Source: an uncultured Pseudomonadota bacterium
GTDB taxonomy: Bacteria > Myxococcota_A > UBA796 > GCA-2862545
NCBI GenBank assembly: GCA_913061235.1
Contig: CAJXTB010000006.1
Span: 1 to 64,000, forward strand
DNA: 64,000 nt
Reading direction: 5' to 3'
The position numbers and the translations under genes are program-made. The notes below the pieces were generated by a model. The model did no database searches, was not told the origin of the DNA, and worked only from the letters and a program-made list of their open reading frames with translations. This document shows, in pieces, positions 1 to 64,000 of this stretch. Numbering within the stretch: position 1 is the stretch's first letter; every line of letters begins with the position of its first letter.

Positions 1-230
1 AACCCCAACCACCACACCCCAAGAAGCTGTGGGGCCCGGGGCCCCGCTGGCTTCAAGCCGTGCCACACCCTACGAACCCGAACCCGCCAGCACCAAGCTC
101 TTCACATAAGGAAGCTGGATCTGCTCAGCAGAATCGGTTCACAGCGCCGGAGGCCGCGACCGCAGCGACCTCTTGGTCGCTAGGGAGCGTACTCCAAGCT
201 GTGGGCCGATTCTGCAGCAGAGGCAGTTTC
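1..230. other. Left-edge intergenic stretch with small hairpins
   Basis: I see no convincing gene here. Open frames run through on the plus strand, but they have no family resemblance and one runs antisense into the propeller gene. The stretch holds three short perfect hairpins: CCCCA/TGGGG at 17-34, GGGGC/GCCCC at 31-45, and AGCGACC-TCTT-GGTCGCT at 164-181. The last lies just past the stop of the minus-strand propeller gene and could help end its transcript, but no T-tract follows it on that strand. Confidence 0.4.
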
Positions 231-1112
231 CTATTCTTCCCAGGTCCAGATCTGGAGGCGATCACCACCCGTCGCCAGCCATCGACCCCGTGTACTAAAG
301 GCCACGCCAGTCACGGGGTGATTGAACGCTTTCACTAAGTCCGGATGGACGCGCTTGTCGATCTGGTCGAGGTGCGCCAACGCCACTGCACCATGGCGGG
401 TACCCAAGCCAATGAGCCGGCCGTCTGCACTCACATCGCCAGCGGTCAGCTCTGGCATGCGCATGGACCGAGGAGCGCCACCCTGCAGTGTCCACACGGC
501 GAGGCCCGTAGTGGTCAGACCCAAGATGCGTTCGTTGGCGCGCATCAAACGATGTGCTGTAGGCAGAATCTTACTGAAATGGGCGTTCTTGCCGAACTTC
601 ACCACTTCTAGGCCGGCCTGCGTGCTGCGAGCCAGCAGCAAGCTCTTGCCGTTGGGCACAGCAATGACGTTGGACGGCAGGCGAACCCGCGCACGGACGT
701 CGTTGCCGTTGAGGACCAGCAGCATGCGCTTCTCAGCACCGTCTCCCAGCATGACGACGTACTCGCCCAGGAAAAAGGCATCGATGTTGCCGAAGAAGGA
801 GTGGCGGCCGTGATGGAGGACTTCGCCACCCAGCTCGCCGACGCGCCAGGTGCCGTTTCGGGCGACGATGAGGTAGCGCTTTCGGTCCTCATGAATGTCG
901 AGAACGGCGGCTTCACCAACATCTTGGGCAACGATGCGGGTGCCGAGAATAGGGTCAACGCTGGTGAGCTGGCCATCGCGTGTACTGACGATGAGCTGCT
1001 CGCGCTTGGGGACCCACTTGAGCGCCGTTGGGTACGAAACAGGCGGACGCAGCACGGCCTCTAGGCCTTGCCGCTCGTGCAGATAGTGTGCGTCCGTTCC
1101 TTCACGCGTCAT
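231..1112 (-). CDS. WD40-like beta-propeller protein
   Basis: The product is 293 aa with no signal peptide or membrane segment. It is built of repeated short strands typical of WD40/PQQ-like propellers, for example LTAGDVSADGRLIGLGT near residue 225 and VTGVAFSTRGRWLATGG near 272, ending in an IWTW blade close. It probably acts as a cytoplasmic protein-binding scaffold; no catalytic motif is visible. It is the last gene of a three-gene minus-strand operon (exonuclease, purF, propeller). Its ATG shares one base with the purF stop (TAATG at 1110-1114), so translation is likely coupled. Its partner is unknown. The fold call is fairly safe; any role in purine metabolism would be a guess from position only. 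Confidence 0.7.
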   Translation of the reverse strand: MTREGTDAHYLHERQGLEAVLRPPVSYPTALKWVPKREQLIVSTRDGQLTSVDPILGTRIVAQDVGEAAVLDIHEDRKRYLIVARNGTWRVGELGGEVLHHGRHSFFGNIDAFFLGEYVVMLGDGAEKRMLLVLNGNDVRARVRLPSNVIAVPNGKSLLLARSTQAGLEVVKFGKNAHFSKILPTAHRLMRANERILGLTTTGLAVWTLQGGAPRSMRMPELTAGDVSADGRLIGLGTRHGAVALAHLDQIDKRVHPDLVKAFNHPVTGVAFSTRGRWLATGGDRLQIWTWEE

Positions 1113-2554
1113 TACTGTGGAACATCTCCATGATTCGGACGTCGGTTACGCTGGATCAGTTCGCGCTCGTGGTCGTTGAGAAGCACCGGGTAGTCCCCAT
1201 CGAAACATGCCGCGCACAATGAAGTGCCAACGGCCGTCGCGAGCCCTTGGCGGGAAAGATAGGTCACAGAGTCTACGCCAAAGTGTGACCGGAGGGTGGA
1301 CTCGAGCCCCTGAGGCCCAGCCGTGTTGGCGATTAGCTCATCTTGGGTTGGCATGTCGATCCCGTAGAAACAGGGATGCTTGACCGGTGGCGAGCAGACA
1401 GCGAGGTGGATTTCTTTTGGCCCAAGCGATTGAACCAACGCGGCGATGCGGCGCATGGTCGAGCCGCGCACCACGCTGTCGTCTACCAAGAGAACGCGTT
1501 TGTCTTCGAAGACTTCTCGGATGGGATTGAGCTTGAGGCGCAGAGCGGCGTCGCGCGTTGTGGCGTCGGGCATGATGAAGGTACGTTTGCTGTAGCGATT
1601 CTTGATGAATCCTTCGCGGTGCGGAATGCCGAGTCGTTCCGACATGGCCTGGGCTGCGGGACGAGACGTGTCCGGAATGGGGACGATGACATCAGCCTGA
1701 TGGCCGCGCTCGAGCCACTCTTGCGCCAGGATGTCGCCCATGTTCCAGCGGGTAGCGGTGACGCGTAGCTTCTCAATCCGGCTGTCCGGACGGGCGAAGT
1801 ACACGTTTTCAAAGGAGCACGCCCGTGAGGTGCGGCTGGTGATGGTGTAGGTGGTGGGCTCCTTCCCGTGTCGCAGGAAAACGATGCTGCCACCTGGGAC
1901 ATCACCGATCAAGCTTGCTCCCAGCGCGTCCAGTGCCACGCTCTCCGAGGCAACGGCCCAGTCTTGGCCCCGACGGCCGTAGACTGCGGGTCTGATGCCG
2001 TGCGGATCGCGAAAACAGAGCACGGTGTCGGCGCCTGCGACTTGGAGCGAGACCACCACTGTGTATGCGCCCTGTACCGCTTGCATGACCTCGGTCACCG
2101 CGGCCACGACAACATCGTCGCTCCGAGCACCGCCGCGGGTCGCGAGGGCATGAGCGAGCAACAACAGGATCAGCTCACCGTCGTTGCGTGACACAGGCAT
2201 CAGACCGAGTGCGTGAACGCGGCGCAGCAGGGAATCGGTGTTGGTCAGGTTGCCATTGTGAGCGACCGCAATGCCCCCCATGCGCGTGATGAACGGATGC
2301 GCTTCGGCGGCGCTGTTGCTGCCGTGGGTCGGATAGCGCACATGGCCAATGCCGCTGTGGCCGGTGTGGGTCCGAACAGCTTGTGCGGGAATAGCCTGGT
2401 CTACGGTGCCAGAGGCCTTGGTCAAGGTCACCTGGTTCCCGTCTCGAGTGGCGATTCCAGCGGCGTCCTGGCCACGATGCTGCATGGCGAAAAGAGCGAT
2501 GGTGAGGCGACGAGCTACCGGCGTGTTGGACGCAATGCCTACGACGCCACACAT
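1112..2554 (-). CDS. purF: Amidophosphoribosyltransferase (PurF)
   Basis: This enzyme makes 5-phosphoribosylamine from PRPP and glutamine, the first committed step of purine synthesis, in the cytoplasm. At 480 aa it is of normal length. Cys2 follows the initiator Met directly, so it is the Ntn glutaminase nucleophile and there is no propeptide. RGQDAAGIA (28-36), the N-terminal glutaminase fold and the PRPP loop VLLVDDSVVRGST (354-366) are clear. Four cysteines at 246, 395, 447 and 450 (the last two as CAAC) match the positions that hold the 4Fe-4S cluster in Bacillus-type PurF. A GGAG Shine-Dalgarno sits inside the upstream exonuclease gene, which overlaps it by 16 bases. Confidence 0.97.
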   Translation of the reverse strand: MCGVVGIASNTPVARRLTIALFAMQHRGQDAAGIATRDGNQVTLTKASGTVDQAIPAQAVRTHTGHSGIGHVRYPTHGSNSAAEAHPFITRMGGIAVAHNGNLTNTDSLLRRVHALGLMPVSRNDGELILLLLAHALATRGGARSDDVVVAAVTEVMQAVQGAYTVVVSLQVAGADTVLCFRDPHGIRPAVYGRRGQDWAVASESVALDALGASLIGDVPGGSIVFLRHGKEPTTYTITSRTSRACSFENVYFARPDSRIEKLRVTATRWNMGDILAQEWLERGHQADVIVPIPDTSRPAAQAMSERLGIPHREGFIKNRYSKRTFIMPDATTRDAALRLKLNPIREVFEDKRVLLVDDSVVRGSTMRRIAALVQSLGPKEIHLAVCSPPVKHPCFYGIDMPTQDELIANTAGPQGLESTLRSHFGVDSVTYLSRQGLATAVGTSLCAACFDGDYPVLLNDHERELIQRNRRPNHGDVPQ

Positions 2555-3120
2555 GATGGTCTCCGTCGAAGCAGCTCAATGAGGATGTGGGCTTGGTACC
2601 AAGCATCGTAGTCGGCGCGATGGACCTGGGTTGTGTCCTGTTCGGGCAGGTTGAGCTCCGCCTGCAAGACCTCTTTGCTCGAATCAAGCCAATGCACGCC
2701 GAGCACGCCAGTAGCGAGCGCTTTGGTGTCCAGGGCCTTGTAGCCAAATGGGTTGGTCTTTCCAGCGTCGTGATACGCGTAGCTGACGAACGACCAATCG
2801 AAGGGAGCGTTGTGGCCCACAAAGACGGGCGAACTACCCGCGTCGCATGTGCGCGCGACGAAGGCAGACAACGCTTCCAGCGCGTCGTCCATTGGCGTTC
2901 CGTCCCGCTTGAGACGCTCGATGTCCAGGCCGTTGACAGCCATTGCACCCGCATCGACCCGCGGTGCGGTCGGGATGATCTCCACGTAGAACTTCTCGCC
3001 AATGGCCAAGTCGTCTGCCGTACCCCGCACAACGACCGCACCCAGCGAGATCATGTCGTACAGGTGTGGAACCGGGCCCGAACACTCAATGTCCACACAG
3101 TAGAACGTCGCGCGTGGCAT
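2539..3120 (-). CDS. DEDDh-family 3'-5' exonuclease (DnaQ/RNase T-like)
   Basis: The product is a stand-alone 193-aa exonuclease domain. The catalytic acids are visible: D10 and E12 in VDIECSG, D108 in VGHNAPFDWSF, and H167 with D172 in HRADYDA. This is the DEDDh arrangement of DnaQ, RNase T and oligoribonuclease-type nucleases, which remove nucleotides from 3' ends of DNA or RNA using two metal ions. No polymerase or other domain is attached, so the substrate is open. The ATG at 3118-3120 has a strong GGAGG six bases upstream. The gene heads the operon with purF and diverges from the protease gene at 3192 across about 71 bases. Confidence 0.85.
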   Translation of the reverse strand: MPRATFYCVDIECSGPVPHLYDMISLGAVVVRGTADDLAIGEKFYVEIIPTAPRVDAGAMAVNGLDIERLKRDGTPMDDALEALSAFVARTCDAGSSPVFVGHNAPFDWSFVSYAYHDAGKTNPFGYKALDTKALATGVLGVHWLDSSKEVLQAELNLPEQDTTQVHRADYDAWYQAHILIELLRRRPSCVAS

Positions 3121-3191
3121 CTAGGCCTCCGTACGTGTTCGGTAGCCATCCCGATGGACCGGTGCCACCGGTTGTGGGGTCTGTGTTCACA

Positions 3192-4316
3192 ATGATGAGA
3201 GAACGCACGAAAGGAATCGTCGATGCGGTGGTTGCGAGCGTGGCTTTGCTGCCCGCACTTGGCGTGTTCGCTGCATTCATTGGGTTGGGCCTGCACCGAA
3301 ACGTGGCAACGGGTGTGCTTGTTGCGACAGCCTCCGCATTGGTCTTCGGGCCGCCGGTTGCGCTGGGACTCACTGCGCGTGACCGGAAAGGACTCGTAAT
3401 GGGGGCTTCCGGGGTGCTGTGGTCGCTGTTTCTGTTCATGGCGATTCCAGTGTATTTCCCGCAAGAACGCGTGGATGCGATGGCGTCTGGTCTGGCGGTT
3501 CTACGCCTCGGACCCGCGTGGCAGGGCATGGCGCGTGACGTGGCTGAGGCCATGCCAGAAGACCCTGGATTGTCGCGGCCTCAGGTGCCGGAAGCGGTGG
3601 CGACCCCAGAGCCCGAGATTCACCCGCCCCTCGACCTCGCAGATGACCAGATTGCGTTGCCGTTTGAAGGGGAGGGCAGACGCTTGGCGGTCCCGGTTGT
3701 GTTCGAGCACAACGGCCGCTCGGTCGAGACGTGGATGATGCTGGACACCGGCGCGACCTACACGACTCTGCCGCGTTCCGTTCTGTATGAGCTGGGGGTT
3801 GAGCCGGGCGACGACGCCCCCGTTCTGACGTTGCACACCGCAAACGGTGACCGTCAGGCATCCTTTGCACTGACGGATACGGTGTGGCTCGGCAATCTGC
3901 CGCTCAATGGTGTGGCACTTGCCGAGTGTAATGAGTGTGTATCGGGTGAGGTCAGCGGACTGCTTGGGCTCAACGTCACCGGCGGCTACAACCTGACCAT
4001 CGACAGCGACCGAAAGGAAGTGGTGTTCACCGAGCGCGCTGCGCGTCAACAACACCTCGATGTGTCGCCCTTCACAGACGTTGGTGCCAGGTTTACGCGC
4101 TTTCCCGGCGGCCGGGTAGAGGTCGAGGTCACAGTGGACAACGACAGCCCACGGTTCATCTCCAAGGCGGTCGGAGAGGTCTCGTGTGACGGTGGTTCGT
4201 GGCGTATTGAGGTCTTTGACATCCCTGCTGGAAGCACGCGATCGGTCATGGAGCGCTTGCCCGGTCATGAGCGTTGTGAGAGCTACCGAATTTCGCTTGT
4301 CGACGCGAGCTGGTAG
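3192..4316 (+). CDS. Membrane-anchored retropepsin-like aspartyl protease
   Basis: The product is 374 aa from the ATG at 3192; the longer open frame upstream lacks a signal or ribosome site. Three hydrophobic segments (about 12-33, 39-61, 67-88) form a membrane anchor. A proline-rich linker follows, then a single-copy clan AA aspartyl protease domain with the active site WMMLDTGATYTTLP (D185 of the DTG) and the later GLLGLNV element. Such proteases act as dimers, so two copies would have to meet at the membrane. A C-terminal 90-residue beta-rich tail with two Cys pairs is of unknown use. The protease domain probably faces the periplasm. The next gene starts 18 bases downstream and may be co-transcribed. 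Confidence 0.8.
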   Translation: MMRERTKGIVDAVVASVALLPALGVFAAFIGLGLHRNVATGVLVATASALVFGPPVALGLTARDRKGLVMGASGVLWSLFLFMAIPVYFPQERVDAMASGLAVLRLGPAWQGMARDVAEAMPEDPGLSRPQVPEAVATPEPEIHPPLDLADDQIALPFEGEGRRLAVPVVFEHNGRSVETWMMLDTGATYTTLPRSVLYELGVEPGDDAPVLTLHTANGDRQASFALTDTVWLGNLPLNGVALAECNECVSGEVSGLLGLNVTGGYNLTIDSDRKEVVFTERAARQQHLDVSPFTDVGARFTRFPGGRVEVEVTVDNDSPRFISKAVGEVSCDGGSWRIEVFDIPAGSTRSVMERLPGHERCESYRISLVDASW

Positions 4317-4334
4317 CGGCGATATCCGGCGCGC

Positions 4335-4901
4335 ATGTCAAATACCTACATCGATAGAGATACTGTCCACGCTTGGTCCGATGAAATCGGTGAACAAGCT
4401 CCTGTCCACCAGTCCGCTCTCACGCGGCTTCTCAAGCAGCAGCGTCGTCTGACGCGCTTTGTGGAAGAGAACCACGAGAGCATGGCGGGTCCAACCGCTG
4501 GCGTGTCGGTTTACCTATTCGGTGTACTCGCGCGCATGTTCGACCTGGCTCCCGGCCGGCTGAAGAACGCAACGTGGGAACAGATTCGCGCTGCTGAAGC
4601 ACGGATTGGCGGAGTCGTTGGCGACTTGTTGCCGCCGGATGACGGCTTTGCCGAGCGCGTGCGCAAGGTAGAGTGGCGCGCCCAGCCGCACATGTTGGAC
4701 GAAGCCTTGATGGCCTTGTTCGACGCCCCCAAGGCGGCGGACGAAGAAGTCGAGCTCGACACTGACGAAGCTGTGAAGGTTTTCCTTCTCATGTGGGTCG
4801 CTACAGAAGTTCTCGACGCCTGCTGGAACCCGTCCAAGGGCTTCGAAGGCGAGACTAGCTACACGTACAAGCACATCGAGCCGACTCCTCCTAGCGAGTA
4901 G
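4335..4901 (+). CDS. Hypothetical soluble protein, 188 aa
   Basis: I do not recognise this family. The product is predicted to be soluble and helical. Charged helices surround a hydrophobic patch near 58-70 (VYLFGVLARMF) and an acidic stretch around 140-150 (DEEVELDTDEAV). It has no signal peptide, no cofactor motif and one Cys (WDACWN region). It begins 18 bases after the aspartyl protease gene on the same strand, so a shared transcript is likely. No clear Shine-Dalgarno precedes its ATG, which fits translation following on from the upstream gene. Confidence 0.6.
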   Translation: MSNTYIDRDTVHAWSDEIGEQAPVHQSALTRLLKQQRRLTRFVEENHESMAGPTAGVSVYLFGVLARMFDLAPGRLKNATWEQIRAAEARIGGVVGDLLPPDDGFAERVRKVEWRAQPHMLDEALMALFDAPKAADEEVELDTDEAVKVFLLMWVATEVLDACWNPSKGFEGETSYTYKHIEPTPPSE

Positions 4902-4917
4902 TCGCTGCTCTGAGGTG

Positions 4918-5535
4918 CTACCCGCCGATGTCTTCGAGGGTCAGCGGCGGCGCTTGACGCCAGATAGCTGCCACGACTCGTAGGCGGCTAGGATTGCTTG
5001 CGGGTGTTCCGTGCTCCCGGGCAATCTTGATTCCGCGCATCCACACCCATGACGGTTTGTGCGCGGCAATAGCGTCGACGATTGCTGAGGGTAGGTCATC
5101 TACGATGATCTGACAGCGCTCTTCTGCTTCCCGAAGCGTCTGGAAGAGGTGTTTGGCCTTTCCGTCGTCCGCTTCGGTGAGGGTTGGGAAGACTCGCAGG
5201 TGGCGGCCATTGTGCTCGGCCAGCCGAACATTCTGCTGCTTTGCACCCAGCTCCGGCATGGCCGGCAACCATGAGATGTGCGCGACGTGAGTGGTCGCTG
5301 GCGTGGTCTCGTCGGCGGAGTCGGCGAACACTGAGTCCTGCACCGGGATGAGCTCCCAGCCACGCATGGGCCTGTTTTCTGTTCGGTTCAGCAACATCTG
5401 GGCGCGAAGCATCCAACCATCACGAGCGCCGAGAACACTCAAGCAGTCTGGATGTATCTGACGTAGACGTCCTGGGATGTCCCCGTTGATACAGGCCAAG
5501 TTCCATTGGGCCATCTGTCGATCGAGCGCTGTCAT
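4918..5535 (-). CDS. Hypothetical protein, 205 aa
   Basis: I do not recognise a family. The protein is soluble, with no signal peptide. The N-terminal part (MTALDRQMAQWNLACINGD) resembles the opening helix of small SnoaL/NTF2-like domains, but the catalytic pocket cannot be judged by eye. The rest is mixed helix and strand with many Trp and His. The start at 5535 is supported by AGGA seven bases upstream. It converges with the plus-strand gene ending at 4901, leaving 16 bases between the stop codons. Confidence 0.55.
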   Translation of the reverse strand: MTALDRQMAQWNLACINGDIPGRLRQIHPDCLSVLGARDGWMLRAQMLLNRTENRPMRGWELIPVQDSVFADSADETTPATTHVAHISWLPAMPELGAKQQNVRLAEHNGRHLRVFPTLTEADDGKAKHLFQTLREAEERCQIIVDDLPSAIVDAIAAHKPSWVWMRGIKIAREHGTPASNPSRLRVVAAIWRQAPPLTLEDIGG

Positions 5536-5588
5536 GTTGGTCCTAGCTGATTGGCAGGCCGTTTAACGTCCTTGCCACTGGAGGGAGC

Positions 5589-5634
5589 GGCCGTTCCCGG
5601 AGCCCGCTCTGGGCCAGGAACGGCCATCTTTTTT
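5589..5634 (+). terminator. Intrinsic-terminator-like hairpin with T6
   Basis: A perfect 9-bp stem GGCCGTTCC/GGAACGGCC (5589-5597 with 5617-5625) carries an inner GCCC/GGGC stem in its loop. It is followed by ATC and six Ts (5629-5634). The T-run makes it a terminator for plus-strand transcription, yet both neighbours are on the minus strand. For the minus-strand collagen-like transcript the stem could still form, but without a U-tract. It may block antisense transcription. Confidence 0.6.
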
Positions 5635-5641
5635 GCTGGAT

Positions 5642-6889
5642 TTATTGCAAGCGGCAGCAACGCGACCGAACGCGAGAGCGGGTGAGTGCGCTCTGCCCGC
5701 ATCCTGCGTCAGACTGTTGAAAGTCCGCGATTCCTGTGTTGACGTAGCCCGACCCGCACCCTGGAATAATGGGTGATTGGTAGGTTGAACAAGACGACTG
5801 AAAGCTGCCCCAACCCGTTGTGTAGCAGCCGATGTTTGCACTGACGCCGCTCACTCCCTGTGGACCCTGTGGTCCGGTCGCACCTCGTGCACCCGTGGCT
5901 CCGGTACTCCCTGTCGGTCCACGCGCTCCGGTTGAGCCTGTGGCCCCCGTTGGCCCGCTGGGTCCTCGTGCTCCGGTTGCGCCCTGTGCTCCGGTCGGTC
6001 CACGCGATCCGGTCGCGCCTTGCGGTCCTGTTGAGCCTTGTGCGCCGGTAGGTCCACGTCCTCCGGTTGCGCCTTGGGGGCCGGTTTCGCCTTGCGGTCC
6101 TGTTGAGCCTTGTGCGCCGGTGGGTCCACGTGCTCCAGTTGCACCTTGCGGCCCGCGGTCACCGATATCTCCCTGTGCCCCGGTCGCGCCAGGAGTCCCC
6201 TGCGGCCCCGTTGATCCGGTCGCACCGCGAGATCCGGTTGCACCTTGCGGTCCGGTCGGGCCTCGGCCCCCGGTTTCACCCTGCGCCCCGCGGTCGCCTG
6301 CGACTCCCTGTGGTCCGGTCTCACCCTGGGACCCGGTCGACCCCTGCGCGCCTCTTGGCCCTTGCGGACCCACCAAGCCTGTGGGGGAGCCAACCCAGGC
6401 GCCACTTGTGTCAATGACGGCGGAACCATCGACAGCGAGCGCCCCGACGTCGACGGACTGACTGCCGAGGGTCGTCAATGTGGACTGCACGGAGTCGTCG
6501 ACGATGTCCTGCGGGGTCTGTCCAGCGAGCGTTGCACTGTCGTTGGCGTTCAACGCATACGGAACGCTGGCGAGAGGAGTGCGGGACAGAGAGGTACCGG
6601 CAATGCTCACCCCGACCCAGCGTCCGCCTTCGTCGAGGCCGGCACCGTCTAGGTCGCTCTGCTCGCCAAGAGTGACTGCGAAGGCACCGTTACTGAGCCG
6701 TACTTCGTGCGTCTCGGCCCAGACAGCGGAGCGCGCGCTCTGGCTGTCGAACACACCCACTTCAATGGTGTACATGCCGTTGAGCGGGCCACCGGCAGCA
6801 TCCAGCAGGCGTCCTTGGTAGGTCACGGTGTTGGGTGCAGCGAGCGCTGTCAGTGGCAGCATCAACAGAAGAGCAAGTGAATGACGCAT
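5642..6889 (-). CDS. Secreted collagen-like repeat protein
   Basis: The product is 415 aa. A Sec signal peptide (about 1-18, cleaved near ALAAPN) leads a beta-rich N-domain ([16 protein letters not shown], residues 23-38) of a kind often found ahead of bacterial collagen tails. Then come about 59 uninterrupted G-X-Y triplets (171-347) rich in GPQ, GAT, GPT and GAR, followed by a 65-residue cysteine-rich end with six Cys. The triplets should form a triple helix, making a trimeric extracellular or surface fibre. The C-terminal cysteines could lock the trimer. A GGGGGA ribosome site lies five bases before the ATG. It appears monocistronic; argH ends 45 bases upstream. Confidence 0.85.
5849..6379 (-). 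repeat. Degenerate 9-bp tandem repeats coding for G-X-Y
   Basis: This is the collagen-coding part of the gene above, made of 9-base units with a fixed Gly codon and a few favoured X-Y pairs. Longer blocks recur, such as [18 protein letters not shown]-like units near residues 200 and 262, showing recent internal duplication. The region should be prone to slippage and length variation. The opposite strand gives a Pro/Val-rich open frame that is not a gene. Confidence 0.85.
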
Positions 6890-6934
6890 GAAGTCCCCCG
6901 AGTTCAGGGGCTACTGTAGTTCAGCGGCGCGCCG

Positions 6935-8317
6935 CTAGTCGGAGGAAGTTCCCAACCAGGCGTGAAGGGCCGATACCTGTGCGGACACTTGGGACATGGC
7001 GGTTCCGCCCAGGCTCGTGCGTCTGTCGGCGGCGGAGCGCGGGTCTAGCCAGGTCAGAGCGTCGTCTGCGAAACCGTCATGGAACGTTCGCAGGTCCGCT
7101 AGTGTCAACGCGTCAAAGCCAATGCCCTGCGCTTCACAGTAGGCCACGATTCGACCGCTCACATGGTGTGCAGTTCGGAAGGGCACGCCCTGAGTCACGA
7201 GGTGGTCGGCAAGCTCCGTGGCCAGCAAGAAGTCGCCGCGCAGCACATCTTCGTAGCGATCCCGGTGGACCGATAGGGTTCGCCAGACACCAGCGGTGAT
7301 GCGTGTACAGGCGAGGGTGGTGTCGATGGCGTCGAACAAGGCGGCCTTGTCTTCTTGCAAGTCCCGGTTGTACGCCAATGGCAGGCCCTTCACCATGGTC
7401 AACAACGCCGTCAGGCTGCCGAAGACCCGACCGGACTTGCCGCGAACGAGCTCGGCGGCATCTGGGTTTCGCTTCTGCGGCATGATGGACGAGCCCGTGG
7501 CGTAGGCGTCTCCCAGGCGAATGTAGCGGAACTCTTGGCTCGACCAGATCACGAGCTCTTCAGACTGACGTGACAGGTGCGACATGGCGATCGCACACGC
7601 GGCTGTGGCTTCACACAGGTGGTCGCGGGCGCTGACGGCGTCCATGGCGTTGGGAACGGGAGCCGAGAAGTTGAGCAGACGAGCGGTCTGTTCGCGGTCG
7701 ATGGGGTGGGGCGTTCCGGCCATGGCTCCTGCACCCAGAGGACAGGCGTCCAAGCGCTTGAGCACGTCTTGCGTGCGTTCGACGTCCCGCTTGACCATCC
7801 AGGCGTACGCGAGCAGGTGATGGCCCAGAAAGATAGGCTGGCCGCGCTGAAGGTGGGTGAATCCTGGCATGAGGACGTCACCGTCTTCTTCGACCCGCTC
7901 GACGAGGGCACGGACCAAGTCCATCTGCGCCTCAGCGAGGGTGTTCAGCGCGTCACGCATCCACAAGCGGACGTCTGTGGCTACCTGATCATTCCGCGAG
8001 CGGGCGGTGTGAAGCCGTGCACCGACGTCTCCGACGAGTGCGATGAGGCGGGACTCCACAGCCATGTGAATGTCTTCGGTCTCTGGACCGGGCACGTAGC
8101 GACCGTCTTCGAGCTCAGCGGCCACCGTGTCGAGGCCTGCGAGCAGCGTGGCCAGGTCTTCTGTGGTGATCAGACCCACCGTCGCCAGCATTGTCGCGTG
8201 GGCTCGGCTACCCTCGATGTCCTGGCGCCACATGCGCATGTCCACGCCCAGGCACTCGGAGAAATTCACCATATCTTGGGCGGGCCCCGCCGAGAATCGT
8301 CCGTCCCACAGTGCCAT
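6935..8317 (-). CDS. argH: Argininosuccinate lyase
   Basis: The enzyme splits argininosuccinate into arginine and fumarate, the last step of arginine synthesis, as a cytoplasmic homotetramer. The product is 460 aa, the usual length. The fumarase/aspartase-superfamily signature GSSIMPQKRNPD is intact, as are HTARSRNDQVATD and GFTHLQRGQP. I place the start at the ATG ending at 8317 (MALWDGRF). A GGGAG ribosome site sits five bases before it, and the further upstream in-frame start would be a TTG overlapping that site. No other arg gene is nearby. It diverges from the lipoprotein gene at 8462. Confidence 0.97.
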   Translation of the reverse strand: MALWDGRFSAGPAQDMVNFSECLGVDMRMWRQDIEGSRAHATMLATVGLITTEDLATLLAGLDTVAAELEDGRYVPGPETEDIHMAVESRLIALVGDVGARLHTARSRNDQVATDVRLWMRDALNTLAEAQMDLVRALVERVEEDGDVLMPGFTHLQRGQPIFLGHHLLAYAWMVKRDVERTQDVLKRLDACPLGAGAMAGTPHPIDREQTARLLNFSAPVPNAMDAVSARDHLCEATAACAIAMSHLSRQSEELVIWSSQEFRYIRLGDAYATGSSIMPQKRNPDAAELVRGKSGRVFGSLTALLTMVKGLPLAYNRDLQEDKAALFDAIDTTLACTRITAGVWRTLSVHRDRYEDVLRGDFLLATELADHLVTQGVPFRTAHHVSGRIVAYCEAQGIGFDALTLADLRTFHDGFADDALTWLDPRSAADRRTSLGGTAMSQVSAQVSALHAWLGTSSD

Positions 8318-8461
8318 GTCATCTCCCAAGTGCGTCTGGTTCAGCCGCGGACGTAGCCCATCTACCGAACCACGACGACGCGGGTTCTTGACAGGGTTGT
8401 CATTGGCAGTCGGGGCCCGTTAGATGCATATTGGCTGGCGCCGCCTCGGAGGATCTTGACC
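8318..8461. promoter_or_regulatory. Divergent argH / lipoprotein promoter region
   Basis: This 144-base spacer must hold the starts of transcription for argH (minus) and the lipoprotein (plus). A TTGACA (8388-8393) lies inside a short inverted repeat TGACA-GGGT-TGTCA (8389-8402). I do not see a well-placed -10 for it. GGAGG at 8448-8452 is the ribosome site for the lipoprotein ATG at 8462. Confidence 0.35.
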
Positions 8462-9364
8462 ATGAACCGCATTGTTGCCTTGTGCTCACTTGGCCTGACA
8501 GCATGTGGTGGTCTGACTCCGCTCGGCTCATTCACGGATACCGACTTTGGCACCGAAGATACCGGCATTGTTGATCTGGGAACCGATGACATTGATGAGG
8601 GCACCGACCCGGTCGTGACTCCGGGAGTCGCGCCGCGCCTGGTCAGCATTAGCGCCGCAGACCTTGGCTCCCAGATCTCGGTCGCCTTCACCGCGACAGA
8701 TACGGACAACGACCTGAGCGGGGGTACGTTTGAGTTGACGGTGAACGGTGCCACCACGGCGTACGACATTCCCGGCTCCCTCGCGACATGGGACGCCTCG
8801 TCAGGTGCCGGCACGATTCGCTTCCCCAAACCGACCGTCGGTGGTGGAACAGGCTGTGGCGGAGGAACCTCCACGTTGTCGATTCGTGGCTTGGTCGAAG
8901 ACAGTTCGGGCCTACGCAGTGGTGAGCAATCCACCGCACTTCAAGTCAGTGGCGGTGCTGGTAGCGGCATTCCCATCTCTGAGCTGGGCGATACACTGAC
9001 CAGCGTTCAAGACGCAGGCCTTCTTCAGGTTCCGTGTTCGTTCTCGGGCAACATCCACACGACCGGCCTCGCCGCTGGCTACGCAGACATCGATATTGTC
9101 GCGTTTACCGTTGGATCTACGGGAACCGGCGCGAACTTGAGCTGGACGGGAACGGGTGACTACGACGTCTACCTGTTCGACGAGCTGGGGTTCACCTTCC
9201 TCTCGGTCTTCGACGGTGATCTGACCTGGGCGGCGGCCTCTGGGGACAACTCTGGCAACACGCCAGAGAGCGTCAACTACCCGTTATTGCCGGGAGAAGT
9301 CTACTATCTGTTGGTAGGTGGATGGGACGGCCCTGGCGGCGACTACACGATGACCGTCCGGTAG
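8462..9364 (+). CDS. Lipoprotein with C-terminal PPC-like beta domain
   Basis: The 300-aa product starts at the ATG at 8462, with GGAGG nine bases upstream. A lipobox LTAC (Cys about residue 15) follows a short hydrophobic signal, so the protein is lipid-anchored after export. After an Asp/Thr-rich linker (DTDFGTEDTG) there is an immunoglobulin-like middle region (about 55-165). A C-terminal domain (about 185-300) has the pattern of bacterial pre-peptidase C-terminal (PPC) domains: DYDVYLFDE, then PGEVYYLLVGGWDGPGGDY. No catalytic residues are evident. PPC-type domains usually bind or shield surfaces. Confidence 0.75.
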   Translation: MNRIVALCSLGLTACGGLTPLGSFTDTDFGTEDTGIVDLGTDDIDEGTDPVVTPGVAPRLVSISAADLGSQISVAFTATDTDNDLSGGTFELTVNGATTAYDIPGSLATWDASSGAGTIRFPKPTVGGGTGCGGGTSTLSIRGLVEDSSGLRSGEQSTALQVSGGAGSGIPISELGDTLTSVQDAGLLQVPCSFSGNIHTTGLAAGYADIDIVAFTVGSTGTGANLSWTGTGDYDVYLFDELGFTFLSVFDGDLTWAAASGDNSGNTPESVNYPLLPGEVYYLLVGGWDGPGGDYTMTVR

Positions 9365-9466
9365 GCTCTCGGTCGGTGCGTGTTGTCTGCACCTGTCACC
9401 AAGCACATCTGGCTAGAATGTCACTCGTCTGTCGTCGTCTGCTCGGTCCACCACACGGAGGGCCTG

Positions 9467-10006
9467 ATGAGATTGATGACGACCTTGGCAACTATGTTTT
9501 TGCTGACTGCCTGTAGCCGAAGCACCATTGGCCTGACCCAACTGGATGATGTTGATGTCCAGCCCGGCGGCATGGCTGGCGACCTCCCCGCCATCGAAGC
9601 GTTCGAGGACACGTTGTCGATCAACGACGCGAATATGTGGGGCAATTGGTTGGACCTCGACCTACACGTAGAAGGCGACTACGGCTGGGGCATGGTGTCG
9701 GGAGACGTGGACCTGTGGGACTACGTCGACACGAGCACGGGCAGCCCCACGATCCAGTACGGTGACGAGATTGTGCTGGATGACGGCGACCTGTGGGATT
9801 GGGTCGGATGCGCCGGCCCCGAGAGCGGCTACGCGGACTTCGACGAGGAGCCCAACGTTGTGCGCATCACCTTTGAAGACCCGAGGGCGCTTGGGCTTGT
9901 CCCCGAAGATGCCGAAGTCAGCGACGACCTGGTTGGCCTGATTGTGGACGCGGGCTTTGGCTCGGGAGACGCTGTTCGGGCGGTAACTGCCGTCACTCTG
10001 CGCTGA
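9467..10006 (+). CDS. Putative lipoprotein, acidic, 179 aa
   Basis: I chose the ATG at 9467, since GGAGGG sits four bases upstream and a lipoprotein signal (MRLMTTLATMFLLTACS) starts there. The longer upstream frame has no signal. The mature protein is strongly acidic and Trp-rich (NMWGNWLDLDLHVEG, DLWDYVD, DLWDWVG), suggesting a small secreted beta domain that may bind cations. The family is not recognised. Its 3' end overlaps the convergent pyrC gene by 14 bases. It lies about 100 bases after another lipoprotein gene and could share its transcript. Confidence 0.65.
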   Translation: MRLMTTLATMFLLTACSRSTIGLTQLDDVDVQPGGMAGDLPAIEAFEDTLSINDANMWGNWLDLDLHVEGDYGWGMVSGDVDLWDYVDTSTGSPTIQYGDEIVLDDGDLWDWVGCAGPESGYADFDEEPNVVRITFEDPRALGLVPEDAEVSDDLVGLIVDAGFGSGDAVRAVTAVTLR

Positions 10007-11015
10007 CAGCGTAGCGCAGCGTCTCACCGCCGCGAAAGATACGCACGGGTCCCTCTGGGGTGGCAAGCTCGGCGGCCGCGGTCGTGGGCTGCTTGCGCAG
10101 TGTGATGCGGTCTTCGCTCGGCTTCTGACCGTACCAAGCGGGTCCGTTGAGGCTCAAGAAGGCTTCGAGGTGGGCGAGGGCGTTCGCGTTGTCGAACACC
10201 TCGGCCACGGTGGCCACGGCGGTGGGTGAGCTGAACACACCGGCGCAGCCGCAGTCGGTCTCTTTGCGGCCAATCAGGTGCGGAGCGGAGTCGGTACCAA
10301 AGAACACATTGGCAGCACCACTGGTCGCGGCACGAACCAGTGCCTCGCGGTCGGTCTCGCGCTTGAGCACGGGCAAGCAGTAGGCGTGGGGGCGCAGTCC
10401 GCCGTCGAACAGGGCGTTGCGATTCCACCAAAGATGGTGGGCGGTGATGGACATGGCCACGCGGTCGGCATGGTGCTGTACAAAATCCACGGCTGCTGCC
10501 GTGGTGGCGTGCTCAACGATGACGCGAAGTGTGGGCAGCTGTTGGAGCAGCGGACCCAAGATGGTCTTGAGAAACACCGCCTCGCGGTCGAAGATGTCCA
10601 CGCTGGGGTCAGTGACTTCGCCGTGAACGCACAGAGGCATGCCGACTTCGGCCATGGCCTCAAGTACCGGCAGAAGTCCTTGGATATCGGAGACGCCGTG
10701 TGCACTATTTGTGGTGGCATGGGCGGGGTAGAGCTTGGCTGCGACCCAGTCTCCAGCAACAAAACCGGCAACGACCTCGTCCGCTGCGATGCCGTCGGTC
10801 AGGTAGACCGTCAAGAGTGCCTGGAATGCGTCAGGAGCGGCGTCTGCGATGCGTGCCTGGTAGGCCTGGGCAATCGCGCGCGTGGTCACTGGCGGCACCA
10901 AGTTTGGCATCACCAGGGCGGCGGCGCAGTGCTCGGCCGTGTGGGGGGCAACCGCGGTGAGCATGGAGCCATCGCGCAAGTGAACATGGGCGTCAAAGGG
11001 TCGTCTTAGTTGCAT
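9993..11015 (-). CDS. pyrC: Dihydroorotase, class II (PyrC)
   Basis: This zinc enzyme closes carbamoyl-aspartate to dihydroorotate in pyrimidine synthesis. The product is 340 aa, close to E. coli PyrC. The binuclear-metal ligands are all present: H10 and H12 (FDAHVHLRDG), the lysine that becomes carboxylated (K94 in KLYPAHATTNS), H131 (CVHGEV), H169 (VEHATT) and the catalytic D242 (GTDSAPH). The ATG overlaps the tamB stop by one base (TAATG), so pyrC lies at the distal end of the kinase-tamA-tamB operon. This is an unexpected place for a pyrimidine gene, but the enzyme itself looks fully active. Confidence 0.97.
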   Translation of the reverse strand: MQLRRPFDAHVHLRDGSMLTAVAPHTAEHCAAALVMPNLVPPVTTRAIAQAYQARIADAAPDAFQALLTVYLTDGIAADEVVAGFVAGDWVAAKLYPAHATTNSAHGVSDIQGLLPVLEAMAEVGMPLCVHGEVTDPSVDIFDREAVFLKTILGPLLQQLPTLRVIVEHATTAAAVDFVQHHADRVAMSITAHHLWWNRNALFDGGLRPHAYCLPVLKRETDREALVRAATSGAANVFFGTDSAPHLIGRKETDCGCAGVFSSPTAVATVAEVFDNANALAHLEAFLSLNGPAWYGQKPSEDRITLRKQPTTAAAELATPEGPVRIFRGGETLRYAVSAE

Positions 11016-14000
11016 TAGAAGCGGGTCTCCCAGAAAATGTCGCCGTCGCTCTGTCTGTCACCCACCGTCACTTCAAGGACCACTTTGGGGGCGAGCGTCC
11101 ACTCGATCTGTCCCGCGAAGGTGTTTTCGTTGATGGCAGGGCTCGGAGTAACAATCGTCTGAAAATAGACGTCGCTGGCGACTGGAATGCCCACGCGCAC
11201 CGTGCCGTCTGGGTCGTAGCTAATCGACCCTAAACGGACTCCAGAGAGTACGCTGGACAGCAGCAGTCCAACAAGGGCTTCTCTTGCAGCGCTTCCTTGA
11301 TCGGCGGTCAAGTCACCGGGTTCTTCACCGGTAATGAGCATGGTGAGAATCTGGGACTGGTCGGGGTATTGTGCAGACGTGAAGGCAATGGCGGGTTCGT
11401 TTGCGGTGCCATTGACCACCAACTCAACGGTCGCGGTGCCAATGGTGCTGTTCGCCGCCAAGTCCAAGATCGGGTTGAACGGACTTCCTTGAAAGGTGGC
11501 TGAGCCGTCCGTTAGGTCGAAGCTGGTCTGCAGAACCCGCATCTTGCCGCCAACGACGTCCACCGGTCCGTACAGGCTCATCTCGCCGCCGGTCATGGCG
11601 AAGTCGACGTCTCCACCGAGTCGCGTCTGAACGTCGGCGCGGGTGACGGTGGCCCCAATGGCGCCGAGGTCGTCTAAGAACGGGAAGGCGACCTGGACCT
11701 CGACGTTTCGCTGGAGGTCCACGTTGAGGGCAATGTCGATGGTCTCGTACAGGCCGGGTTCCTCCTCCTCCTCCACAACTTCACGCTTTGTGTAGTCGGC
11801 CCGTTCTACGCGGATGCGTTCGTCCAAGGCCAGGGGAGAGACGGTGAGGAACGATGCGAGGTCCTGAATGATGAGCCCGTTGTCGACCACGATGTCGCCA
11901 CGTACTTGTAGGTCCGGGTAGGTGCCGCTCACATCAATATCGCCGGACGTCTGAATCTGTAGCTCTGACAGCCCCGACAGCCAGGCGTTGCGCATGGTGA
12001 TGTTGCCCGTCACCTCGCTGGGGAACCATCCGTCTAGGGTCGCTTGAGCACTGGCTTCGATGGTCTGGCGCGCGAACTCGTCGGTGAAGGCCATGATGCC
12101 GCGGCGGGCGTCGGTCCTGACACTGAAGCGGGTCAGCTCAATGCGGTCCGACCGAACTAAGATGTCGGCGGTTGCGTCCTTGTACAGAACACCGCTCGGT
12201 GCATAGGCCATCTCACCGTTACGTAGCTGGATGGTCTGGTTTGGGGCGGGGTCGAATAGAGTTCCGCCAACAACACCGTCGATGTTTAGGGTTCCAGTGC
12301 CGCGGCTCGCACCTGGGATGAAGCTGGTCAGGGCGCTGACGGGGATGTTCGACCCATCCACTGTGATGTCCAGCTCGCCGTTGGACCATGTGTTGTAGTC
12401 ATCGCGCAAGTTGACGGCGACCGGCACATGGCCGCCGATGTCGAGGCGGCCTCCGTCGTCGAATGCAACCACTGTAGAGAGGTTGTAGCCGCCGTTTTCA
12501 TCGGGTTGAAGCACGGCCCTGGCCTCGGTGAGCGCGAGACCTTCGATAGCCGCCTCCTCCCACACGATGTCGCCGTCGATGGTGGGTCTGTTGCCGCTTC
12601 CTCGAATGTGCGCGTCGCCCTGCAGGTAGCCGGACAGGCGGGTGCTGATTCCGAGGTAGTCAGCAACGCTGTCGACGGGCAGGTCGTCTGTCTCGATGCT
12701 GACGTCGATTGTGTCGACGATGGCGTCGTAGTCGGTCCAATCCGGTGCTTCTTCGGACTCACCCAACGCCCACGAAAAGATAGACTGCAGGTGGGTCTTG
12801 GCGTTTCCGTCCAGGGAACCGACCAGGCCGTAGCCTTCCATCACCTCGGTCCACAGCGCCACGTCGCGGTCGACGCGGTCGATGGCGAACTCGACTCGGC
12901 CTTTGTCGGCAAGGCCAGCAACGTCCACTTCCATGACGCCGACGAGGTGGAGATTGGGGTCGCGCACGGGTCCGCGAGCGCTCGCGACGGCTGAGAGTCG
13001 GCCAACGGGAGCTTCGGCGCCGGTCAGCTCGGAGATGCGGACGAAGTCGCCGGGGGCGATGGTGAGCTCGGCATCAATGAAGCCGTCTCGGTCGAGGTCT
13101 GGCGCCGCGAGGTCCATCTTGACGGGGATGACGCCGCTGAGCGTTGCGAGTGGGACGCTGTCGCTGAGGAAGATGCCGTCTACCTGTGCGCGGCCATCGC
13201 GAACGTTGAGAATCACGTCCATGTCCAAGGGTCGATTGCCGTCCAGAGCGACTTCGCCGCGTACTGTTCCATCGATTCTTGCGTTGTTTGCGTCGCCTGA
13301 CAGTGCGATGTCGAGGTCGAGCTGTCCGCTTAGGGTCTGCTCGAGCGTGGGCATCAAGCGGTCAACGTAGGTGAGGTCCAAGTTGTCGACGCGTAGCCGT
13401 CCGTCGAGCTCGCCGGTCGTACCGAGGTCTCCCCGGACTCGGATTCGCCCATGTGTGCTGATGATGTCCATTCGAGCATTGGCAATGCCGCCTTCGACCA
13501 CCGCAAAGTGAACGGGGCCGTTGGCGGTCCACTCTCCACCTGGGATGGGGGCAGCGGTCAGGCCCATCAGGTCCACTTCGGCGTTGGCTAGGTCATAGCT
13601 TCCGATAGTGCGGGCAAGGGTGCGGAAACCATCTTGGAGCCACACGTCGAACGCGGCTGTCTGTGGTGTGACGGTTGCGGCCACAAGGCCGCTGGTCGTT
13701 GGGTACCCGAGCATGTCTCCGGCGCCTAAGACCATGTCCACCTCGGCCACGTAGGCTCCGGACGGAGGCATGCGAAAGTCGAGTTCTCCACTGGCGTCTG
13801 CGATGGTGAACACACCTGGGTAGTGGAGCCCCTGGAGGAAAAGAGCGTCGCTGGCTGCGCTGATGTTACCGTCGAACGCGTAGACAACGTCTACTTTTGG
13901 AGCTTGACCGGTTGCAATTTGAACGCCGCTAGACTCTAGGTCCGCAATGTCTATACCGAGTGCCAACGACACTTTGTCGACTCCGATACGGCCATTGATG

Positions 14001-15517
14001 GTGGACTGCAGGGAGCCAATGTCGACCAATCCTTGGTAGTTGAATCGGTCAAAAGCGGCGTTTCCAGTCAGTGATAGGTTCAACCTCTCCGCCATGACAT
14101 CGCCGCGGATACGCAGGTTGGTTCGCCCGATACCCGTAAGACCCGGCAGGTTCATGGCCGCGAGTCCAGCGGGCATCACAGCGCCCACCAGCTTGAGGTC
14201 CATGGGTCCGTTGACAATGTCCAAGGTGCCGTTGCCGATGAGGTCCGCGTAGGGCGTCACTACGTTGACTCCCATCAAGTTCAGTACGCCGTTCTCAATG
14301 CGGAAGTCGCCTGCCAGCTCGTCCATCTCGAAGTTGTACGCAAGCTGAGGTCCACCGTTGAGTGTGCCCTCAATGACCATGCCGTTTGGCCATGAGGTGC
14401 CACGTCCGGACACCTGTACTTCGCCGTTCATGCGTACGATTTCGGCGACTGGAGTCAGCAGGGCGTTGACCTCGAAGTTGCGTAGCTGACCGGTCACACT
14501 CCAGGCGAGTTCCTCGGTGCCGAGGTCCACCCCAACCGCTGCGTCCAGACCCCCAGTCAGTCCCGTCTTATCGTCGATGACGGCGGTAATGTCGAGGTGT
14601 GTGGGGTCGCCGCCGAGGTGAACATCCCCGGTCCAGATTCCGTGGAAGCCTGCGTTGGAGAAGATGACTGGGTCGAGCGGCGCCATTGCCAAGGAGTCGA
14701 TGAGCACGTCAATGTCGAGGTCTGTAGACGTGGACACCGCTGCGATCTCACCCTCTACAGTGAGTACGCTGTCCAGAGTGTTCACGCGCAGCTGCGGAAG
14801 CACGATGCGGTCGGGGTCCCAGTCGTACACCAGGTTTCCGCTGACGGTGAGCGGCCCGTCGAGGCTCTCGCCAACCCACTCGCCAGAGACTCCAAGTCCG
14901 CTGATGCCCAGTACGTCGTTGGTATAGTCGAGCCGCGAATCGAGCGACAGAGCGTGTGCGCCGGCGCCGTTGAGAGTGACCGTACCGTCGCGGAGCTGTA
15001 GCTGGCGAATGGTCAGGTCGATGGGCAGGAGGTCTTCGCTTCTCTGAGCGTCTGGGTCACCTGCTGGGAACAGCTGTGTGAGGTTCAAGCCACCGTCTGG
15101 CAGGGTGTGTAGGGTGACCATTGGGCCGTAGACGGTGATGCGTGGGATGACTAGGCGGCGGTCGAACAGCAATGGCAGCAGTGAGACCTGAACATCGGCG
15201 CGGGGCAGGGAGACCACGGCGTTTCCGTTGGCGTCGTTGATGTGGACATCAGACACGCCGATGTTGCCCCATAGGTCGGTGTCTAGGTCACCAATTGTGA
15301 AGGTTCCCTCCGTCATCATGCCCTGCACTGCGCCTTCGATCTGGCGCGTCAGAAAGCGCTCGCCGGACTCCGAGCGCAGCCATGCCCAGCCGACAAAGCC
15401 GGTCAGCGCCAGGGTGGACATGCCGAGGCCGGCCGCTATGAGCAAGCGCGGAATGCACCCCAGCTTCTTCTTCTTTGGGGAGGGCACGGCCGCGACGGTG
15501 GCAGTGGCTTCACTCAA
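11015..15517 (-). CDS. tamB: TamB-like inner-membrane-anchored envelope protein (DUF490)
   Basis: The product is 1500 aa. One N-terminal membrane helix (about 22-49) anchors a very long repetitive beta-rich region (AsmA/TamB-like), which would span the periplasm as a grooved beta structure. The C-terminal DUF490/TamB domain is recognisable by ILDLAANSTIGTATVELVVNG, SAQYPDQSQILTMLITGE and the terminal strand DGDIFWETRF. TamB-type proteins work with an Omp85 partner in outer-membrane protein insertion and lipid transport. The partner tamA lies directly upstream. The start codon is TTG (15515-15517), overlapping the tamA stop as TTGA, with no strong ribosome site of its own. Translation therefore probably depends on tamA. 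Confidence 0.92.
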   Translation of the reverse strand: MSEATATVAAVPSPKKKKLGCIPRLLIAAGLGMSTLALTGFVGWAWLRSESGERFLTRQIEGAVQGMMTEGTFTIGDLDTDLWGNIGVSDVHINDANGNAVVSLPRADVQVSLLPLLFDRRLVIPRITVYGPMVTLHTLPDGGLNLTQLFPAGDPDAQRSEDLLPIDLTIRQLQLRDGTVTLNGAGAHALSLDSRLDYTNDVLGISGLGVSGEWVGESLDGPLTVSGNLVYDWDPDRIVLPQLRVNTLDSVLTVEGEIAAVSTSTDLDIDVLIDSLAMAPLDPVIFSNAGFHGIWTGDVHLGGDPTHLDITAVIDDKTGLTGGLDAAVGVDLGTEELAWSVTGQLRNFEVNALLTPVAEIVRMNGEVQVSGRGTSWPNGMVIEGTLNGGPQLAYNFEMDELAGDFRIENGVLNLMGVNVVTPYADLIGNGTLDIVNGPMDLKLVGAVMPAGLAAMNLPGLTGIGRTNLRIRGDVMAERLNLSLTGNAAFDRFNYQGLVDIGSLQSTINGRIGVDKVSLALGIDIADLESSGVQIATGQAPKVDVVYAFDGNISAASDALFLQGLHYPGVFTIADASGELDFRMPPSGAYVAEVDMVLGAGDMLGYPTTSGLVAATVTPQTAAFDVWLQDGFRTLARTIGSYDLANAEVDLMGLTAAPIPGGEWTANGPVHFAVVEGGIANARMDIISTHGRIRVRGDLGTTGELDGRLRVDNLDLTYVDRLMPTLEQTLSGQLDLDIALSGDANNARIDGTVRGEVALDGNRPLDMDVILNVRDGRAQVDGIFLSDSVPLATLSGVIPVKMDLAAPDLDRDGFIDAELTIAPGDFVRISELTGAEAPVGRLSAVASARGPVRDPNLHLVGVMEVDVAGLADKGRVEFAIDRVDRDVALWTEVMEGYGLVGSLDGNAKTHLQSIFSWALGESEEAPDWTDYDAIVDTIDVSIETDDLPVDSVADYLGISTRLSGYLQGDAHIRGSGNRPTIDGDIVWEEAAIEGLALTEARAVLQPDENGGYNLSTVVAFDDGGRLDIGGHVPVAVNLRDDYNTWSNGELDITVDGSNIPVSALTSFIPGASRGTGTLNIDGVVGGTLFDPAPNQTIQLRNGEMAYAPSGVLYKDATADILVRSDRIELTRFSVRTDARRGIMAFTDEFARQTIEASAQATLDGWFPSEVTGNITMRNAWLSGLSELQIQTSGDIDVSGTYPDLQVRGDIVVDNGLIIQDLASFLTVSPLALDERIRVERADYTKREVVEEEEEPGLYETIDIALNVDLQRNVEVQVAFPFLDDLGAIGATVTRADVQTRLGGDVDFAMTGGEMSLYGPVDVVGGKMRVLQTSFDLTDGSATFQGSPFNPILDLAANSTIGTATVELVVNGTANEPAIAFTSAQYPDQSQILTMLITGEEPGDLTADQGSAAREALVGLLLSSVLSGVRLGSISYDPDGTVRVGIPVASDVYFQTIVTPSPAINENTFAGQIEWTLAPKVVLEVTVGDRQSDGDIFWETRF

Positions 15518-17673
15518 AACGCTTGGCCAATCGTGATGATTAGGTTGAGCGCGAAGGGGATGTTCCGGTCGCTTCCTGTGCCGGCGCCAAAGGTTGAGAA
15601 CAGGTCGACGCCTCGGGCCTGAACGTCTCCGAGCTGACAGCCGAATGTCGCGCGTGCAGCGCGGTCTTCCGGGAACAGAGGACGTACCGCGAGGTCCAAG
15701 CGAATGGGGCCAACGATGGATGCGTAGCGAACCCCCACGCCGCCAGCGACGCGGATCTGGCTGGGAGAGATGCTGCCGAGGGTCGGTGAGAGCAGACCGG
15801 TGTCAACGAATGGGACGAAGGACAACCCGTAAGGAAGGGCGAAGCGACCTTCTGCGGAAAATAGGGCGCTTGCTTGCCCACCCACCGGCAAGTGGCGACG
15901 TGCGAGCTCTGTGCCGGAGGTCGGAGACTGTCCGAAGGCGTCGGCTACGTTGCTGTCGCTGTAGGTACAGACCGTCTCGTACGGTCCGACTTGGTTGATG
16001 CGGAAGCCGCGTAGGTCCGCTGAGCCGCCGAGGAAGGTGAGCTCTGGATAAGGTACACCGACCACCTGGCCGTCATCATCTAGCCCTTCGGACAGGAGCA
16101 CTTGGCCACGCGCGCGCAGAGCGATGGTGAACGGTTTGTTGCCGTTTCCACGGATGCGTCGGTAGGTGCGTGCCTCGCCCAGCAGGTCTGTGAAGGTGTA
16201 CGGCTTTGCGTCTGGTGAGGGCGCAAAGATGGGCAGCGCTTGGCGAACACCGGCTCGGTAGTAGGTGCCACGCTTTGTATCGAGGGGGTCGTCTCGCCAG
16301 TCCGCGGTGAACCCGAAGTCGAGTGTGGCGAGCTGGTAGGTCCCGTCGAATCCAGCACCGAACAGGCTGCGAATGAGGACCTGCGCGTTGTCTCCCTCAA
16401 CCGTCAGGATTTTATAGACCTCCAAGGACGGCCCGAAGGTCACCGAGACTGCGTCTGTGAATCGGTGGGTGACGCGCAGGGAGGTCTTGGGGTTGAGGTA
16501 GACGTATTGGTCGGGGATCTGGTCCTGTTCGACACTCGCTTGCGCGGTCAGCCCCCAGTTTGGACCGGCTAGTCGTGGGGTACTCACTCCCAGATTCACG
16601 CCGTAGGTGTAGCGACTGTCGTCTGTGCTGCTGCCGTCAATGGCGAAGCGGTAACCGACAGAGGTGCGCAGCTCGGCCTGGATGAGGCGGTCAAACAGGT
16701 GAACATGCCGATACCGAGTGGCCAGACGGGGAGTCAGGTTGCCACCTTGGAAGTCCGCGCCACCACCCAGCCGAAGGGTCTGGAAGCGCGTCTCGGTCAG
16801 CTTGATAAGAATCGGCACATTGGGGTTCGTGGGGTCCGACAGGTCCGGCACAATATTCACGATGGCGTACGTGCCCAGAGCGAACAGGCGTGTTTGACCG
16901 CGCCGAAGCTCTTTGGCACTGAAGGTATCGCCGGTATTGAATGGCAGGGTTTCCCGTACGATCTGTCGGTCAATCGCGACGTTTCCCTCGATTCGAATCT
17001 CACCGATGCGCGAGGAGACGCCAGCATTGACGTCGAAGTTGACGTCGACCAACCGCTGTGCCGGACGGGCGCGTATCGACTCGTTGATGCGGGCGTATGG
17101 ATAGCCATTGTTCCCGAACAACTCGAGCATCTCCGCCTTGGTGTACTCGACGGTCAGCAGGGAGAACTGGCCGCCCTTCTGCAGAGAGCCCGTGCGTTGA
17201 ATGGTCGAGGCGAACACACGCTGTGCGGCACCGTTGATGCCAGTGATGTTGAAGTTGTCGATGAGCGACGGTGCACCGGGGTCAACGTGCCCGATGAGGC
17301 GCACCATGCCGGCTCGGTTGAAAGAGCCCCGACGAATGTGGTGTACTTCCCAACCTTGAAACTTGGCGTCGAACCAACCATTTTCGGCGTACCACGTCTC
17401 TAGTCGGTAGCCGTCTACTGACAGGGCCTTCGAGTTGAGTGTGACTGGTTTGGCGAGGTAGTTGAGCGGAAAGGTCGCGATACCGAAGCTGCTGTCGCCC
17501 TGCTCCATGGCCCCTTGCAGCTGGTAGTCGTTCTGACCCGAGAAGAACGAGCCATTACCCTCGAAATGAATCGACCGGACAATGTCGCCCTGCACTTTCT
17601 GACGTGCGGATGTACAGCCGAACACGCCACTGATACTCGCCAGAAATAGCAGGCTTTGAGCAATGCGGGTCAT
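15514..17673 (-). CDS. tamA: TamA/BamA-like Omp85 outer-membrane protein
   Basis: I start at the ATG 17671-17673 (MTRIAQSLLFL), which overlaps the kinase stop as ATGA, giving 719 aa. POTRA-type repeats are seen in the first half (for example SRIGEIRIEGNVAIDRQIVRETLPFNTGD, split here only for reference to about residues 240-270, a classic POTRA). A 16-strand-type barrel follows with the Omp85 loop GGSADLRGFRINQVGP. It probably assembles outer-membrane proteins with TamB. Oddly, the signal ends in VFGC, a plausible lipobox (Cys20), so the protein may carry an N-terminal lipid. Against that, an ordinary signal peptidase I site cannot be excluded by eye. Confidence 0.9.
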   Translation of the reverse strand: MTRIAQSLLFLASISGVFGCTSARQKVQGDIVRSIHFEGNGSFFSGQNDYQLQGAMEQGDSSFGIATFPLNYLAKPVTLNSKALSVDGYRLETWYAENGWFDAKFQGWEVHHIRRGSFNRAGMVRLIGHVDPGAPSLIDNFNITGINGAAQRVFASTIQRTGSLQKGGQFSLLTVEYTKAEMLELFGNNGYPYARINESIRARPAQRLVDVNFDVNAGVSSRIGEIRIEGNVAIDRQIVRETLPFNTGDTFSAKELRRGQTRLFALGTYAIVNIVPDLSDPTNPNVPILIKLTETRFQTLRLGGGADFQGGNLTPRLATRYRHVHLFDRLIQAELRTSVGYRFAIDGSSTDDSRYTYGVNLGVSTPRLAGPNWGLTAQASVEQDQIPDQYVYLNPKTSLRVTHRFTDAVSVTFGPSLEVYKILTVEGDNAQVLIRSLFGAGFDGTYQLATLDFGFTADWRDDPLDTKRGTYYRAGVRQALPIFAPSPDAKPYTFTDLLGEARTYRRIRGNGNKPFTIALRARGQVLLSEGLDDDGQVVGVPYPELTFLGGSADLRGFRINQVGPYETVCTYSDSNVADAFGQSPTSGTELARRHLPVGGQASALFSAEGRFALPYGLSFVPFVDTGLLSPTLGSISPSQIRVAGGVGVRYASIVGPIRLDLAVRPLFPEDRAARATFGCQLGDVQARGVDLFSTFGAGTGSDRNIPFALNLIITIGQAF

Positions 17674-20600
17674 GCGGGATCGGCGAGCCAGGCAAGGAAT
17701 GGACGGGATGCGAACGCTCTGCGCATATCCACTGGCAAGCGGGCTTGGAACTCTAGTGCCCGTTGTTGACCCAATGTGCGGTGGCGTTGTGCGGCGTCGG
17801 CGTCTTCTGCCAGATGCGTTGCGACGGCACGTGCTTCCAAGTCTACGAGCACAAGCCCACGCGATGCGGCAGAGGCGATGACCTCGTTCGTGCGCAGTCT
17901 TCCGGCTTCGGTTTCTCCACGCACCACGTGAGCTTTTGCCAGGGCCAATCCAACACGGCACCGCGCCGGAATGGGCAAGTTTGGCAGCACTTCAGTGGCT
18001 CGCCGTAGCAGGTCCGCCGATTCTTGGGGGTTGCTGGACGCCAATACATGCGCCAAGATGGCTTGTGCGTGTGGGATGTTGCATTCGGGATCACGGCGTT
18101 CTGCGGTGCGAATGGTGGCACGGGCGTGAGCTTCGGCTTCGGCGACATTGTCCGCTTCCAGCTCGAGCTCGGCGAGGCGCAGCTGACACGAGCCAATCTC
18201 TTCGGGTAGGTCAATGTCGAGTGCGGTGTCGAGCGCCCGGTGCAGACCTTCCCGTGCTTCATCGTGCAGACCGAGGTCCTTTGCGGCGGTGGACAGTGAG
18301 CGAACCGCGGCGCTGAGGCCCAGCTTGTAGTCGAGCTCCGTGGCGATCTGAACGGCGACATGACCACGCTGACGTGCCTGAACAGGCTCTCCCTGCCAGG
18401 TCAGTAGCTCAGCGATGTTGGCCAGGGCCAAGCAGCGCGGACGCTTCTTTCGGAGCTCTCGGAAGATGCCTTCGGCTTCGGTCAAGCCGCGAGTGGCTGC
18501 TGCGAGCTGACCGCGGGTGGCTTGTGCTGCGGTGAGGGCGAGGAGCAGCTCGGCACGGCGGTCTGCAAGCAGGCTACCTTGAGCGATGAGCAGTCCTTCT
18601 GTGGCCATGCGCTCGCACTCTTCAAGGTCCGCTTCGGACCACGCCAGGGCCGACAGACAGTGGAGCGCGTCAGCAACACCTTCACGATAGTGTAGGCGGC
18701 GGCTGGATTCTAGAGCTTGCTTCGCAAAGATGCGGCTCTCCCGATTGCGCCCTCGTCGTCTCAGTACGGTGGCCAGCTCCAGCGCGGCTTCTGTTGAGGC
18801 GCGAACGTCTCCTTCGACATCGGCCATGTTCAAGACGGCGCGCCAGGTGCGCTCGGCGTCGGCCCACTCGGCGCGGTTGTAGTGCACAGCGGCGCGGACC
18901 GCGTGGTGTTCACGTCGAAGCGCACGGAACTCGTCTTCCGGTAGGTCGGTCATGGCCGACTCTTCGAGAGACCCCGCTCGTTGCGTGATTTCCCATGCTT
19001 CCTGCACCAAGCTGCGGTCGGCTAGGCGCTTGGCGGCGGACACTAGGTACCGGTAGGCACGTCCGGCGTCACCGGCGCGGCGGTAGTGTTCACCCACAAC
19101 CTCTAGGGCTGCCGGGTTTTGTGCGTACGACAGTTCTAGGGCTGCAGCCATGCGGCGGTGGGTGTCGGAGCGACGGTCTGGGTGCAGGTCTCGGTACACC
19201 ACGTCCGCGAACTTGCGGTGGGTGACAGCGTAGCTGGTGACGTCCGCGACACGTCGCTCGCGAACGATGCCCGCGGCGAGCAGGCGGTCGATGCTGTCGA
19301 GCACGTCTTCTTCGTCTGCGTCGAGGACGTCGAGCAGGATGTCGAGGTCGATTTCGCGACCTCCAACGGCCAAGGTCTCCAGCACAATTCGGTCTTGCCG
19401 GCCAATGACCTCAAGTCGGGCGCGCATGACCTGGCGTACGCCGAGCGGAATCTCAAGGTGGCCGGTGGCGATTTCTTCTTCGCTGGCGTTGAGGACGGAG
19501 TTGCCGTCCTTCTCTCCGATAGTGCCCTTGGCTTGTAGCGAACGCAGGAATTCGGTGACGAAGTACGCGTTGCCTTCGGTCTCCTTGTGCAGTCGCTGGC
19601 TCAACAGGCGCGCACTTGGGCTGTCTCCGACCAGATCGGTGACAATCGCATGGATATTCTCGCGCGATAGCGCTCCGACTTCCATCTCAACCGGCACAAC
19701 ACCCAGACCCTCTCCGGCAGCGAAGGCGTCTGCGGCGGCGTTGGCTTTGGCGCGTAGCGTGCCGGCTACGAGCAGGGCTTGCTCTCCGGGGGCTACCAAT
19801 GTGCGGCAGAGGTAGGCAATCAAGTCGATTTCACGCGGGTGGGCGTCGTGCAGATTGTCTAGGAGCAGCACAAATGGCTGGTCTTCAAGGGCCTTGGTGA
19901 GCCCCTCACGGATGCCGTCGTACAGGGCGAAGCGCGCGTCTGTGGGAGTGCCGGTGTCGTTGGTGAAGCGCGCCAAGGCTTCAGTGAGCGACGCGGGAAT
20001 CTGGCGCTGAGGAATGGTCTCTGCCAAGTGCTTGGCGAAGGTCAACACAGCCTCAAACGCCGGCGCGTTTGGCTCAAAGTCCAGCCGATACATGGGAAAA
20101 CCGAGGTCCCGGCTGCGGTGGCTCGCGACGTCCAACAGGCGTGACTTGCCGGAGCCGTCCTCGCCTTCTAGGATCAGTACGCCGCCACGGAAGTCGGTCA
20201 GAGCGGCGATAGCGTTGTTCAGGGATTCCTGTTCAAGGTCACGTCCGACTAGCGGCGGCACCCAGCCTGACGCCGGCATGATGTCGTCTGCGCGTTCTTC
20301 GGCTTCTAGGCGATACAGCACCTCTTGGGCGGACTGAAAGCGGTCGCGTGGGGCTTTCTGGAGCAGTCGCCTACAGATTTCGTCTAAGTGGGTTGGAACC
20401 CCGCGGATGATGTCTCGTGGAGACGGTGCTGGCTGGTCGCGGTGAAGCTCTAGGTAGCCAGCCATGTCATCTGCGACGAAGGGACGCTTTCCGGTGAGCA
20501 TGGCGAACAGGATGACGCCCAAGCTGTACAGGTCGCTGCGATGGTCTAGCGGCTTGCCGGTGATTTGCTCGGGTGACGCATAGGCCCAGGTTCCCACCAG

Positions 20601-21158
20601 GGTGGTGCTCAAGAACGGGTCGTGTGCGGGGTCCAGGTCTTTGACAATGCCGAAGTCGGTGAGCTTGCAGGTGCCCTCACGGGTCAGCAGCACGTTGCTG
20701 GGCTTGAGGTCTCGGTGGACCAGGCCGCGCTTGTGAACCACGGCGAGAGAGCGGCACAGGTCCACTAGAATCTCTTCTACGCGGGTCCATCTACGCTCGG
20801 GATCCCATCCACGAAAGCTGCGAATCGTGGCATGCAGGTCCGGGCCGTCAACATACTCCATGGCAATGTACGGATGGCCGTGTAGGTCTCCGTAGGCTTC
20901 GACGCGGATGACGTTGGGGTGGTGAATTCGCGACAGCGCGCGAAACTCTCGGCGGAACCTCGCCAATCCGGTCTTGAAGCGGTTCTTGCGTAGCACCTTG
21001 AGCGCAACAAGGTCGCCGGCCGGGTCTTTTGCCAGCAAGACCCTGGCCATTCCGCCGCTACCGACCTCCCGCAGAAAGACGTAATTTCCGACGCGAGAGC
21101 CGGGGTGCAACGGCACCCCTCCCATCTCTAGCGGTTCTTCATTGGTGCGCTTGGCCAT
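17670..21158 (-). CDS. Ser/Thr kinase fused to AAA ATPase and TPR (1162 aa)
   Basis: The N-terminal kinase domain (about 25-290) is complete: GSGGMA (33-38), K54 in VALKVL, HRDLKPSN with D150, DFG (168-170) and SPEQ. Next is a STAND/AAA-type NTPase starting at VPPLVGRD (near 300). Its Walker A is GEDGSGKS (331-338), with a VLLLDNLHD Walker B. The C-terminal half is helical TPR-like repeats. Such proteins are signal-integrating cytoplasmic kinases of myxobacterial type. The gene is linked to tamA by an ATGA overlap, which hints at control over outer-membrane assembly, though the substrates are unknown. Two paralogues lie in this window (27769 and 46041), sharing the EFRALSR-type alpha-C region. 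Confidence 0.93.
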   Translation of the reverse strand: MAKRTNEEPLEMGGVPLHPGSRVGNYVFLREVGSGGMARVLLAKDPAGDLVALKVLRKNRFKTGLARFRREFRALSRIHHPNVIRVEAYGDLHGHPYIAMEYVDGPDLHATIRSFRGWDPERRWTRVEEILVDLCRSLAVVHKRGLVHRDLKPSNVLLTREGTCKLTDFGIVKDLDPAHDPFLSTTLVGTWAYASPEQITGKPLDHRSDLYSLGVILFAMLTGKRPFVADDMAGYLELHRDQPAPSPRDIIRGVPTHLDEICRRLLQKAPRDRFQSAQEVLYRLEAEERADDIMPASGWVPPLVGRDLEQESLNNAIAALTDFRGGVLILEGEDGSGKSRLLDVASHRSRDLGFPMYRLDFEPNAPAFEAVLTFAKHLAETIPQRQIPASLTEALARFTNDTGTPTDARFALYDGIREGLTKALEDQPFVLLLDNLHDAHPREIDLIAYLCRTLVAPGEQALLVAGTLRAKANAAADAFAAGEGLGVVPVEMEVGALSRENIHAIVTDLVGDSPSARLLSQRLHKETEGNAYFVTEFLRSLQAKGTIGEKDGNSVLNASEEEIATGHLEIPLGVRQVMRARLEVIGRQDRIVLETLAVGGREIDLDILLDVLDADEEDVLDSIDRLLAAGIVRERRVADVTSYAVTHRKFADVVYRDLHPDRRSDTHRRMAAALELSYAQNPAALEVVGEHYRRAGDAGRAYRYLVSAAKRLADRSLVQEAWEITQRAGSLEESAMTDLPEDEFRALRREHHAVRAAVHYNRAEWADAERTWRAVLNMADVEGDVRASTEAALELATVLRRRGRNRESRIFAKQALESSRRLHYREGVADALHCLSALAWSEADLEECERMATEGLLIAQGSLLADRRAELLLALTAAQATRGQLAAATRGLTEAEGIFRELRKKRPRCLALANIAELLTWQGEPVQARQRGHVAVQIATELDYKLGLSAAVRSLSTAAKDLGLHDEAREGLHRALDTALDIDLPEEIGSCQLRLAELELEADNVAEAEAHARATIRTAERRDPECNIPHAQAILAHVLASSNPQESADLLRRATEVLPNLPIPARCRVGLALAKAHVVRGETEAGRLRTNEVIASAASRGLVLVDLEARAVATHLAEDADAAQRHRTLGQQRALEFQARLPVDMRRAFASRPFLAWLADPA

Positions 21159-21205
21159 AGGCTGGACCTAGCCCGATTCGAGGGCTGAGGCCCGGTGTTC
21201 GCCGC

Positions 21206-21694
21206 TCAGGGACCACTCACCGCATCGGTCGAGTCTTCCTCCAGCCAGACCTCCAACAGGACGCCCATGTACTCGCCGGGCTGGAAGACGACCTCGCCTT
21301 CAACACGGTCTCCTGAGTGGATGCCTGCGGACCAGCTGCCTAGGGGCTGCACAGGGCGTCCGTCAATCCTTCGCAGACCTTTGCTCCCAATGTGCAACTC
21401 GCCTTGAATCAGGTGTACCGGTAGTTCGCTGGTCATGCTGTTGGCGGTGTGCAAACTGCCGTAGCTCACCCACAAGAGCAAGCCTACGACCAGCACACCC
21501 ATGCCTGCCATGCACAACGACCAGACAATGCTCTGGTCGTCTGTAGTGGGCCACATCAGGTACGCCGCACCTGCCGTCAGCACGGCGAAGACCACGCTTA
21601 CAACGACCACGAACACGACGCCGTGTCGGTGTTTTTGGATCAACAACTCCCGCTCTTCAGGAGTCGTCATGCGAATGGGCTCTTCGCTCACCAT
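21206..21694 (-). CDS. Two-TM membrane protein, 162 aa
   Basis: The family is not recognised. A short charged N-terminus (with an alternative start at MTTPEER, residue 9) precedes two membrane helices (about 25-47 and 57-78) and then a soluble beta-rich C-domain of about 80 residues. The first ATG abuts the stop of the phospholipase-D gene directly (TAG at 21697-21695, ATG at 21694-21692), so it is probably translated with it. The kinase gene begins 47 bases downstream. Both termini probably lie on the same side of the membrane. Confidence 0.65.
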   Translation of the reverse strand: MVSEEPIRMTTPEERELLIQKHRHGVVFVVVVSVVFAVLTAGAAYLMWPTTDDQSIVWSLCMAGMGVLVVGLLLWVSYGSLHTANSMTSELPVHLIQGELHIGSKGLRRIDGRPVQPLGSWSAGIHSGDRVEGEVVFQPGEYMGVLLEVWLEEDSTDAVSGP

Positions 21695-24274
21695 CTATGG
21701 AATGATTGGCGTCGCAAATGCACCGGGACTGATGTCCTCGAGTCCAACATCGGTGTGTAGGGTCAGGTCGGAACTTGGGTCTCCGTCCACGCTTCGGTTC
21801 CAGCTGACGCCGCTGGTGCTGCTGGACCACTGAACGCTGCTCACAACTTCGTTGTTGCTGTTGAACAAGGTGGCGCTGTCGCCGGTGTTGTTCAAGGCGA
21901 GAGCGCCGCTGGAGGCGTTGACAGCGCCCGTGATGTCGGAGTGGTCGCCTCCGTCGTACACCACAACAAATGCGCCAGGCTCAAGCAGGAAGTCGTCTTC
22001 GAAGATGTGCCTGCGGGGGTTCACAGCGTCTCCGACGGTCCAGCCGCTGATGTCTACTGTGAGGTTGCCGACGTTGACGATTTCAATGAACTCTTGGTCA
22101 GAATCGCTGCCTTCGGGGTTGGGCAGCGCTTCATTGACCACGATTTCGCCGCCCCAGACGGCGCCATCTACACGAAGTCCCGGGGATGAGGTGGGCCGCA
22201 GCTCAACCGGTACGTCCGGGTTCTCGACCAGGTTGTGGTTGATGAGCGTGCTGTTTCGGAAGCCATCAACGGTGCGGTTGACGGAGATGCCGTCGTCGGC
22301 TGTGGTACGTGCACCCCAGCTCATCTGTGCGCGCTCCAGTCCGAAGCGGTCGTACAGCGTGATGGTCTCGTTGCTGTTGTTCAACGACAGCCGCGAAGAC
22401 GCTTCCCACACCGCCCCTGGGAAGACGGAGAGGTCAGCATTGACATCTGCAAGTACAACGGCGCGACCGCCAGGAAGGATGAAGCCTTCGGGGAACAGCA
22501 CGTTTCCGCTGCCGCCGTCATCGGACAAGGTCCAGCCGGACAGGTCGACCTCGGCCGTGCCTACATTGACAAGCTCCACCCACTCGCTGGCGCCGGACTC
22601 GGGGTCAGGCATGGCTTCGTTGAGGACGATTTCGACGCCCCACTCTTCACCGCTCGCAAGGTTGCCTGGGGAGGCGGCTCCGACGGCTCCAGGCAGCTCG
22701 GTGTGCAGAACGAAGTCGCCGCGCAGGTTGCCGTCTGGGAAGCGATTGAAGCTCACGCCGCTGACCGCGTTTTGGTAGCCGATGTGGTCGACTGTGGTCC
22801 CTGAGGCATCGTACAACGTCAGCTCTTCGGAGTTGTTGTTGAGCGACAAGGTTCCGCTGCTGACAATGACTTCGCGTGTCGAGCCGGTGGGGCTCTCGGC
22901 GATGACAAGCGATGCACCGGGTGGGAGGATGAACGGCTCAAACACGTGACGTGATGGGCTGTACAGGTCTCCCAAGGTCCAGCCGTCCAAGTCCACAGGA
23001 GCGCCGCCAGCGTTGACGATTTCAACCCACTCATTGCCGCGGTCTGTGCCGTCTGGATTGGCGAAGACTTCGTTGAAGCGGACGGGAATGAGCAGGCCTG
23101 CGCAAGGGTCGGGCACGGTACCCAGGTACAGCGGATGCGGCGTGGCTACAGCCAGAACACGGCAGAACTCGTCCATGTACGCGGACGCGACCTCCGCGCC
23201 TTCGATGACCAGCAGGTTCTCGTCGTTGTAGTCGTTGGCAGAGGCCGACCAGTTGTATGAGCCCACAATGGTGGTGGGTTCACTCTCGCTGAGCGGGTCC
23301 ACAATCATGGTCTTGTGGTGGAGCTTTCCGCCGGCAAAGCCAATCGCGTTGCGGTTACCGTCGATAAAGACCGGAACACCGGCTTCGGCCAAGATGTCGT
23401 CGGCGGAGTAGCGGCTTCGGCCCTGGCTCTCGTCGAATACGCCTACGACCTGCACGCCGCTATTGTGCAGCTCGATGAGCTCGCTAATGATGTCTAGTCG
23501 GGTGAACGAGAACACCATGAAGAGCACGGTCGTGTCGGCTTCAGCAAGGGTGTCGAGCAGTGCGAGGTTTGCGGGGTCGGCTGGTGAGAAGCGTGGGGTG
23601 ACAATGTGGTCACCGATCTGAGTTCGCGTAGGCGGGTTGACCGAGGCCTTGCGACGCCCGAACAACCCCTGGCTGTACATCTGTTCGAACTCAGCGGCGT
23701 AGGAGGCGGTGACGATTGGGTCGTTGACAATCATGGACCCGTTGTTGTTCAGCATCACGCCATTGCGAGAGAAATTGGTGCTCCCGGTGAACAGTGTGGT
23801 GTCGTCTACAATGACGAACTTGTTGTGCATGATGCGGTCGTTCGGTGCGCGAACGGACAGCAAAACACCCGCTTCCATCAATGCTTCGTAGCCTGGGTCG
23901 TGCAGCTCATCGCCGTCTCCGGCAAAGCGAATGGCCACGCCGCGCTCGTTTGCGCGGAGCAGTGACTCAACGATGGGTTCGCGATTGAACTCGAAGAGAG
24001 ACGCGTCGATGGTGCTGGTGGCGGCGTCGATGAGGCGGATGACGGCGTCGTCTAGCTCGGGGTCCTCTTCATCTCCGCGCTCGGTGCCCGGACGGGTGAA
24101 GAACAGCTCGAATGCGCCATCGCTTGTGCGAATGGACGTGCTCTGGTCCCAGGCTGCGGGGACACCGGGGTCGCGTGGACCATTGATGTGGGTGTCTACG
24201 TCAACATCGCTCGTGTACTCTCCCTCTGGAGGATTACAGGCGGCCAAGAGAACGAAGGGAAGAATGCGGATCAT
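21695..24274 (-). CDS. Lipoprotein with PLD nuclease/lipase domain and lamin-tail domains
   Basis: The product is 859 aa. Signal and lipobox ([13 protein letters not shown], Cys13) give an exported lipoprotein. Residues about 55-380 form a phospholipase-D superfamily catalytic unit with both HKD motifs intact: H150/K152/D157 in HNKFVIVDD with STNFSRNG, and H319/K321/D326 in HHKTMIVD with SYNWSASAN. Three lamin-tail (LTD) domains follow, each opening with NE...NP and EWVE(I/L)VN-type strands (near 400, 550 and 705). PLD enzymes cut phosphodiester bonds in lipids or nucleic acids. LTDs in secreted bacterial nucleases are thought to aid binding. The ATG overlaps the upstream lipoprotein gene stop as ATGA. 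Confidence 0.9.
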
Positions 24275-26760
24275 GGGGTGATCTCCACGTCCAGAATGTA
24301 GGTGCCAGAGTCGTCGGAATCAAAGCCGTCGACAACAAGGTAGAGTTCAGCGCCGTCTGCGGGAGCAACCCACTCGACGTATTCGGTCGTTCCACTAGCG
24401 CCCAGGTCAGCACAGGTGACAACCGCCCCGGGGCAGCTGTTCACGGCGTACAGTTGGCTGTCGAACGAGGACTCAACCGAAGCGCGCAGGGTGTGTCCAC
24501 CGGGAATGATGACCCGATGAATGCCTTCCGGGCCAAAACCATCTTGTGTGCACGGGAAAGCAGTCAGCCCGGTGTTGGTGTCGAACCCGGTAGCGCCACT
24601 GGTACGACCGGGTACAAGCGGTGGGTTGGTGTCCGCGAAGCTGCAGCTGTCGGAGTACACGAAGGGCTCGATGGTGAGAGCATCTGGGGCGATTGCGGAG
24701 CCGGCATCCGTGGTGACTGTGAGGTCGAAACTACCGGCTCCCACATTGCCCTGTCCGCGGCTGTTGAGGGTCACCAGTGCGGTGGTGTCATCCACGATGG
24801 TCTGAGCGGTAATGGTGATGCTGCCTGACACACTGAAGACTGGATTGGATGTTGTCCATGCGCAGGGTTCGACGGTGCAAGTGACCGTGAGTTCGGGGTC
24901 GGCGCCCACGGAGTAGTAGTTGGGCGTCAGCACCAATGGGAAGGGACCCGTGCGACGGATGTCTACGTCGAACGCAAAGTCTCCGGTCTGGTCAATGTCC
25001 GCAGAGTCCACAACCAAGTAGCGGACTTCGTCTTCGGTAGGCTCATAGTGAAGCGTGACATCGGGCTGGGCCTCTGGAGCGATACTGCAGGTATCCACCG
25101 GTCCGCCGTCGCAATCGTTGGCCAAGTACAGAATGGCGCTGAAGTCGGCCTCGTGGAACAAGCGCACGTCGAGACGCTCGCCGGCAAGTAGGGCTACCGG
25201 AATCGGTTGAGCGCGGCCGATGGGCACGGTGGAGCAGGTCTCGGTGTCCCATGGGCCATCGCTTAGTGCGCCGTCGGTTCCTGACCATGTGCCGTCGGCG
25301 ATGGGGCCTTCCGCGTCGACGTCCTCACAGGTACCGGTGTGGACGAGCTCACGGGTGACCCATGCCGACCGAGTGGTCTGGATGGTGTTGTTGGCGTCGG
25401 TGATGACGATGTCTCGGATGCCGCTTATCGCATCACCTTCCAGGGTGAGGGTGACGACGAAGCGGTTGGATGTCAGGTCATCTGCGCGAATGGCGTCGAC
25501 CGTGATGCCTTCGCCAAGGTCAAGATCTAGGGTGTTGATGTCGAGGGGGACGTCCCAGGATGACACCGTCACGTCAATCGTCTGACCGATTGGCCAGTGC
25601 CGTGGACTGATTCCCCACGACCCAACCCACTCAGGAACGAGGAACTGGTGCGAGGCGGCCTGCACGGTGATGAGGCCGTCTTCGGTTTCGTTGTGTGTAG
25701 TGCGCGTGCGGACGACGGATACGCCGGTTGTTTGGTCGTTTATGAGGAAGCGATCGGCCGGGATAAGCATGGAGGTGACGTCGTTTGCGAACGCCCACAC
25801 CATTCCGCCGTTTTCGTTTTCATAGGACACGTGAACCGCATCATCATCGTTGTCTGATGCCTCCCACTCTAAAACGAGGTCTTGCCCGGCGCGAATGGGT
25901 AGGGTGCGCAGGGGGTCGAAGCCGAGAAGGACGGGTGCTTCTGGAATCGACAGGGCATCGGGGAGCGTGAACGCTGCGATGTCTGGACCGCCCGGGGCCG
26001 TGACGTCCATGGGCGTGTCGAGCGGGAGGATCTGAGCGACGTCGATGTATTCTTCGCGGGATTGGCTGTAGGCGACGAACCCAGTTTCTTCGGCCAACAG
26101 GTCTAGGCGGTAGGCGGCGAGTTCGTAGTCGGCGGCGATGGAGAAGCCGGCGTCGAGTGTGATCGGGTCGTCCGGACCTTCAAACCACTCGTCTGCCGAG
26201 TACTCAACGTCTTGTCCAATGGCCGGCACGGGGTAATCCCCAACTCCGACGGCCTCCAGTGAGCCCGTTGTGAGTGCCATGTGCGACAGGGGGTCCTGTG
26301 CAGGAATCGTGGCGTAGTCGGGAGAAAAGAACGCGCGCATACCGGCTTCGGCGTAGGGGAACTGGGCGTCCGGTGCGAAGTAGAAGGCGGTGACGGTGCC
26401 GAGGTAGGCCACATCGTCGCTTGTATCGGAATCGGTGTCCGTGTCGGGATCGGTGTCTGCATCCGTGTCGGAATCGGTGTCTGCGTCCGTGTCGGAATCG
26501 GTGTCTGTGTCCGAATCGGTGTCCGTGTCGGAATCGGTGTCTGTGTCCGAATCGGTGTCTGTGTCCGAATCGGTGTCTGTGTCCGAATTGGTGTCCGTGT
26601 CGGAATCCGAATCGGTGTCCGTGTCGGAATCGGTGTCTGAATCCGAGCCCGTGTCTGTGTCGGACGTGGTGTCGGTATCGCTTCCAATGTCTGTGTCCGA
26701 ATCGGTGTCGGTTTTCGGACAGGCGGTGAGCAATGCAAGCAGCAATATCGTGCGGTTCAT
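24271..26760 (-). CDS. Large (S)DTD-linker lipoprotein
   Basis: I start at the ATG 26758-26760 ([14 protein letters not shown]), where the lipoprotein signal begins, giving 829 aa. After Cys14 comes a stretch of about 95 residues made almost only of Asp, Ser and Thr (DTDSDTD units), a flexible, highly acidic spacer that could bind calcium and hold the rest away from the membrane. The remainder is beta-rich. It includes two PPC-like domains, one with Cys-containing strands near residues 500-620 and one at the C-terminus ending [13 protein letters not shown]. No enzyme motif is seen. It is the first gene of the run leading into the PLD lipoprotein (ATGA overlap), so the two probably act together at the cell surface. 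Confidence 0.8.
26420..26710 (-). repeat. Tandem repeats coding for the (S)DTD spacer
   Basis: Short 12-, 18- and 30-base units (GTGTCGGAATCG / GTGTCTGTGTCCGAATCG as read on the plus strand) are repeated with little change. They encode Asp-Ser-Asp-Thr on the minus strand. The low divergence between units suggests expansion and contraction by slippage. The plus strand gives a Val/Ser repeat frame that is not a gene. Confidence 0.9.
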
Positions 26761-26951
26761 GGCGCGCAAACTGACTCGCGGTGGGGCATCTGGCAACCAC
26801 AATCTGGTTTTGCTTGAGCTTGGAACGCAGTTGTTGTGGCGATGCAGACCACTAGCGTGAGCTGGATGTCGTGCAGTCTGCAGACGGATTTGGGGTACGA
26901 GGGCTTCTTCGGGCTGGCCGCGCGATACCGGTGGCGCTCGGAGTTCATCTT
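26761..26951. promoter_or_regulatory. Divergent promoter region, 191 bases
   Basis: The spacer separates the (S)DTD lipoprotein operon (minus) from the BtuF-like gene (plus). It must carry both promoters, but I see no convincing -35/-10 pair. GGAG at 26940-26943 is a ribosome site eight bases ahead of the plus-strand ATG at 26952. Confidence 0.35.
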
Positions 26952-27791
26952 ATGCGTTGTCTTGCTCTTGTTCTGCTGCTGAGTGCCTGTTCATCGGCGC
27001 CTCCGGCGGTCCCCGACACGCGAATCGTGTCGCTCCAGCCCCAGATCACCGAGACCCTGTTCGCCATTGGTGCGGGTGGACAGGTGGTCGGGCGAAGTGA
27101 CTATGACTCCCTGCCTGCCGAAGTCACAGCGCTGCCGAGTGCTGGGACGGCGCTGACCCCGAACGTAGAAGCGGTGGTGGGGCTGCGTCCGAGTGTTGTG
27201 TTGGTGGAAGACTCTGCAGGTGCTCGTCTAGACTTGCTGGAGCCTATTGTTACGGTCGAGGCACTCCCGTGGCTTGGTGTATCGGACGTGGGAGCGTCGA
27301 TTCGGCGCCTGGGTGAGCTCACGGACCATCAGACAGAGGCAGAGGCTGTGGCACAGGAGTTGTTGGCGTCGCTGCAGGCGGAACCGCCGGAGACCGGACG
27401 GAGAACCTTGCTTGTGTATGCCTCTGACGACTTGGCGACGGGGCCGGTGTGGTTTGTTCAGCGCAACTCGCTCCATGGAGCAGCTATGCACGCAGCCGGG
27501 CTCATCAACGCGGTCGACGAAGACGTGTCCGGGGCGCCAAGTCTCCCGGTTGAGCGTCTGCTTTCTGTGGACCCGGAGTGGATTGTCATCCTATCGAGCG
27601 ACAATGACCTGTCCGACGCGGGCCGAGAACAGCTGGTTCACTCATTCGACGCGCTGACTCCGTTGTCCGCCGTACAGACCGGCCAAATCAGAGTGCTCGC
27701 GGGTAGTCAGTACCACTCGACGGGACCGTCGCTCAGTGGCTTTGTTGGCGCTCTTCGCTCGGCATTGCCTACTGTCGACGTGTCGAATTAG
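26952..27791 (+). CDS. Orphan BtuF/FepB-like periplasmic binding lipoprotein
   Basis: The product is 279 aa from the ATG at 26952 (GGAG upstream), with lipobox LLSAC (Cys13). The fold is a class III substrate-binding protein. It opens with RIVSLQPQITETLFAIGAGGQVVGRS, the standard first lobe of cobalamin/siderophore binding proteins (start of motif at about residue 24). A long linking helix lies near 115-140, and the second lobe closes with LSGFVGALR. Such proteins deliver B12 or ferric siderophores to an ABC importer, but no permease or ATPase lies beside it, so the partner is elsewhere. Its last 23 bases overlap the convergent kinase gene. Confidence 0.85.
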   Translation: MRCLALVLLLSACSSAPPAVPDTRIVSLQPQITETLFAIGAGGQVVGRSDYDSLPAEVTALPSAGTALTPNVEAVVGLRPSVVLVEDSAGARLDLLEPIVTVEALPWLGVSDVGASIRRLGELTDHQTEAEAVAQELLASLQAEPPETGRRTLLVYASDDLATGPVWFVQRNSLHGAAMHAAGLINAVDEDVSGAPSLPVERLLSVDPEWIVILSSDNDLSDAGREQLVHSFDALTPLSAVQTGQIRVLAGSQYHSTGPSLSGFVGALRSALPTVDVSN

Positions 27792-30700
27792 CGAAGCAGC
27801 CCAGGGCCACTAAATCCGGTCGTGTGCGGAATGTCTTGGCGATGCTCGGTGGCAAGCGGTCGGCTATGCGGCGTGCCAGCTGGCCAATGGCATCGGCAAC
27901 TCGGGGGTCATCGGCCGCTTGATTCAGGGCCAATAGTGCATCTAGGCGGAAGCCCTCAGTGCCCGCAGCGTCCAGAAGGCGAACGGCCCGCTTGGCTCCT
28001 TCTCGTGCGTGATCTGTGGCGCCCACGGCTGACAGCGCGCGCGAGGCGTCGACGCGAATGCGGAATGACCGAAGCGCTAGCATGGGCTCGGAGCGCGTCA
28101 TAGCCCAGATAGCGAGGTCTTTTGCAGCAATAGGGTCGGAGCTTGCGAGCAAGCGCGCCCGAATCGCTGCGAGCTGACCAGGCGGGTCATCGAGGCGGTT
28201 CTCGGGGACTCGGTCCGCCTTGGGGAGGGCCGTGGCTGCGGCATCGGGTCGGCCTGCTGCGAGCAGGGCTCGGGCCACCCGAAGACGAGTATTCCAGGCC
28301 GCGTCACCCTGCATCTGCGCGTAGGTAAGGGCAATATTGGCAGCTTGTGCGGCTTGTGCCGGGCGGCCGCTGTCAATGAGCACGATGGCGTGTAGTGCTC
28401 GGGCATCTGCGATGCGGTCCACCAGCTCGTGCTGCTCGATAGCGTCCATGAGGCGCTCGGAGCGGTGGTTGGCGGCACCCAGGCGTCCGGCGGCAAGGTC
28501 GAGCTCAATGGCACGGGCCAAGACGCCGCAACGTACTCGGACATCACCGCCGCGCTCGAGGCGGTCAAGAGCGGACTCCAGCAGAGAAGCCGCGTCATCT
28601 AGGCGGTTCTGGAGGGCTCGAACATTGGCCAAGCCCCGAATGGCCCGCGACTCACTGTCGGATGAACCGGTCGCTCTGGCCGAGTCGAGAGCGTCCGTCC
28701 ACAGTGCCTCCGCGCCGCGGATATCGCAGTCTCGTAGTCGAATGTCCGCAAGTGCACGTGTTGCTGTTGCGCGCATGGGGTCGCCTGGCTCAAACAGGGA
28801 GTTGGCTTCCTCTAGGATCGGCCGGGCAGCGTCAAAGTCTCCACTTCGGTAGTGGGCGCGCCCGAGGGAGGTGAGGGCTCGGGCCGTAGCGACCGCATCT
28901 TCTTCCAAGCGGGCTGCGGCTACGGCGTTGACCAGTGGTGGAATGGCCAGCGCCCAGTGTCCGCGGGCAAGCTGGGCCTCGCCCTCAATGAGGTAGACCC
29001 ACCGGCGCAGGCGAATCGCCGTCTCGGAGTCCAGGTCGTTCTCAGCGCGGCGCTGAATCTCTTGGGCCCGTTCGGTCAAGCGAACCACATCGATGAAGCG
29101 CCCTTCACGAGAGGCGCGCCGGGCTGCGCGGACAAAGTACGGGTATGCCTTGGAAGCGTCCTCGGCTTGGGCGTAGAGCGTGGCGATTTCCTCGGCGTCT
29201 GCACGTCTTCTGCGTTGTTGCAGGACGCCCGCGAGTGAACGTGACACCTCATGAATGACGGAGTCATCCATGCGGGAGCGCACCACAATGGAGGCTGACG
29301 GATGGGCGAAGCGAACCGCCACTCGGTCTGGCGCGGTCTCTTTGAGCAATAGACCGCGGTCAATGAGTCGCTGAGCAGCGACGTGAGCGGGGTGGTCTGG
29401 CATGGCTCGGGTGAGGAAGTCCTCTTCAACGGGGCGGCCCAGAACAGCCAAGATGTGGCAGGCGCGAAGACTGGGCTCGTCCAAGCTGGACAACAGGGTC
29501 TGAATGCGTGCGCGGACGGCCGGTGGGACGGGGAGTTCGGCTTGGCGAATCTCGTCTAGGGGCTTTGCGGCCTTGAAGCGTCCGGGACTGTGTTCGGTGA
29601 GCCAGTGGGCGTCGATCAGTGCCTGCACCTGAGCTGCAATCGGTCCAGGTTGTCCGGCGAACTCGGCGTGAAGGCGTCTGCCAAGGGCAGGAGCGACTGG
29701 GCCAGCCAGTCCACGGTCGCGCATCATGCCAATGACATCGGTGCGCTCAAGTGGCCCAAGCCCCATCACCTGGTCCGGCAATCCCATGTCCTCTGTCAGG
29801 CCAGCAATGGCGCCCCGGGCGGTGGTGCCGGCTGCGAATACCGTAAACGGTCGGTTGTGCATTCGGGCTTGGCGTCTGTGTTCGGCCAAGCCCTCGACGG
29901 CGTCTGCTGCCAGCCGCTCGGCGTTGTCAATGAGCACAACCTGTGCATCTTCCACGGGTGTCGAGGTTGTGTGTGACCAGCGCAGTACCCGTCTGCCGGC
30001 GGCTGTGGATACGCGCTCGAGCTCGTCTAAGAGGGCGGTACGGCCGGAGCCTGGCGGACCGACAAAGGCGATAACGGATGGGTCTTCCGCCTTTAGGGCA
30101 CTGATGGCGGCTTGAACCGCGGCGTCTCGTGCGCGAAGCGGAGGCCTTGTGACCTCATCTGGGGCATCGAGCATGGCCATGACGGCTCTTGCTGAGCTGG
30201 GCCGTTCGGTGGGATCTTTGGCGAGTAGCCGGGCGCACAGCTGGGACAAACGTGGCGGGACCTCAGGATTGTAGTGGTTGGCTGTCTTGGGCACCTCGGT
30301 CAGGTGTCGCGCAAGATAGCCAGCCACGGAGTCCGCTTCGATGGGGCGTCGACCGGTGAGTAGGTAGAACAGCATGGCACCGAGGCTGTACAGATCGGTA
30401 CGCGCGTCAACGTCCTCGTTCGTGATCTGCTCTGGGGCCATGAAAGCCACCGTTCCGATCAGCTTTCCAACCACAGTTAGGGCGGTTCCAGCAGCAGTGT
30501 GGTCCTTCACCACGCCAAAGTCTGAGATTTTCGGCACCCCAGCCTTCGTCACCAACACGTTCGCGGGCTTGAGGTCTCTGTGAATGAGCCCACGCTCATG
30601 GATGTAGTCGAGACCTGAACACAGGGCGCGCAACAATCCCTCAATTTCCGGCATCTTCTTGGCTGACACCGGGTGGTTCCAGGTCTGTGCGACGGAGGCC

Positions 30701-31005
30701 AGGTCCGAGCCCTCGACATACTCCATGGCAATCCAGGGAAAAGCCCCAACATGGCCTGACTCGTACACGTGAATGACGTTGTCATGAGACAGGCCGGACA
30801 GCGTTGCAAATTCGCGGTTGAATCGTGCGATGTCTTCATCGTGAAGTGCGCTTGCATGCAGGACTTTTACTGCTGCAATCTGACCGTCGTCCCGGCTTGC
30901 ACGGAACACGCTTGCCATGCCGCCCATACCCACCGCTTCGTGGAGGGTGTAGCGACCCACAACGGTTCCGGGTCCTGGTGTGCTGTCGGATGATTCCCTA
31001 GACAT
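27769..31005 (-). CDS. Ser/Thr kinase fused to ATPase-like and TPR regions (1078 aa)
   Basis: The kinase domain (about 18-282) is intact: GMGGMA, K47 (AAVKVL), HRDLKPAN with D144, DFG (162-164) and APEQ. The following NTPase-like region has a Walker A-like GPPGSGRT (316-323) in which the usual Lys is Arg, and a Walker B-like QVVLIDNAE. ATP use by this second domain is therefore doubtful. The C-terminal 450 residues are alpha-helical TPR-like repeats. It is a paralogue of the kinases at 17670 and 46041. The gene starts nine bases after the nth stop and is probably co-transcribed with nth. Confidence 0.92.
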   Translation of the reverse strand: MSRESSDSTPGPGTVVGRYTLHEAVGMGGMASVFRASRDDGQIAAVKVLHASALHDEDIARFNREFATLSGLSHDNVIHVYESGHVGAFPWIAMEYVEGSDLASVAQTWNHPVSAKKMPEIEGLLRALCSGLDYIHERGLIHRDLKPANVLVTKAGVPKISDFGVVKDHTAAGTALTVVGKLIGTVAFMAPEQITNEDVDARTDLYSLGAMLFYLLTGRRPIEADSVAGYLARHLTEVPKTANHYNPEVPPRLSQLCARLLAKDPTERPSSARAVMAMLDAPDEVTRPPLRARDAAVQAAISALKAEDPSVIAFVGPPGSGRTALLDELERVSTAAGRRVLRWSHTTSTPVEDAQVVLIDNAERLAADAVEGLAEHRRQARMHNRPFTVFAAGTTARGAIAGLTEDMGLPDQVMGLGPLERTDVIGMMRDRGLAGPVAPALGRRLHAEFAGQPGPIAAQVQALIDAHWLTEHSPGRFKAAKPLDEIRQAELPVPPAVRARIQTLLSSLDEPSLRACHILAVLGRPVEEDFLTRAMPDHPAHVAAQRLIDRGLLLKETAPDRVAVRFAHPSASIVVRSRMDDSVIHEVSRSLAGVLQQRRRRADAEEIATLYAQAEDASKAYPYFVRAARRASREGRFIDVVRLTERAQEIQRRAENDLDSETAIRLRRWVYLIEGEAQLARGHWALAIPPLVNAVAAARLEEDAVATARALTSLGRAHYRSGDFDAARPILEEANSLFEPGDPMRATATRALADIRLRDCDIRGAEALWTDALDSARATGSSDSESRAIRGLANVRALQNRLDDAASLLESALDRLERGGDVRVRCGVLARAIELDLAAGRLGAANHRSERLMDAIEQHELVDRIADARALHAIVLIDSGRPAQAAQAANIALTYAQMQGDAAWNTRLRVARALLAAGRPDAAATALPKADRVPENRLDDPPGQLAAIRARLLASSDPIAAKDLAIWAMTRSEPMLALRSFRIRVDASRALSAVGATDHAREGAKRAVRLLDAAGTEGFRLDALLALNQAADDPRVADAIGQLARRIADRLPPSIAKTFRTRPDLVALGCFANSTRRQ

Positions 31006-31014
31006 GGCGTCAGC

Positions 31015-31689
31015 TTACAGCAGTGAGTGAGCAGGATGACGCGAGGTTCGTTCTTCTACGGTACCGCTTGGGGCATGCTCTGCAGCTGGACAGCCCTCGT
31101 TGACTGGGCAATCGCCGCATGCGGGCTTCTTCGCGGTGCACTGGTAGCGGCCGTGAAGCAGGATTCGGTGGCCGTCCGCAATCCAGTGTTCGGATGGCAG
31201 CAGGGCGCACAGGTCGGCTTCGACCTTGTCGGGCTTGGTTTGTTGGGTCCAGCCGAGTCGGAATGCCACTCGCTTGACATGGGTATCGACGACGATGCCA
31301 GTGGCAATGCCAAAGCCGCTGCCCATCACCAAATTGGCGGTCTTTCGGGCGACGCCGCGCAGCTTCAGCAGGGCCTTCAGGTCCTTGGGGACCTCACCAC
31401 GATGGTCGGCGACCAGGGTGGCACTGGCACTGCGAATGGCAGTGGCTTTGTTGCGGTAGAACCCAGTGCTTCGGACTAGCTCTTCGACGTCTTCTTGGCT
31501 GGCCGCCGCAAGAGCGGTTGCGTTCGGGAAGCGCTCAAACAGGGCCGGCGTTGCCAGGTTCACGCGGGCGTCTGTGCTCTGGGCAGACAGAATGGTTGCG
31601 ATGAGCAACTCGAATGGGTTGCGGTGATCGAGCTCTACCTGTGGAGAAGGAATCGCTGTGCGCAGCAGGCTGAGGATGTTGGTGGTCAT
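31015..31689 (-). CDS. nth: Endonuclease III, DNA glycosylase/AP lyase
   Basis: This base-excision repair enzyme removes oxidised pyrimidines and cuts at the abasic site. The product is 224 aa, the normal size. The helix-hairpin-helix carries the catalytic lysine (K116 in LRGVARKTAN), followed by the catalytic aspartate (D135 in VVDTHVKR). The C-terminal 4Fe-4S loop has the exact C-x6-C-x2-C-x5-C spacing (C184, C191, C194, C200). GAGG lies just before the ATG. Nth lies upstream of a giant kinase gene with a nine-base gap and diverges from the DUF481-type gene. Confidence 0.97.
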   Translation of the reverse strand: MTTNILSLLRTAIPSPQVELDHRNPFELLIATILSAQSTDARVNLATPALFERFPNATALAAASQEDVEELVRSTGFYRNKATAIRSASATLVADHRGEVPKDLKALLKLRGVARKTANLVMGSGFGIATGIVVDTHVKRVAFRLGWTQQTKPDKVEADLCALLPSEHWIADGHRILLHGRYQCTAKKPACGDCPVNEGCPAAEHAPSGTVEERTSRHPAHSLL

Positions 31690-31782
31690 GGGGCCTCACT
31701 CAAAAATCAGCTGTAGTCAGTGAACGCTGGGTTGGCACCGACGCATTGTGGTCAGTACAGGGCGCGCCGTAGGAGTGTGCCC

Positions 31783-32583
31783 ATGCGAGCTTGGTTGGTT
31801 TTTGCAGCGCTGATGACATCCGTGACGGCTACCGCTCAGGTGAACGTCGAACCCATCACATCTGCGACGAACGACCCGGGGTGGTCTGCGAAGGGCGGTG
31901 CGCTGTTCGGTTTGGCAGGCGGAAACACATCCTACGTGGATCTGTCCCTCAACGGGACCGTGCGATTTCTGACTCTTCATCCAGATGCAGACGCCGAAGA
32001 CCCACGCAATGGCTTTCGCGACCGCTTTGTGACCAGCGGCAACCTCACCCGGCGTAACTATGGGGGCGGAAGGGTCCTCGATGGGCGCTTTGTACACGTT
32101 CGCTACACGCGCATGGAGTGGCTGCGCTTTGGTGGCGAGGTCTACACCCAAGTCGGTAATGACCGGCTGTTGCTGCAGAAATGGCGAATTCTCGGTGGTG
32201 CGGGCATTCGGGCGGTGATTGCAGACAGTGATGCCGCGGATATCGTTTTTGGCACTGGCTATATGTATGAGTGGGAAGACCGGGACATTGGCGAAGATGC
32301 CCTCGATCCGCGCCGTGAAATCGACCATCGCAACTCGACCTACCTGGCGCTGACAGTCACTCCGCTGCCCGAGCAGCTGTCCATTCAGAACACCGTGTAT
32401 GTGCAGCCTCGGTGGGACAAGCCGTCGGACCTCCAGCTCATCAATGACTCTGAAATTGAACTGAAGGTCACTGAGGCCGTGAGCTTCAATACGTCGCTTC
32501 GTCTTCGCTACGACAGTGATGCACCGAGTGAGCTGGTGGCTCTGGACTACCGGCTGATGAACGGGCTCTCCATCACATTGTAG
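31783..32583 (+). CDS. DUF481-like outer-membrane beta-barrel protein
   Basis: I start at the ATG 31783 (MRAWLVFAALM), with AGGAG seven bases upstream, giving 266 aa with a cleavable signal ending near TATAQ. The mature protein is alternating amphipathic strands (GWSAKGGALFGLAGGNTS, FVHVRYTRMEWLRFGGE) with aromatic strand ends, like YdiY/DUF481 proteins, which are small outer-membrane barrels of unclear role. The C-terminal strand ends LMNGLSITL. It is monocistronic as far as can be seen, divergent from nth, and ends 116 bases before a histidine kinase gene. Confidence 0.75.
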   Translation: MRAWLVFAALMTSVTATAQVNVEPITSATNDPGWSAKGGALFGLAGGNTSYVDLSLNGTVRFLTLHPDADAEDPRNGFRDRFVTSGNLTRRNYGGGRVLDGRFVHVRYTRMEWLRFGGEVYTQVGNDRLLLQKWRILGGAGIRAVIADSDAADIVFGTGYMYEWEDRDIGEDALDPRREIDHRNSTYLALTVTPLPEQLSIQNTVYVQPRWDKPSDLQLINDSEIELKVTEAVSFNTSLRLRYDSDAPSELVALDYRLMNGLSITL

Positions 32584-32699
32584 GGACACCGCCTGTACAC
32601 CATCCGCACACAACCAGTGTTCGCGACTACTGTCCGCTGTGGACCCGTTGTTTGACTTTTGGCTCAAGGGCGGTGCGAGATGTCCGATAGGGACGTTGC

Positions 32700-34181
32700 A
32701 TGAGCCTCAACCTGCCGATTTCCAGTGTTTCTCTTACGGATGTCCGCGCGGTAGCAGATGATTCTGTGGCGTACTCGGATGCACATAACCGCCGGGTTCA
32801 CGTCGCAGTATGCCTTGGAGTTGGCGTTTGGTCTGGGGTTTTCACTGCGTTCTATATCGCTGTGGGCGCCCCGATTCTCCTGGTTTCAGTCATGGCGGTG
32901 TGTACCTTAGGTGGGATTGGCGTCACGCTGGCTGCGCGGCGGGGAATGAACCTGCGGGTGGCGACGGCATGGACAATGGCGCTCATGTTCGGCGTCTGTA
33001 CCACGATTCCGTTCTTTTACGGAGGGGTGAATTTCTCTGGAAATGCCTGGCTATTGGTGATTCCCATCACTGCAGCGTCTATGCGCAGTCAACGGATTGC
33101 GGTGGTGTCAACCATCGGTCTGTGTGTGGTGTTGGGTATCAGCCTTGTTCTCGGTGAACTCGACCTGTTGCCCGAGCCGCTGTTTTCCTCGCGGGTGAGG
33201 GGCAGGATTGCTGCCATCAATCTCGTTGTCATTGGCGTGCTCTCGCTGACGATTGGACGGCTGCACTTCTTGAGGCTTCGGGCGCGGACCGAGAGGGTTC
33301 AAGCGGTCAATCAGTTGCTTCTTTTGGAAGTCGAGCGTCGGAAACAGACGCAGAGTGATTTGGAGCGGACGCGCTCGGAGCTGATGGAGGCGGCTCGGTT
33401 CGCGGGTCGTGCGGAAGTGGCGACGGGTGCTCTGCACAACATTGGCAATGCGTTGACCAGCGTGAGTGTGTCTACAGCGCGTGCCGGCAGCTTGTTGCGG
33501 CAACAGCGTATTGGGCGATTGGATGACCTGGCTCGGTTGCTTGAGAAGTACGACGACCCACGGCTATCGGCCTTTGCAAAGGTGCTTGCCAAAGACCTTC
33601 GGCGTACCCAAGACGCCGTTCAAGCTGAAATGGAAGCAGCGGTTAGCGGCGTTGATTATGTTGCGACTGTTGTGGCTGTCCAGCAGGAACATGCCCGCCA
33701 TGGCGGACTTGCGGAGTTGGTGGTTCTGCAAGACGAAGTGCAGAAGGCCATGGTGTTGGTTGGGCTACCGGGAACCCATGTCGTGGCGGTAAGCGGTAGC
33801 GGAACGGCGGTTGTCGACCGTCATCGCCTGCTTCAGATCCTAGGAAATCTACTGAAGAATGCCAAGGACGCCGTCTCGGGAAATCTTGGGGTCAGTCGCA
33901 TCTCGGTCACCATTTCGGTGGATACGGAAGCGCGGGTCGTGGTCAGTGACAATGGGATTGGCATTGATTCGCAGAACCTTGAGCGTGTGTTCGCCCACGG
34001 CTTCAGCACCAAGAGTCGCGGCAGCGGCTTTGGACTCCACGCTAGCGCGCTTGCAGCCCATGAGATTGGCGGCAGCTTGAATGCTGAGAGCGAAGGCCTA
34101 GGTGGGGGTGCAACATTCACGTTGGAGTTCCCGCTCTACCCGTTGAATGGCCGAGACAGCGTGTGTGACGAGATCTCATGA
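32700..34181 (+). CDS. Membrane sensor histidine kinase
   Basis: The product is 493 aa. Six membrane helices (about 33-190) form the sensor, with almost no periplasmic domain, so it probably senses something in or at the membrane. A coiled coil (195-235) leads to a His box of the LHNIGN type (H246 in GALHNIGNALTS), then the ATPase with N-box LLKNAKDAV, G1 DNGIGI, F-box GFSTKSRG and G2 SGFGLH. It autophosphorylates and passes phosphate to a response regulator; none is encoded next to it, so it is an orphan. AGGGA sits seven bases before the ATG. A gap of 159 bases follows, in which I see no gene. Confidence 0.92.
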   Translation: MSLNLPISSVSLTDVRAVADDSVAYSDAHNRRVHVAVCLGVGVWSGVFTAFYIAVGAPILLVSVMAVCTLGGIGVTLAARRGMNLRVATAWTMALMFGVCTTIPFFYGGVNFSGNAWLLVIPITAASMRSQRIAVVSTIGLCVVLGISLVLGELDLLPEPLFSSRVRGRIAAINLVVIGVLSLTIGRLHFLRLRARTERVQAVNQLLLLEVERRKQTQSDLERTRSELMEAARFAGRAEVATGALHNIGNALTSVSVSTARAGSLLRQQRIGRLDDLARLLEKYDDPRLSAFAKVLAKDLRRTQDAVQAEMEAAVSGVDYVATVVAVQQEHARHGGLAELVVLQDEVQKAMVLVGLPGTHVVAVSGSGTAVVDRHRLLQILGNLLKNAKDAVSGNLGVSRISVTISVDTEARVVVSDNGIGIDSQNLERVFAHGFSTKSRGSGFGLHASALAAHEIGGSLNAESEGLGGGATFTLEFPLYPLNGRDSVCDEIS

Positions 34182-34340
34182 TTGGCGCCCAGAGGGTTTC
34201 GAGGTGGGAACCATTGGAGACGAACGTGATGTAGGCACACCCACAATGGCGTCGCGCGCTGTCGAAAGGGATGGGTGCGCGTGGCAACCACACTGCAAGC
34301 TCGCTACGCCGGTGGCATCACTTTGGTCCTGGAGTTCTCA

Positions 34341-35162
34341 ATGCAGATCCTCGAAAAACATGCCTGTGCAGACGGTACACAGTGGGTACTGGAGCACGAA
34401 TCGGTGACTACGGGAACGACCATGCGGTTTGCTCTGTTCCTGCCCGAGTCGCCCAAGTCGTTGATGGTCTTCCTGTCGGGACTGACCTGCACCGAACAGA
34501 ACGTCATTACCAAAGGTCACTTTCAGGCCGCAGCTACGGCCACCGGCACGGCAGTGTTGTGCCCGGACACGAGCCCGCGCGGAGAGGACGTTCCCAATGA
34601 CGATGCCTACGACATGGGCCAAGGCGCGAGCTTCTATTTGGACGCGACCGAAGCACCATGGTCCGAGCATTTCCGCATGCGCGCCTACATTGTGGATGAG
34701 CTGATTCCGCTGGTACAGCGCCACTATGACTTGGACGGCCCTATCGGTATCTCGGGTCACTCCATGGGGGGGCACGGAGCTCTGGTCCTCGGCTTGTCTC
34801 ACCCAGACGTGTTCAACAGTATCAGCGCGATATCGCCTATCGCCTCGGCAACCCGGAGTCCGTGGGGCCAGAAGGCGCTTCCCATGTACTTGGGGGACGA
34901 CGTCGCCGCGCACCAGGCAAACGACGCGTCGCTGTTGTTGGCCGAAAAAGGTTGGAGTGGGCCCATTCTTGTGGACCAAGGGCTCGCGGACGGTTTTCTT
35001 GAAGAGCAGCTGAAGACCGAATTGCTGGAAGAAGCTGCCAAGTCTGCCGGAGTCGCGCTGAATGTACGACGTCACCCTGGCTACGACCACAGCTACTATT
35101 TCATCAGCTCAGTGCTCGCTGACCACGTCTGGTTCCATGCGGCAGAGCGGGACAACTTCTAG
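34341..35162 (+). CDS. fghA: S-formylglutathione hydrolase
   Basis: The enzyme hydrolyses S-formylglutathione to formate and glutathione, the second step of glutathione-dependent formaldehyde detoxification. The product is 273 aa from the ATG at 34341 (GGAG six bases upstream; the longer frame has no support). This alpha/beta-hydrolase of the esterase D family has its nucleophile S141 in GHSMGGHG, the acid in DQGLADGFL and H250 in GYDHSYYF. It also has the family motif FLSGLTCTEQN. No glutathione-dependent formaldehyde dehydrogenase is adjacent. Its TAG overlaps the TAG of the convergent HD gene within a shared CTAG (35159-35162). Confidence 0.93.
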   Translation: MQILEKHACADGTQWVLEHESVTTGTTMRFALFLPESPKSLMVFLSGLTCTEQNVITKGHFQAAATATGTAVLCPDTSPRGEDVPNDDAYDMGQGASFYLDATEAPWSEHFRMRAYIVDELIPLVQRHYDLDGPIGISGHSMGGHGALVLGLSHPDVFNSISAISPIASATRSPWGQKALPMYLGDDVAAHQANDASLLLAEKGWSGPILVDQGLADGFLEEQLKTELLEEAAKSAGVALNVRRHPGYDHSYYFISSVLADHVWFHAAERDNF

Positions 35163-35773
35163 AGTAGGTTTGCCAAGGCCGCACGCTCATCGGACAGATT
35201 CAAGCGGGCCTGTTCATCGAATGCGGCGCGGAATAATGGGGTGTTGAACAGTGGCTTACTCAGAAGCTGCGTCAGGACAGCGCTTCTGCCCACTCGCCAG
35301 TCCTCGTCGCTGACGTCGCTGTACTCGGCGCGCACACCGCGCACATAGCGCTCATACAGGGGTCTGGATTGACCCAGAATGGCCAGGTCCAAGTCCAAGA
35401 GCAGCGCTGTGTCAGGGTCTTGGGCCGGGTCGTGGGTCTTCGTCGCCAGAATCATGTCGCGCACACGGTCAGCGAGACGAGTGCATCCGGCTTGGGTCAG
35501 CGCCTCATGGGCCCAAGTGGCGCTTCGTTCTTCGTCGTCGCTTCGTTGCGGGTCTTGCACGGCGTCATGGAACCAGATGGCGAGGGCAACCGCGTTCGCG
35601 TCGTCAGCGAGGTGGCGGTAGGTGTCTAGGCCGTCGAGCATGTGCCGTAGGTGAGACAGGCCGTGGTAGTGCCGTTCTGGCGCCGACCATGCAGCGAGCA
35701 GGGCTACAGTTGGGGCGTCTGTCTGGGCTCCGATGGCCGTCCAGACCGCGTTCAACCGGTCGTGCAGCTTCAC
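35159..35773 (-). CDS. HD-superfamily metal-dependent phosphohydrolase
   Basis: The true start is probably the GTG at 35771-35773, which overlaps the SDR stop as GTGA and gives 204 aa. A longer frame runs back through the SDR gene without meaning. The protein matches the small HD hydrolases grouped in COG4339: ERHYHGLSHLRHML (H37, H41) and AIWFHDAVQD (H69-D70), then ATKTHDPAQD supplying later metal ligands. The substrate is unknown. It is coupled to the upstream SDR oxidoreductase, suggesting the two act on one pathway. Confidence 0.85.
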   Translation of the reverse strand: MKLHDRLNAVWTAIGAQTDAPTVALLAAWSAPERHYHGLSHLRHMLDGLDTYRHLADDANAVALAIWFHDAVQDPQRSDDEERSATWAHEALTQAGCTRLADRVRDMILATKTHDPAQDPDTALLLDLDLAILGQSRPLYERYVRGVRAEYSDVSDEDWRVGRSAVLTQLLSKPLFNTPLFRAAFDEQARLNLSDERAALANLL

Positions 35774-36597
35774 GAGCTGTTTCGCTTGGCTTTTAGGGCG
35801 TCTTTGGCGCGCTTTCCCTTGCGGCGCATCATTGGCTTGAGCCAGCGGCGGAACGAGGGGACGAGGTAGGACAAGGTGGCCAGCTTGGCCCCGCTCGGTG
35901 GCCATGCGCGCTCTGCGGAACCGTCGCGCGCGCAGTCCAAGACCATTGCCGCAACCTCGTCTGCCGTACACATCTTTTGGCTGAACACGATGTCATCGAC
36001 CTGGTCAATATCGTCCATGATGAAGCCAGTATCTACAGGTCCGGGGCTAACGATACAGCTGTCAACGCCGGTGCCGCGCAGCTCTTCGCGTAGGGCCAAG
36101 CTGAACGCCCGTAGACCAAACTTGGTTGCGGAGTAGGTGGATGCACCATCGAGGGGAAGGCGTCCGGCCAAGCTGGCGACATGAACCACGAACCCGCCGT
36201 GACGCTGGAGCTCGTCCAACACAAGGCGCGTGAGGTGGATGGGGGCTCGTAGGTTGACGTCGACCATGCTGGCGAGCTTGTCGGCGGACTGGCTCATGAC
36301 GGGGCCGCGGAAGTGGGCGCCGGCATTGTTGACCAGGCCGTCGATACGTCCAAAGCGGTCCATCGTGGCATCAACGATACGACCCGGCGACTCGTGGAGC
36401 ATGAGGTCGGCGGTCAGGGTCATGGCGCGTTCGGGATGGGCGAGGCTGGCCATCGCTTCGTCCAATGGGCCCTGTCTGCGGGCGACGAGGACGACCGAAC
36501 ATCCTTGGGCTGAGAAGGCCTGGGCACAGGCCAAGCCGACTCCGAGTGAGGCTCCGGTGACGATGACGACGCGGTCAGCGAGAGAACGTGTGGGCAT
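35770..36597 (-). CDS. Short-chain dehydrogenase/reductase
   Basis: The product is 275 aa with a classical SDR Rossmann fold. The cofactor loop is TGASLGVG (14-21), followed by NNAG (90-93). The catalytic triad is S142, Y155 and K159 in STYSATK. The R-R pair after the second strand (VARRQG, 38-43) favours NADP(H). A basic C-terminal tail (KPMMRRKGKRAKDALKAKR) is unusual and could bind membrane or nucleic acid. The substrate is not predictable. It is followed by the HD hydrolase through a GTGA overlap. The 144 bases upstream hold no gene and should contain its promoter. Confidence 0.9.
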   Translation of the reverse strand: MPTRSLADRVVIVTGASLGVGLACAQAFSAQGCSVVLVARRQGPLDEAMASLAHPERAMTLTADLMLHESPGRIVDATMDRFGRIDGLVNNAGAHFRGPVMSQSADKLASMVDVNLRAPIHLTRLVLDELQRHGGFVVHVASLAGRLPLDGASTYSATKFGLRAFSLALREELRGTGVDSCIVSPGPVDTGFIMDDIDQVDDIVFSQKMCTADEVAAMVLDCARDGSAERAWPPSGAKLATLSYLVPSFRRWLKPMMRRKGKRAKDALKAKRNSS

Positions 36598-36741
36598 GAC
36601 ACCTCCGCGGGCGGTCTAACGTGGCACCGCAGGTCCGACCTGTGACCTGCAATGGGCAAGTCAAGCGGGCACTGCGTGTTGTTTGACGCGATGGATGACG
36701 ACCAACTGCTGCTGCTTCTGAACCCCAGCAGCCTGCGCTCG

Positions 36742-37845
36742 CTACGGGGTGTTTAGCCACCACATGGCTGCGCCAACGCCGCTGCCTGCAAGGATGGCCA
36801 CCAGCGCTGTGATGGCCACCAAACCGAGGAATAGAGTCCAGTTGGTGCTGTTAGACAGGGGTTTGGCTGACGGATCAGGACGCTCTGGAAGCGAGCTATC
36901 TGGCGGAAGAATCGTCCCGTCGTCTTCTGCACTCAGTGCGTGCTCGGCGTCGCGAATTGCTGCCATTTCAGCCAGATCACGAGCCGTCCATGGGTTGGTC
37001 GGCACTGGTGCCGTGCCTTGCCAAAGAGCGCGGAACTCGGCCACGCTCTGTGGGCGGTCTTCTGGTTTTGGACGGAGTCCGGCCTCCAGCGCCTGCCGAA
37101 TTCGTGGTGGCAGGTCGGGGCGAGTGTGCTCAATGGGAGTGAACTTCCCCGTGGCTGCGCGCCCGTAGATCTCCGTCAGTGCGTCGGTCCCAAACGGCGG
37201 CTCACCGGTCAACGCCTCAAAGAGAACGGCCGCCAACGCAAAGATGTCGGCCCGGTGGTCAACAGTCTTGGCATCATTGAATTGTTCTGGTGCCATGTAT
37301 GAGGGAGTACCCATCATTTGGCCTGATTGCGTGCGAAAGTGTCCGAGGCCTTCGCCGTCTCCGTCGCGAACTTTCGCAAGTCCAAAGTCCACGATCTTGG
37401 CGACAACACGGTCAGCGTTGATCTGAAGCAGCACGTTTTGGGGCTTCAGGTCGCGATGGACCAAGTTGCGTGCATGTGCGGCGGCCAGGCCACTCATGAG
37501 GTCGTATGCAATGACGTCTAGCTGGTCGTAGTTCAGTCGAAACGTATAGAGAACGCCGTGAAGCGACGGCCCATCTACATACTCCATCACCAGGCATGGC
37601 ATGCCATGGACCCGAATAATGTCTCGCACGCCGACCACGTTGGGATGGTCGATGTTGGCTTGCACGCGACCTTCCTGCAACATGCGCTCGACAATGCCAG
37701 GGGTGCCAATGTGCACAATCTTCAGGGCGTTCAGGCTGCCGAGCTCCAAGTGTTTGGCGAGGGCCACCACCGCCATGCCGCCGCGGCCAAGGATGCTCTG
37801 CACCTCGTACCGCCCAATCTGCGTGCCGGGAATCAAGCGATTCAT
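36742..37845 (-). CDS. Transmembrane Ser/Thr kinase (PknB-type)
   Basis: The product is 367 aa. The cytoplasmic kinase domain (12-275) has LGRGGMA (19-25), K42 in ALKIV, HRDLKPQN (D132), DFG (153-155) and APEQ. A Pro-rich linker (about 285-333) leads to a single C-terminal membrane helix (about 335-360) with only a few residues outside. Unlike the other kinases here it has no ATPase or TPR part. Without an outer sensor domain it may take its signal from a partner; the small lipoprotein overlapping its start (ATGA) is the obvious candidate, though this is inference. Confidence 0.93.
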   Translation of the reverse strand: MNRLIPGTQIGRYEVQSILGRGGMAVVALAKHLELGSLNALKIVHIGTPGIVERMLQEGRVQANIDHPNVVGVRDIIRVHGMPCLVMEYVDGPSLHGVLYTFRLNYDQLDVIAYDLMSGLAAAHARNLVHRDLKPQNVLLQINADRVVAKIVDFGLAKVRDGDGEGLGHFRTQSGQMMGTPSYMAPEQFNDAKTVDHRADIFALAAVLFEALTGEPPFGTDALTEIYGRAATGKFTPIEHTRPDLPPRIRQALEAGLRPKPEDRPQSVAEFRALWQGTAPVPTNPWTARDLAEMAAIRDAEHALSAEDDGTILPPDSSLPERPDPSAKPLSNSTNWTLFLGLVAITALVAILAGSGVGAAMWWLNTP

Positions 37846-38087
37846 GGTGTCAGACCCATCCCTTGGACACGATGATTGTGTGGAGTGAACGCCGTGCTCT
37901 GATCATCGGTCGGTTCGTGCATCGCGCTATCGACGGGTGTGTACCAGGCGTGGATGTCACGACCGCAGCACACCATGGCTGGCTGTTCGGAAATGTCGCT
38001 GGACTCAATTTGGTGGATTTCACCTTGAAAATCCGCCGCATTGGCGACGGATGTGCAAGCGGCAATGAACCAAACAAGAATCAACAC
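37842..38087 (-). CDS. Small putative lipoprotein, 81 aa
   Basis: The start is a GTG at 38085-38087 with AGGA five bases before it. The first residues, MLILVWFIAAC, look like a very short lipoprotein signal with lipobox IAAC. The mature 70 residues are His/Cys-containing (MVCCGRDIHAWY) and of no known family. The stop overlaps the kinase start as ATGA, so the two are probably made together. Against it being real, it is short and the signal is brief. The ribosome site and precise overlap speak for it. Confidence 0.55.
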   Translation of the reverse strand: MLILVWFIAACTSVANAADFQGEIHQIESSDISEQPAMVCCGRDIHAWYTPVDSAMHEPTDDQSTAFTPHNHRVQGMGLTP

Positions 38088-38139
38088 GGGTCCTCACAAT
38101 ACAGCTGACTGCCATTGTAGTCGTGGGAGGTATGTGCTG

Positions 38140-38171
38140 CTGCGTTTGTGGAAACGCAGTGAGTCGTCACT
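38140..38171 (-). terminator. Double hairpin after the serpin gene
   Basis: A perfect 8-bp stem CTGCGTTT/AAACGCAG with a four-base loop (38140-38159) touches a 5-bp stem AGTGA/TCACT (38158-38171). Both lie between the serpin stop and the small lipoprotein start, in the right place to end the serpin transcript. No U-run follows on the minus strand, so it may act with Rho or only stabilise the 3' end. Confidence 0.4.
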
Positions 38172-38187
38172 TTCTGACGTGCTGGTT

Positions 38188-39465
38188 CTACGACGGGTCG
38201 GTGACGCGTCCGATGAACAGGATGGCTCCGGTCAGGTCGTCGCGAATTGCGAAGAGGAACGGATGGTCTGCGTTGATGAAATCCGCAGCGCTCTCGACTC
38301 CAACCACCACGGCCGTGGCTGCGGCTGCCTCTGTGCCGAGCTCGTCTACTGCAACAAAGGCCTTGTGGTAGACGCCGGTAATGTACAGGTTGCCGTCAGA
38401 TGCATCTGCAATGCCCGTGAAATCTGCTGTGCTAGCGTCGAAGGCGCTGGGCATGCCCAAGGCGCGGAGTGGCGTGGACAGCTCAGCTTCGTACTCCAGT
38501 GTGAACTTGGGCATGAACAGGGTGGCGTCGGACGGCTGGAGTGCCTCGAGCCAGCCATCGAAGGTTGCTTGGCTGAGCTCGGCCTCAATGTCGGCCAAGC
38601 CGTCTGTCGCGTCGGGGACAATGAGAATCATGGACAGCTCATTGTCTTGGTACGGAAGCTTGACCACAGCGAGGTCGTCGGTACGACCCGTCTCGATGGT
38701 CGAGTCCGGCATGCCGCCGATGTCCATGTACATCATGGGCACGGTGACTTCGTTGCGTCCGGCCGTTGTGAACGTCCGGTCCACGGTGTCCTCCGGGTTG
38801 AACTGAGTTTCCCAGTCGGCCAAGAAGTAGATGGCGTTTGCCAGAATGAGCCGGGTGTCGCCGGTCACTGAGCCAGCGGGGAGTAGGTCAACGATACGGT
38901 CGTTGGTGTTGTCCTCGACCCAGGCGTTCACGTGCTCGCGTCCGCCTTCGGCGTCACTGATGAAGTCCCAGTCTTCGAGGGGGGCGGCGTAGTCTTGGTC
39001 GCAGACGTCCAAGAAGGGGGTCTCGAAGGGGTAGCCAGTCTGGCCGAAGAGCTGGTTGGCGATTGTCAGGGTGTAGCCACGACCGAGGTCGCCGTTGAGG
39101 TCCTGCATGTACGCGCCCATGGCTTCGTGCCAGGTATCTTCGGAGAGGTCGACGTTGAGCACATCTTCCATCTCGGTCTGCGTGGACCGCTCGGCACCGG
39201 CGTAGGTCATGCTCAGTGCCGCGGTTGTGGAGAAGGGGGAGAAGAAGATGTTGTCGACGTCATCGTCCGCGAGTTCGCCGTACAGATCCCACGCCAGTGT
39301 GTTGTGGCTGTCGACAACGCTGCCAACGTCCCCAGCGGGCGAAACCACGACACGGGCGACGCGATCTACAGCGTCGTCGGTTCCTTCTTGGTCAGTGTCG
39401 ATGCAGTCGCATCCGCAAGCACTAAGCGCAACAATCGGGGACAGGATGAGAGCGAGACGGAACAT
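38188..39465 (-). CDS. Lipoprotein serpin (serine/cysteine protease inhibitor)
   Basis: The product is 425 aa from the ATG at 39463-39465, with GGAGG six bases upstream. Lipobox ALSAC anchors it outside the inner membrane. The rest is a full serpin: NIFFSPFSTTAALSMTYAGA, LANAIYFLADWETQF and the hinge DELGTEAAAAT before a reactive-centre loop. A gap-free reading against alpha-1-antitrypsin puts the bait bond at Glu391-Ser392. Small Ala in the hinge indicates a true inhibitor able to undergo the loop insertion. It probably guards the cell against secreted proteases, its own or foreign. It appears monocistronic. Confidence 0.95.
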   Translation of the reverse strand: MFRLALILSPIVALSACGCDCIDTDQEGTDDAVDRVARVVVSPAGDVGSVVDSHNTLAWDLYGELADDDVDNIFFSPFSTTAALSMTYAGAERSTQTEMEDVLNVDLSEDTWHEAMGAYMQDLNGDLGRGYTLTIANQLFGQTGYPFETPFLDVCDQDYAAPLEDWDFISDAEGGREHVNAWVEDNTNDRIVDLLPAGSVTGDTRLILANAIYFLADWETQFNPEDTVDRTFTTAGRNEVTVPMMYMDIGGMPDSTIETGRTDDLAVVKLPYQDNELSMILIVPDATDGLADIEAELSQATFDGWLEALQPSDATLFMPKFTLEYEAELSTPLRALGMPSAFDASTADFTGIADASDGNLYITGVYHKAFVAVDELGTEAAAATAVVVGVESAADFINADHPFLFAIRDDLTGAILFIGRVTDPS

Positions 39466-39482
39466 GAATACCTCCAGGTGAC

Positions 39483-39512
39483 CCAACTAGTGCAGATGGT
39501 GTGCCAACTAGT
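39483..39512 (-). promoter_or_regulatory. Paired direct repeats upstream of the serpin
   Basis: CCAACTAGT occurs twice (39483-39491 and 39504-39512), 21 bases apart or two helical turns, on the same face of the DNA, just ahead of the serpin ribosome site. This spacing suits a dimeric activator or repressor, or a repeated element in the 5' leader. No promoter boxes were recognised around it. Confidence 0.35.
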
Positions 39513-39522
39513 CCACGAACAG

Positions 39523-39566
39523 AGCGGCGACTGACCGAGCCATCACTGACCCTGCCAATCGCCGCT
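39523..39566 (-). terminator. Inverted repeat after duplicated-domain lipoprotein gene
   Basis: AGCGGCGA (39523-39530) pairs with TCGCCGCT (39559-39566) across a 28-base loop, about 33 bases beyond the stop of the lipoprotein at 39599. It is a possible weak transcript end; there is no U-tract. Confidence 0.3.
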
Positions 39567-39598
39567 TTGAAAAACTCAAACGCACTGGGGTGTGCGGC

Positions 39599-40492
39599 CT
39601 AGTTGCAGAGCGTGCCAGACGTGGAGTCGGACAACTTCAGGGTCGCCGCCGAGCCACCACCAGACGAGTAGGTACCTACCCAGACGTCCCAGGTTCCCGA
39701 GGTGGGGTTCGTCACGCTGACGACGGGGTTGCTGCCTTCTTCGTCGTCGTTGCAGTGCCAGTTGCCGTCACCGTCGTTGATGACGAGGGTGGTGTCGCTG
39801 TCAGCACAAGAGGCGATGCGTAGTGCACTGAGGCCGGACGCGACGTCCAAGCGGTGGGTCGGTGCATCGCCGTTGATGTAGCCCGTGCAGTTCGATGGGA
39901 TGCTGCTGACATTGTCCACGTCCGTGGAACCGCCGGCCGTAACGGACGAGGTCGCGCTGCCAAAGCCGCTGATGAGAGCGGTGTTGCCCGAGCTTGGGGT
40001 GCCAGTCATGTTGACGGTCTCGCTGCCGCCGCCGCTGCCGCCGCAGAACGGTCCGCCGCTCTCGGAGACGTTGATGACAGCGCTGGCCACGGCGTCGTCT
40101 GAGTATCGAGCGACGAAGATTTCGTAGGTGCCGTTCGGGTTGGTCAGGCCAACGACAGGGTTGGTGCCTTCGGTGTCGTCATTGCATTGCCAGGTACCGT
40201 CGGGTCCGCGAACGGCCAAGGCGATGTCTGTGCTTGAACAGGCGCCAATGAACGCTTCGCTCATGTCGGAGAGGGCGACGGTGTAGCTGGCGGTGTTCGG
40301 GTTCATGTAGCCAACGCAGGAGTCTGGCAGCAGTGCGGCAGTCGCGTACACGGTGCCGTCAACGGTGACGGTCGAGGTGACGGGGTCAGGAAGGAAGCCG
40401 CCACTCAACGAGATGTCTGGAACGGCAGTCGAGCCACAAGCGAGGGTGATGGCAAGGAAGGTAGCTGCGGAAGCAACGAGTGTAGTGCGCAT
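39599..40492 (-). CDS. Lipoprotein with a duplicated ~92-residue domain
   Basis: The product is 297 aa with lipobox ITLAC (Cys19). Two copies of one domain follow (C59-C150 and C202-C296), each with a paired Cys at the edges, a CNDD(T/E)EG motif and a TNP-GT(Y/W) turn. Copy 1 has WQCNDDTEGTNPVVGLTNP; copy 2 has WHCNDDEEGSNPVVSVTNP. The pattern is a PPC-like beta sandwich with an acidic turn that may bind calcium. A Gly/Ser-rich spacer (150-157) links them. No catalytic residue is evident. The protein is probably surface-exposed; the function is unknown. Confidence 0.75.
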   Translation of the reverse strand: MRTTLVASAATFLAITLACGSTAVPDISLSGGFLPDPVTSTVTVDGTVYATAALLPDSCVGYMNPNTASYTVALSDMSEAFIGACSSTDIALAVRGPDGTWQCNDDTEGTNPVVGLTNPNGTYEIFVARYSDDAVASAVINVSESGGPFCGGSGGGSETVNMTGTPSSGNTALISGFGSATSSVTAGGSTDVDNVSSIPSNCTGYINGDAPTHRLDVASGLSALRIASCADSDTTLVINDGDGNWHCNDDEEGSNPVVSVTNPTSGTWDVWVGTYSSGGGSAATLKLSDSTSGTLCN

Positions 40493-40597
40493 GATGAGAA
40501 CTCCGAGAGGTGTGTTTGATTGCCCAGCCGTTGTGGCCCGTTGGTGCCATCAAGGGGCCTCAAAGGACATCAAGACTCGGCACGTTGGGCACAGGGG

Positions 40598-40635
40598 TGG
40601 CCGATTTGTTGGTGTGCATGGCTTGTAATCGGCCA
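40598..40635 (-). terminator. Hairpin directly after PAP2 gene
   Basis: TGGCCGATT (40598-40606) and AATCGGCCA (40627-40635) form a perfect 9-bp stem with a 20-base loop, starting three bases past the PAP2 stop. Its position suggests it closes the four-gene operon, but no U-tract follows. Confidence 0.45.
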
Positions 40636-40637
40636 CA

Positions 40638-41342
40638 TCAGGCTGCGGAGAAATGTGCCCAAATTGGATAGACGGCACCGAACATCACGCCTACGACCGC
40701 TGCTGCGGCCACGTCACTGAAGTAGTGTCTGTCTGCGCGCACTCGCAGGGCGCCGACGGCACAAAAGGTCAACACCGCGGTCATGGCCGCGGCCCATCCG
40801 CCAGCGCCGCGCACCCACTGTAGATGGATAGCGAAGGTCGCTACTAGGCTCGCGCCGGTTGCCGTCAGGGCTGTGTGGCCTGAGAAGAAGCTGCGCAGGC
40901 GCTCGGGATGTCCGGAAGGGTGTCGCTTGATCTGGCCTTCGCCGTCGAGCACGCGGGTGTAGGGACGCGGCCGGCCGGCAAGGGTGGTCGCAATGCGGTT
41001 GGCGGCACTCGCGGCAAGCAGGGCGAAGGTAGAGATGAGCGCCATCTGGGTGGCGACGTCTGCGTTGCCGTATCGGTGCAACACCAGGCAACACGCGAAC
41101 GGTGCGATTGTAGACGTCCACAAGAGGAAATCGCTGACTCGACCCGATCGGCGTCGTTGGCCAGAGGTTGCGGCGCGTACTCGGGCTCGAATGGCATCGT
41201 CCAACCAAATGGGCTGGTCCCACCGTGCGCGCATGCGCGGATGAATCTCTGAGAACGCCATGAGCATGGCGACGAGAACCCCGACAGCTAGGTACTCAGC
41301 GGTCGAAAAGCGGGGCCATGCGTCACTCCACATGGTGGTCAC
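40638..41342 (-). CDS. PAP2-family membrane phosphatase
   Basis: The product is 234 aa, starting at a GTG that overlaps the upstream stop as GTGA; an ATG three codons in is also possible. Several membrane helices surround the three PAP2 motifs: RIATTLAGRPRP (motif 1), SFFSGHTAL (motif 2, with the active-site His) and RVRADRHYFSD (motif 3, nucleophilic His). These enzymes remove phosphate from lipid or isoprenoid phosphates on the outer face of the inner membrane. It is the last gene of an operon with a nucleotide-type transporter, a barrel and a kinase-like lipoprotein, so a substrate made by that system is possible. Confidence 0.9.
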   Translation of the reverse strand: MTTMWSDAWPRFSTAEYLAVGVLVAMLMAFSEIHPRMRARWDQPIWLDDAIRARVRAATSGQRRRSGRVSDFLLWTSTIAPFACCLVLHRYGNADVATQMALISTFALLAASAANRIATTLAGRPRPYTRVLDGEGQIKRHPSGHPERLRSFFSGHTALTATGASLVATFAIHLQWVRGAGGWAAAMTAVLTFCAVGALRVRADRHYFSDVAAAAVVGVMFGAVYPIWAHFSAA

Positions 41343-43036
41343 AGGCGCGGCGGACGGTCGTCTTTGGGACGCTCAATGCCTGCGAGAACAAGCCCCTGTG
41401 GCGTGTCGTACAGATGCAGGCGCAGTGGCGGACGCGCCTCCTCGGAAGCAGGGTGCGCAATCAGGTCGACCATCAGGTACCGCTCACGCGCGTTGTTTGG
41501 CAGCCCGCGCGAGGGGCGCTGACGATTGCTCATGTCCACGCACAGTCCATTCTCTCCCGAGGCATCCGCCGGACCGCTGAACGCTGGGGTTCGCGAGCCA
41601 GGTAGATAGATGTTGGCGTGGTAGGCGGTGTCTTCGGTCAGTCCGGCTTGGCTGGCGAGGTCCAGAGCGCACACGTTGTTGCCGTCGATCACGGGGTCTA
41701 CCAACGGACTACGCGTGGTCAGGTACTCGTCCACAATCGTGTCCAAGCGTCCGCGCAGAATTGCCTCAATCTCGACGGCGTGTTCGGGATTGGGGAGCTG
41801 TGCGGCGTCTACGATGGCTGAGAGATGGGCGTCTGTGAAGCGACCCATAATGCGGGCCATCCACGCGCCGTCTCCGTCGTCCATCCGCATGAACGCGGAG
41901 TTTGGGTAGCCACCCTTGTATTCGCGGGGGGCGAGCGGGGTGGTGTCGAAGGTGCCCCAAACGGGATGGTCTTCGGTGCTGACGGTGTCCCACTCGCGCT
42001 TGACCAGGCCAAAGGACAGCGTGTCTTCGAGTACGTGGGTGAAGTCAAAGTAGTAGCTATGCCCGAAGCGTCGGGACAGCATCTCGTCCGAGGTTTCCCA
42101 TCGAGAACCAAGGCAATCACCGAAGTCGAGCATGTAGTGGCGGACGTATCCGGCGTCGGAACCGTCTTCGGTAACGAAGGTGGCCAGGGTGTTTTGTTCG
42201 CGCGAGTCAAAGTGGTTGAGCCACACGCTCAGCAGCTTGCTGCCGCGTAGATCTCGCCGGTCTTCATGGCGAATGATGTCGTTGGGGTCGTCTTCGCGCA
42301 GACCTTGGTAGGTCCACGGTCCAATCGGCCGTCCCGACACAAATGCGCTGGCGCTACCGCGGAATTGACCGTCGTCCATGACGTAGGTCTTCTCCAACAC
42401 GCGCTCTACGTCTTCCCACACCAGTGGATGCTCAACGCCCCACGGGTCGTTCCATGTGGCTTCGGGGTCCACGCTGAGCCGTGACCGGTCGAAGGTCACC
42501 ACTTGGTTGCACGGAGCGTAGTAGCCAGCCGCCCAGTACAGCTTGCTGCCGATGACGTCAGACGCGGTGGCTCGCGGGCCCTGGTCTAGGCCGTCGAACT
42601 TCATCAGGTACTTGCGACCATCTTCGGTCTCGATCTGAAAACCAGGGTTCAGACCATTCGGTTTGGCGCCTGTCACAATCCAGCCGATAGATGGGTCGTC
42701 GAGCATGTTCTCAGCGGTACACGGTCCCATGGCCATCTCTTCGGGGCTGACCGAGCGCACACCCAGGCGGTTGGTGAACCACGATGAGTTCGGGACCTCG
42801 TCCCAGGCGTTGATGTTCGCAGCGGGCTCACCGACTTGTACGGACAGGCCGCGTTCGATGGGTAGGAAGAACATCTGGTCGGCACCGTCCCAGATGAGGC
42901 CGGACCAGTACTCTTCCGGTCGCTCGGGAATGGGCTGGCGGTCGGTGTCTTCCCACATCGGCGAGGCGAGGGGGTAGGGCAGGGTCTTGGGAGCACATGC
43001 CGCGAGTGACAGCGTTGTGAGGAGGAGGGTGCGCAT
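41339..43036 (-). CDS. Lipoprotein with kinase-like fold motifs
   Basis: The product is 565 aa with lipobox SLAAC (Cys14). A conserved-looking core reads like the HipA/PI4K/CotH group of atypical kinases. TGAKPNGLNPGF (122-133) leads to a lysine strand RKYLMKFDG (K146). A catalytic-loop-like stretch LNHFDSREQNTL follows (D277, N282), then a metal-binding HYMLDFGDCLGS (D304 in DFG). I recognise the pattern from unnamed bacterial proteins rather than from a characterised enzyme. It would act outside the cytoplasm on an unknown substrate. It overlaps the barrel gene upstream (TGATG) and PAP2 downstream (GTGA). Kinase activity is inference; the protein could be a pseudokinase. Confidence 0.7.
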   Translation of the reverse strand: MRTLLLTTLSLAACAPKTLPYPLASPMWEDTDRQPIPERPEEYWSGLIWDGADQMFFLPIERGLSVQVGEPAANINAWDEVPNSSWFTNRLGVRSVSPEEMAMGPCTAENMLDDPSIGWIVTGAKPNGLNPGFQIETEDGRKYLMKFDGLDQGPRATASDVIGSKLYWAAGYYAPCNQVVTFDRSRLSVDPEATWNDPWGVEHPLVWEDVERVLEKTYVMDDGQFRGSASAFVSGRPIGPWTYQGLREDDPNDIIRHEDRRDLRGSKLLSVWLNHFDSREQNTLATFVTEDGSDAGYVRHYMLDFGDCLGSRWETSDEMLSRRFGHSYYFDFTHVLEDTLSFGLVKREWDTVSTEDHPVWGTFDTTPLAPREYKGGYPNSAFMRMDDGDGAWMARIMGRFTDAHLSAIVDAAQLPNPEHAVEIEAILRGRLDTIVDEYLTTRSPLVDPVIDGNNVCALDLASQAGLTEDTAYHANIYLPGSRTPAFSGPADASGENGLCVDMSNRQRPSRGLPNNARERYLMVDLIAHPASEEARPPLRLHLYDTPQGLVLAGIERPKDDRPPRL

Positions 43037-44418
43037 CAGTTCAACCCCGTTGTGCCAAAGGTGAACTGGAGATTTTCGAAGGAGATGCCATCACCAAAAC
43101 GCGATGTGCCGAAGCCGATGTTGGCGTGAAACGGCACCTCTCGGTCGATCGCTGAAAAGCCAATACCGAAAGAGCCACGCATGTTGTCTAGGCCAAGGTC
43201 TTGGAAGTTGGGCCCGTACACGCCGCCAAACTCAGCGAAGAGATTGGCATCGAACATCACCCAGACTGGCCATGAGTACTCAAAGGTGGTCAGTGCCGCG
43301 CTCTCACCGCGCAAGGACTCGCGGAGGAACCCGCGGTGTCGCTCGACGCCGCCAAGGGTGTGAAGCTCTGTGAAGGCGATGGTCTTGTTGTCGGAGAAGC
43401 CAACAATACTGCCGAGCCACTGGCGAACCTTCAGGGTGCGTTGTGTGCCGGACACGTCCATGAACGCCGAAGCCCCAGCGCTGAGCCGGAGGAAGGAGTC
43501 GGTCTGTCCGCTCACATCCGTTCCTAGTGTCGCGGCAAAGTCACCGGCTAGGCCCGTTCCGGCTTCTGGACGGGCGAGGCGGGAATCGGCGGTGCCCTCG
43601 AGGGTGAGGTCGAGCAATCCGTAGCCCTCTGTAAAGCCCGACAGTCGGTCTGGACGGTACAAGGTGGCGATACTTGGGTCATCAATCACGCCGTCTTGGC
43701 CGACGTCGAAGTCATTTCGCTGGAATCCAATACTTGTGCGAATATGGTCGTACAATCCGGTGTATGCGTCGACGCCTGCTCGGACTCCAAGGCGGCTTCG
43801 CGAGTACCGTGATTCTTCGACGCTGCGGACGTTGCCCAAGCCGGCGAACACTTCGTCTGGGCGTCGGAGGTACTGGGCCTCCAAGACGACCGCGCTCTGG
43901 TCGCGCTCAAGCGGCGTGCCGATATCTTGGCGCCAGCTGCCCCCGAAGGCCACCCAGTTGGGACCGCCGTAGGCACCCGCGACACGGAAGCTACTCTTGC
44001 CCTCGGGACCAATGTCAGAGCCGATGAGTGCAGCGCCGACCGACGCGCGAAATCCGAAGCTGATGAGGGCCGTTGGCAGGAACAAGGCATGCCCACCATC
44101 GGGGTCTCCGATAGTCAACGCGCGTTCCACCTTCTTGGCCACGCCTTCCCTCTCCACGAACTTTATGGTGTGGGCGACGGGCGGGTAGATGACGAACTTT
44201 TCGACGGCGTACAGGGGGGCCAACGCCACGCGTGGAACCCACAACAGACTCTCACCCAGGCTCGGGGGTGCCGTGGCCCGACCGTCGTAGTTGGGCCGCT
44301 CGCGCTCGGACAGCTGCGGGGTTGCGAGTGGGGGCGGGACCTCTTGGGCAGCCGGGCCCCAAGCACGCTCGGCCTCTTGGCCAGACGCCAGAGCAATGAG
44401 TAGGACGAGGGCGGTCAT
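43036..44418 (-). CDS. Omp85-type outer-membrane barrel without POTRA domains
   Basis: The product is 460 aa with a signal peptide ending near ASGQ. A Pro-rich 40-residue stretch and an amphipathic region (to about 105) precede a barrel made of alternating strands (about 115-460). The L6-loop sequence GGVERHRGFLRESLRG followed by FEYSWPVWVMFDANLFAEFG matches the surface-antigen/BamA barrel domain. There are no POTRA repeats, so it is unlike TamA at 15514. It could be a small secretion or lipid-passage pore. It is placed between the transporter (ATGA overlap) and the kinase-like lipoprotein (TGATG overlap). Confidence 0.82.
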   Translation of the reverse strand: MTALVLLIALASGQEAERAWGPAAQEVPPPLATPQLSERERPNYDGRATAPPSLGESLLWVPRVALAPLYAVEKFVIYPPVAHTIKFVEREGVAKKVERALTIGDPDGGHALFLPTALISFGFRASVGAALIGSDIGPEGKSSFRVAGAYGGPNWVAFGGSWRQDIGTPLERDQSAVVLEAQYLRRPDEVFAGLGNVRSVEESRYSRSRLGVRAGVDAYTGLYDHIRTSIGFQRNDFDVGQDGVIDDPSIATLYRPDRLSGFTEGYGLLDLTLEGTADSRLARPEAGTGLAGDFAATLGTDVSGQTDSFLRLSAGASAFMDVSGTQRTLKVRQWLGSIVGFSDNKTIAFTELHTLGGVERHRGFLRESLRGESAALTTFEYSWPVWVMFDANLFAEFGGVYGPNFQDLGLDNMRGSFGIGFSAIDREVPFHANIGFGTSRFGDGISFENLQFTFGTTGLN

Positions 44419-45866
44419 GCAGCGGTCTCCTCTGACGGCATCTGGGCAGCCAACGCCTTGTAGCGTCGAACAACCAATACGGACACTGCAAGCCAGGCAA
44501 CGATAACGATAAGGTTCACTATGCCGAACCCACGATTGCCGAGCATCAGCCAGTTGGCACCGACGAAGACGATGCCGGCGCTGAGCACGTCTCCTAGGCG
44601 GACAAAGAAGGTGTCTACCGCTTGTTTGGCCTTGTACTTCTCGTTTCGGTCAGTGGGTAGCCACAGCATGCTCTTGGCGCTGTTCATCACCGAATAGTCG
44701 GTGCTGTTCTCAGCGGTCTTCAGCCAGCGAAGCACCATGAACCCAACGCCGGCGGCGGCTCCAGCGTAGACGCCGAATGCCACGATGGGCAGCATGAAGA
44801 CAAGGGGAGTAATGCCGAACCACTTGACCAAGCGGGACACGAACAGCGCTTGGAACAGGACTGCAAGAACGTTGACCCAGAAGAAGAAGTTGCCGTAGAA
44901 GGCACCGATCCACTTGCCTTTCCGCTTGTCGAAGATTTCCTCGCGGGTAGGCACCTCCTCACCCTCTGCCACGGCGAGGGTCTCGGCAAAGACCTCCCCA
45001 GCCGCTTCTTGGGCGTCCATCTGTAGGGTGATGGTCTCGCCGGCGGTCTCGACGACCACGCTGCCCAGCATGTACTCGCCAGTCGTATTCACAATGTTGA
45101 GCAGGATGAGCAAGATGGCGATGAGTCGGATGTATGGACGGGTCAGCACCAATAGGAACCCGTTGGGGCCCTCCAGAGGCTTCGGCGGTGGGCCCTGAGC
45201 GGACCATGTGGCGTTGGCCACCACGGTTAGAGCAAGGTGTGTGACGAGTAGTCCGGCCGCTACCTGCATGAGCGCGTACGGGCCTAGGCCGTCACCTAGA
45301 AAGCCAATTTCATAGCCCCAGATCTTCCCTTTGAAGAGCACAGAGGCAATGAAGCTGCCGGCAGCGGCTCCCCCCGTCATGCCGATTCCGACAATCGGGA
45401 ACAGACGCTCGCCTTGGTCCTTGTTGTACAGATCATTCGCCAGTGACCAGAACTGAGCAATCGTGGCAACGCTGAAAATGCCAACCCAAATGTAGTAGAC
45501 GACACCCAACCAGCTCGGCTCCGCAGAGACGCCGAGTAAGTAAAACCCCTGGAGGCAGGCGGTGAATGCGATCAGCGTGCCAGCGATGAGCTTTGGCCGG
45601 TCTACACGATTGGCCAGGTACCCGTAGGCCGGCACGAACAACATCAGCACACCGGCCTGGGCGGCGGCAGCGTAGGACTTCGGTTCGGCAGAACCACCCG
45701 CGAGAATGAGCGGTTCACGGACCGTCTTGAGGATGTAGTAGCTCACCATCAGCAAGAACAAGGACATCAGCATCAGCAACGCGTGCGAACCTTCGCCTGC
45801 CCGAACATCGGAAAAAATGCCGAGAGCGTAGTCAATGGGTGACTTTTTCTTGGTTGGTTCAGGCAT
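44415..45866 (-). CDS. Tlc/NTT-like nucleotide exchange transporter family protein
   Basis: The product is 483 aa with about 12 membrane helices. The N-terminus (VRAGEGSHALLMLMSLFL, then SYYILKTVREPLIL) and the late motif TDYSVMNSAKSMLWLPTDR with EKYKAKQAVDTFFVRLGD are those of the ATP:ADP antiporter (Tlc/Npt) family within the MFS. In intracellular parasites members import ATP. In free-living bacteria the substrates are mostly untested. A charged loop (about 275-315) is larger than in many relatives. It is the first gene of the four-gene operon. Its family suggests movement of nucleotides or phosphate compounds across the inner membrane, but direction and substrate are unknown. Confidence 0.85.
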   Translation of the reverse strand: MPEPTKKKSPIDYALGIFSDVRAGEGSHALLMLMSLFLLMVSYYILKTVREPLILAGGSAEPKSYAAAAQAGVLMLFVPAYGYLANRVDRPKLIAGTLIAFTACLQGFYLLGVSAEPSWLGVVYYIWVGIFSVATIAQFWSLANDLYNKDQGERLFPIVGIGMTGGAAAGSFIASVLFKGKIWGYEIGFLGDGLGPYALMQVAAGLLVTHLALTVVANATWSAQGPPPKPLEGPNGFLLVLTRPYIRLIAILLILLNIVNTTGEYMLGSVVVETAGETITLQMDAQEAAGEVFAETLAVAEGEEVPTREEIFDKRKGKWIGAFYGNFFFWVNVLAVLFQALFVSRLVKWFGITPLVFMLPIVAFGVYAGAAAGVGFMVLRWLKTAENSTDYSVMNSAKSMLWLPTDRNEKYKAKQAVDTFFVRLGDVLSAGIVFVGANWLMLGNRGFGIVNLIVIVAWLAVSVLVVRRYKALAAQMPSEETAA

Positions 45867-46040
45867 TGGAAGGTCCCTTTTGTTCGCGCGGTCATACCAC
45901 GCGGTTCTGTGAGAGCTTGCATCACGGGAACTAGCGAATTTCCCGTGACAGAGGCACGTTGGGTACCCCTCAGCTCGTCAGAGACCTGAGAATGGCAGGA
46001 CCGGCGGCGTCAATACGCGCCTCAGCACGCCCTAGTTACA
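45867..46040. promoter_or_regulatory. Transporter-operon leader with 9-bp inverted repeat
   Basis: TCACGGGAA (45922-45930) and TTCCCGTGA (45940-45948) form a perfect inverted repeat with a nine-base loop, 56 bases upstream of the transporter start and 93 bases past the stop of the giant kinase. It could be an operator for the transporter operon or the transcript end of the kinase. No U-tract follows on the minus strand, so an operator is somewhat more likely. Confidence 0.45.
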
Positions 46041-49000
46041 TCAGTCCGACGGCGGTGGGATGGTGCGAACGGCGGTGCGAGCCAGCGCAGGCCAGCGTTC
46101 TTTGAGGAAGGTACGCCCTTCTTGTAGCGGCAGACTGCCGGCGATGCTGCGCGCGAGGGACATCCCTGTACGCAGATGACGGGCGCGGTCGCTCTCGTCT
46201 GTGCACACTTGAACGAGCTCGTGGTGACAGCAGAGCTGGAAGAAGCGGTATCCGTGGGTTTGAGCGATTCCGAGCGCCTTGTTGAGCCCTTCCTGCGCAC
46301 TTGGAATGTCTCCGAGTGCAGCGTACGCTTGTCCCCGGGCAAGCTCCGCTCGGACCTGTAGGTGTGGCCACTGACGAACTCGGTCTTCTTCCTTCTCCAG
46401 CAACTCTCTGGCTTCTGCGCTGCGGCCCAGCAGCGCCAAGGCATGGGCACGCCACGCTTCGGCCTGGGGCGTGATGCCTTCGGAGTCATGCTGTGCCAGC
46501 ATTGGCCACAGGCGGTCGAGAATGCGCAGTGCGTGGGCTGGACGGTTGTCTGCCAAGGCAATGCGAGCTCGCAAGGCAAGGGCAGTCACCTCGTCTTCGG
46601 ATTGACCCAGCTTGCGGACCAACCGGAGAGCTTCGGTGGCGTTCTGCTCGGCTTCGCGAGTGCGGCCCAGCTCGAGCAAGACGTTGGTTCGGTACACCAA
46701 GCCCAAGGCAATACCGTGTGGATGGTCGACTTCGCGCGCTTGGGCCACGGTGAGCTCCGACAGTCCCAGTGCCTTGCTCAAGATACCGCTCGATAGATAC
46801 AGTTCGACGAGGTTCACTCGAGCGATAGCCAGCGCGTCTAGCATTCCTAGCTCGCCGAACAGGGAGGCGGACTGTTCGAGGTGGCTTCGGGCTTGTGCTG
46901 TGGCGCCCTCGCAGACCGCTAGGATTCCCAGGCCGTTGTAGCCAAAGCCCAATGCTCGGTCGTCACCGGCCGCTTGTGCGCTGGAGACCACGTCATTCCA
47001 CATCTGCTCGGCACCTGCGAGGTCGCCTTTGGCCCAGACCAACGCGCCCAGGTGATACAGCGGCATGGGGCGTAGGGACTCTTCACCGGCTTCGTCTGCA
47101 CGGCTTAGAGCGCGCCGTAGTGCGGCTTCAGCCTGTTCATTCTGCCCTTGATTGCGCAGTTGGTTGCCGTACTCGGCGTAGACGCGCGCTTGCAGAGCAG
47201 GGTTCGGGACCACGTCTGCCAGGGCTCTCGCGCGCTCGGCGGAGACCAGTGCTCCCTTCCAATTACCAAGGTGAAACCGTGTTAGCGAGCGAGCCAAGTG
47301 GAGTTCGGACAAGGTGGCGTCTGCGTGGTCGAGCAGCATCAAGGGGCGAGCAGTGGGCTCGAGCTTGAGTGCTCGGTCAATGAACACCATCGCTTCTTCG
47401 TGCAAGCTTCGTCTCAAGTGACGTCGCGCTGTCTGCATCAGGAAAGCGTAGGCCTTGGGTGCGAGACCTGCCTGTTCGAATTGGTAGGCCAGTTCCTCGA
47501 CAATGACCGCGGGCTGCTCACGGTACTGGCGCTCTAGCACCTCGCCTAGGCGCTGATGTTGCGTCTGGCGCATCTCTGGAGACATTCTCTCGAGAAGTAC
47601 GTCCCGAACTCGGCCCTGAGCGAGCTCGTACGACTCTTCTTCACCGTCGCGTCGTTCTTCCACCAAGCCGGCTTCTTCGAGAACGTCGATAGCGTCGAGC
47701 ACGCTGTCTTCGTCGAGACTGAGTGTGCCCAGGAGTGCGTCGACATCTAGGCGACGCCTGGAGATGGCGAGGGTCTGGGCAACACGTTCGGCGTCGGTGG
47801 GTAGGTGTCGTAGACGTTCCCGAATCGCGTCTCGCAGCGACGTTGGAATCGGTAGGCGCGACCGTGTAATCTCAGTAGGATCGAGGGTAATGCGCCACTT
47901 ACCGTCTTCCTTGACCAGCACATGTTCGTCGACCAAGCCGCGCATCATGTCGGCAATGAACGCGGGACTTCCGCCCGACTCCAAGTGCAGACGCTTGGCG
48001 AGGGTTCGTGTCCGCATGTCATTGGGCAGCATGGCGAGCAGCAGCTCTTCCACTTCAGAGCTTCCCAATGCGCCGATCTCGACGGGAATGACAGCGTCGA
48101 TATCTTCGAGACGACGCTCGGAGGTCGCGGTGTCTGTGTCGTGGCCCAACAGGAACACGACCTGCTCACTCTGCAGCTCCAAGGTGTTGCGAATTAGGTA
48201 CTCGAGAAGCTCGCCAGTCGCGGGGTCGGCGTTCTCAAGGTCGTCGAGAACGATGACCACGGGTGCTCTGGACACCACCAAGTCTCGAAACGCCCGGATG
48301 ACGGGGTAGCGTTCGCGCACAACGCCGTCGTCTACGCTGCCGAGGACCTGCTCGAGGACGGCGGGCTTGTCGTCTCCGACGAGTGCTCGGTAAACACCGA
48401 TAAACGCACCGAACGGCCTGTCTTGCTTGCGGCATCTACCGCGTGCCACCACCAGACCGAGGCGGCGGGCATGTTTGACAGACTGTTCGAGCAGACGCGA
48501 CTTGCCCATGCCCGTTGCGCCCTTGAGCAGCAGGGCGTTGCCAATTCCGTTCTGGCTGAGGTCGTCGACGGAGTCTCGTAGTCGCGCGGACTGCAAGGTG
48601 CGGCCCACTGTCTTGGGGGGCCAAGCCTCTTCGGTGTCGGTGTGTTGGGGGTCACCGAGGATGTGCAGCAGGTGAGCGCTTGAGGCGAAGCGCGCGGCTG
48701 GGTCTTTTGCGAGCAGGCGCATGCAGATGCGGTCGAGGTGCGGCGGTACCAACGGCTCGACTTCTCGCGGCGGGCGTGGCATCTCGTTGAGGTGCTTCTC
48801 GAGGTAGCCGTGCAGGTTGCGCGCGGTGAACGGGCGTTGACCCGTGAGGACCAAGTACAGCACTGCCCCGAGCGAGTACAGGTCCGCGCGGGCGTCGACG
48901 GCCTCGCCTTTGATCTGTTCGGGGCTGATGTAGGCGACGGTGCCAATCATCTCGCCGTGGCGAGTGAGGTCTGCACCCAAGTCTTTGACCACACCAAAGT

Positions 49001-49496
49001 CCATGAGCTTCGTGTTGCCTTCGCTGTCGACCATGATGTTCGACGGGGTCACGTCTCGGTGTACGAGGCCTCGGTCGTGGGCGTATGCGAGTGCGCGAGT
49101 CACCTGGATGAGCATGTTGTTGGCTTTTTCGAAGCGCACTTTGGGCGATTCGGTGCGCCACACTTCTGTGGCTTCCTTCAACACCATGCCGTCGAGTAGC
49201 TCCATGGTGAACCATGGTCGATGCTGATGCACACCCCACTCGAACACCCTGAGAATGTTCGGATGAGACAGGCGGGACAGGGCACGGAATTCTCGTCGAA
49301 AACGAGTCTGCGCCTCGGCCACGTCGTCCAATGGCAACAGCAGCTTCATGGCGCGCGTGGAGTCGTCACGGACGTCGCGCACCGCGATGACGCTCGCCAT
49401 GCCTCCTCGTGCAACACGATGGAGAACTTCGTATTCGCCGATGCGGTCTCCGGTGGACACGCCGCCAGCGCTGTTTGGAACCTCGTTCAATGGCAT
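46041..49496 (-). CDS. Ser/Thr kinase fused to AAA ATPase and TPR (1151 aa)
   Basis: The kinase domain (about 20-282) has K51 (AMKLLL), HRDVTPSN (D148, with the usual catalytic-loop Lys replaced by Thr, as is common in myxobacterial kinases), DFG (166-168) and SPEQ. The Gly loop reads ARGGMAS, with Ala for the first Gly. The NTPase has Walker A GATGMGKS (326-333) and Walker B VVIVLDDLEN. Long TPR-type helices fill the last 550 residues. It is cytoplasmic, with no membrane helix. It diverges from a PP2C phosphatase gene across 120 bases, so kinase and phosphatase may be controlled together. Confidence 0.93.
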   Translation of the reverse strand: MPLNEVPNSAGGVSTGDRIGEYEVLHRVARGGMASVIAVRDVRDDSTRAMKLLLPLDDVAEAQTRFRREFRALSRLSHPNILRVFEWGVHQHRPWFTMELLDGMVLKEATEVWRTESPKVRFEKANNMLIQVTRALAYAHDRGLVHRDVTPSNIMVDSEGNTKLMDFGVVKDLGADLTRHGEMIGTVAYISPEQIKGEAVDARADLYSLGAVLYLVLTGQRPFTARNLHGYLEKHLNEMPRPPREVEPLVPPHLDRICMRLLAKDPAARFASSAHLLHILGDPQHTDTEEAWPPKTVGRTLQSARLRDSVDDLSQNGIGNALLLKGATGMGKSRLLEQSVKHARRLGLVVARGRCRKQDRPFGAFIGVYRALVGDDKPAVLEQVLGSVDDGVVRERYPVIRAFRDLVVSRAPVVIVLDDLENADPATGELLEYLIRNTLELQSEQVVFLLGHDTDTATSERRLEDIDAVIPVEIGALGSSEVEELLLAMLPNDMRTRTLAKRLHLESGGSPAFIADMMRGLVDEHVLVKEDGKWRITLDPTEITRSRLPIPTSLRDAIRERLRHLPTDAERVAQTLAISRRRLDVDALLGTLSLDEDSVLDAIDVLEEAGLVEERRDGEEESYELAQGRVRDVLLERMSPEMRQTQHQRLGEVLERQYREQPAVIVEELAYQFEQAGLAPKAYAFLMQTARRHLRRSLHEEAMVFIDRALKLEPTARPLMLLDHADATLSELHLARSLTRFHLGNWKGALVSAERARALADVVPNPALQARVYAEYGNQLRNQGQNEQAEAALRRALSRADEAGEESLRPMPLYHLGALVWAKGDLAGAEQMWNDVVSSAQAAGDDRALGFGYNGLGILAVCEGATAQARSHLEQSASLFGELGMLDALAIARVNLVELYLSSGILSKALGLSELTVAQAREVDHPHGIALGLVYRTNVLLELGRTREAEQNATEALRLVRKLGQSEDEVTALALRARIALADNRPAHALRILDRLWPMLAQHDSEGITPQAEAWRAHALALLGRSAEARELLEKEEDRVRQWPHLQVRAELARGQAYAALGDIPSAQEGLNKALGIAQTHGYRFFQLCCHHELVQVCTDESDRARHLRTGMSLARSIAGSLPLQEGRTFLKERWPALARTAVRTIPPPSD

Positions 49497-49563
49497 TGGG
49501 GGCCGTGCGTCTCCGGTTGAGCCGTTCGATGGACAGGCCTGGTCCTACCCCTCGCGCAGCAAG

Positions 49564-49575
49564 GCACTATAGTGC
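49564..49575. promoter_or_regulatory. 12-bp palindrome in the kinase/phosphatase divergent region
   Basis: GCACTATAGTGC is a perfect palindrome in the 120-base spacer between the divergent giant kinase and PP2C genes. It contains TATAGT and is followed by GATAAT (49577-49582), both -10-like. It could be a shared operator overlapping a promoter. No clear -35 was seen. Confidence 0.4.
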
Positions 49576-49616
49576 AGATAATTGTAGCTGACCGGATGGT
49601 CGGCGTGAGGATTGTC

Positions 49617-50378
49617 ATGCAGCTTGAAAGCTACGCCTGCACCGATGCAGGGCCTGTCCGCGAACAAAACGAAGATTCGTTTCTTGTAGATAAGGAGACC
49701 GGAATCTTCGTTGTTGCTGATGGAATGGGCGGACACGCCGCCGGGGAAGTCGCCTCTCTGATGGCCGTGGAGACGATTCACAGCATTCTGGTCGGACGCG
49801 AAGACCCAGACGAGACGCGTTTGGTGCGCGACGTTGAAGAGATCGATGAATCTGACCGCCTGCGCGAGCGCTTGCGCTACGCAATGAACCAGGCGTCCAT
49901 TTCGATCCGTCGCGAATCTGAGAGCCGTCCCGAGACCCGCGGCATGGGAACCACGGTGGTTGTGCTGGTGGTCGAAGGTGACCATGCGCACCTGGCTCAC
50001 GTTGGGGACTCCCGTGCCTATCTGTACCGGAATGGTCGCCTTGTGCGGCTCACCCGGGACCACAGCGTTGTGCAGCAAGAGATCGACGCCGGTCGTCTCA
50101 CCCCGGAGCTGGCGCGTCTCGTGTCGCGTCGTCACGTGCTGACCCAGTCCGTTGGCTTTCACGGACCTGTTGAGCCGGACACCACAACGCGCATCTTGGA
50201 GCCAGGTGACCTATTCATTCTGTGCTCGGACGGCTTGACCGACCCCCTCGATGACGACTCCATCGCCGGTATCATCGCCAACACCGCCTTCGAGTTGCTC
50301 GCGGACAAGCTCACTGAAGAGGCTCTCAAAGCCGGCGGTGAAGACAACGTCACAGTGATGGTTGTTGGCGTTCAGTGA
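49617..50378 (+). CDS. PP2C-family protein phosphatase (Stp1/PrpC type)
   Basis: I use the ATG at 49617 (AGG six bases upstream), giving 253 aa. This metal-dependent Ser/Thr phosphatase has all family motifs: NEDSF (E19-D20), VADGMGGHAAGE (D35), GMGTTVV, AHVGDSRAYLYR, CSDGLTD and GGEDNVTV. It is cytoplasmic and expected to reverse phosphorylation by the kinases of this region. The downstream small membrane protein starts at a GTG overlapping its stop (GTGA). Confidence 0.95.
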   Translation: MQLESYACTDAGPVREQNEDSFLVDKETGIFVVADGMGGHAAGEVASLMAVETIHSILVGREDPDETRLVRDVEEIDESDRLRERLRYAMNQASISIRRESESRPETRGMGTTVVVLVVEGDHAHLAHVGDSRAYLYRNGRLVRLTRDHSVVQQEIDAGRLTPELARLVSRRHVLTQSVGFHGPVEPDTTTRILEPGDLFILCSDGLTDPLDDDSIAGIIANTAFELLADKLTEEALKAGGEDNVTVMVVGVQ

Positions 50379-50659
50379 ACCTGCGTGTTGATGTCAGCGA
50401 CCTACACGCGCTGATCGCTCTGGTGTGTGGCGGCGTGTCCGTGCTGTTCACCTTGGGGTGCTTGGTCGGAGCCATCAACGACAACGGCAAGGTCATGCCC
50501 ATCGCCATTGGCGGGGCCATTGCGGTCGCCATGTGGTGCGGCCTGTTTGCGCTGGTCCTTCGTGGGACTCTGTTCACGCGGGTGGCGGCAGCGCTGGGCT
50601 TGGTGGGGGCGTCCCTGGCGGTGGGGGTTGGCAGCTGTGCGGCCGCGATTCACTGGTAG
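50375..50659 (+). CDS. Small membrane protein, 94 aa, three TM helices
   Basis: It starts with GTG overlapping the phosphatase stop (GTGA at 50375-50378). Three hydrophobic segments (about 11-33, 41-63, 69-91) leave very short loops. It has no known family. Coupling to PP2C suggests it may tether or tune the phosphatase at the membrane, which is inference. Confidence 0.65.
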   Translation: MNLRVDVSDLHALIALVCGGVSVLFTLGCLVGAINDNGKVMPIAIGGAIAVAMWCGLFALVLRGTLFTRVAAALGLVGASLAVGVGSCAAAIHW

Positions 50660-50774
50660 GTACCTGCACTGCGCTTCAATACCGGGGTGACAGGATGCCA
50701 TTGCCTAGACGACGGCATTGGCGTCTGTGGGAGGCGTCGTGTCCGGTTATGACAGAAGCCATCGAGGGGATGTG

Positions 50775-52007
50775 ATGCGCTTATTTACCGTGCTAACTGG
50801 ATTATTTGTTGCATGTGGGCCATCCTCGGATGTACGGACCTCACAAATGGAGCAACCCATGCAGTCAACCGTGACGCAGGCATTGAAGATGAGTGGTGAC
50901 GCTGTTGTAGTAGAGCGGCTGGAGGACCAATCCAGTCGTGTGCGGCGTCTCGATGCAGGTGGTGCGGAGGCTTGGTCCAGCCCGGTGGAAGGACAGGTGA
51001 ATCTGGGTCTTGGCGCTTTGTATTCTGGCGTTGACTCGGTAGTTGCGCTCTCTGCCGACGCAGAGACGATTCGGGTCACTCAGTTGTCCGCTGTCTCTGG
51101 AGCTAGTGACTGGTCTGCTACGATTCCCGCCACCCTTGTGCCGGGTTCGACAGGGCTACCGGCGACGGTTGCAGGTTCCTCCATGGCTGTAATCGTGGCT
51201 CAAGAAAGCTCAGTTTGGGGTGTTGACCGGGCGAACGGGGTGGTGTGGTCACACGAAAACTTGCCTGTGGATGGCGCATCTCGGCGTGTGGAGGCCATTG
51301 GACCATGGGTTGCCGCTCTGGATACACAACGTTTGCGCGTTTGGAGCGTCACGGGCGAGTCGGTGCTGGATGAAGCTACTTATGCGAACGCGCAGGTCGT
51401 GCTTGCTGACCGCGTATTGTGGCGAGGGACCGACCGCGTCAGCCGAGGTTGGACCCCTCAATCCGGAGCGCAGACCATCGAGCTGCCGGGTCGGCTTCGT
51501 CCTGGAGGTTGGTCGCTGCCGGACGGCTCGGTGGTGGTTGCGCTGCATGGCGTTGACGGTGGAATCGCCTTGGCTCGCATTCAACCCGACCTTTCTCTGG
51601 CATGGGTCTCTCCGGTTCAAGGGGAAGGGTTCGTAGGAGAGGGGACGGCGTCGACTGGGAGTGGTCGCGTTCCGTTTGTCGTTCAGGCGGAGGGCGGACA
51701 GCATCGTGTGGTCGCCGTGAGCGTGGCGACAGGTGAGGTGACGTCGGGTGAAGCGGTACGTCTTCCTTCATTGATTGATATGGAGCGTCGCGGTGGGCCG
51801 GCGCTCGCTGGTCTTGTTGGTGATCGTCATGCGTTGGTGCTGTCTTCGGAGAGCGTGGTGGCGATGTCTTCCGAGCCTGTTGCGGGGCTGAGCCTCTATG
51901 GTGAGCGCGTCACAGTGTGGAGTACGACCGAATCCACGTTTCAGCCACTTCTACAACCCGGTGATCCCTCCGTTTTTGGATGGAACATTGCCGACTCTGG
52001 CGAATAA
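50775..52007 (+). CDS. Lipoprotein beta-propeller
   Basis: I start at the ATG 50775 (GAGGGG five bases upstream), giving 410 aa with lipobox LFVAC. The mature part is a run of PQQ/WD-like blades (VWGVDRANGVVWSHENLP, RVWSVTGESVLDEATY, AVSVATGEVTSGEAV) forming a seven- or eight-bladed propeller likely to bind a protein partner outside the cytoplasm. No metal or cofactor residues were seen. It lies 115 bases after the small membrane protein and 47 bases before the interrupted glycine-zipper gene, all on the plus strand. Confidence 0.75.
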   Translation: MRLFTVLTGLFVACGPSSDVRTSQMEQPMQSTVTQALKMSGDAVVVERLEDQSSRVRRLDAGGAEAWSSPVEGQVNLGLGALYSGVDSVVALSADAETIRVTQLSAVSGASDWSATIPATLVPGSTGLPATVAGSSMAVIVAQESSVWGVDRANGVVWSHENLPVDGASRRVEAIGPWVAALDTQRLRVWSVTGESVLDEATYANAQVVLADRVLWRGTDRVSRGWTPQSGAQTIELPGRLRPGGWSLPDGSVVVALHGVDGGIALARIQPDLSLAWVSPVQGEGFVGEGTASTGSGRVPFVVQAEGGQHRVVAVSVATGEVTSGEAVRLPSLIDMERRGGPALAGLVGDRHALVLSSESVVAMSSEPVAGLSLYGERVTVWSTTESTFQPLLQPGDPSVFGWNIADSGE

Positions 52008-52054
52008 GATTACCGTTGGGGAGGTGCGTTTCTCATCGCATCATGGAGGTTTGT

Positions 52055-53113
52055 ATGGGTGGTCCAGGTCAAGAGGTGGCGCCGCAGGTCGCGCCCGTTC
52101 AAGAGCCAGCAACATCACGGTTTGAAGACGCAGGCGATGCCTACGACCAGATTCAACCCTTCCTAGAAGCTCAGTTTGACTAACGTGAAAGCGGTATTGA
52201 CTACATCTGCAATGAGCTAGGCAATGTCGACTCTCCGTCGTTGGCCGAAAGCCTGCTCAAGTCCGGACTGAAGATTGGTTTGGGAGCCGCCGCCGGTGCT
52301 CTTGGTGCTTCCACAGGAGGGCTGGGCTGGGTGGCACTCGGTGCGATTGGAACCGGCTTTGCCGTCGGAAGCGAAATCGTAGATGCGGTTTTCAGCGGAA
52401 ATAGCGCGCCTGGGGGCGTCGAAGGCTACCGCCTCGGCCGGAAGAACACCCTGTTTGACATGAAGGCTCGTGAAGGTTCGAAGCTCCGTGTTCAGTTGAA
52501 CAATGCAAGCCCGGAGCAGTGGGACCAAGCCTACACCGACTACCAGAACAACCAGCGAAATGTCGGTCTCCAGCAGTTGGAAAAGAACTCCACCTTGGAC
52601 GGATGGATGAACGCAATGAGCGCGACTCATTCTGGTACCGGTGGTTCGATCGGCGAAGGCAGTGAGGGCTCGTTGGACGCCACCACGGGTCGTCTGTACA
52701 TCTTTGGGCGGGTTTCGCGCGACAGCAATAATGAGAACGTCTCTATACAGTTGTACTCTGCGCAGATGGATGGTTTGGACAACAATGAGCTGCGCAGTGA
52801 ATACCTGGGTCGGTCAATCGGAGATATCGGTTGTTTCGTAGACCTACACTTGCAGAGCGGAATGATTGCCGGCGCGCTGATCATGAACTCTGGTGGCGAC
52901 CAGATTGGTCTTCAGGGATCTGACCTGTTCAAGATGCAGGTTGCCTGGATGTCGACTGAAAACGATGGTGAGTCCTTCTCCCGAGAGAATGCCCCGCCAA
53001 GCCAGTGGACCGAAGGCGCCAATCGCATCAAGGGTATTCTAAACAATAGTCCGCTCCGTAGCTTTGGCCTGTCCAGCATTGATGGTGGCGGTGGGCTGGG
53101 CATCTTCAACTAG
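52055..53113 (+). pseudogene. Glycine-zipper protein gene interrupted by an in-frame TAA
   Basis: GGAGGT lies five bases before the ATG at 52055 (MGGPGQEVAPQ). That frame codes for 42 residues ending QPFLEAQFD, then meets TAA at 52181-52183. The same frame then continues without another stop for 309 codons (RESGIDYICNELGN...) to 53113. A glycine-zipper hydrophobic stretch (GAAAGALGASTGGLGW region, 52289-52330) and a soluble beta-rich domain follow. The only later start is a TTG at 52241 with no ribosome site. A single base change (for example CAA to TAA) explains it best. Readthrough, a sequencing error or restart at TTG are alternatives. Intact, it would be 352 aa, with no known family; the zipper suggests membrane insertion. 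Confidence 0.65.
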
Positions 53114-53115
53114 TT

Positions 53116-55275
53116 TTGCCGGCTACCTCTCCATGGAAGCGCACCGCCCGCGGGGTGGTGCGCGTAGCAAAGACGGCGGACGAGATCTCTCGGGTCGCTG
53201 CGGCAACTGCGGCATTGGACGCATTGGCTGGAGTCGACGGGGTTCCGATTCGCTTCGAATCCCCTCCAGACCGTCTCGAGCGAACCTTCGTTGAGGGGCT
53301 GACCCTTGCCGAATGGCTGGCCGGTTCCTCACCCGCGGACCGCGTGAGGGTCGCCTCCGACTTGGTGCAGATTGTGCAGCGCATTCATGCGAAGGGCGTG
53401 GCGCATGGAGACCTATGTCCAGGTAATGTGGTGGTGACCCCTCGGAGTGTCGCGCTCATTGACTGGGAGTGCTGTCGTCTAGCTGGCTTCGCCCACTTTG
53501 GAGCGACTCCAGGCTACGCGGGTATCGAGCATTCCCCATTTCCCGATGCATTTTGGCTAGATCGACGCAGCGATGTTCATGCGCTCGGAGTCTTGTTGGA
53601 CCTTGTATTGAGGGGGCATGCTCCGCCGTCGCGCGCCATGCAGTTCGAGCGGGCTGTTCGGCTGGGGTCAGCGTTGGGTCCTGCACTCACCGGCACCGAC
53701 CTCACCGCGTGGCTCGACGCTATGACGCACCCGTTCCGCTCCCGTCGTCCGGCTTCTCTGGACGGTCTGCTGGTCGTGGTGCAAGGCGGTTCGGCCCCCG
53801 TGCCGGCTTCCGCGGATGTTGAGGTGCCGCCGGAGCTGCAGGAGTTGACCCAGAGTCTATTGGGCGTTGAGGAGTTGATCCCTGAGGTTGCGGAACCGCA
53901 GAAGGCGCTGATTGAACCTTTGCAACGAAGCGTTCAGCTGCGTCGACAGGCGGATTCTGAGGGACATTGGGAAGCGTTTTGGCTCGAGAGTCGGCATGGT
54001 CTAGTGATGCCGGCGCTTGCCAGAATGAGGTCTGGGGAACCGATAGAGGCTGCCTACCTAGCACTTCGTTTCGGTGCTGTGACTCTGGCACGAGAGCTTT
54101 TGGAGGGGCTTGTGCTGCCCGAGGACCCCGTTGCATGCGCGGTTATGGCTGCTACGGATGCCGCTGCCGGCAACACCGCGTCCTCCATGCGCTTGTTGGC
54201 TACGGCACTGCGCGGCGAGCGTCCTCGCCGTCGAGGGGCGTCGGAAGTGTACTGGTGGAGTGTTCACCATGTCCTTGAACAGGCAGGACGACTCCGTGAG
54301 ATTGGTCGCATCGCTAAAGCCTTGCCTCGGGACACTCGTGGCCGAGCACTGATGGCGCTAGTCGTCCCTCTGGAAGAACGATGCCATCGGCTCCGTCGGG
54401 CGCTTCGGCAACCACAAGACACCACGCTCCCCACGGACCGCTTCGGTCGCTACGCTCTTCAAACCAGCGCAGAGGAGGTCGGTATGCTTACCCTTTGGGC
54501 TGTGCTTGTCCAAGCAGCAACGGGCCACTGGGGTGCCCATTTTGAGGGAGCGACAACGGCGGTCAAGCTGGCTGCAGAGACCGCGGGGTTGTGGGAGCTT
54601 GCTCAGGACGCCGAACGCTTGCTATCTGCTTCACAGCTGGACCGTCGAGTCGTCGCGAAGCGGCTGTTGCAGGAGGAGGGTTCGGTCGACGGACCGCAGA
54701 TGGCGCTGCCCGCTTGGGCTGTGGATGAACCGGAGTTGCCACTGCCTGCCTGGGCTGGGGATGAATCCGACGTACCGCAATCCACCACCGAGGAGTCGCG
54801 AGCCGGCAAACCTATCGAAGACGCTGCGGTTGATAGCACTGAAGGTATTGCCGGTGAGATGGCACGGGCGGTGGCCTTGGTAGGTGCTGGAGAGTTTCAG
54901 GAGAGCCTAGACACGTTGTTTCAGGCCCTACAACGTGCTCCCCGAGACGCGATGGTCTGGACGTTGGTTCTTCAAGTGTGCGCCGCTCTCGTACCCGAAG
55001 CACCTGCGACTATGCGACGTGGCCTGACGTCCCTATGCGATAGTTTGCGTATAGCTGGTATGACGTCTGCGATGCTTGCTCCTTGGTACATGCAGGCGGA
55101 TCGGTTGTCTGGAGCGCCGCAAGCAGCATTGTTGCGACTCAACGAGACCCGCAAGCTTCGGACCATCTCGGCGGGTGAGTGGGCTGTGGCTGCGGTGTGC
55201 TGGCAGGACGTGGGGCGAGAAGACTTTCAACAACAGGCCATGGCGGAAATGCGCCGCGCTCCGGTGTCGCCCTAG
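53116..55275 (+). CDS. Divergent kinase (HGD/DWE type) with TPR-like C-terminus
   Basis: The product is 719 aa, starting at a TTG three bases after the upstream stop. The N-lobe is short, with K19 in VVRVAKTADE and no glycine loop. The catalytic loop is AHGDLCPGN (H97, D99, N104) and the metal motif is LIDWECC (D116), as in APH/RIO-like kinases rather than HRD/DFG kinases. SDVHALGVLLDLVL matches helix F of protein kinases. From about 230 on the protein is helical, TPR-like, with a linker bearing two PAWA(V/G)DE repeats near 535-555. It is cytoplasmic. The metal and catalytic residues are present, so activity is plausible; it probably acts on its neighbours. Confidence 0.75.
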   Translation: MPATSPWKRTARGVVRVAKTADEISRVAAATAALDALAGVDGVPIRFESPPDRLERTFVEGLTLAEWLAGSSPADRVRVASDLVQIVQRIHAKGVAHGDLCPGNVVVTPRSVALIDWECCRLAGFAHFGATPGYAGIEHSPFPDAFWLDRRSDVHALGVLLDLVLRGHAPPSRAMQFERAVRLGSALGPALTGTDLTAWLDAMTHPFRSRRPASLDGLLVVVQGGSAPVPASADVEVPPELQELTQSLLGVEELIPEVAEPQKALIEPLQRSVQLRRQADSEGHWEAFWLESRHGLVMPALARMRSGEPIEAAYLALRFGAVTLARELLEGLVLPEDPVACAVMAATDAAAGNTASSMRLLATALRGERPRRRGASEVYWWSVHHVLEQAGRLREIGRIAKALPRDTRGRALMALVVPLEERCHRLRRALRQPQDTTLPTDRFGRYALQTSAEEVGMLTLWAVLVQAATGHWGAHFEGATTAVKLAAETAGLWELAQDAERLLSASQLDRRVVAKRLLQEEGSVDGPQMALPAWAVDEPELPLPAWAGDESDVPQSTTEESRAGKPIEDAAVDSTEGIAGEMARAVALVGAGEFQESLDTLFQALQRAPRDAMVWTLVLQVCAALVPEAPATMRRGLTSLCDSLRIAGMTSAMLAPWYMQADRLSGAPQAALLRLNETRKLRTISAGEWAVAAVCWQDVGREDFQQQAMAEMRRAPVSP

Positions 55276-55299
55276 GGGCGCTTCAAACTCTAGCAACCA

Positions 55300-55710
55300 C
55301 TAGTTTGCCTGGGGGGCATAGTATTGACCGGGGATTGAACCATCCCCTTCAACGATGACGATGCCTCCACCACGTGGATGGACTGCGGAATCCATCTGCT
55401 CTCCTCCAGCTAGGGTGATCTTCATTGTCACTGCCTCTGCCACATTGATAACTTCGTACGTTCCTTCTAGGGTGATCTGCCCCATTGTGAAGCGATACGC
55501 GCCGTCGGCGCCGAAGTGCAGCACACTTCCCTCGTAGATGGGCTCCGTTGCAAGCTCACCGGCAGGATCTTCCGCATGGATCCAGGTGCCGTGGATGGTC
55601 GATTCATTGACCATCGGGGCCTCCTGTTGGGCAGCAGGCGTTGGTGGGTGAGACTTGGTACACGCATGCAATACAAGAGCAGCAGCAAGGATAGTATGGC
55701 TTGGACGCAT
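55300..55710 (-). CDS. Small lipoprotein, 136 aa
   Basis: I start at the ATG 55708-55710 (MRPSHTILAAALVLHAC), with GGAG eight bases upstream. The lipobox is VLHAC. The mature domain (GTWIHAEDPAG, VLHFGADGAYRFTMG, LEGTYEVINVAEAVTMKI) looks like a small lipocalin-like or META-like beta barrel of the kind that starts with GTW and tracks how a value changes. No function can be assigned. It converges with the kinase-TPR gene, leaving 24 bases between stops. Confidence 0.65.
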   Translation of the reverse strand: MRPSHTILAAALVLHACTKSHPPTPAAQQEAPMVNESTIHGTWIHAEDPAGELATEPIYEGSVLHFGADGAYRFTMGQITLEGTYEVINVAEAVTMKITLAGGEQMDSAVHPRGGGIVIVEGDGSIPGQYYAPQAN

Positions 55711-55826
55711 GGTGTGGCTCCAGTGTAGCGAGGTCATAGCACGCACGGCGATTGGGGCCGAAGGCTGTGCGGAGCAGCTGCAACGGGGTTCATACGACCC
55801 GTGTCGGAGTGGCTTTCGGCTCGGCG

Positions 55827-56450
55827 CTACAGGCACACCACGGGGTTCATCGCCCACGCTTCGTCCCCGCCGTCTAAGGCCATGTAGAAGGTTCCCAACT
55901 GTGGTGTGAGCACCCAGGACTCATTGAGGAGTTCGACGTGGACCGCCCCGTCCTGCACAGTCCAGGTACCGGTCTCGACCTCCGACGAACCCATGAGGTT
56001 TACGGCCACAACATCCGGTTCCTCGAACGACAAGGTCCGTGGAACAATGGGGTAGTACACCTGGGTCCACGCGGGATGTGCGGCGAGCATGGCGCGAATG
56101 CCGTCGTCGGTGCTGATGTCGACGTCTTGGGCGAAGACCCAGCGTCGACCAGCATCACTTGAGCGAATCGCTTCAAACTCGGGCTCGGTATTCACTGCAG
56201 TTCGCGCCAGGATGGGGTCATCCGCCATGCCCGTGTTTAGGTGCTTGATGACGGTGTACAGAGGGCTCTCGAAGTCACAGGCGTCGTCGTCAACCGAGGC
56301 GCCTGCGGCCCTTGCAGCGATGAGCCAGGCTGGGGTGGAGTCTGCGGCCTCCACAGTTTCGAGGGTCTCGACGGGCGGAAGGGCGTTGTTACCGCCGCAG
56401 GCGAGGGAGATGGCCAGGAAACCCATGAGCCCAAGGATAGGTTTGTTCAT
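55827..56450 (-). CDS. Lipoprotein, paralogue A
   Basis: The product is 207 aa from the ATG 56448-56450 (AGAGG upstream; a GTG one codon earlier is also open). The lipobox is SLAC. The mature protein has paired Cys (DDACDFESP and the final VVCL), a HLNTGMADDPI motif, DDGIRAMLAAHPAWT and a C-terminal GTWTVQDGAVHV strand pair. It is clearly related to the gene at 58000, with which it shares the order of all these motifs. The family is otherwise unknown. It diverges from the regulated membrane-protein/XRE cassette. Confidence 0.7.
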   Translation of the reverse strand: MNKPILGLMGFLAISLACGGNNALPPVETLETVEAADSTPAWLIAARAAGASVDDDACDFESPLYTVIKHLNTGMADDPILARTAVNTEPEFEAIRSSDAGRRWVFAQDVDISTDDGIRAMLAAHPAWTQVYYPIVPRTLSFEEPDVVAVNLMGSSEVETGTWTVQDGAVHVELLNESWVLTPQLGTFYMALDGGDEAWAMNPVVCL

Positions 56451-56583
56451 CACGCCTCTTGATTAGCTGGGGGGCATGGAAAGCCCGTGGCACGTTGCAT
56501 GGACGCATCGTAACGGAGATGCTGTGTTTCTCGAAGTTTCTGCCGGCGACAAGGCCTGGGGAAGGTCACCATGGAAAGTTTCC

Positions 56584-56614
56584 TTGACACTGACAAGCAA
56601 CCTTGTCATATAGT
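56584..56614 (+). promoter_or_regulatory. Promoter with palindromic operator
   Basis: TTGACA (56584-56589) and TATAGT (56609-56614) form a sigma-70-like promoter with a 19-base spacer. The perfect inverted repeat TGACAAG-CAAC-CTTGTCA (56591-56608) fills the spacer almost exactly. A further related half-site (CTTGACA, 56623-56629) lies downstream. The layout is that of a repressor site, most simply for the XRE regulator encoded in the same cassette. Confidence 0.6.
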
Positions 56615-56640
56615 AAAGATCACTTGACATAGGAGTGGAC

Positions 56641-57045
56641 ATGGCAACCGTCGGATTTAAAGAAGCGAACCGTAGATACAAATTAGTGTTTTGGCCGATG
56701 ACCGTGCTGTACTTGGTGGTGGTGCTCGGTACCTCGTGGTTTGTTGCGACTGAGACGTCGGCACAATGGGTTCGCGTGGTTTGTGCCTTGGCCACTACGG
56801 CCCCAGTGCTAGCGATGTTGTGGTCCATCATTCGTCATACGGACGAGACGGATGAGTACACGCGCATCAGACAGCTTCGTGGACTGGCAGTGGCTGGCGC
56901 TGTCACTGCTGGAGCGGTGTTTATTGTGGGCTTCTTGCAGATGTTCGACGCGCTTGGGGCGGTGGATGTGTTCTGGTTTGGGCCGTTCTACTTTCTGGCG
57001 TTTGGACTCAATCGGTGTGCCGGTCTCTTTCGCAGCTCGGAGTGA
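56641..57045 (+). CDS. Membrane protein, four TM helices, 134 aa
   Basis: The ATG at 56641 has AGGAG five bases upstream. Four membrane helices (about 16-36, 45-65, 80-102 and 108-125) are joined by a polar RHTDETDEYTRIRQLR loop. The family is not named by me. Small membrane proteins of this sort are often encoded just ahead of a YozG-like XRE regulator, as here (six bases apart). The pair may form a sensor/regulator unit. Its promoter and operator are visible immediately upstream. Confidence 0.75.
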   Translation: MATVGFKEANRRYKLVFWPMTVLYLVVVLGTSWFVATETSAQWVRVVCALATTAPVLAMLWSIIRHTDETDEYTRIRQLRGLAVAGAVTAGAVFIVGFLQMFDALGAVDVFWFGPFYFLAFGLNRCAGLFRSSE

Positions 57046-57051
57046 GGGTCC

Positions 57052-57267
57052 ATGAAGAACTCACTGAAATTGCTGCGGACGGAGCAGGGCTGGAGTCAGG
57101 CTCAGCTGGCAGACAAGTTGGACGTGTCTCGGCAGTCCGTCAATGCCATCGAGCGTGGAAAGTACGACCCCTCGCTTCCGCTGGCGTTCGCCATTGCGCG
57201 CCTGTTCGGGCGTCGTATTGAGGACATCTTTGATGATGAGGCGTCGGCATCAACAGACGCGCCATAG
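57052..57267 (+). CDS. XRE-family (YozG-like) transcriptional regulator
   Basis: The product is 71 aa, essentially one helix-turn-helix domain: SLKLLRTEQGWSQAQLADKL, then VSRQSVNAIERGKYDPS as the recognition part. The conserved RLFGRRIEDIF helix is followed by a short acidic tail. It binds DNA as a dimer. The palindrome at 56591-56608 in its own operon promoter is the natural target, giving autoregulation. GAGG lies five bases before the ATG. Confidence 0.93.
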   Translation: MKNSLKLLRTEQGWSQAQLADKLDVSRQSVNAIERGKYDPSLPLAFAIARLFGRRIEDIFDDEASASTDAP

Positions 57268-57297
57268 TCTTCCGGCTCAACCGTTGGAGGTCCAACC

Positions 57298-57990
57298 ATG
57301 CTCGACCCGTCACTCATCGAACGCGCCTTCGGCCCGGCCCGCGCCGCCCTGTATGACGACCAGTTCGCACCCATCGGTGCCATCAAGGACCTCATCCACC
57401 TGATGGTCCGGGTTCAGTTCGCCCAACTACCGGACAACGCCCACATCCTAGTGGTCGGTGCGGGAACGGGGGCCGAAGTACGCGTGCTCGCTCCGCTGTT
57501 CCCGGGCTGGCGCTTTACCCTTGTTGACCCGGCTCCGGCAATGCTCGCAATTGCCCGCCGTCACGCTGAGGCCGAGGGGTTCGCGGACCGCTGCGAGTTC
57601 CACGTCGGCTACCTGGACTCTGCCCCCGCTGTCGAACACGACGCCGCTCTGAGCGTGCTTGTGTCGCACTTCTTGGCCGACGCTCGCGAGCGTCAGGACT
57701 ACTTCGAACACATTGCGGAACGCTTGGTTGTGGGTGGGCTGCTGTTCAACGCCGACCTCAGTGCGGCGCCTGAGGACCCCGCCTACGAGTCGGTGATGGA
57801 GCTGTGGCTACGCATGCTAGAGCACGCAGGTCCCATCGACCGAGACGCCTACCGGGGAATCTTTGGACGCGTGGTGGCGGCACATGGTCCATCGCAGGTG
57901 CAGCGCATCATTGAGGCGGCGGGGTTCGTAGACACAGCGAACTGCCTACAGATTGCAGCGATTCGAGGATGGACTGCGCGGCGAGGGTGA
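57298..57990 (+). CDS. Class I SAM-dependent methyltransferase
   Basis: The product is 230 aa. The Rossmann core has motif I ILVVGAGTGAE (about 49-59), motif II LVDPAPAMLAIARR (about 75-88) and an acidic CEFHVGYLDS loop. It is of the Methyltransf_12/25 kind that acts on small molecules; the substrate is unknown. GGAGG sits seven bases before the ATG, 30 bases after the XRE gene, so it belongs to the regulated cassette. It converges with paralogue B nine bases away. Confidence 0.88.
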   Translation: MLDPSLIERAFGPARAALYDDQFAPIGAIKDLIHLMVRVQFAQLPDNAHILVVGAGTGAEVRVLAPLFPGWRFTLVDPAPAMLAIARRHAEAEGFADRCEFHVGYLDSAPAVEHDAALSVLVSHFLADARERQDYFEHIAERLVVGGLLFNADLSAAPEDPAYESVMELWLRMLEHAGPIDRDAYRGIFGRVVAAHGPSQVQRIIEAAGFVDTANCLQIAAIRGWTARRG

Positions 57991-57999
57991 TTGTGACGG

Positions 58000-58620
58000 T
58001 CAGTAGCATATTACCGGGTCGGTGAACCAGCTGCCGTCCTGGCCCTCCAAGAACATTGCGTAGGCGAGGCGGGAGGGCGTGAGTGTGGTGGTTTGGCTAG
58101 GGAAGACCACTTCAATCGTACCATCGGTCAGGGTCCAGGTTCCCGTCTCATCGTCTGGTTCTCCGATTGGACCGGTAGCAGCCACGTTTGGCGGAGACAG
58201 ACTCAGCCTGCGGGGCATGGAAAGGTTGAGATTTGTCCAGGTTGGATGGCCAGCCAGCATGGCGCGGATACCGTCGTTTGTGGTGAGGTCTGCCGCCCAG
58301 CTCGTGCGCCACTTCTGGCCCACTTCCGCCGTCCAGAGGACCTGCAGAGCCGGGTGTGTGTCGACGGCGATTCTGGCCCGCTCGGGGTCCGAGGTCATGC
58401 CAATGTTGAGGTGACCCAGAGCCCTATAGGTAGGGTTGTCCAATTCACACGGCTCGTCATTGGTGGCGGCCCCAGTGGAGATTGCGTCGGTAAGCCACTG
58501 CGGAGTGCTGCTGGTCTCCGGTGCTTCGGTTTGGGGGACGACAGTAGGCTCCTTACTACTGCTACTACACGCAAGTGAGAAAGAAGCGATAATCACACTG
58601 ATAAGGCGGATATGGTTCAT
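58000..58620 (-). CDS. Lipoprotein, paralogue B
   Basis: The product is 206 aa with lipobox SLAC. It matches the protein at 55827 throughout: STPQWLTDAISTGAA for STPAWLIAARAAGAS, HLNIGMTSDPERARIAVDT for HLNTGMADDPILARTAVNT, and DDGIRAMLA/NDGIRAMLAGHPTWT. The N-terminal Cys pair positions are kept. Divergence is high, so the duplication is old. GAGAG lies five bases before the ATG. Confidence 0.72.
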   Translation of the reverse strand: MNHIRLISVIIASFSLACSSSSKEPTVVPQTEAPETSSTPQWLTDAISTGAATNDEPCELDNPTYRALGHLNIGMTSDPERARIAVDTHPALQVLWTAEVGQKWRTSWAADLTTNDGIRAMLAGHPTWTNLNLSMPRRLSLSPPNVAATGPIGEPDDETGTWTLTDGTIEVVFPSQTTTLTPSRLAYAMFLEGQDGSWFTDPVICY

Positions 58621-58749
58621 ACGACTCTCATTTGCGTAGGGACGCTGTGGGGCAATGATGGACGCGAACGGTACTTGAGTCGCTGAATGGGGTCAACGTG
58701 CCTATTGGCGTCCCCCCACTCCTTGTACCGGTCCTACGGGTGCGTTGGT

Positions 58750-59835
58750 CTAGGGGAACGGCACCACAACATCCACATCCACAAACGCATCCGTCGCCAG
58801 CGACCGTGTCAGCTCCACCAAGCTCCGGTTGTACTCAGGACGCGCAAACCAGCGGGGGTCGTCGTCTTCGGTGATTTCGCGGAACACATCAACGGTGAAC
58901 GACGCGTCGTCTCCGGTGATGGTGTAGGAGAAGACAGACTCCATCTCGACGTCTAGCGTGGCCTCGTCCAAGTAGGCCTGGGCGCGCACGGCGAGTAGCT
59001 TGCGCATCCACGACTTGGTGGTCTCGACGGCATCTTCTGGGGTGCCTTGAAGGGCGTAGTAGTCGGCACCGCGGTCGTCGCGGTTCTCGTGGGTCCACAC
59101 GGCGCGTCGGCCGTCGGCGTTGACCTCGACCTGCACAATGGCGGGCGACTCAAAGGGCTGAACGGTGCGCTCTACCAGGCGGGTCTTGGCGTACTGCAGG
59201 GGACGCAACGAGCCATCGTCCACCAGGAAGATGCGGTCGCCGGTGCCCACGTAGCGGTCCTTGGCTCCGAAGGTCTCGCCGCCGACGTTGAAGACGGTCG
59301 GCTGGCCAGCAATGCTGACGGTCAGTGTGGCTTTGGGGTTGTCTAGGCCGAATGCCGCGGTGCTCGCACCCTCTGACAGGTCGCGCAGGGCGTACAGGGG
59401 TGAGAAGTTCTCCCACAGCTCTCGGGCCTGGGAGTTGCCCTTGAACGAGCGGGTGACGGTCTCGGTGGGGACCTCTGGTACGGGCTCTGTGTCCGAGTCG
59501 ACATCGCTGTCTGCGTCACTGTCAGCGTCTGCGCTGGCATCGCTGTCTGCGTCGCTATCGGCGTCTTCGTCATCTGCAGGCATGGGTGCTGCCACAGCAA
59601 TGGCGACCTCTTCGGTGATGGTCACCCAGAAGTAGTCGCCCTTGGCGTCGGTCTTCTGCTCAATGCGGACCGTGCCTTCGTCGTCTGCCCAGCTGACCGA
59701 CTCCAGACTGGTGTCGGTTGCCACGAACATGGCGACTTCACCGTCATCGCGGACTTCGGTGGTGTCGGTGTAGACGGACCATGCCAGGGCCAATGACGCC
59801 AGCAGTCCGACTCCGAGTACGCTGACCTGCCTCAT
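58750..59835 (-). CDS. DUF4340-domain protein of the Gld-like ABC system
   Basis: The product is 361 aa with one N-terminal membrane helix (about 5-22); the rest lies outside. DUF4340 repeats (FGLDNPKATLTVSI, FLVDDGSLRPLQYAKTRLVERTV) are typical of proteins encoded beside GldG-like genes. Between residues 88 and 120 there is an Asp/Ser/Ala insert (DADSDADSDASADADSD) like the (S)DTD spacer at 24271 but inside the domain. It is the last gene of the ABC operon, with ATGA overlap to the GldG-like gene. Confidence 0.8.
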   Translation of the reverse strand: MRQVSVLGVGLLASLALAWSVYTDTTEVRDDGEVAMFVATDTSLESVSWADDEGTVRIEQKTDAKGDYFWVTITEEVAIAVAAPMPADDEDADSDADSDASADADSDADSDVDSDTEPVPEVPTETVTRSFKGNSQARELWENFSPLYALRDLSEGASTAAFGLDNPKATLTVSIAGQPTVFNVGGETFGAKDRYVGTGDRIFLVDDGSLRPLQYAKTRLVERTVQPFESPAIVQVEVNADGRRAVWTHENRDDRGADYYALQGTPEDAVETTKSWMRKLLAVRAQAYLDEATLDVEMESVFSYTITGDDASFTVDVFREITEDDDPRWFARPEYNRSLVELTRSLATDAFVDVDVVVPFP

Positions 59836-61817
59836 GACTTCCTCCTACGCACGTTGACCAGGAGGGTTCCGAACGCCAAGATGAGCAGCGGAACCCCCAG
59901 AATGGTGCCCCAGAACCAGGCTTTGTCGTCGTCTCGGGTGTGGCGGATTTCGACGTCTTCTTCGCGTTCGGTCTGACCGATGAGCTGGTCTTCGCCAACA
60001 AGCCATGTGGCGACGTCAGCGGCAAAGTCGATGTTCGCCTGCATGTTGTCGTAGGCGAGCTCACTGAACACCGCGACATCACCGATGACCACGGCGCGGA
60101 AGCCCTCTTCGCGTTCGACAGCGACGGCCAGGTCGAACACTTGGGTCGGCTCGTTGGCGTCTGGCTGGCGGTTGTTGTTGGTGTCTTCCCACGAGTCTGG
60201 GTAGCTGCGCACGAGCGTAGTGATGTCGTCATTGGCGGACGGCGACTGCTTGAGCGACAGGGCGGTGGGCAGGGCCAGCGGGTTGCGTGCGGAGTTGCGC
60301 GACACCGTAGAGGTGGCCGGATGCGTGCCGTAGCGGTTGGTCGCGACCAAGATGCGGTCCGCGATTCCACCGGTGTACACAATGTGAGCAGCCTCATTGG
60401 CGACGGGGAACTCTCCGGCTTCGAGGCCCAAGTAGTCCATGACCCGAGGCACCTGTGCTGCACCGGGGTCGAGAAGCAACAGCAGCGCGCCGCCGTCTTC
60501 GAGGTAGCGAATCAGCGTGTTCTCTTCTTCTTCGAACAGCGGAATCATGGGGGCTGCAACAACGACCAGAGCGGCGTCATCCGGCACAGCGACCGCCGAG
60601 CCTTCAGTGACACCCAAGGTCTCAACGCGGAAGTTGAGGTCTTCGAGGTCGCGCTTGAACTTGGACAGCTTGCGAGCAGGGTTGTCGCGCTCACGCCAGC
60701 TGGCTTCACCGTGGCCACTCAAGAAGTAGGCCACTTGGGCGTCGCTGGTGAGCTTGAGCAGGTGCTTGGTGACGGTTGCGTCGAGCTTCGCGAGCTTGCG
60801 CTTGGCCCGGTCCAAGTCGGTGCCAATCTGGAACTTCTGCGTGGAGTCCGCGGTGGATAGAACAACCCAGCCGTTGTCTCGAATCGCGTGCTCTTCGGCC
60901 AAGTCGGGCCGGACAGCGTTGTCCACGACCTGAACCGTCATCAGCCCGTTGGACGCGCCAGCGAGTGTTGTGAAGTACGGCTCAACACGGGCGCGAACTT
61001 CACTGCCGCCGCTGAAGTACAGCGTAGCGGTCACCGGTTCGGACAAGCTGCGTGCCACACCCATTGTGCGGGTTCCAACACCAGTGACGCGGAAGTAGCT
61101 GTAGTCGGCTTCGGTCGAGTATTTGTCCGCATTGGCGATGTAGTTGAGCGGGAACAGCAACGCGAGGGCGAACGCGGTGGACAGACCCGAGCGCAGTGCA
61201 CGTCCGGGGGCGGCACCGGGAACCATGACCGGGTTCTCAGAGAGCACCATGTCCAAGAACATGGTGGGGAACAGGCCGCTGACCAGGACGAGGGGAACGA
61301 GTGCTTGGAAGGCGACGACCCAGCGCGACAGCGACTCGTCTGCAAGGCCGAGGGCGTCTGTCGCAAACGAGGTGCTCAGCGCGTAGAACATTAGGGATGC
61401 GATGGTCACGGCGGCCGTGACGATGGCGTACCGCTGTGCGTTCTTGCGAGACGTGTTGGTCTCGGAGAGCAACGCCTGAATGCGCATGCCCAGCGACGCA
61501 ATGAGGACGACAACACCGACTCCGGTCAACACCCAGCGCATGCTGCCGTCACCGAACAACCGTTCGCCAACAAAGACGAATCCGAGTCCGGCGATGAGCG
61601 GCAGAGTGGCCGAGAAGCGACGGGTAAACAGGAGTGCTGCGCCCAGTGCGACTGAGATGAGCATGCCCGGAATGCGGGACGATGTCGTCGCGACTTCGGG
61701 ATTCTCCAGTGCGTCGGCTGCAGCTTCAACGGCCGCATCGATGGCTGGGTCTTGGCCCATAGCGGCGAAAGCGACGCCCAAGGCCAGGAAAGGGAGAGAA
61801 CGTTTGAGCCAGATCAT
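59832..61817 (-). CDS. GldG-like auxiliary protein of an ABC transporter
   Basis: The product is 661 aa. A signal-like first helix and about six further helices (50-228) precede a large outside domain (230-630) of the ABC_transp_aux/GldG type, with the signatures YFLSGHGEASW and LLLLLDPGAAQVPRV. A final membrane helix (636-656) and a basic end (VRRRKS) follow. In Bacteroidetes GldG works with GldA and GldF in gliding. Relatives in other phyla are of unknown role. Both flanking genes overlap it by four bases. Confidence 0.85.
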   Translation of the reverse strand: MIWLKRSLPFLALGVAFAAMGQDPAIDAAVEAAADALENPEVATTSSRIPGMLISVALGAALLFTRRFSATLPLIAGLGFVFVGERLFGDGSMRWVLTGVGVVVLIASLGMRIQALLSETNTSRKNAQRYAIVTAAVTIASLMFYALSTSFATDALGLADESLSRWVVAFQALVPLVLVSGLFPTMFLDMVLSENPVMVPGAAPGRALRSGLSTAFALALLFPLNYIANADKYSTEADYSYFRVTGVGTRTMGVARSLSEPVTATLYFSGGSEVRARVEPYFTTLAGASNGLMTVQVVDNAVRPDLAEEHAIRDNGWVVLSTADSTQKFQIGTDLDRAKRKLAKLDATVTKHLLKLTSDAQVAYFLSGHGEASWRERDNPARKLSKFKRDLEDLNFRVETLGVTEGSAVAVPDDAALVVVAAPMIPLFEEEENTLIRYLEDGGALLLLLDPGAAQVPRVMDYLGLEAGEFPVANEAAHIVYTGGIADRILVATNRYGTHPATSTVSRNSARNPLALPTALSLKQSPSANDDITTLVRSYPDSWEDTNNNRQPDANEPTQVFDLAVAVEREEGFRAVVIGDVAVFSELAYDNMQANIDFAADVATWLVGEDQLIGQTEREEDVEIRHTRDDDKAWFWGTILGVPLLILAFGTLLVNVRRRKS

Positions 61818-62536
61818 CGGAATCGCCTCCCTTCCAGAATCCGGGTGGTCAGGAACAATGCCCCAAAGATGACCGAGCCGAAGAAGACCAGCTCGCGTGT
61901 GGGCATGCGTCCTTCGATGAACGGCATGTAGTTGTTGTTGTACATGCCAAAGCGCTCAACAATGTCCACGAAGGGAGGCTCGACCATGCTGCTGAGATTG
62001 AACCCAAGCAGGAACATTCCGGCGACGACCGCGCCTAGAAGGGCGGCAGCAACCTGGCTCTTGGTGAGCGAGCTGGTGAACACACCCAGAGCGGCAATCG
62101 CACCCGACATGCCGAGCATGCCGACGTAGCCGGTGATGATGTGGCCAATGCTGACCTTGCCATTGACGAAGATGAGGGCCGGCATGTAGGTGGACAGCGC
62201 CGCGAGCAGCGTGAGCATGCCCATGACGGCGAGCCACTTGCCAAACACAATCGAGCCGTCGCTGATGGGCGAGGTCTCAAGAAGTACGTCTGTGCCGTTG
62301 GCCTTCTCTTCCGAGAATGAGCGCATGGCGAAGAGGATGGCAGCGAAGTTGAACACGCCGCCCGTGGTGAAGAAGAACTGCTGGAGGACTTCGTGGCTCA
62401 GCCGTTCGCTGCCGTTGAGTCCGAACAGGTTGAACAGGATTCCAGAGGTCGTCAGGACGGATGCAATCACCACCCAGCCTTGGATTCCGTTGAGATTGGC
62501 GGACAGGTCCCGCTTGGCAATCCAGAGCACCTTCAT
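61814..62536 (-). CDS. ABC-2 type permease (GldF-like)
   Basis: The product is 240 aa with six membrane helices. It opens MKVLWIAKRDLSANLNGIQG and has the conserved FAMRSFSEEKANGTDVLLETSPIS stretch (around 70-93; the FSEEK-GT-LLL-TSP pattern), which is diagnostic for GldF-type ABC-2 permeases. It partners the ATPase encoded just upstream (ATGA overlap). The cargo is unknown. Confidence 0.9.
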   Translation of the reverse strand: MKVLWIAKRDLSANLNGIQGWVVIASVLTTSGILFNLFGLNGSERLSHEVLQQFFFTTGGVFNFAAILFAMRSFSEEKANGTDVLLETSPISDGSIVFGKWLAVMGMLTLLAALSTYMPALIFVNGKVSIGHIITGYVGMLGMSGAIAALGVFTSSLTKSQVAAALLGAVVAGMFLLGFNLSSMVEPPFVDIVERFGMYNNNYMPFIEGRMPTRELVFFGSVIFGALFLTTRILEGRRFR

Positions 62537-63459
62537 TGTTCACCTTCCGTGAGGCCGAGGAAGATTTCTTCAAGCTCGTCCATCGGGTCATCGAGCAGTC
62601 GCAGACCGAACCCGGCGGCGACAAGGCCGGAGACGAGGGTCTCGCGGACGTCGCCGGTCAGGGTGATGCGGGCCTTGGCGAAGCCGTCTTTGGTCGTGCT
62701 GACGTCGTGCTCTTGAACGTCAATGCGTTCGGACAACCAGCGGTCCAGAGACGACGCTTCGCCGCGAACCGTCACAGCAACGCGGTGTGTGTTCAAGCGG
62801 GATGCCAGTGCAGCCTCGCTGTCATCTGCGACGAGCTTGCCTTCGTTGAGCACCAAGATGCGGTCACAAGTCTGGCTGACCTCTGTGAGGATGTGGCTGC
62901 TGACAAACACCACGCGGCCTTCACCGAGGGAGCGAATGACGGGCCGGAGCTCCGCGATTTGCTTGGGGTCCAGGCCACTGATGGGCTCGTCTAGGATGAC
63001 GAGCTTCGGGTCGTGAAGCACGGCCTGAGCAATGCCAACGCGCTTGCGGAAACCGTGCGACAAGGTGCCAATCACCTGGTGTTCACGGCCCTGCAGTGCA
63101 GCGAGAACCATGACCTCGGGCAGACGCTTGTTGATGTCCGTGCTGGACATGCCCTTGAGGCGGCCCAGGTGAGTCAGGAAGCCTGTGACGGTCATGTCGT
63201 CATACAGCGGCGGTCGCTCCGGCAGGTAGCCGATGCTCGCCTTGAAGCTGTCTGTCGCGGTCGTGATGTCCACGCCGTCAATCGTGACGGTGCCACTGCT
63301 TGGGGGCATCAGCCCGGCAAGAATCTTGAAGGCGGTTGACTTTCCAGCGCCGTTGCGTCCGAGCAGGCCGACAATCTGGCCCGGCTCCACTGTGAAGGAC
63401 ACATCTTGAAGCGCCGGAAATGAACCGTAGTATCGGGTTAATCCGGTTGCCGTAATCAC
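62533..63459 (-). CDS. ABC transporter ATP-binding protein (GldA-like)
   Basis: I favour the GTG at 63457-63459, giving 308 aa. It has GGAG nine bases upstream and places VITATGLTRYYG at the N-terminus, as usual for the family. The ATG at 63504 adds 15 residues without a good ribosome site. Walker A is GRNGAGKS, the signature is LSHGFRKRVGIAQA, and Walker B is LVILDEPISGLD with SSHIL as the switch. The C-terminal 90 residues are the regulatory extension seen in GldA-type ATPases. It energises the permease encoded downstream and heads the four-gene operon. Confidence 0.93.
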   Translation of the reverse strand: MITATGLTRYYGSFPALQDVSFTVEPGQIVGLLGRNGAGKSTAFKILAGLMPPSSGTVTIDGVDITTATDSFKASIGYLPERPPLYDDMTVTGFLTHLGRLKGMSSTDINKRLPEVMVLAALQGREHQVIGTLSHGFRKRVGIAQAVLHDPKLVILDEPISGLDPKQIAELRPVIRSLGEGRVVFVSSHILTEVSQTCDRILVLNEGKLVADDSEAALASRLNTHRVAVTVRGEASSLDRWLSERIDVQEHDVSTTKDGFAKARITLTGDVRETLVSGLVAAGFGLRLLDDPMDELEEIFLGLTEGEQ

Positions 63460-63833
63460 GTGTGAAGGCTCCGACAGACGAGAGGGGCGGCAGACGTAAG
63501 CCATGGGTGGTCCACGTCAAGACGCCAGTTGTCTGTCGTTGAACAGTGTCGTCGCTTCGACGAGTAGATCGGTCTAGTGAAAAACTGCCGTCCTTCGGGA
63601 GGTCAGAGGTCAGATATCAGAGGTCAGAGCGGGCTTCTTCGAAGCCAGCGAGTGTCCGAAGCTCCGCCTCGGCAAGCTCCAGTTTAAGGTGGGCGGACAC
63701 TTCGACCGAGAACTCGAAATCACGAGGAAATGCAGGCGCGAAGCGTCTGTTCTGACTTCTGTCCTCTGACCTCTGACCTCTCGCGCTTCCACTCTCTCCG
63801 CTACGCGACACCCTAACCCCAGGACGGCGCCAG
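63460..63833. other. Intergenic region without a convincing gene
   Basis: About 370 bases separate the ABC operon from the gene at the right edge. The part next to the operon (63460-63560) should hold its promoter; TTGACG is present on the minus strand near 63520 but no clear -10 was found. The rest is dominated by the structured repeat element at 63599-63780. Short open frames here look non-coding. Confidence 0.5.
63599..63780. repeat. Structured element with 16-bp terminal inverted repeats
   Basis: GAGGTCAGAGGTCAGA (63599-63614) is exactly inverted at 63765-63780, bounding a 150-base core. Next to the left arm lies another AGAGGTCAGAG (63619-63629). The core has its own stems: GGCTTC/GAAGCC around 63632-63646, and AGTGTCC (63651-63657) with GGACACT (63695-63701). 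The whole can fold into one long cruciform or RNA hairpin. It resembles a small non-autonomous mobile element or a dispersed repeat; no target-site duplication was confirmed. Confidence 0.6.
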
Positions 63834-64000
63834 CTACAGTTCGACGTCCACCCACACCAACCGGTGGTCGGAAACGACGAACGGGAACGTGCCGACCAGC
63901 TCGAACAGGGGGTCGTCTGCGAGTGGCCAGAACACCTGCGCGTCCAAGACTTGCATGTCGTTGGACGGCAGCACGTAGTCCAGTCGCAGGTTGCCTACAT
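63834..64000 (-). CDS. Endonuclease/exonuclease/phosphatase-family protein, 3' end only
   Basis: The stop is TAG at 63834-63836 on the minus strand, and the gene runs off the right edge. The visible 54 residues read NLRLDYVLPSNDM, a spacer, then FVVSDHRLVWVDVEL. This is the standard C-terminus of the DNase I/EEP fold: the D of LRLDYVLPS and the SDH catalytic His-Asp pair. The enzyme would cut phosphodiester or phosphoester bonds. The rest of the gene, including any signal peptide, lies outside this window. Confidence 0.8.
   Translation of the reverse strand, partial: VGNLRLDYVLPSNDMQVLDAQVFWPLADDPLFELVGTFPFVVSDHRLVWVDVEL

Follow-up and report, generated by a model that had tools for sequence, protein, structure and literature searches.

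A four-gene operon in the window (the whole stretch of DNA analysed, 64,000 nucleotides) probably encodes an envelope phosphorylation system, in which a transporter of the NTT family exports ATP, a kinase-fold lipoprotein (KIN) phosphorylates the envelope and ADP returns. This reading is carried by the finding that, across the genomes of one family, the presence of the transporter depends on the catalytic integrity of KIN. Open-licence papers yielded no account of a system of this kind.

The operon and its products

The operon consists of four minus-strand ORFs in the order short NTT, Omp85-type barrel, KIN lipoprotein and PAP2 phosphatase. Neighbouring ORFs overlap by 4, 1 and 4 bases (ATGA, TGATG and GTGA). 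The nearest gene upstream is 174 bases off (protein kinase-AAA-TPR, 46041-49496), and the next gene downstream of the PAP2 gene is 145 bases off. The features are as follows.

44415..45866, minus strand: transporter of the NTT/TLC family, a short form of 483 aa that lacks a HEAT domain (Pfam TLC and profile match)
43036..44418, minus strand: Omp85-type barrel, 460 aa (Pfam Omp85 and AF2 model)
41339..43036, minus strand: KIN, kinase-fold lipoprotein, 565 aa (AF2 and VIA)
42995..43006, minus strand: lipobox LAAC, KIN residues 11-14 (alignment of relatives)
42638..42664, minus strand: glycine-rich nucleotide loop KPNGLNPGF, KIN 125-133 (alignment)
42599..42601, minus strand: K146 codon, VAIK-type lysine (alignment)
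42245..42292, minus strand: DDPND...H..RR..R motif, KIN 249-264 (alignment)
42191..42217, minus strand: catalytic loop NHFDSREQN with D277 and N282 (alignment)
42116..42130, minus strand: metal-binding LDFGD with D304, the DFG position (alignment)
41393..41719, minus strand: C-terminal fibronectin-III-like beta sandwich of KIN (VIA Z about 8)
40638..41342, minus strand: PAP2-superfamily phosphatase, 234 aa, GTG start (Pfam PAP2, E 7e-14)

A preliminary description of this DNA had reported four linked minus-strand genes with the same overlaps, and both ORFs and overlaps were confirmed. It had assigned the first gene to the Tlc/Npt family, the second to surface-antigen barrels and the fourth to PAP2, in agreement with the Pfam TLC, Omp85 and PAP2 matches. 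The lipobox and kinase-like motifs that it inferred for the third gene are both real; nearly all relatives share the lipobox, and the intact ones share the motifs. Comparison of the lipoprotein structure with kinase folds, which it suggested, gave an AF2 model that is Fam20/CtkA/CotH/HipA-like.

By sequence, the window NTT belongs to the NTT/TLC family (PF03219). It scored 35.9 bits against Pfam TLC (gathering cutoff 21; E 5e-9), and a profile built from 31 relatives matched the solved ADP,ATP carriers 9j3n (E 6e-20, 428 positions) and 9j3j (E 8e-17). We propose that it is an inner-membrane ATP/ADP exchanger. A cyclic-nucleotide-binding-like protein was seen beside NTT-HEAT genes in five loci.

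The barrel was placed in the Omp85 superfamily by its PF01103 match (E 1e-10; 41.9 bits, cutoff 24) and its predicted 16-strand AF2 model (pLDDT 86), which gave VIA Z scores of 23-24 against the BamA, TamA and Sam50 barrels. The protein has a signal region, a conserved N-terminal RxxPDYDGR-like segment, helices at 54-104 and about 16 strands. No POTRA domain was found in the AF2 model, where the part before the barrel is a low-confidence segment followed by these helices.

The AF2 model of KIN (pLDDT 93.1, pTM 0.94) has a two-lobed atypical kinase fold of the Fam20/HipA/CotH/PI4K group. VIA Z scores were 14.4 for CtkA and Fam20C, 13.3 for PI4KII, 12.8 for CotH and 11 for HipA, over about 210-260 residues; mature residues 427-535 resembled FN3 domains at the score listed above. 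The KIN sequence matched nothing in Pfam, NCBIfam or PDB. PDB sequence hits were repeat-like chance only, and the kinase core alone gave none. Fam20C (PF06702) was matched neither by KIN, nor by 42 KIN members, nor anywhere in genome G000. Among the same 42 members, three matched Pfam HipA_2 weakly (best E 0.04) and none matched Pfam CotH, and an assignment of KIN to HipA or CotH proper was rejected on the Pfam evidence. KIN defines a predicted kinase family with no model in either Pfam or NCBIfam.

KIN carries a predicted lipoprotein signal peptide, with the lipobox cysteine present in 39/40 aligned members. The residue after this cysteine is Ala in KIN, and Asp occurs there in no aligned relative. 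K125, G128 and G132 of the glycine-rich loop are invariant among 36 aligned non-degenerate members. The catalytic residues K146, D277, N282 and D304, which were placed through alignment and motif rather than residue superposition, are all present in the window KIN; beyond the degenerate clade, almost all copies that were read have the four as well. The DDPND...H..RR..R motif is retained both in active KIN and in degenerate KIN that lacks the catalytic residues.

The window PAP2 scores above the Pfam PAP2 cutoff; in a motif scan it has the SGH and RX5HX3D motifs and lacks the canonical Lys of KX6RP; this first Lys is kept in most PAP2 neighbours of KIN relatives. The PAP2 gene is an occasional neighbour, adjoining KIN in a minority of loci.

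Transporter presence and the integrity of the kinase

KIN relatives were compared within the phylum. KIN, barrel and NTT were counted using trimmed profiles and raw single-sequence E-values. Adjacency was taken from profile coordinates, because gene calling by composition left out many of the barrels and several KIN genes. We found that the barrel adjoins KIN in about 37/42 loci. The short NTT lies near KIN in many loci, on either side, and is adjacent to it in several gene orders, including OMP-KIN-NTT and NTT-OMP-KIN. A search for the same order elsewhere, as put forward in the preliminary description, showed that the neighbourhood is conserved and that the exact four-gene order is found again in three other genomes. 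Recurrence of this neighbourhood in many genera excludes chance as the source of the cluster. Within 9 kb, conserved neighbours beyond the barrel, NTT and PAP2 were mainly one cluster that is also found elsewhere among the protein-kinase genes of the window, and the cyclic-nucleotide-binding-like protein that accompanies NTT-HEAT genes.

Within one family (108 genomes), we compared presence of the short NTT with the state of the KIN catalytic residues. The transporter was found in 52 of the 55 genomes with intact KIN, in none of the 16 with only degenerate KIN and in one of the 37 without KIN (Fisher 6e-26; within-genus permutation p 1.5e-5). Where both genes were on one contig, they were less than 4 kb apart (29/29 genomes). 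Three genomes (G112, G322 and G328) had intact KIN and no detectable short NTT. At degenerate KIN loci the barrel was retained and the short NTT was absent. Since degenerate KIN copies keep the barrel, the NTT follows KIN catalysis and not the barrel. Shared inheritance accounts for part of the co-occurrence of NTT and KIN. The outcome in these genomes is the one that the envelope-phosphorylation interpretation predicts and, at the level of sequence comparison, lends it support.

Independently, the same NTT subfamily is paired in KIN-less lineages with a signal-peptide-bearing PPDK_N/PEP-utiliser dikinase-like protein (16/17 genomes, none of them with KIN), which also counts for ATP export to extracytoplasmic phosphotransferases. 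All 17 dikinase-like proteins have an N-terminal signal-like segment, and no such Omp85-type barrel goes with the NTT relatives paired with them. It is an evenly balanced question whether the NTT exchangers of free-living bacteria serve in general as a periplasmic ATP supply, one subfamily being paired by lineage with either a lipoprotein kinase of a new, barrel-associated family or a secreted PPDK/GWD-like dikinase. Secreted Fam20C-like proteins exist without an NTT match in related genomes (G052, G057 and G047), suggesting that predicted envelope kinases are not all NTT-dependent. A PF06702 survey for other secreted kinases that follow the NTT gave no clear correlation.

Proposed mechanism and competing readings

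The periplasm is normally regarded as ATP-free. In the proposed system, the inner-membrane NTT would swap cytoplasmic ATP for ADP and so bring ATP into the periplasm. KIN, probably at the outer membrane with its Omp85-type barrel partner, would then phosphorylate a substrate in the envelope or on the surface; ADP from this reaction would re-enter through the NTT. PAP2 phosphatases of some loci may strip or recycle phosphate, a role at which the data hint weakly.

KIN could instead use ATP for something other than phosphotransfer, adding AMP or glutamate (like SelO/SidJ) or serving as a barrel assembly factor, with the NTT still the ATP source. Kinase-fold enzymes with other chemistry exist; the barrel is the near-constant partner of KIN, and degenerate copies are kept alongside it. 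We think this unlikely, as the Lys, Asp, Asn and Asp positions match the canonical kinase pattern and KIN resembles most closely, among solved folds, the phosphotransferases CtkA, Fam20C, CotH and PI4KII.

Rather unlikely, too, is nucleotide scavenging. Here the barrel, which could be a pore, and the NTT would import nucleotides set free by lysed prey, or DNA/ATP from the environment; PAP2 and KIN would process phosphate groups outside, and ATP would be a nutrient brought in, as in intracellular parasites. Myxococcota include predators, which counts for this reading, as does nucleotide import by the characterised NTTs (PMC5381601). With an uptake route, however, the NTT should follow the barrel; it follows KIN catalysis instead, and degenerate-KIN loci have a barrel without the short NTT. 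The NTT relatives paired with a signal-peptide-bearing dikinase have no such barrel at all.

Of four residues that we take to be critical in AtNTT1, two (E245 and K527) appear as Gly and Asp in this NTT subfamily, so that its solute may differ from ATP/ADP. Candidates are another nucleotide, a sugar nucleotide, NAD and S-adenosylmethionine; the KIN link might then reflect a shared pathway, e.g. envelope glycan modification, rather than ATP supply. Family members for NAD (Npt1) and for S-adenosylmethionine are cited in PMC5381601. Against a different solute, the subfamily switches between partners of two unrelated types, kinase-fold proteins and PPDK_N dikinases, that share ATP as co-substrate; we regard it as improbable. 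A coincidental or selfish cluster, in which genes are transferred jointly with no functional coupling, would suit the patchy distribution of KIN (only 3/71 genomes in the window's own class) but is very improbable, as the association persists despite varying gene order and orientation and loss of the NTT, not of the barrel, accompanies loss of KIN catalytic residues.

Comparison with known systems

NTTs in free-living bacteria have already been described, without an assigned function (PMC5381601). Envelope phosphorylation as proposed here would give them a concrete, testable role and predicts a phosphorylated envelope layer in Myxococcota. Were NTT exchangers to serve in general as a periplasmic ATP supply for envelope phosphotransferases, this would be a general bacterial counterpart to the ATP-fed secretory-pathway kinases of eukaryotes.

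Chlamydial Npt1 and plastid NTT1 belong to the same transporter family as the window NTT, by Pfam and by the profile match to solved carriers. They bring ATP in for parasites and plastids, whereas export for an envelope enzyme is proposed here. The barrel has 16 strands in common with BamA, TamA and Sam50 but differs in having no POTRA, a short helical N-terminus and a dedicated lipoprotein-kinase partner. The alternative partner of the NTT has the PPDK_N and PEP-utiliser domains of glucan water dikinase, PPDK and PEP synthase. The known enzymes of this kind are cytoplasmic or plastidial, while the 17 NTT-linked dikinases have signal-like N-termini and go with an NTT.

KIN and HipA, HipA_2 and CtkA have the fold and a D-x4-N catalytic loop in common, but KIN has a lipoprotein signal, lies in an envelope operon and has no HipB-like partner. 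CotH of the Bacillus spore coat is a bacterial kinase of similar fold that stands outside the usual cytoplasmic kinome. It acts in spore coats, and we know of no dedicated ATP carrier for it. KIN also resembles Fam20C, the Golgi casein kinase, which is secreted, has an atypical Fam20-class fold and works in a compartment dependent on imported ATP. KIN differs from it as a bacterial lipoprotein with no Pfam Fam20C match, a C-terminal FN3-like domain, the DDPND-H-RR motif and a barrel partner.

The operon and its kinase-fold lipoprotein

The preliminary description placed four overlapping minus-strand genes at 40638-45866, and we found them there with overlaps of 4, 1 and 4 bases between consecutive genes, in a genome of 7.18 Mb. 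Pfam agreed with the families proposed for gene 1 (TLC, 5e-9; hereafter the short NTT, a transporter without a HEAT domain), gene 2 (Omp85, 1e-10; the barrel) and gene 4 (PAP2, 7e-14). The operon is flanked by the following genes:

Upstream (gap 174): protein-kinase/AAA/TPR gene
39599-40492, minus strand: secreted two-repeat PPC-like protein, downstream (gap 145), between the operon and the serpin
38188-39486, minus strand: bacterial serpin with a lipoprotein-like N-terminus (Pfam E 6e-106), downstream

Gene 3 (KIN; 41339-43036, minus strand, 565 aa) had no match in Pfam or NCBIfam, and a sequence search of the PDB gave nothing meaningful. A search of 284 genomes from the phylum turned up relatives in 28, and 40 loci were fetched with flanks. 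The glycine-rich loop KPNGxNPGF, K146, the catalytic loop NHFDxREQN and the LDFGD segment are conserved in the alignment, while the DDPNDxxxHxxRRxLR stretch and H300 are invariant. An AlphaFold2 model (42 sequences) reached a mean pLDDT of 93.1 and a pTM of 0.94. Its best PDB match by Foldseek was Fam20A (E 9e-4), and VIA-align matched CtkA and Fam20C (both Z 14.4), PI4KII (13.3), CotH (12.8) and HipA (about 11), the aligned stretches being some 210-260 residues long; the C-terminal domain is FN3-like (VIA-align Z about 8). Because of these matches, which bear out the kinase-likeness noted earlier, the model places KIN among kinase-fold proteins, in the Fam20/HipA/CotH/PI4K group.

The lipobox reported for gene 3 recurs in its relatives, with a cysteine ahead of the conserved core in nearly all fetched loci. 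As no aligned KIN member has Asp at +2, directly after this cysteine, the E. coli rule suggests that KIN may reside in the outer membrane.

The barrel model (pLDDT 86) is of the BamA/TamA/Sam50 type with 16 strands (Z 23-24), a helical N-terminus and no POTRA domain. A profile of NTT relatives hits two ADP,ATP carriers of known structure (9j3n, 9j3j); some residues critical for AtNTT1 appear not to be conserved in this NTT, so its solute may differ from ATP/ADP.

Co-occurrence of the short NTT with the catalytic residues of KIN

At about 37 of 42 loci, KIN has the barrel (OMP) as its direct neighbour, mostly upstream on the same strand. The barrel family was found in 25 of 284 genomes, a set that almost coincides with the KIN-bearing ones, against 125 of 284 for NTTs of any kind. 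Of the 42 loci, 17 have an NTT gene close to KIN, and a minority have a PAP2 gene nearby. Arrangements vary (NTT-OMP-KIN, OMP-KIN-NTT, divergent forms), and a search for the exact order NTT-OMP-KIN-PAP2 found it, besides the window, in three other genomes (L050, L129, L131). At L074, L076 and L077, upstream of the short NTT, there is a gene for a membrane protein in which one domain, judged by eye, resembles dual-specificity phosphatases; these three genomes carry KIN elsewhere.

One clade of KIN relatives lacks the catalytic residues. We compared the 108 genomes of one family (f15), calling the short NTT at E < 1e-20; intact and divergent KIN were separated first by E-value and afterwards checked on the sequence of fetched copies, where all intact copies had the K146/D277/N282/D304 set and no divergent copy had it in full. 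The short NTT was present in 52/55 genomes with intact KIN, 0/16 with divergent KIN only and 1/37 without KIN (Fisher 6e-26). When KIN and NTT shared a contig (29 genomes), they were always less than 4 kb apart. Within nine genera of varying KIN status, 37 of 39 genomes were concordant (permutation p 1.5e-5); this test, and the fact that both genes are missing from some nearly complete genomes such as G090 and G033, lessen, without removing, concerns over kinship and fragmentation in a sample of related genomes, many of them fragmented MAGs from which adjacent genes can drop out together.

Divergent copies retain D250, D253, R260, R261, H300 and, with one exception, H257, and the adjacent barrel is kept at nearly all of their fetched loci:

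L068-L072, L105-L115, L117-L120, L123, L124: degenerate KIN clade, DDPND-H-RR motif and barrel kept, catalytic Lys/Asp/Asn/Asp set lost

Since the NTT is nearly always present with intact KIN and absent with divergent KIN that keeps the barrel, the NTT goes with the ATP-using residues of KIN and the barrel with the KIN protein as such. Single exceptions were an NTT beside a KIN without D304 (L002) and KIN copies missing K146 (L059) or N282 (L067). A broken KIN pseudogene with in-frame stops was seen at L116 (G358:C2), in a genome without the short NTT.

Fam20C-family (PF06702) homologues with secretion or lipoprotein signals also exist in Myxococcota:

L073:14138-15238, minus strand: Fam20C-family protein with lipoprotein or signal sequence; others at L170, L171, L175

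In genome G028, some 5 kb separate one homologue from a short NTT. Three genomes (G052, G057, G047) have secreted or lipoprotein homologues and no NTT match, so the NTT is not needed by every predicted envelope kinase.

A putative dikinase-like partner of the short NTT

A second, independent association was seen in lineages that lack KIN, where a protein of GWD-like domain order comes after the short NTT or faces it:

L083:3573-6506, plus strand: PPDK_N + PEP-utiliser protein with signal-like N-terminus; also at L082, L086, L103, L145-L157

Full-length or long orthologues were found in 17 of 284 genomes, all 17 proteins having a signal-peptide-like N-terminal segment (hydrophobicity check, not SignalP). 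The short NTT was present in 16 of these genomes (exception G149), on the same contig in 11, and KIN in none. Among 45 genomes with the short NTT, 20 had intact KIN, 16 the dikinase and none both. Dikinase-linked NTTs form a single clade nested among KIN-linked NTTs, and from this tree the NTT subfamily is predicted to have switched partner from KIN to dikinase. ATP is the sole likely co-substrate common to these unrelated protein types.

Relation to known systems

Fold, neighbourhood and catalysis-dependent co-occurrence support the earlier proposal of an envelope phosphorylation system, which stands as a prediction. Literature searches, in open-licence papers, turned up no precedent for a kinase of the envelope or periplasm that is paired with a nucleotide carrier; every component comes from a known superfamily, and the system is, as far as we found, undescribed. 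NTTs occur in free-living bacteria, only a small part of their diversity has been characterised, and NTT-HEAT and NTT-HEAT-cNBD fusions have been described, their functions stated as unknown (PMC5381601). At five KIN loci (L042, L044, L045, L048, L053), NTT-HEAT genes stand beside KIN with a cyclic-nucleotide-binding-like protein of ~320 aa, resembling the NTT-HEAT-cNBD pairing (PMC5381601). KIN itself shares the fold of the Fam20/HipA/CotH/PI4K group, yet belongs to none of their Pfam families.
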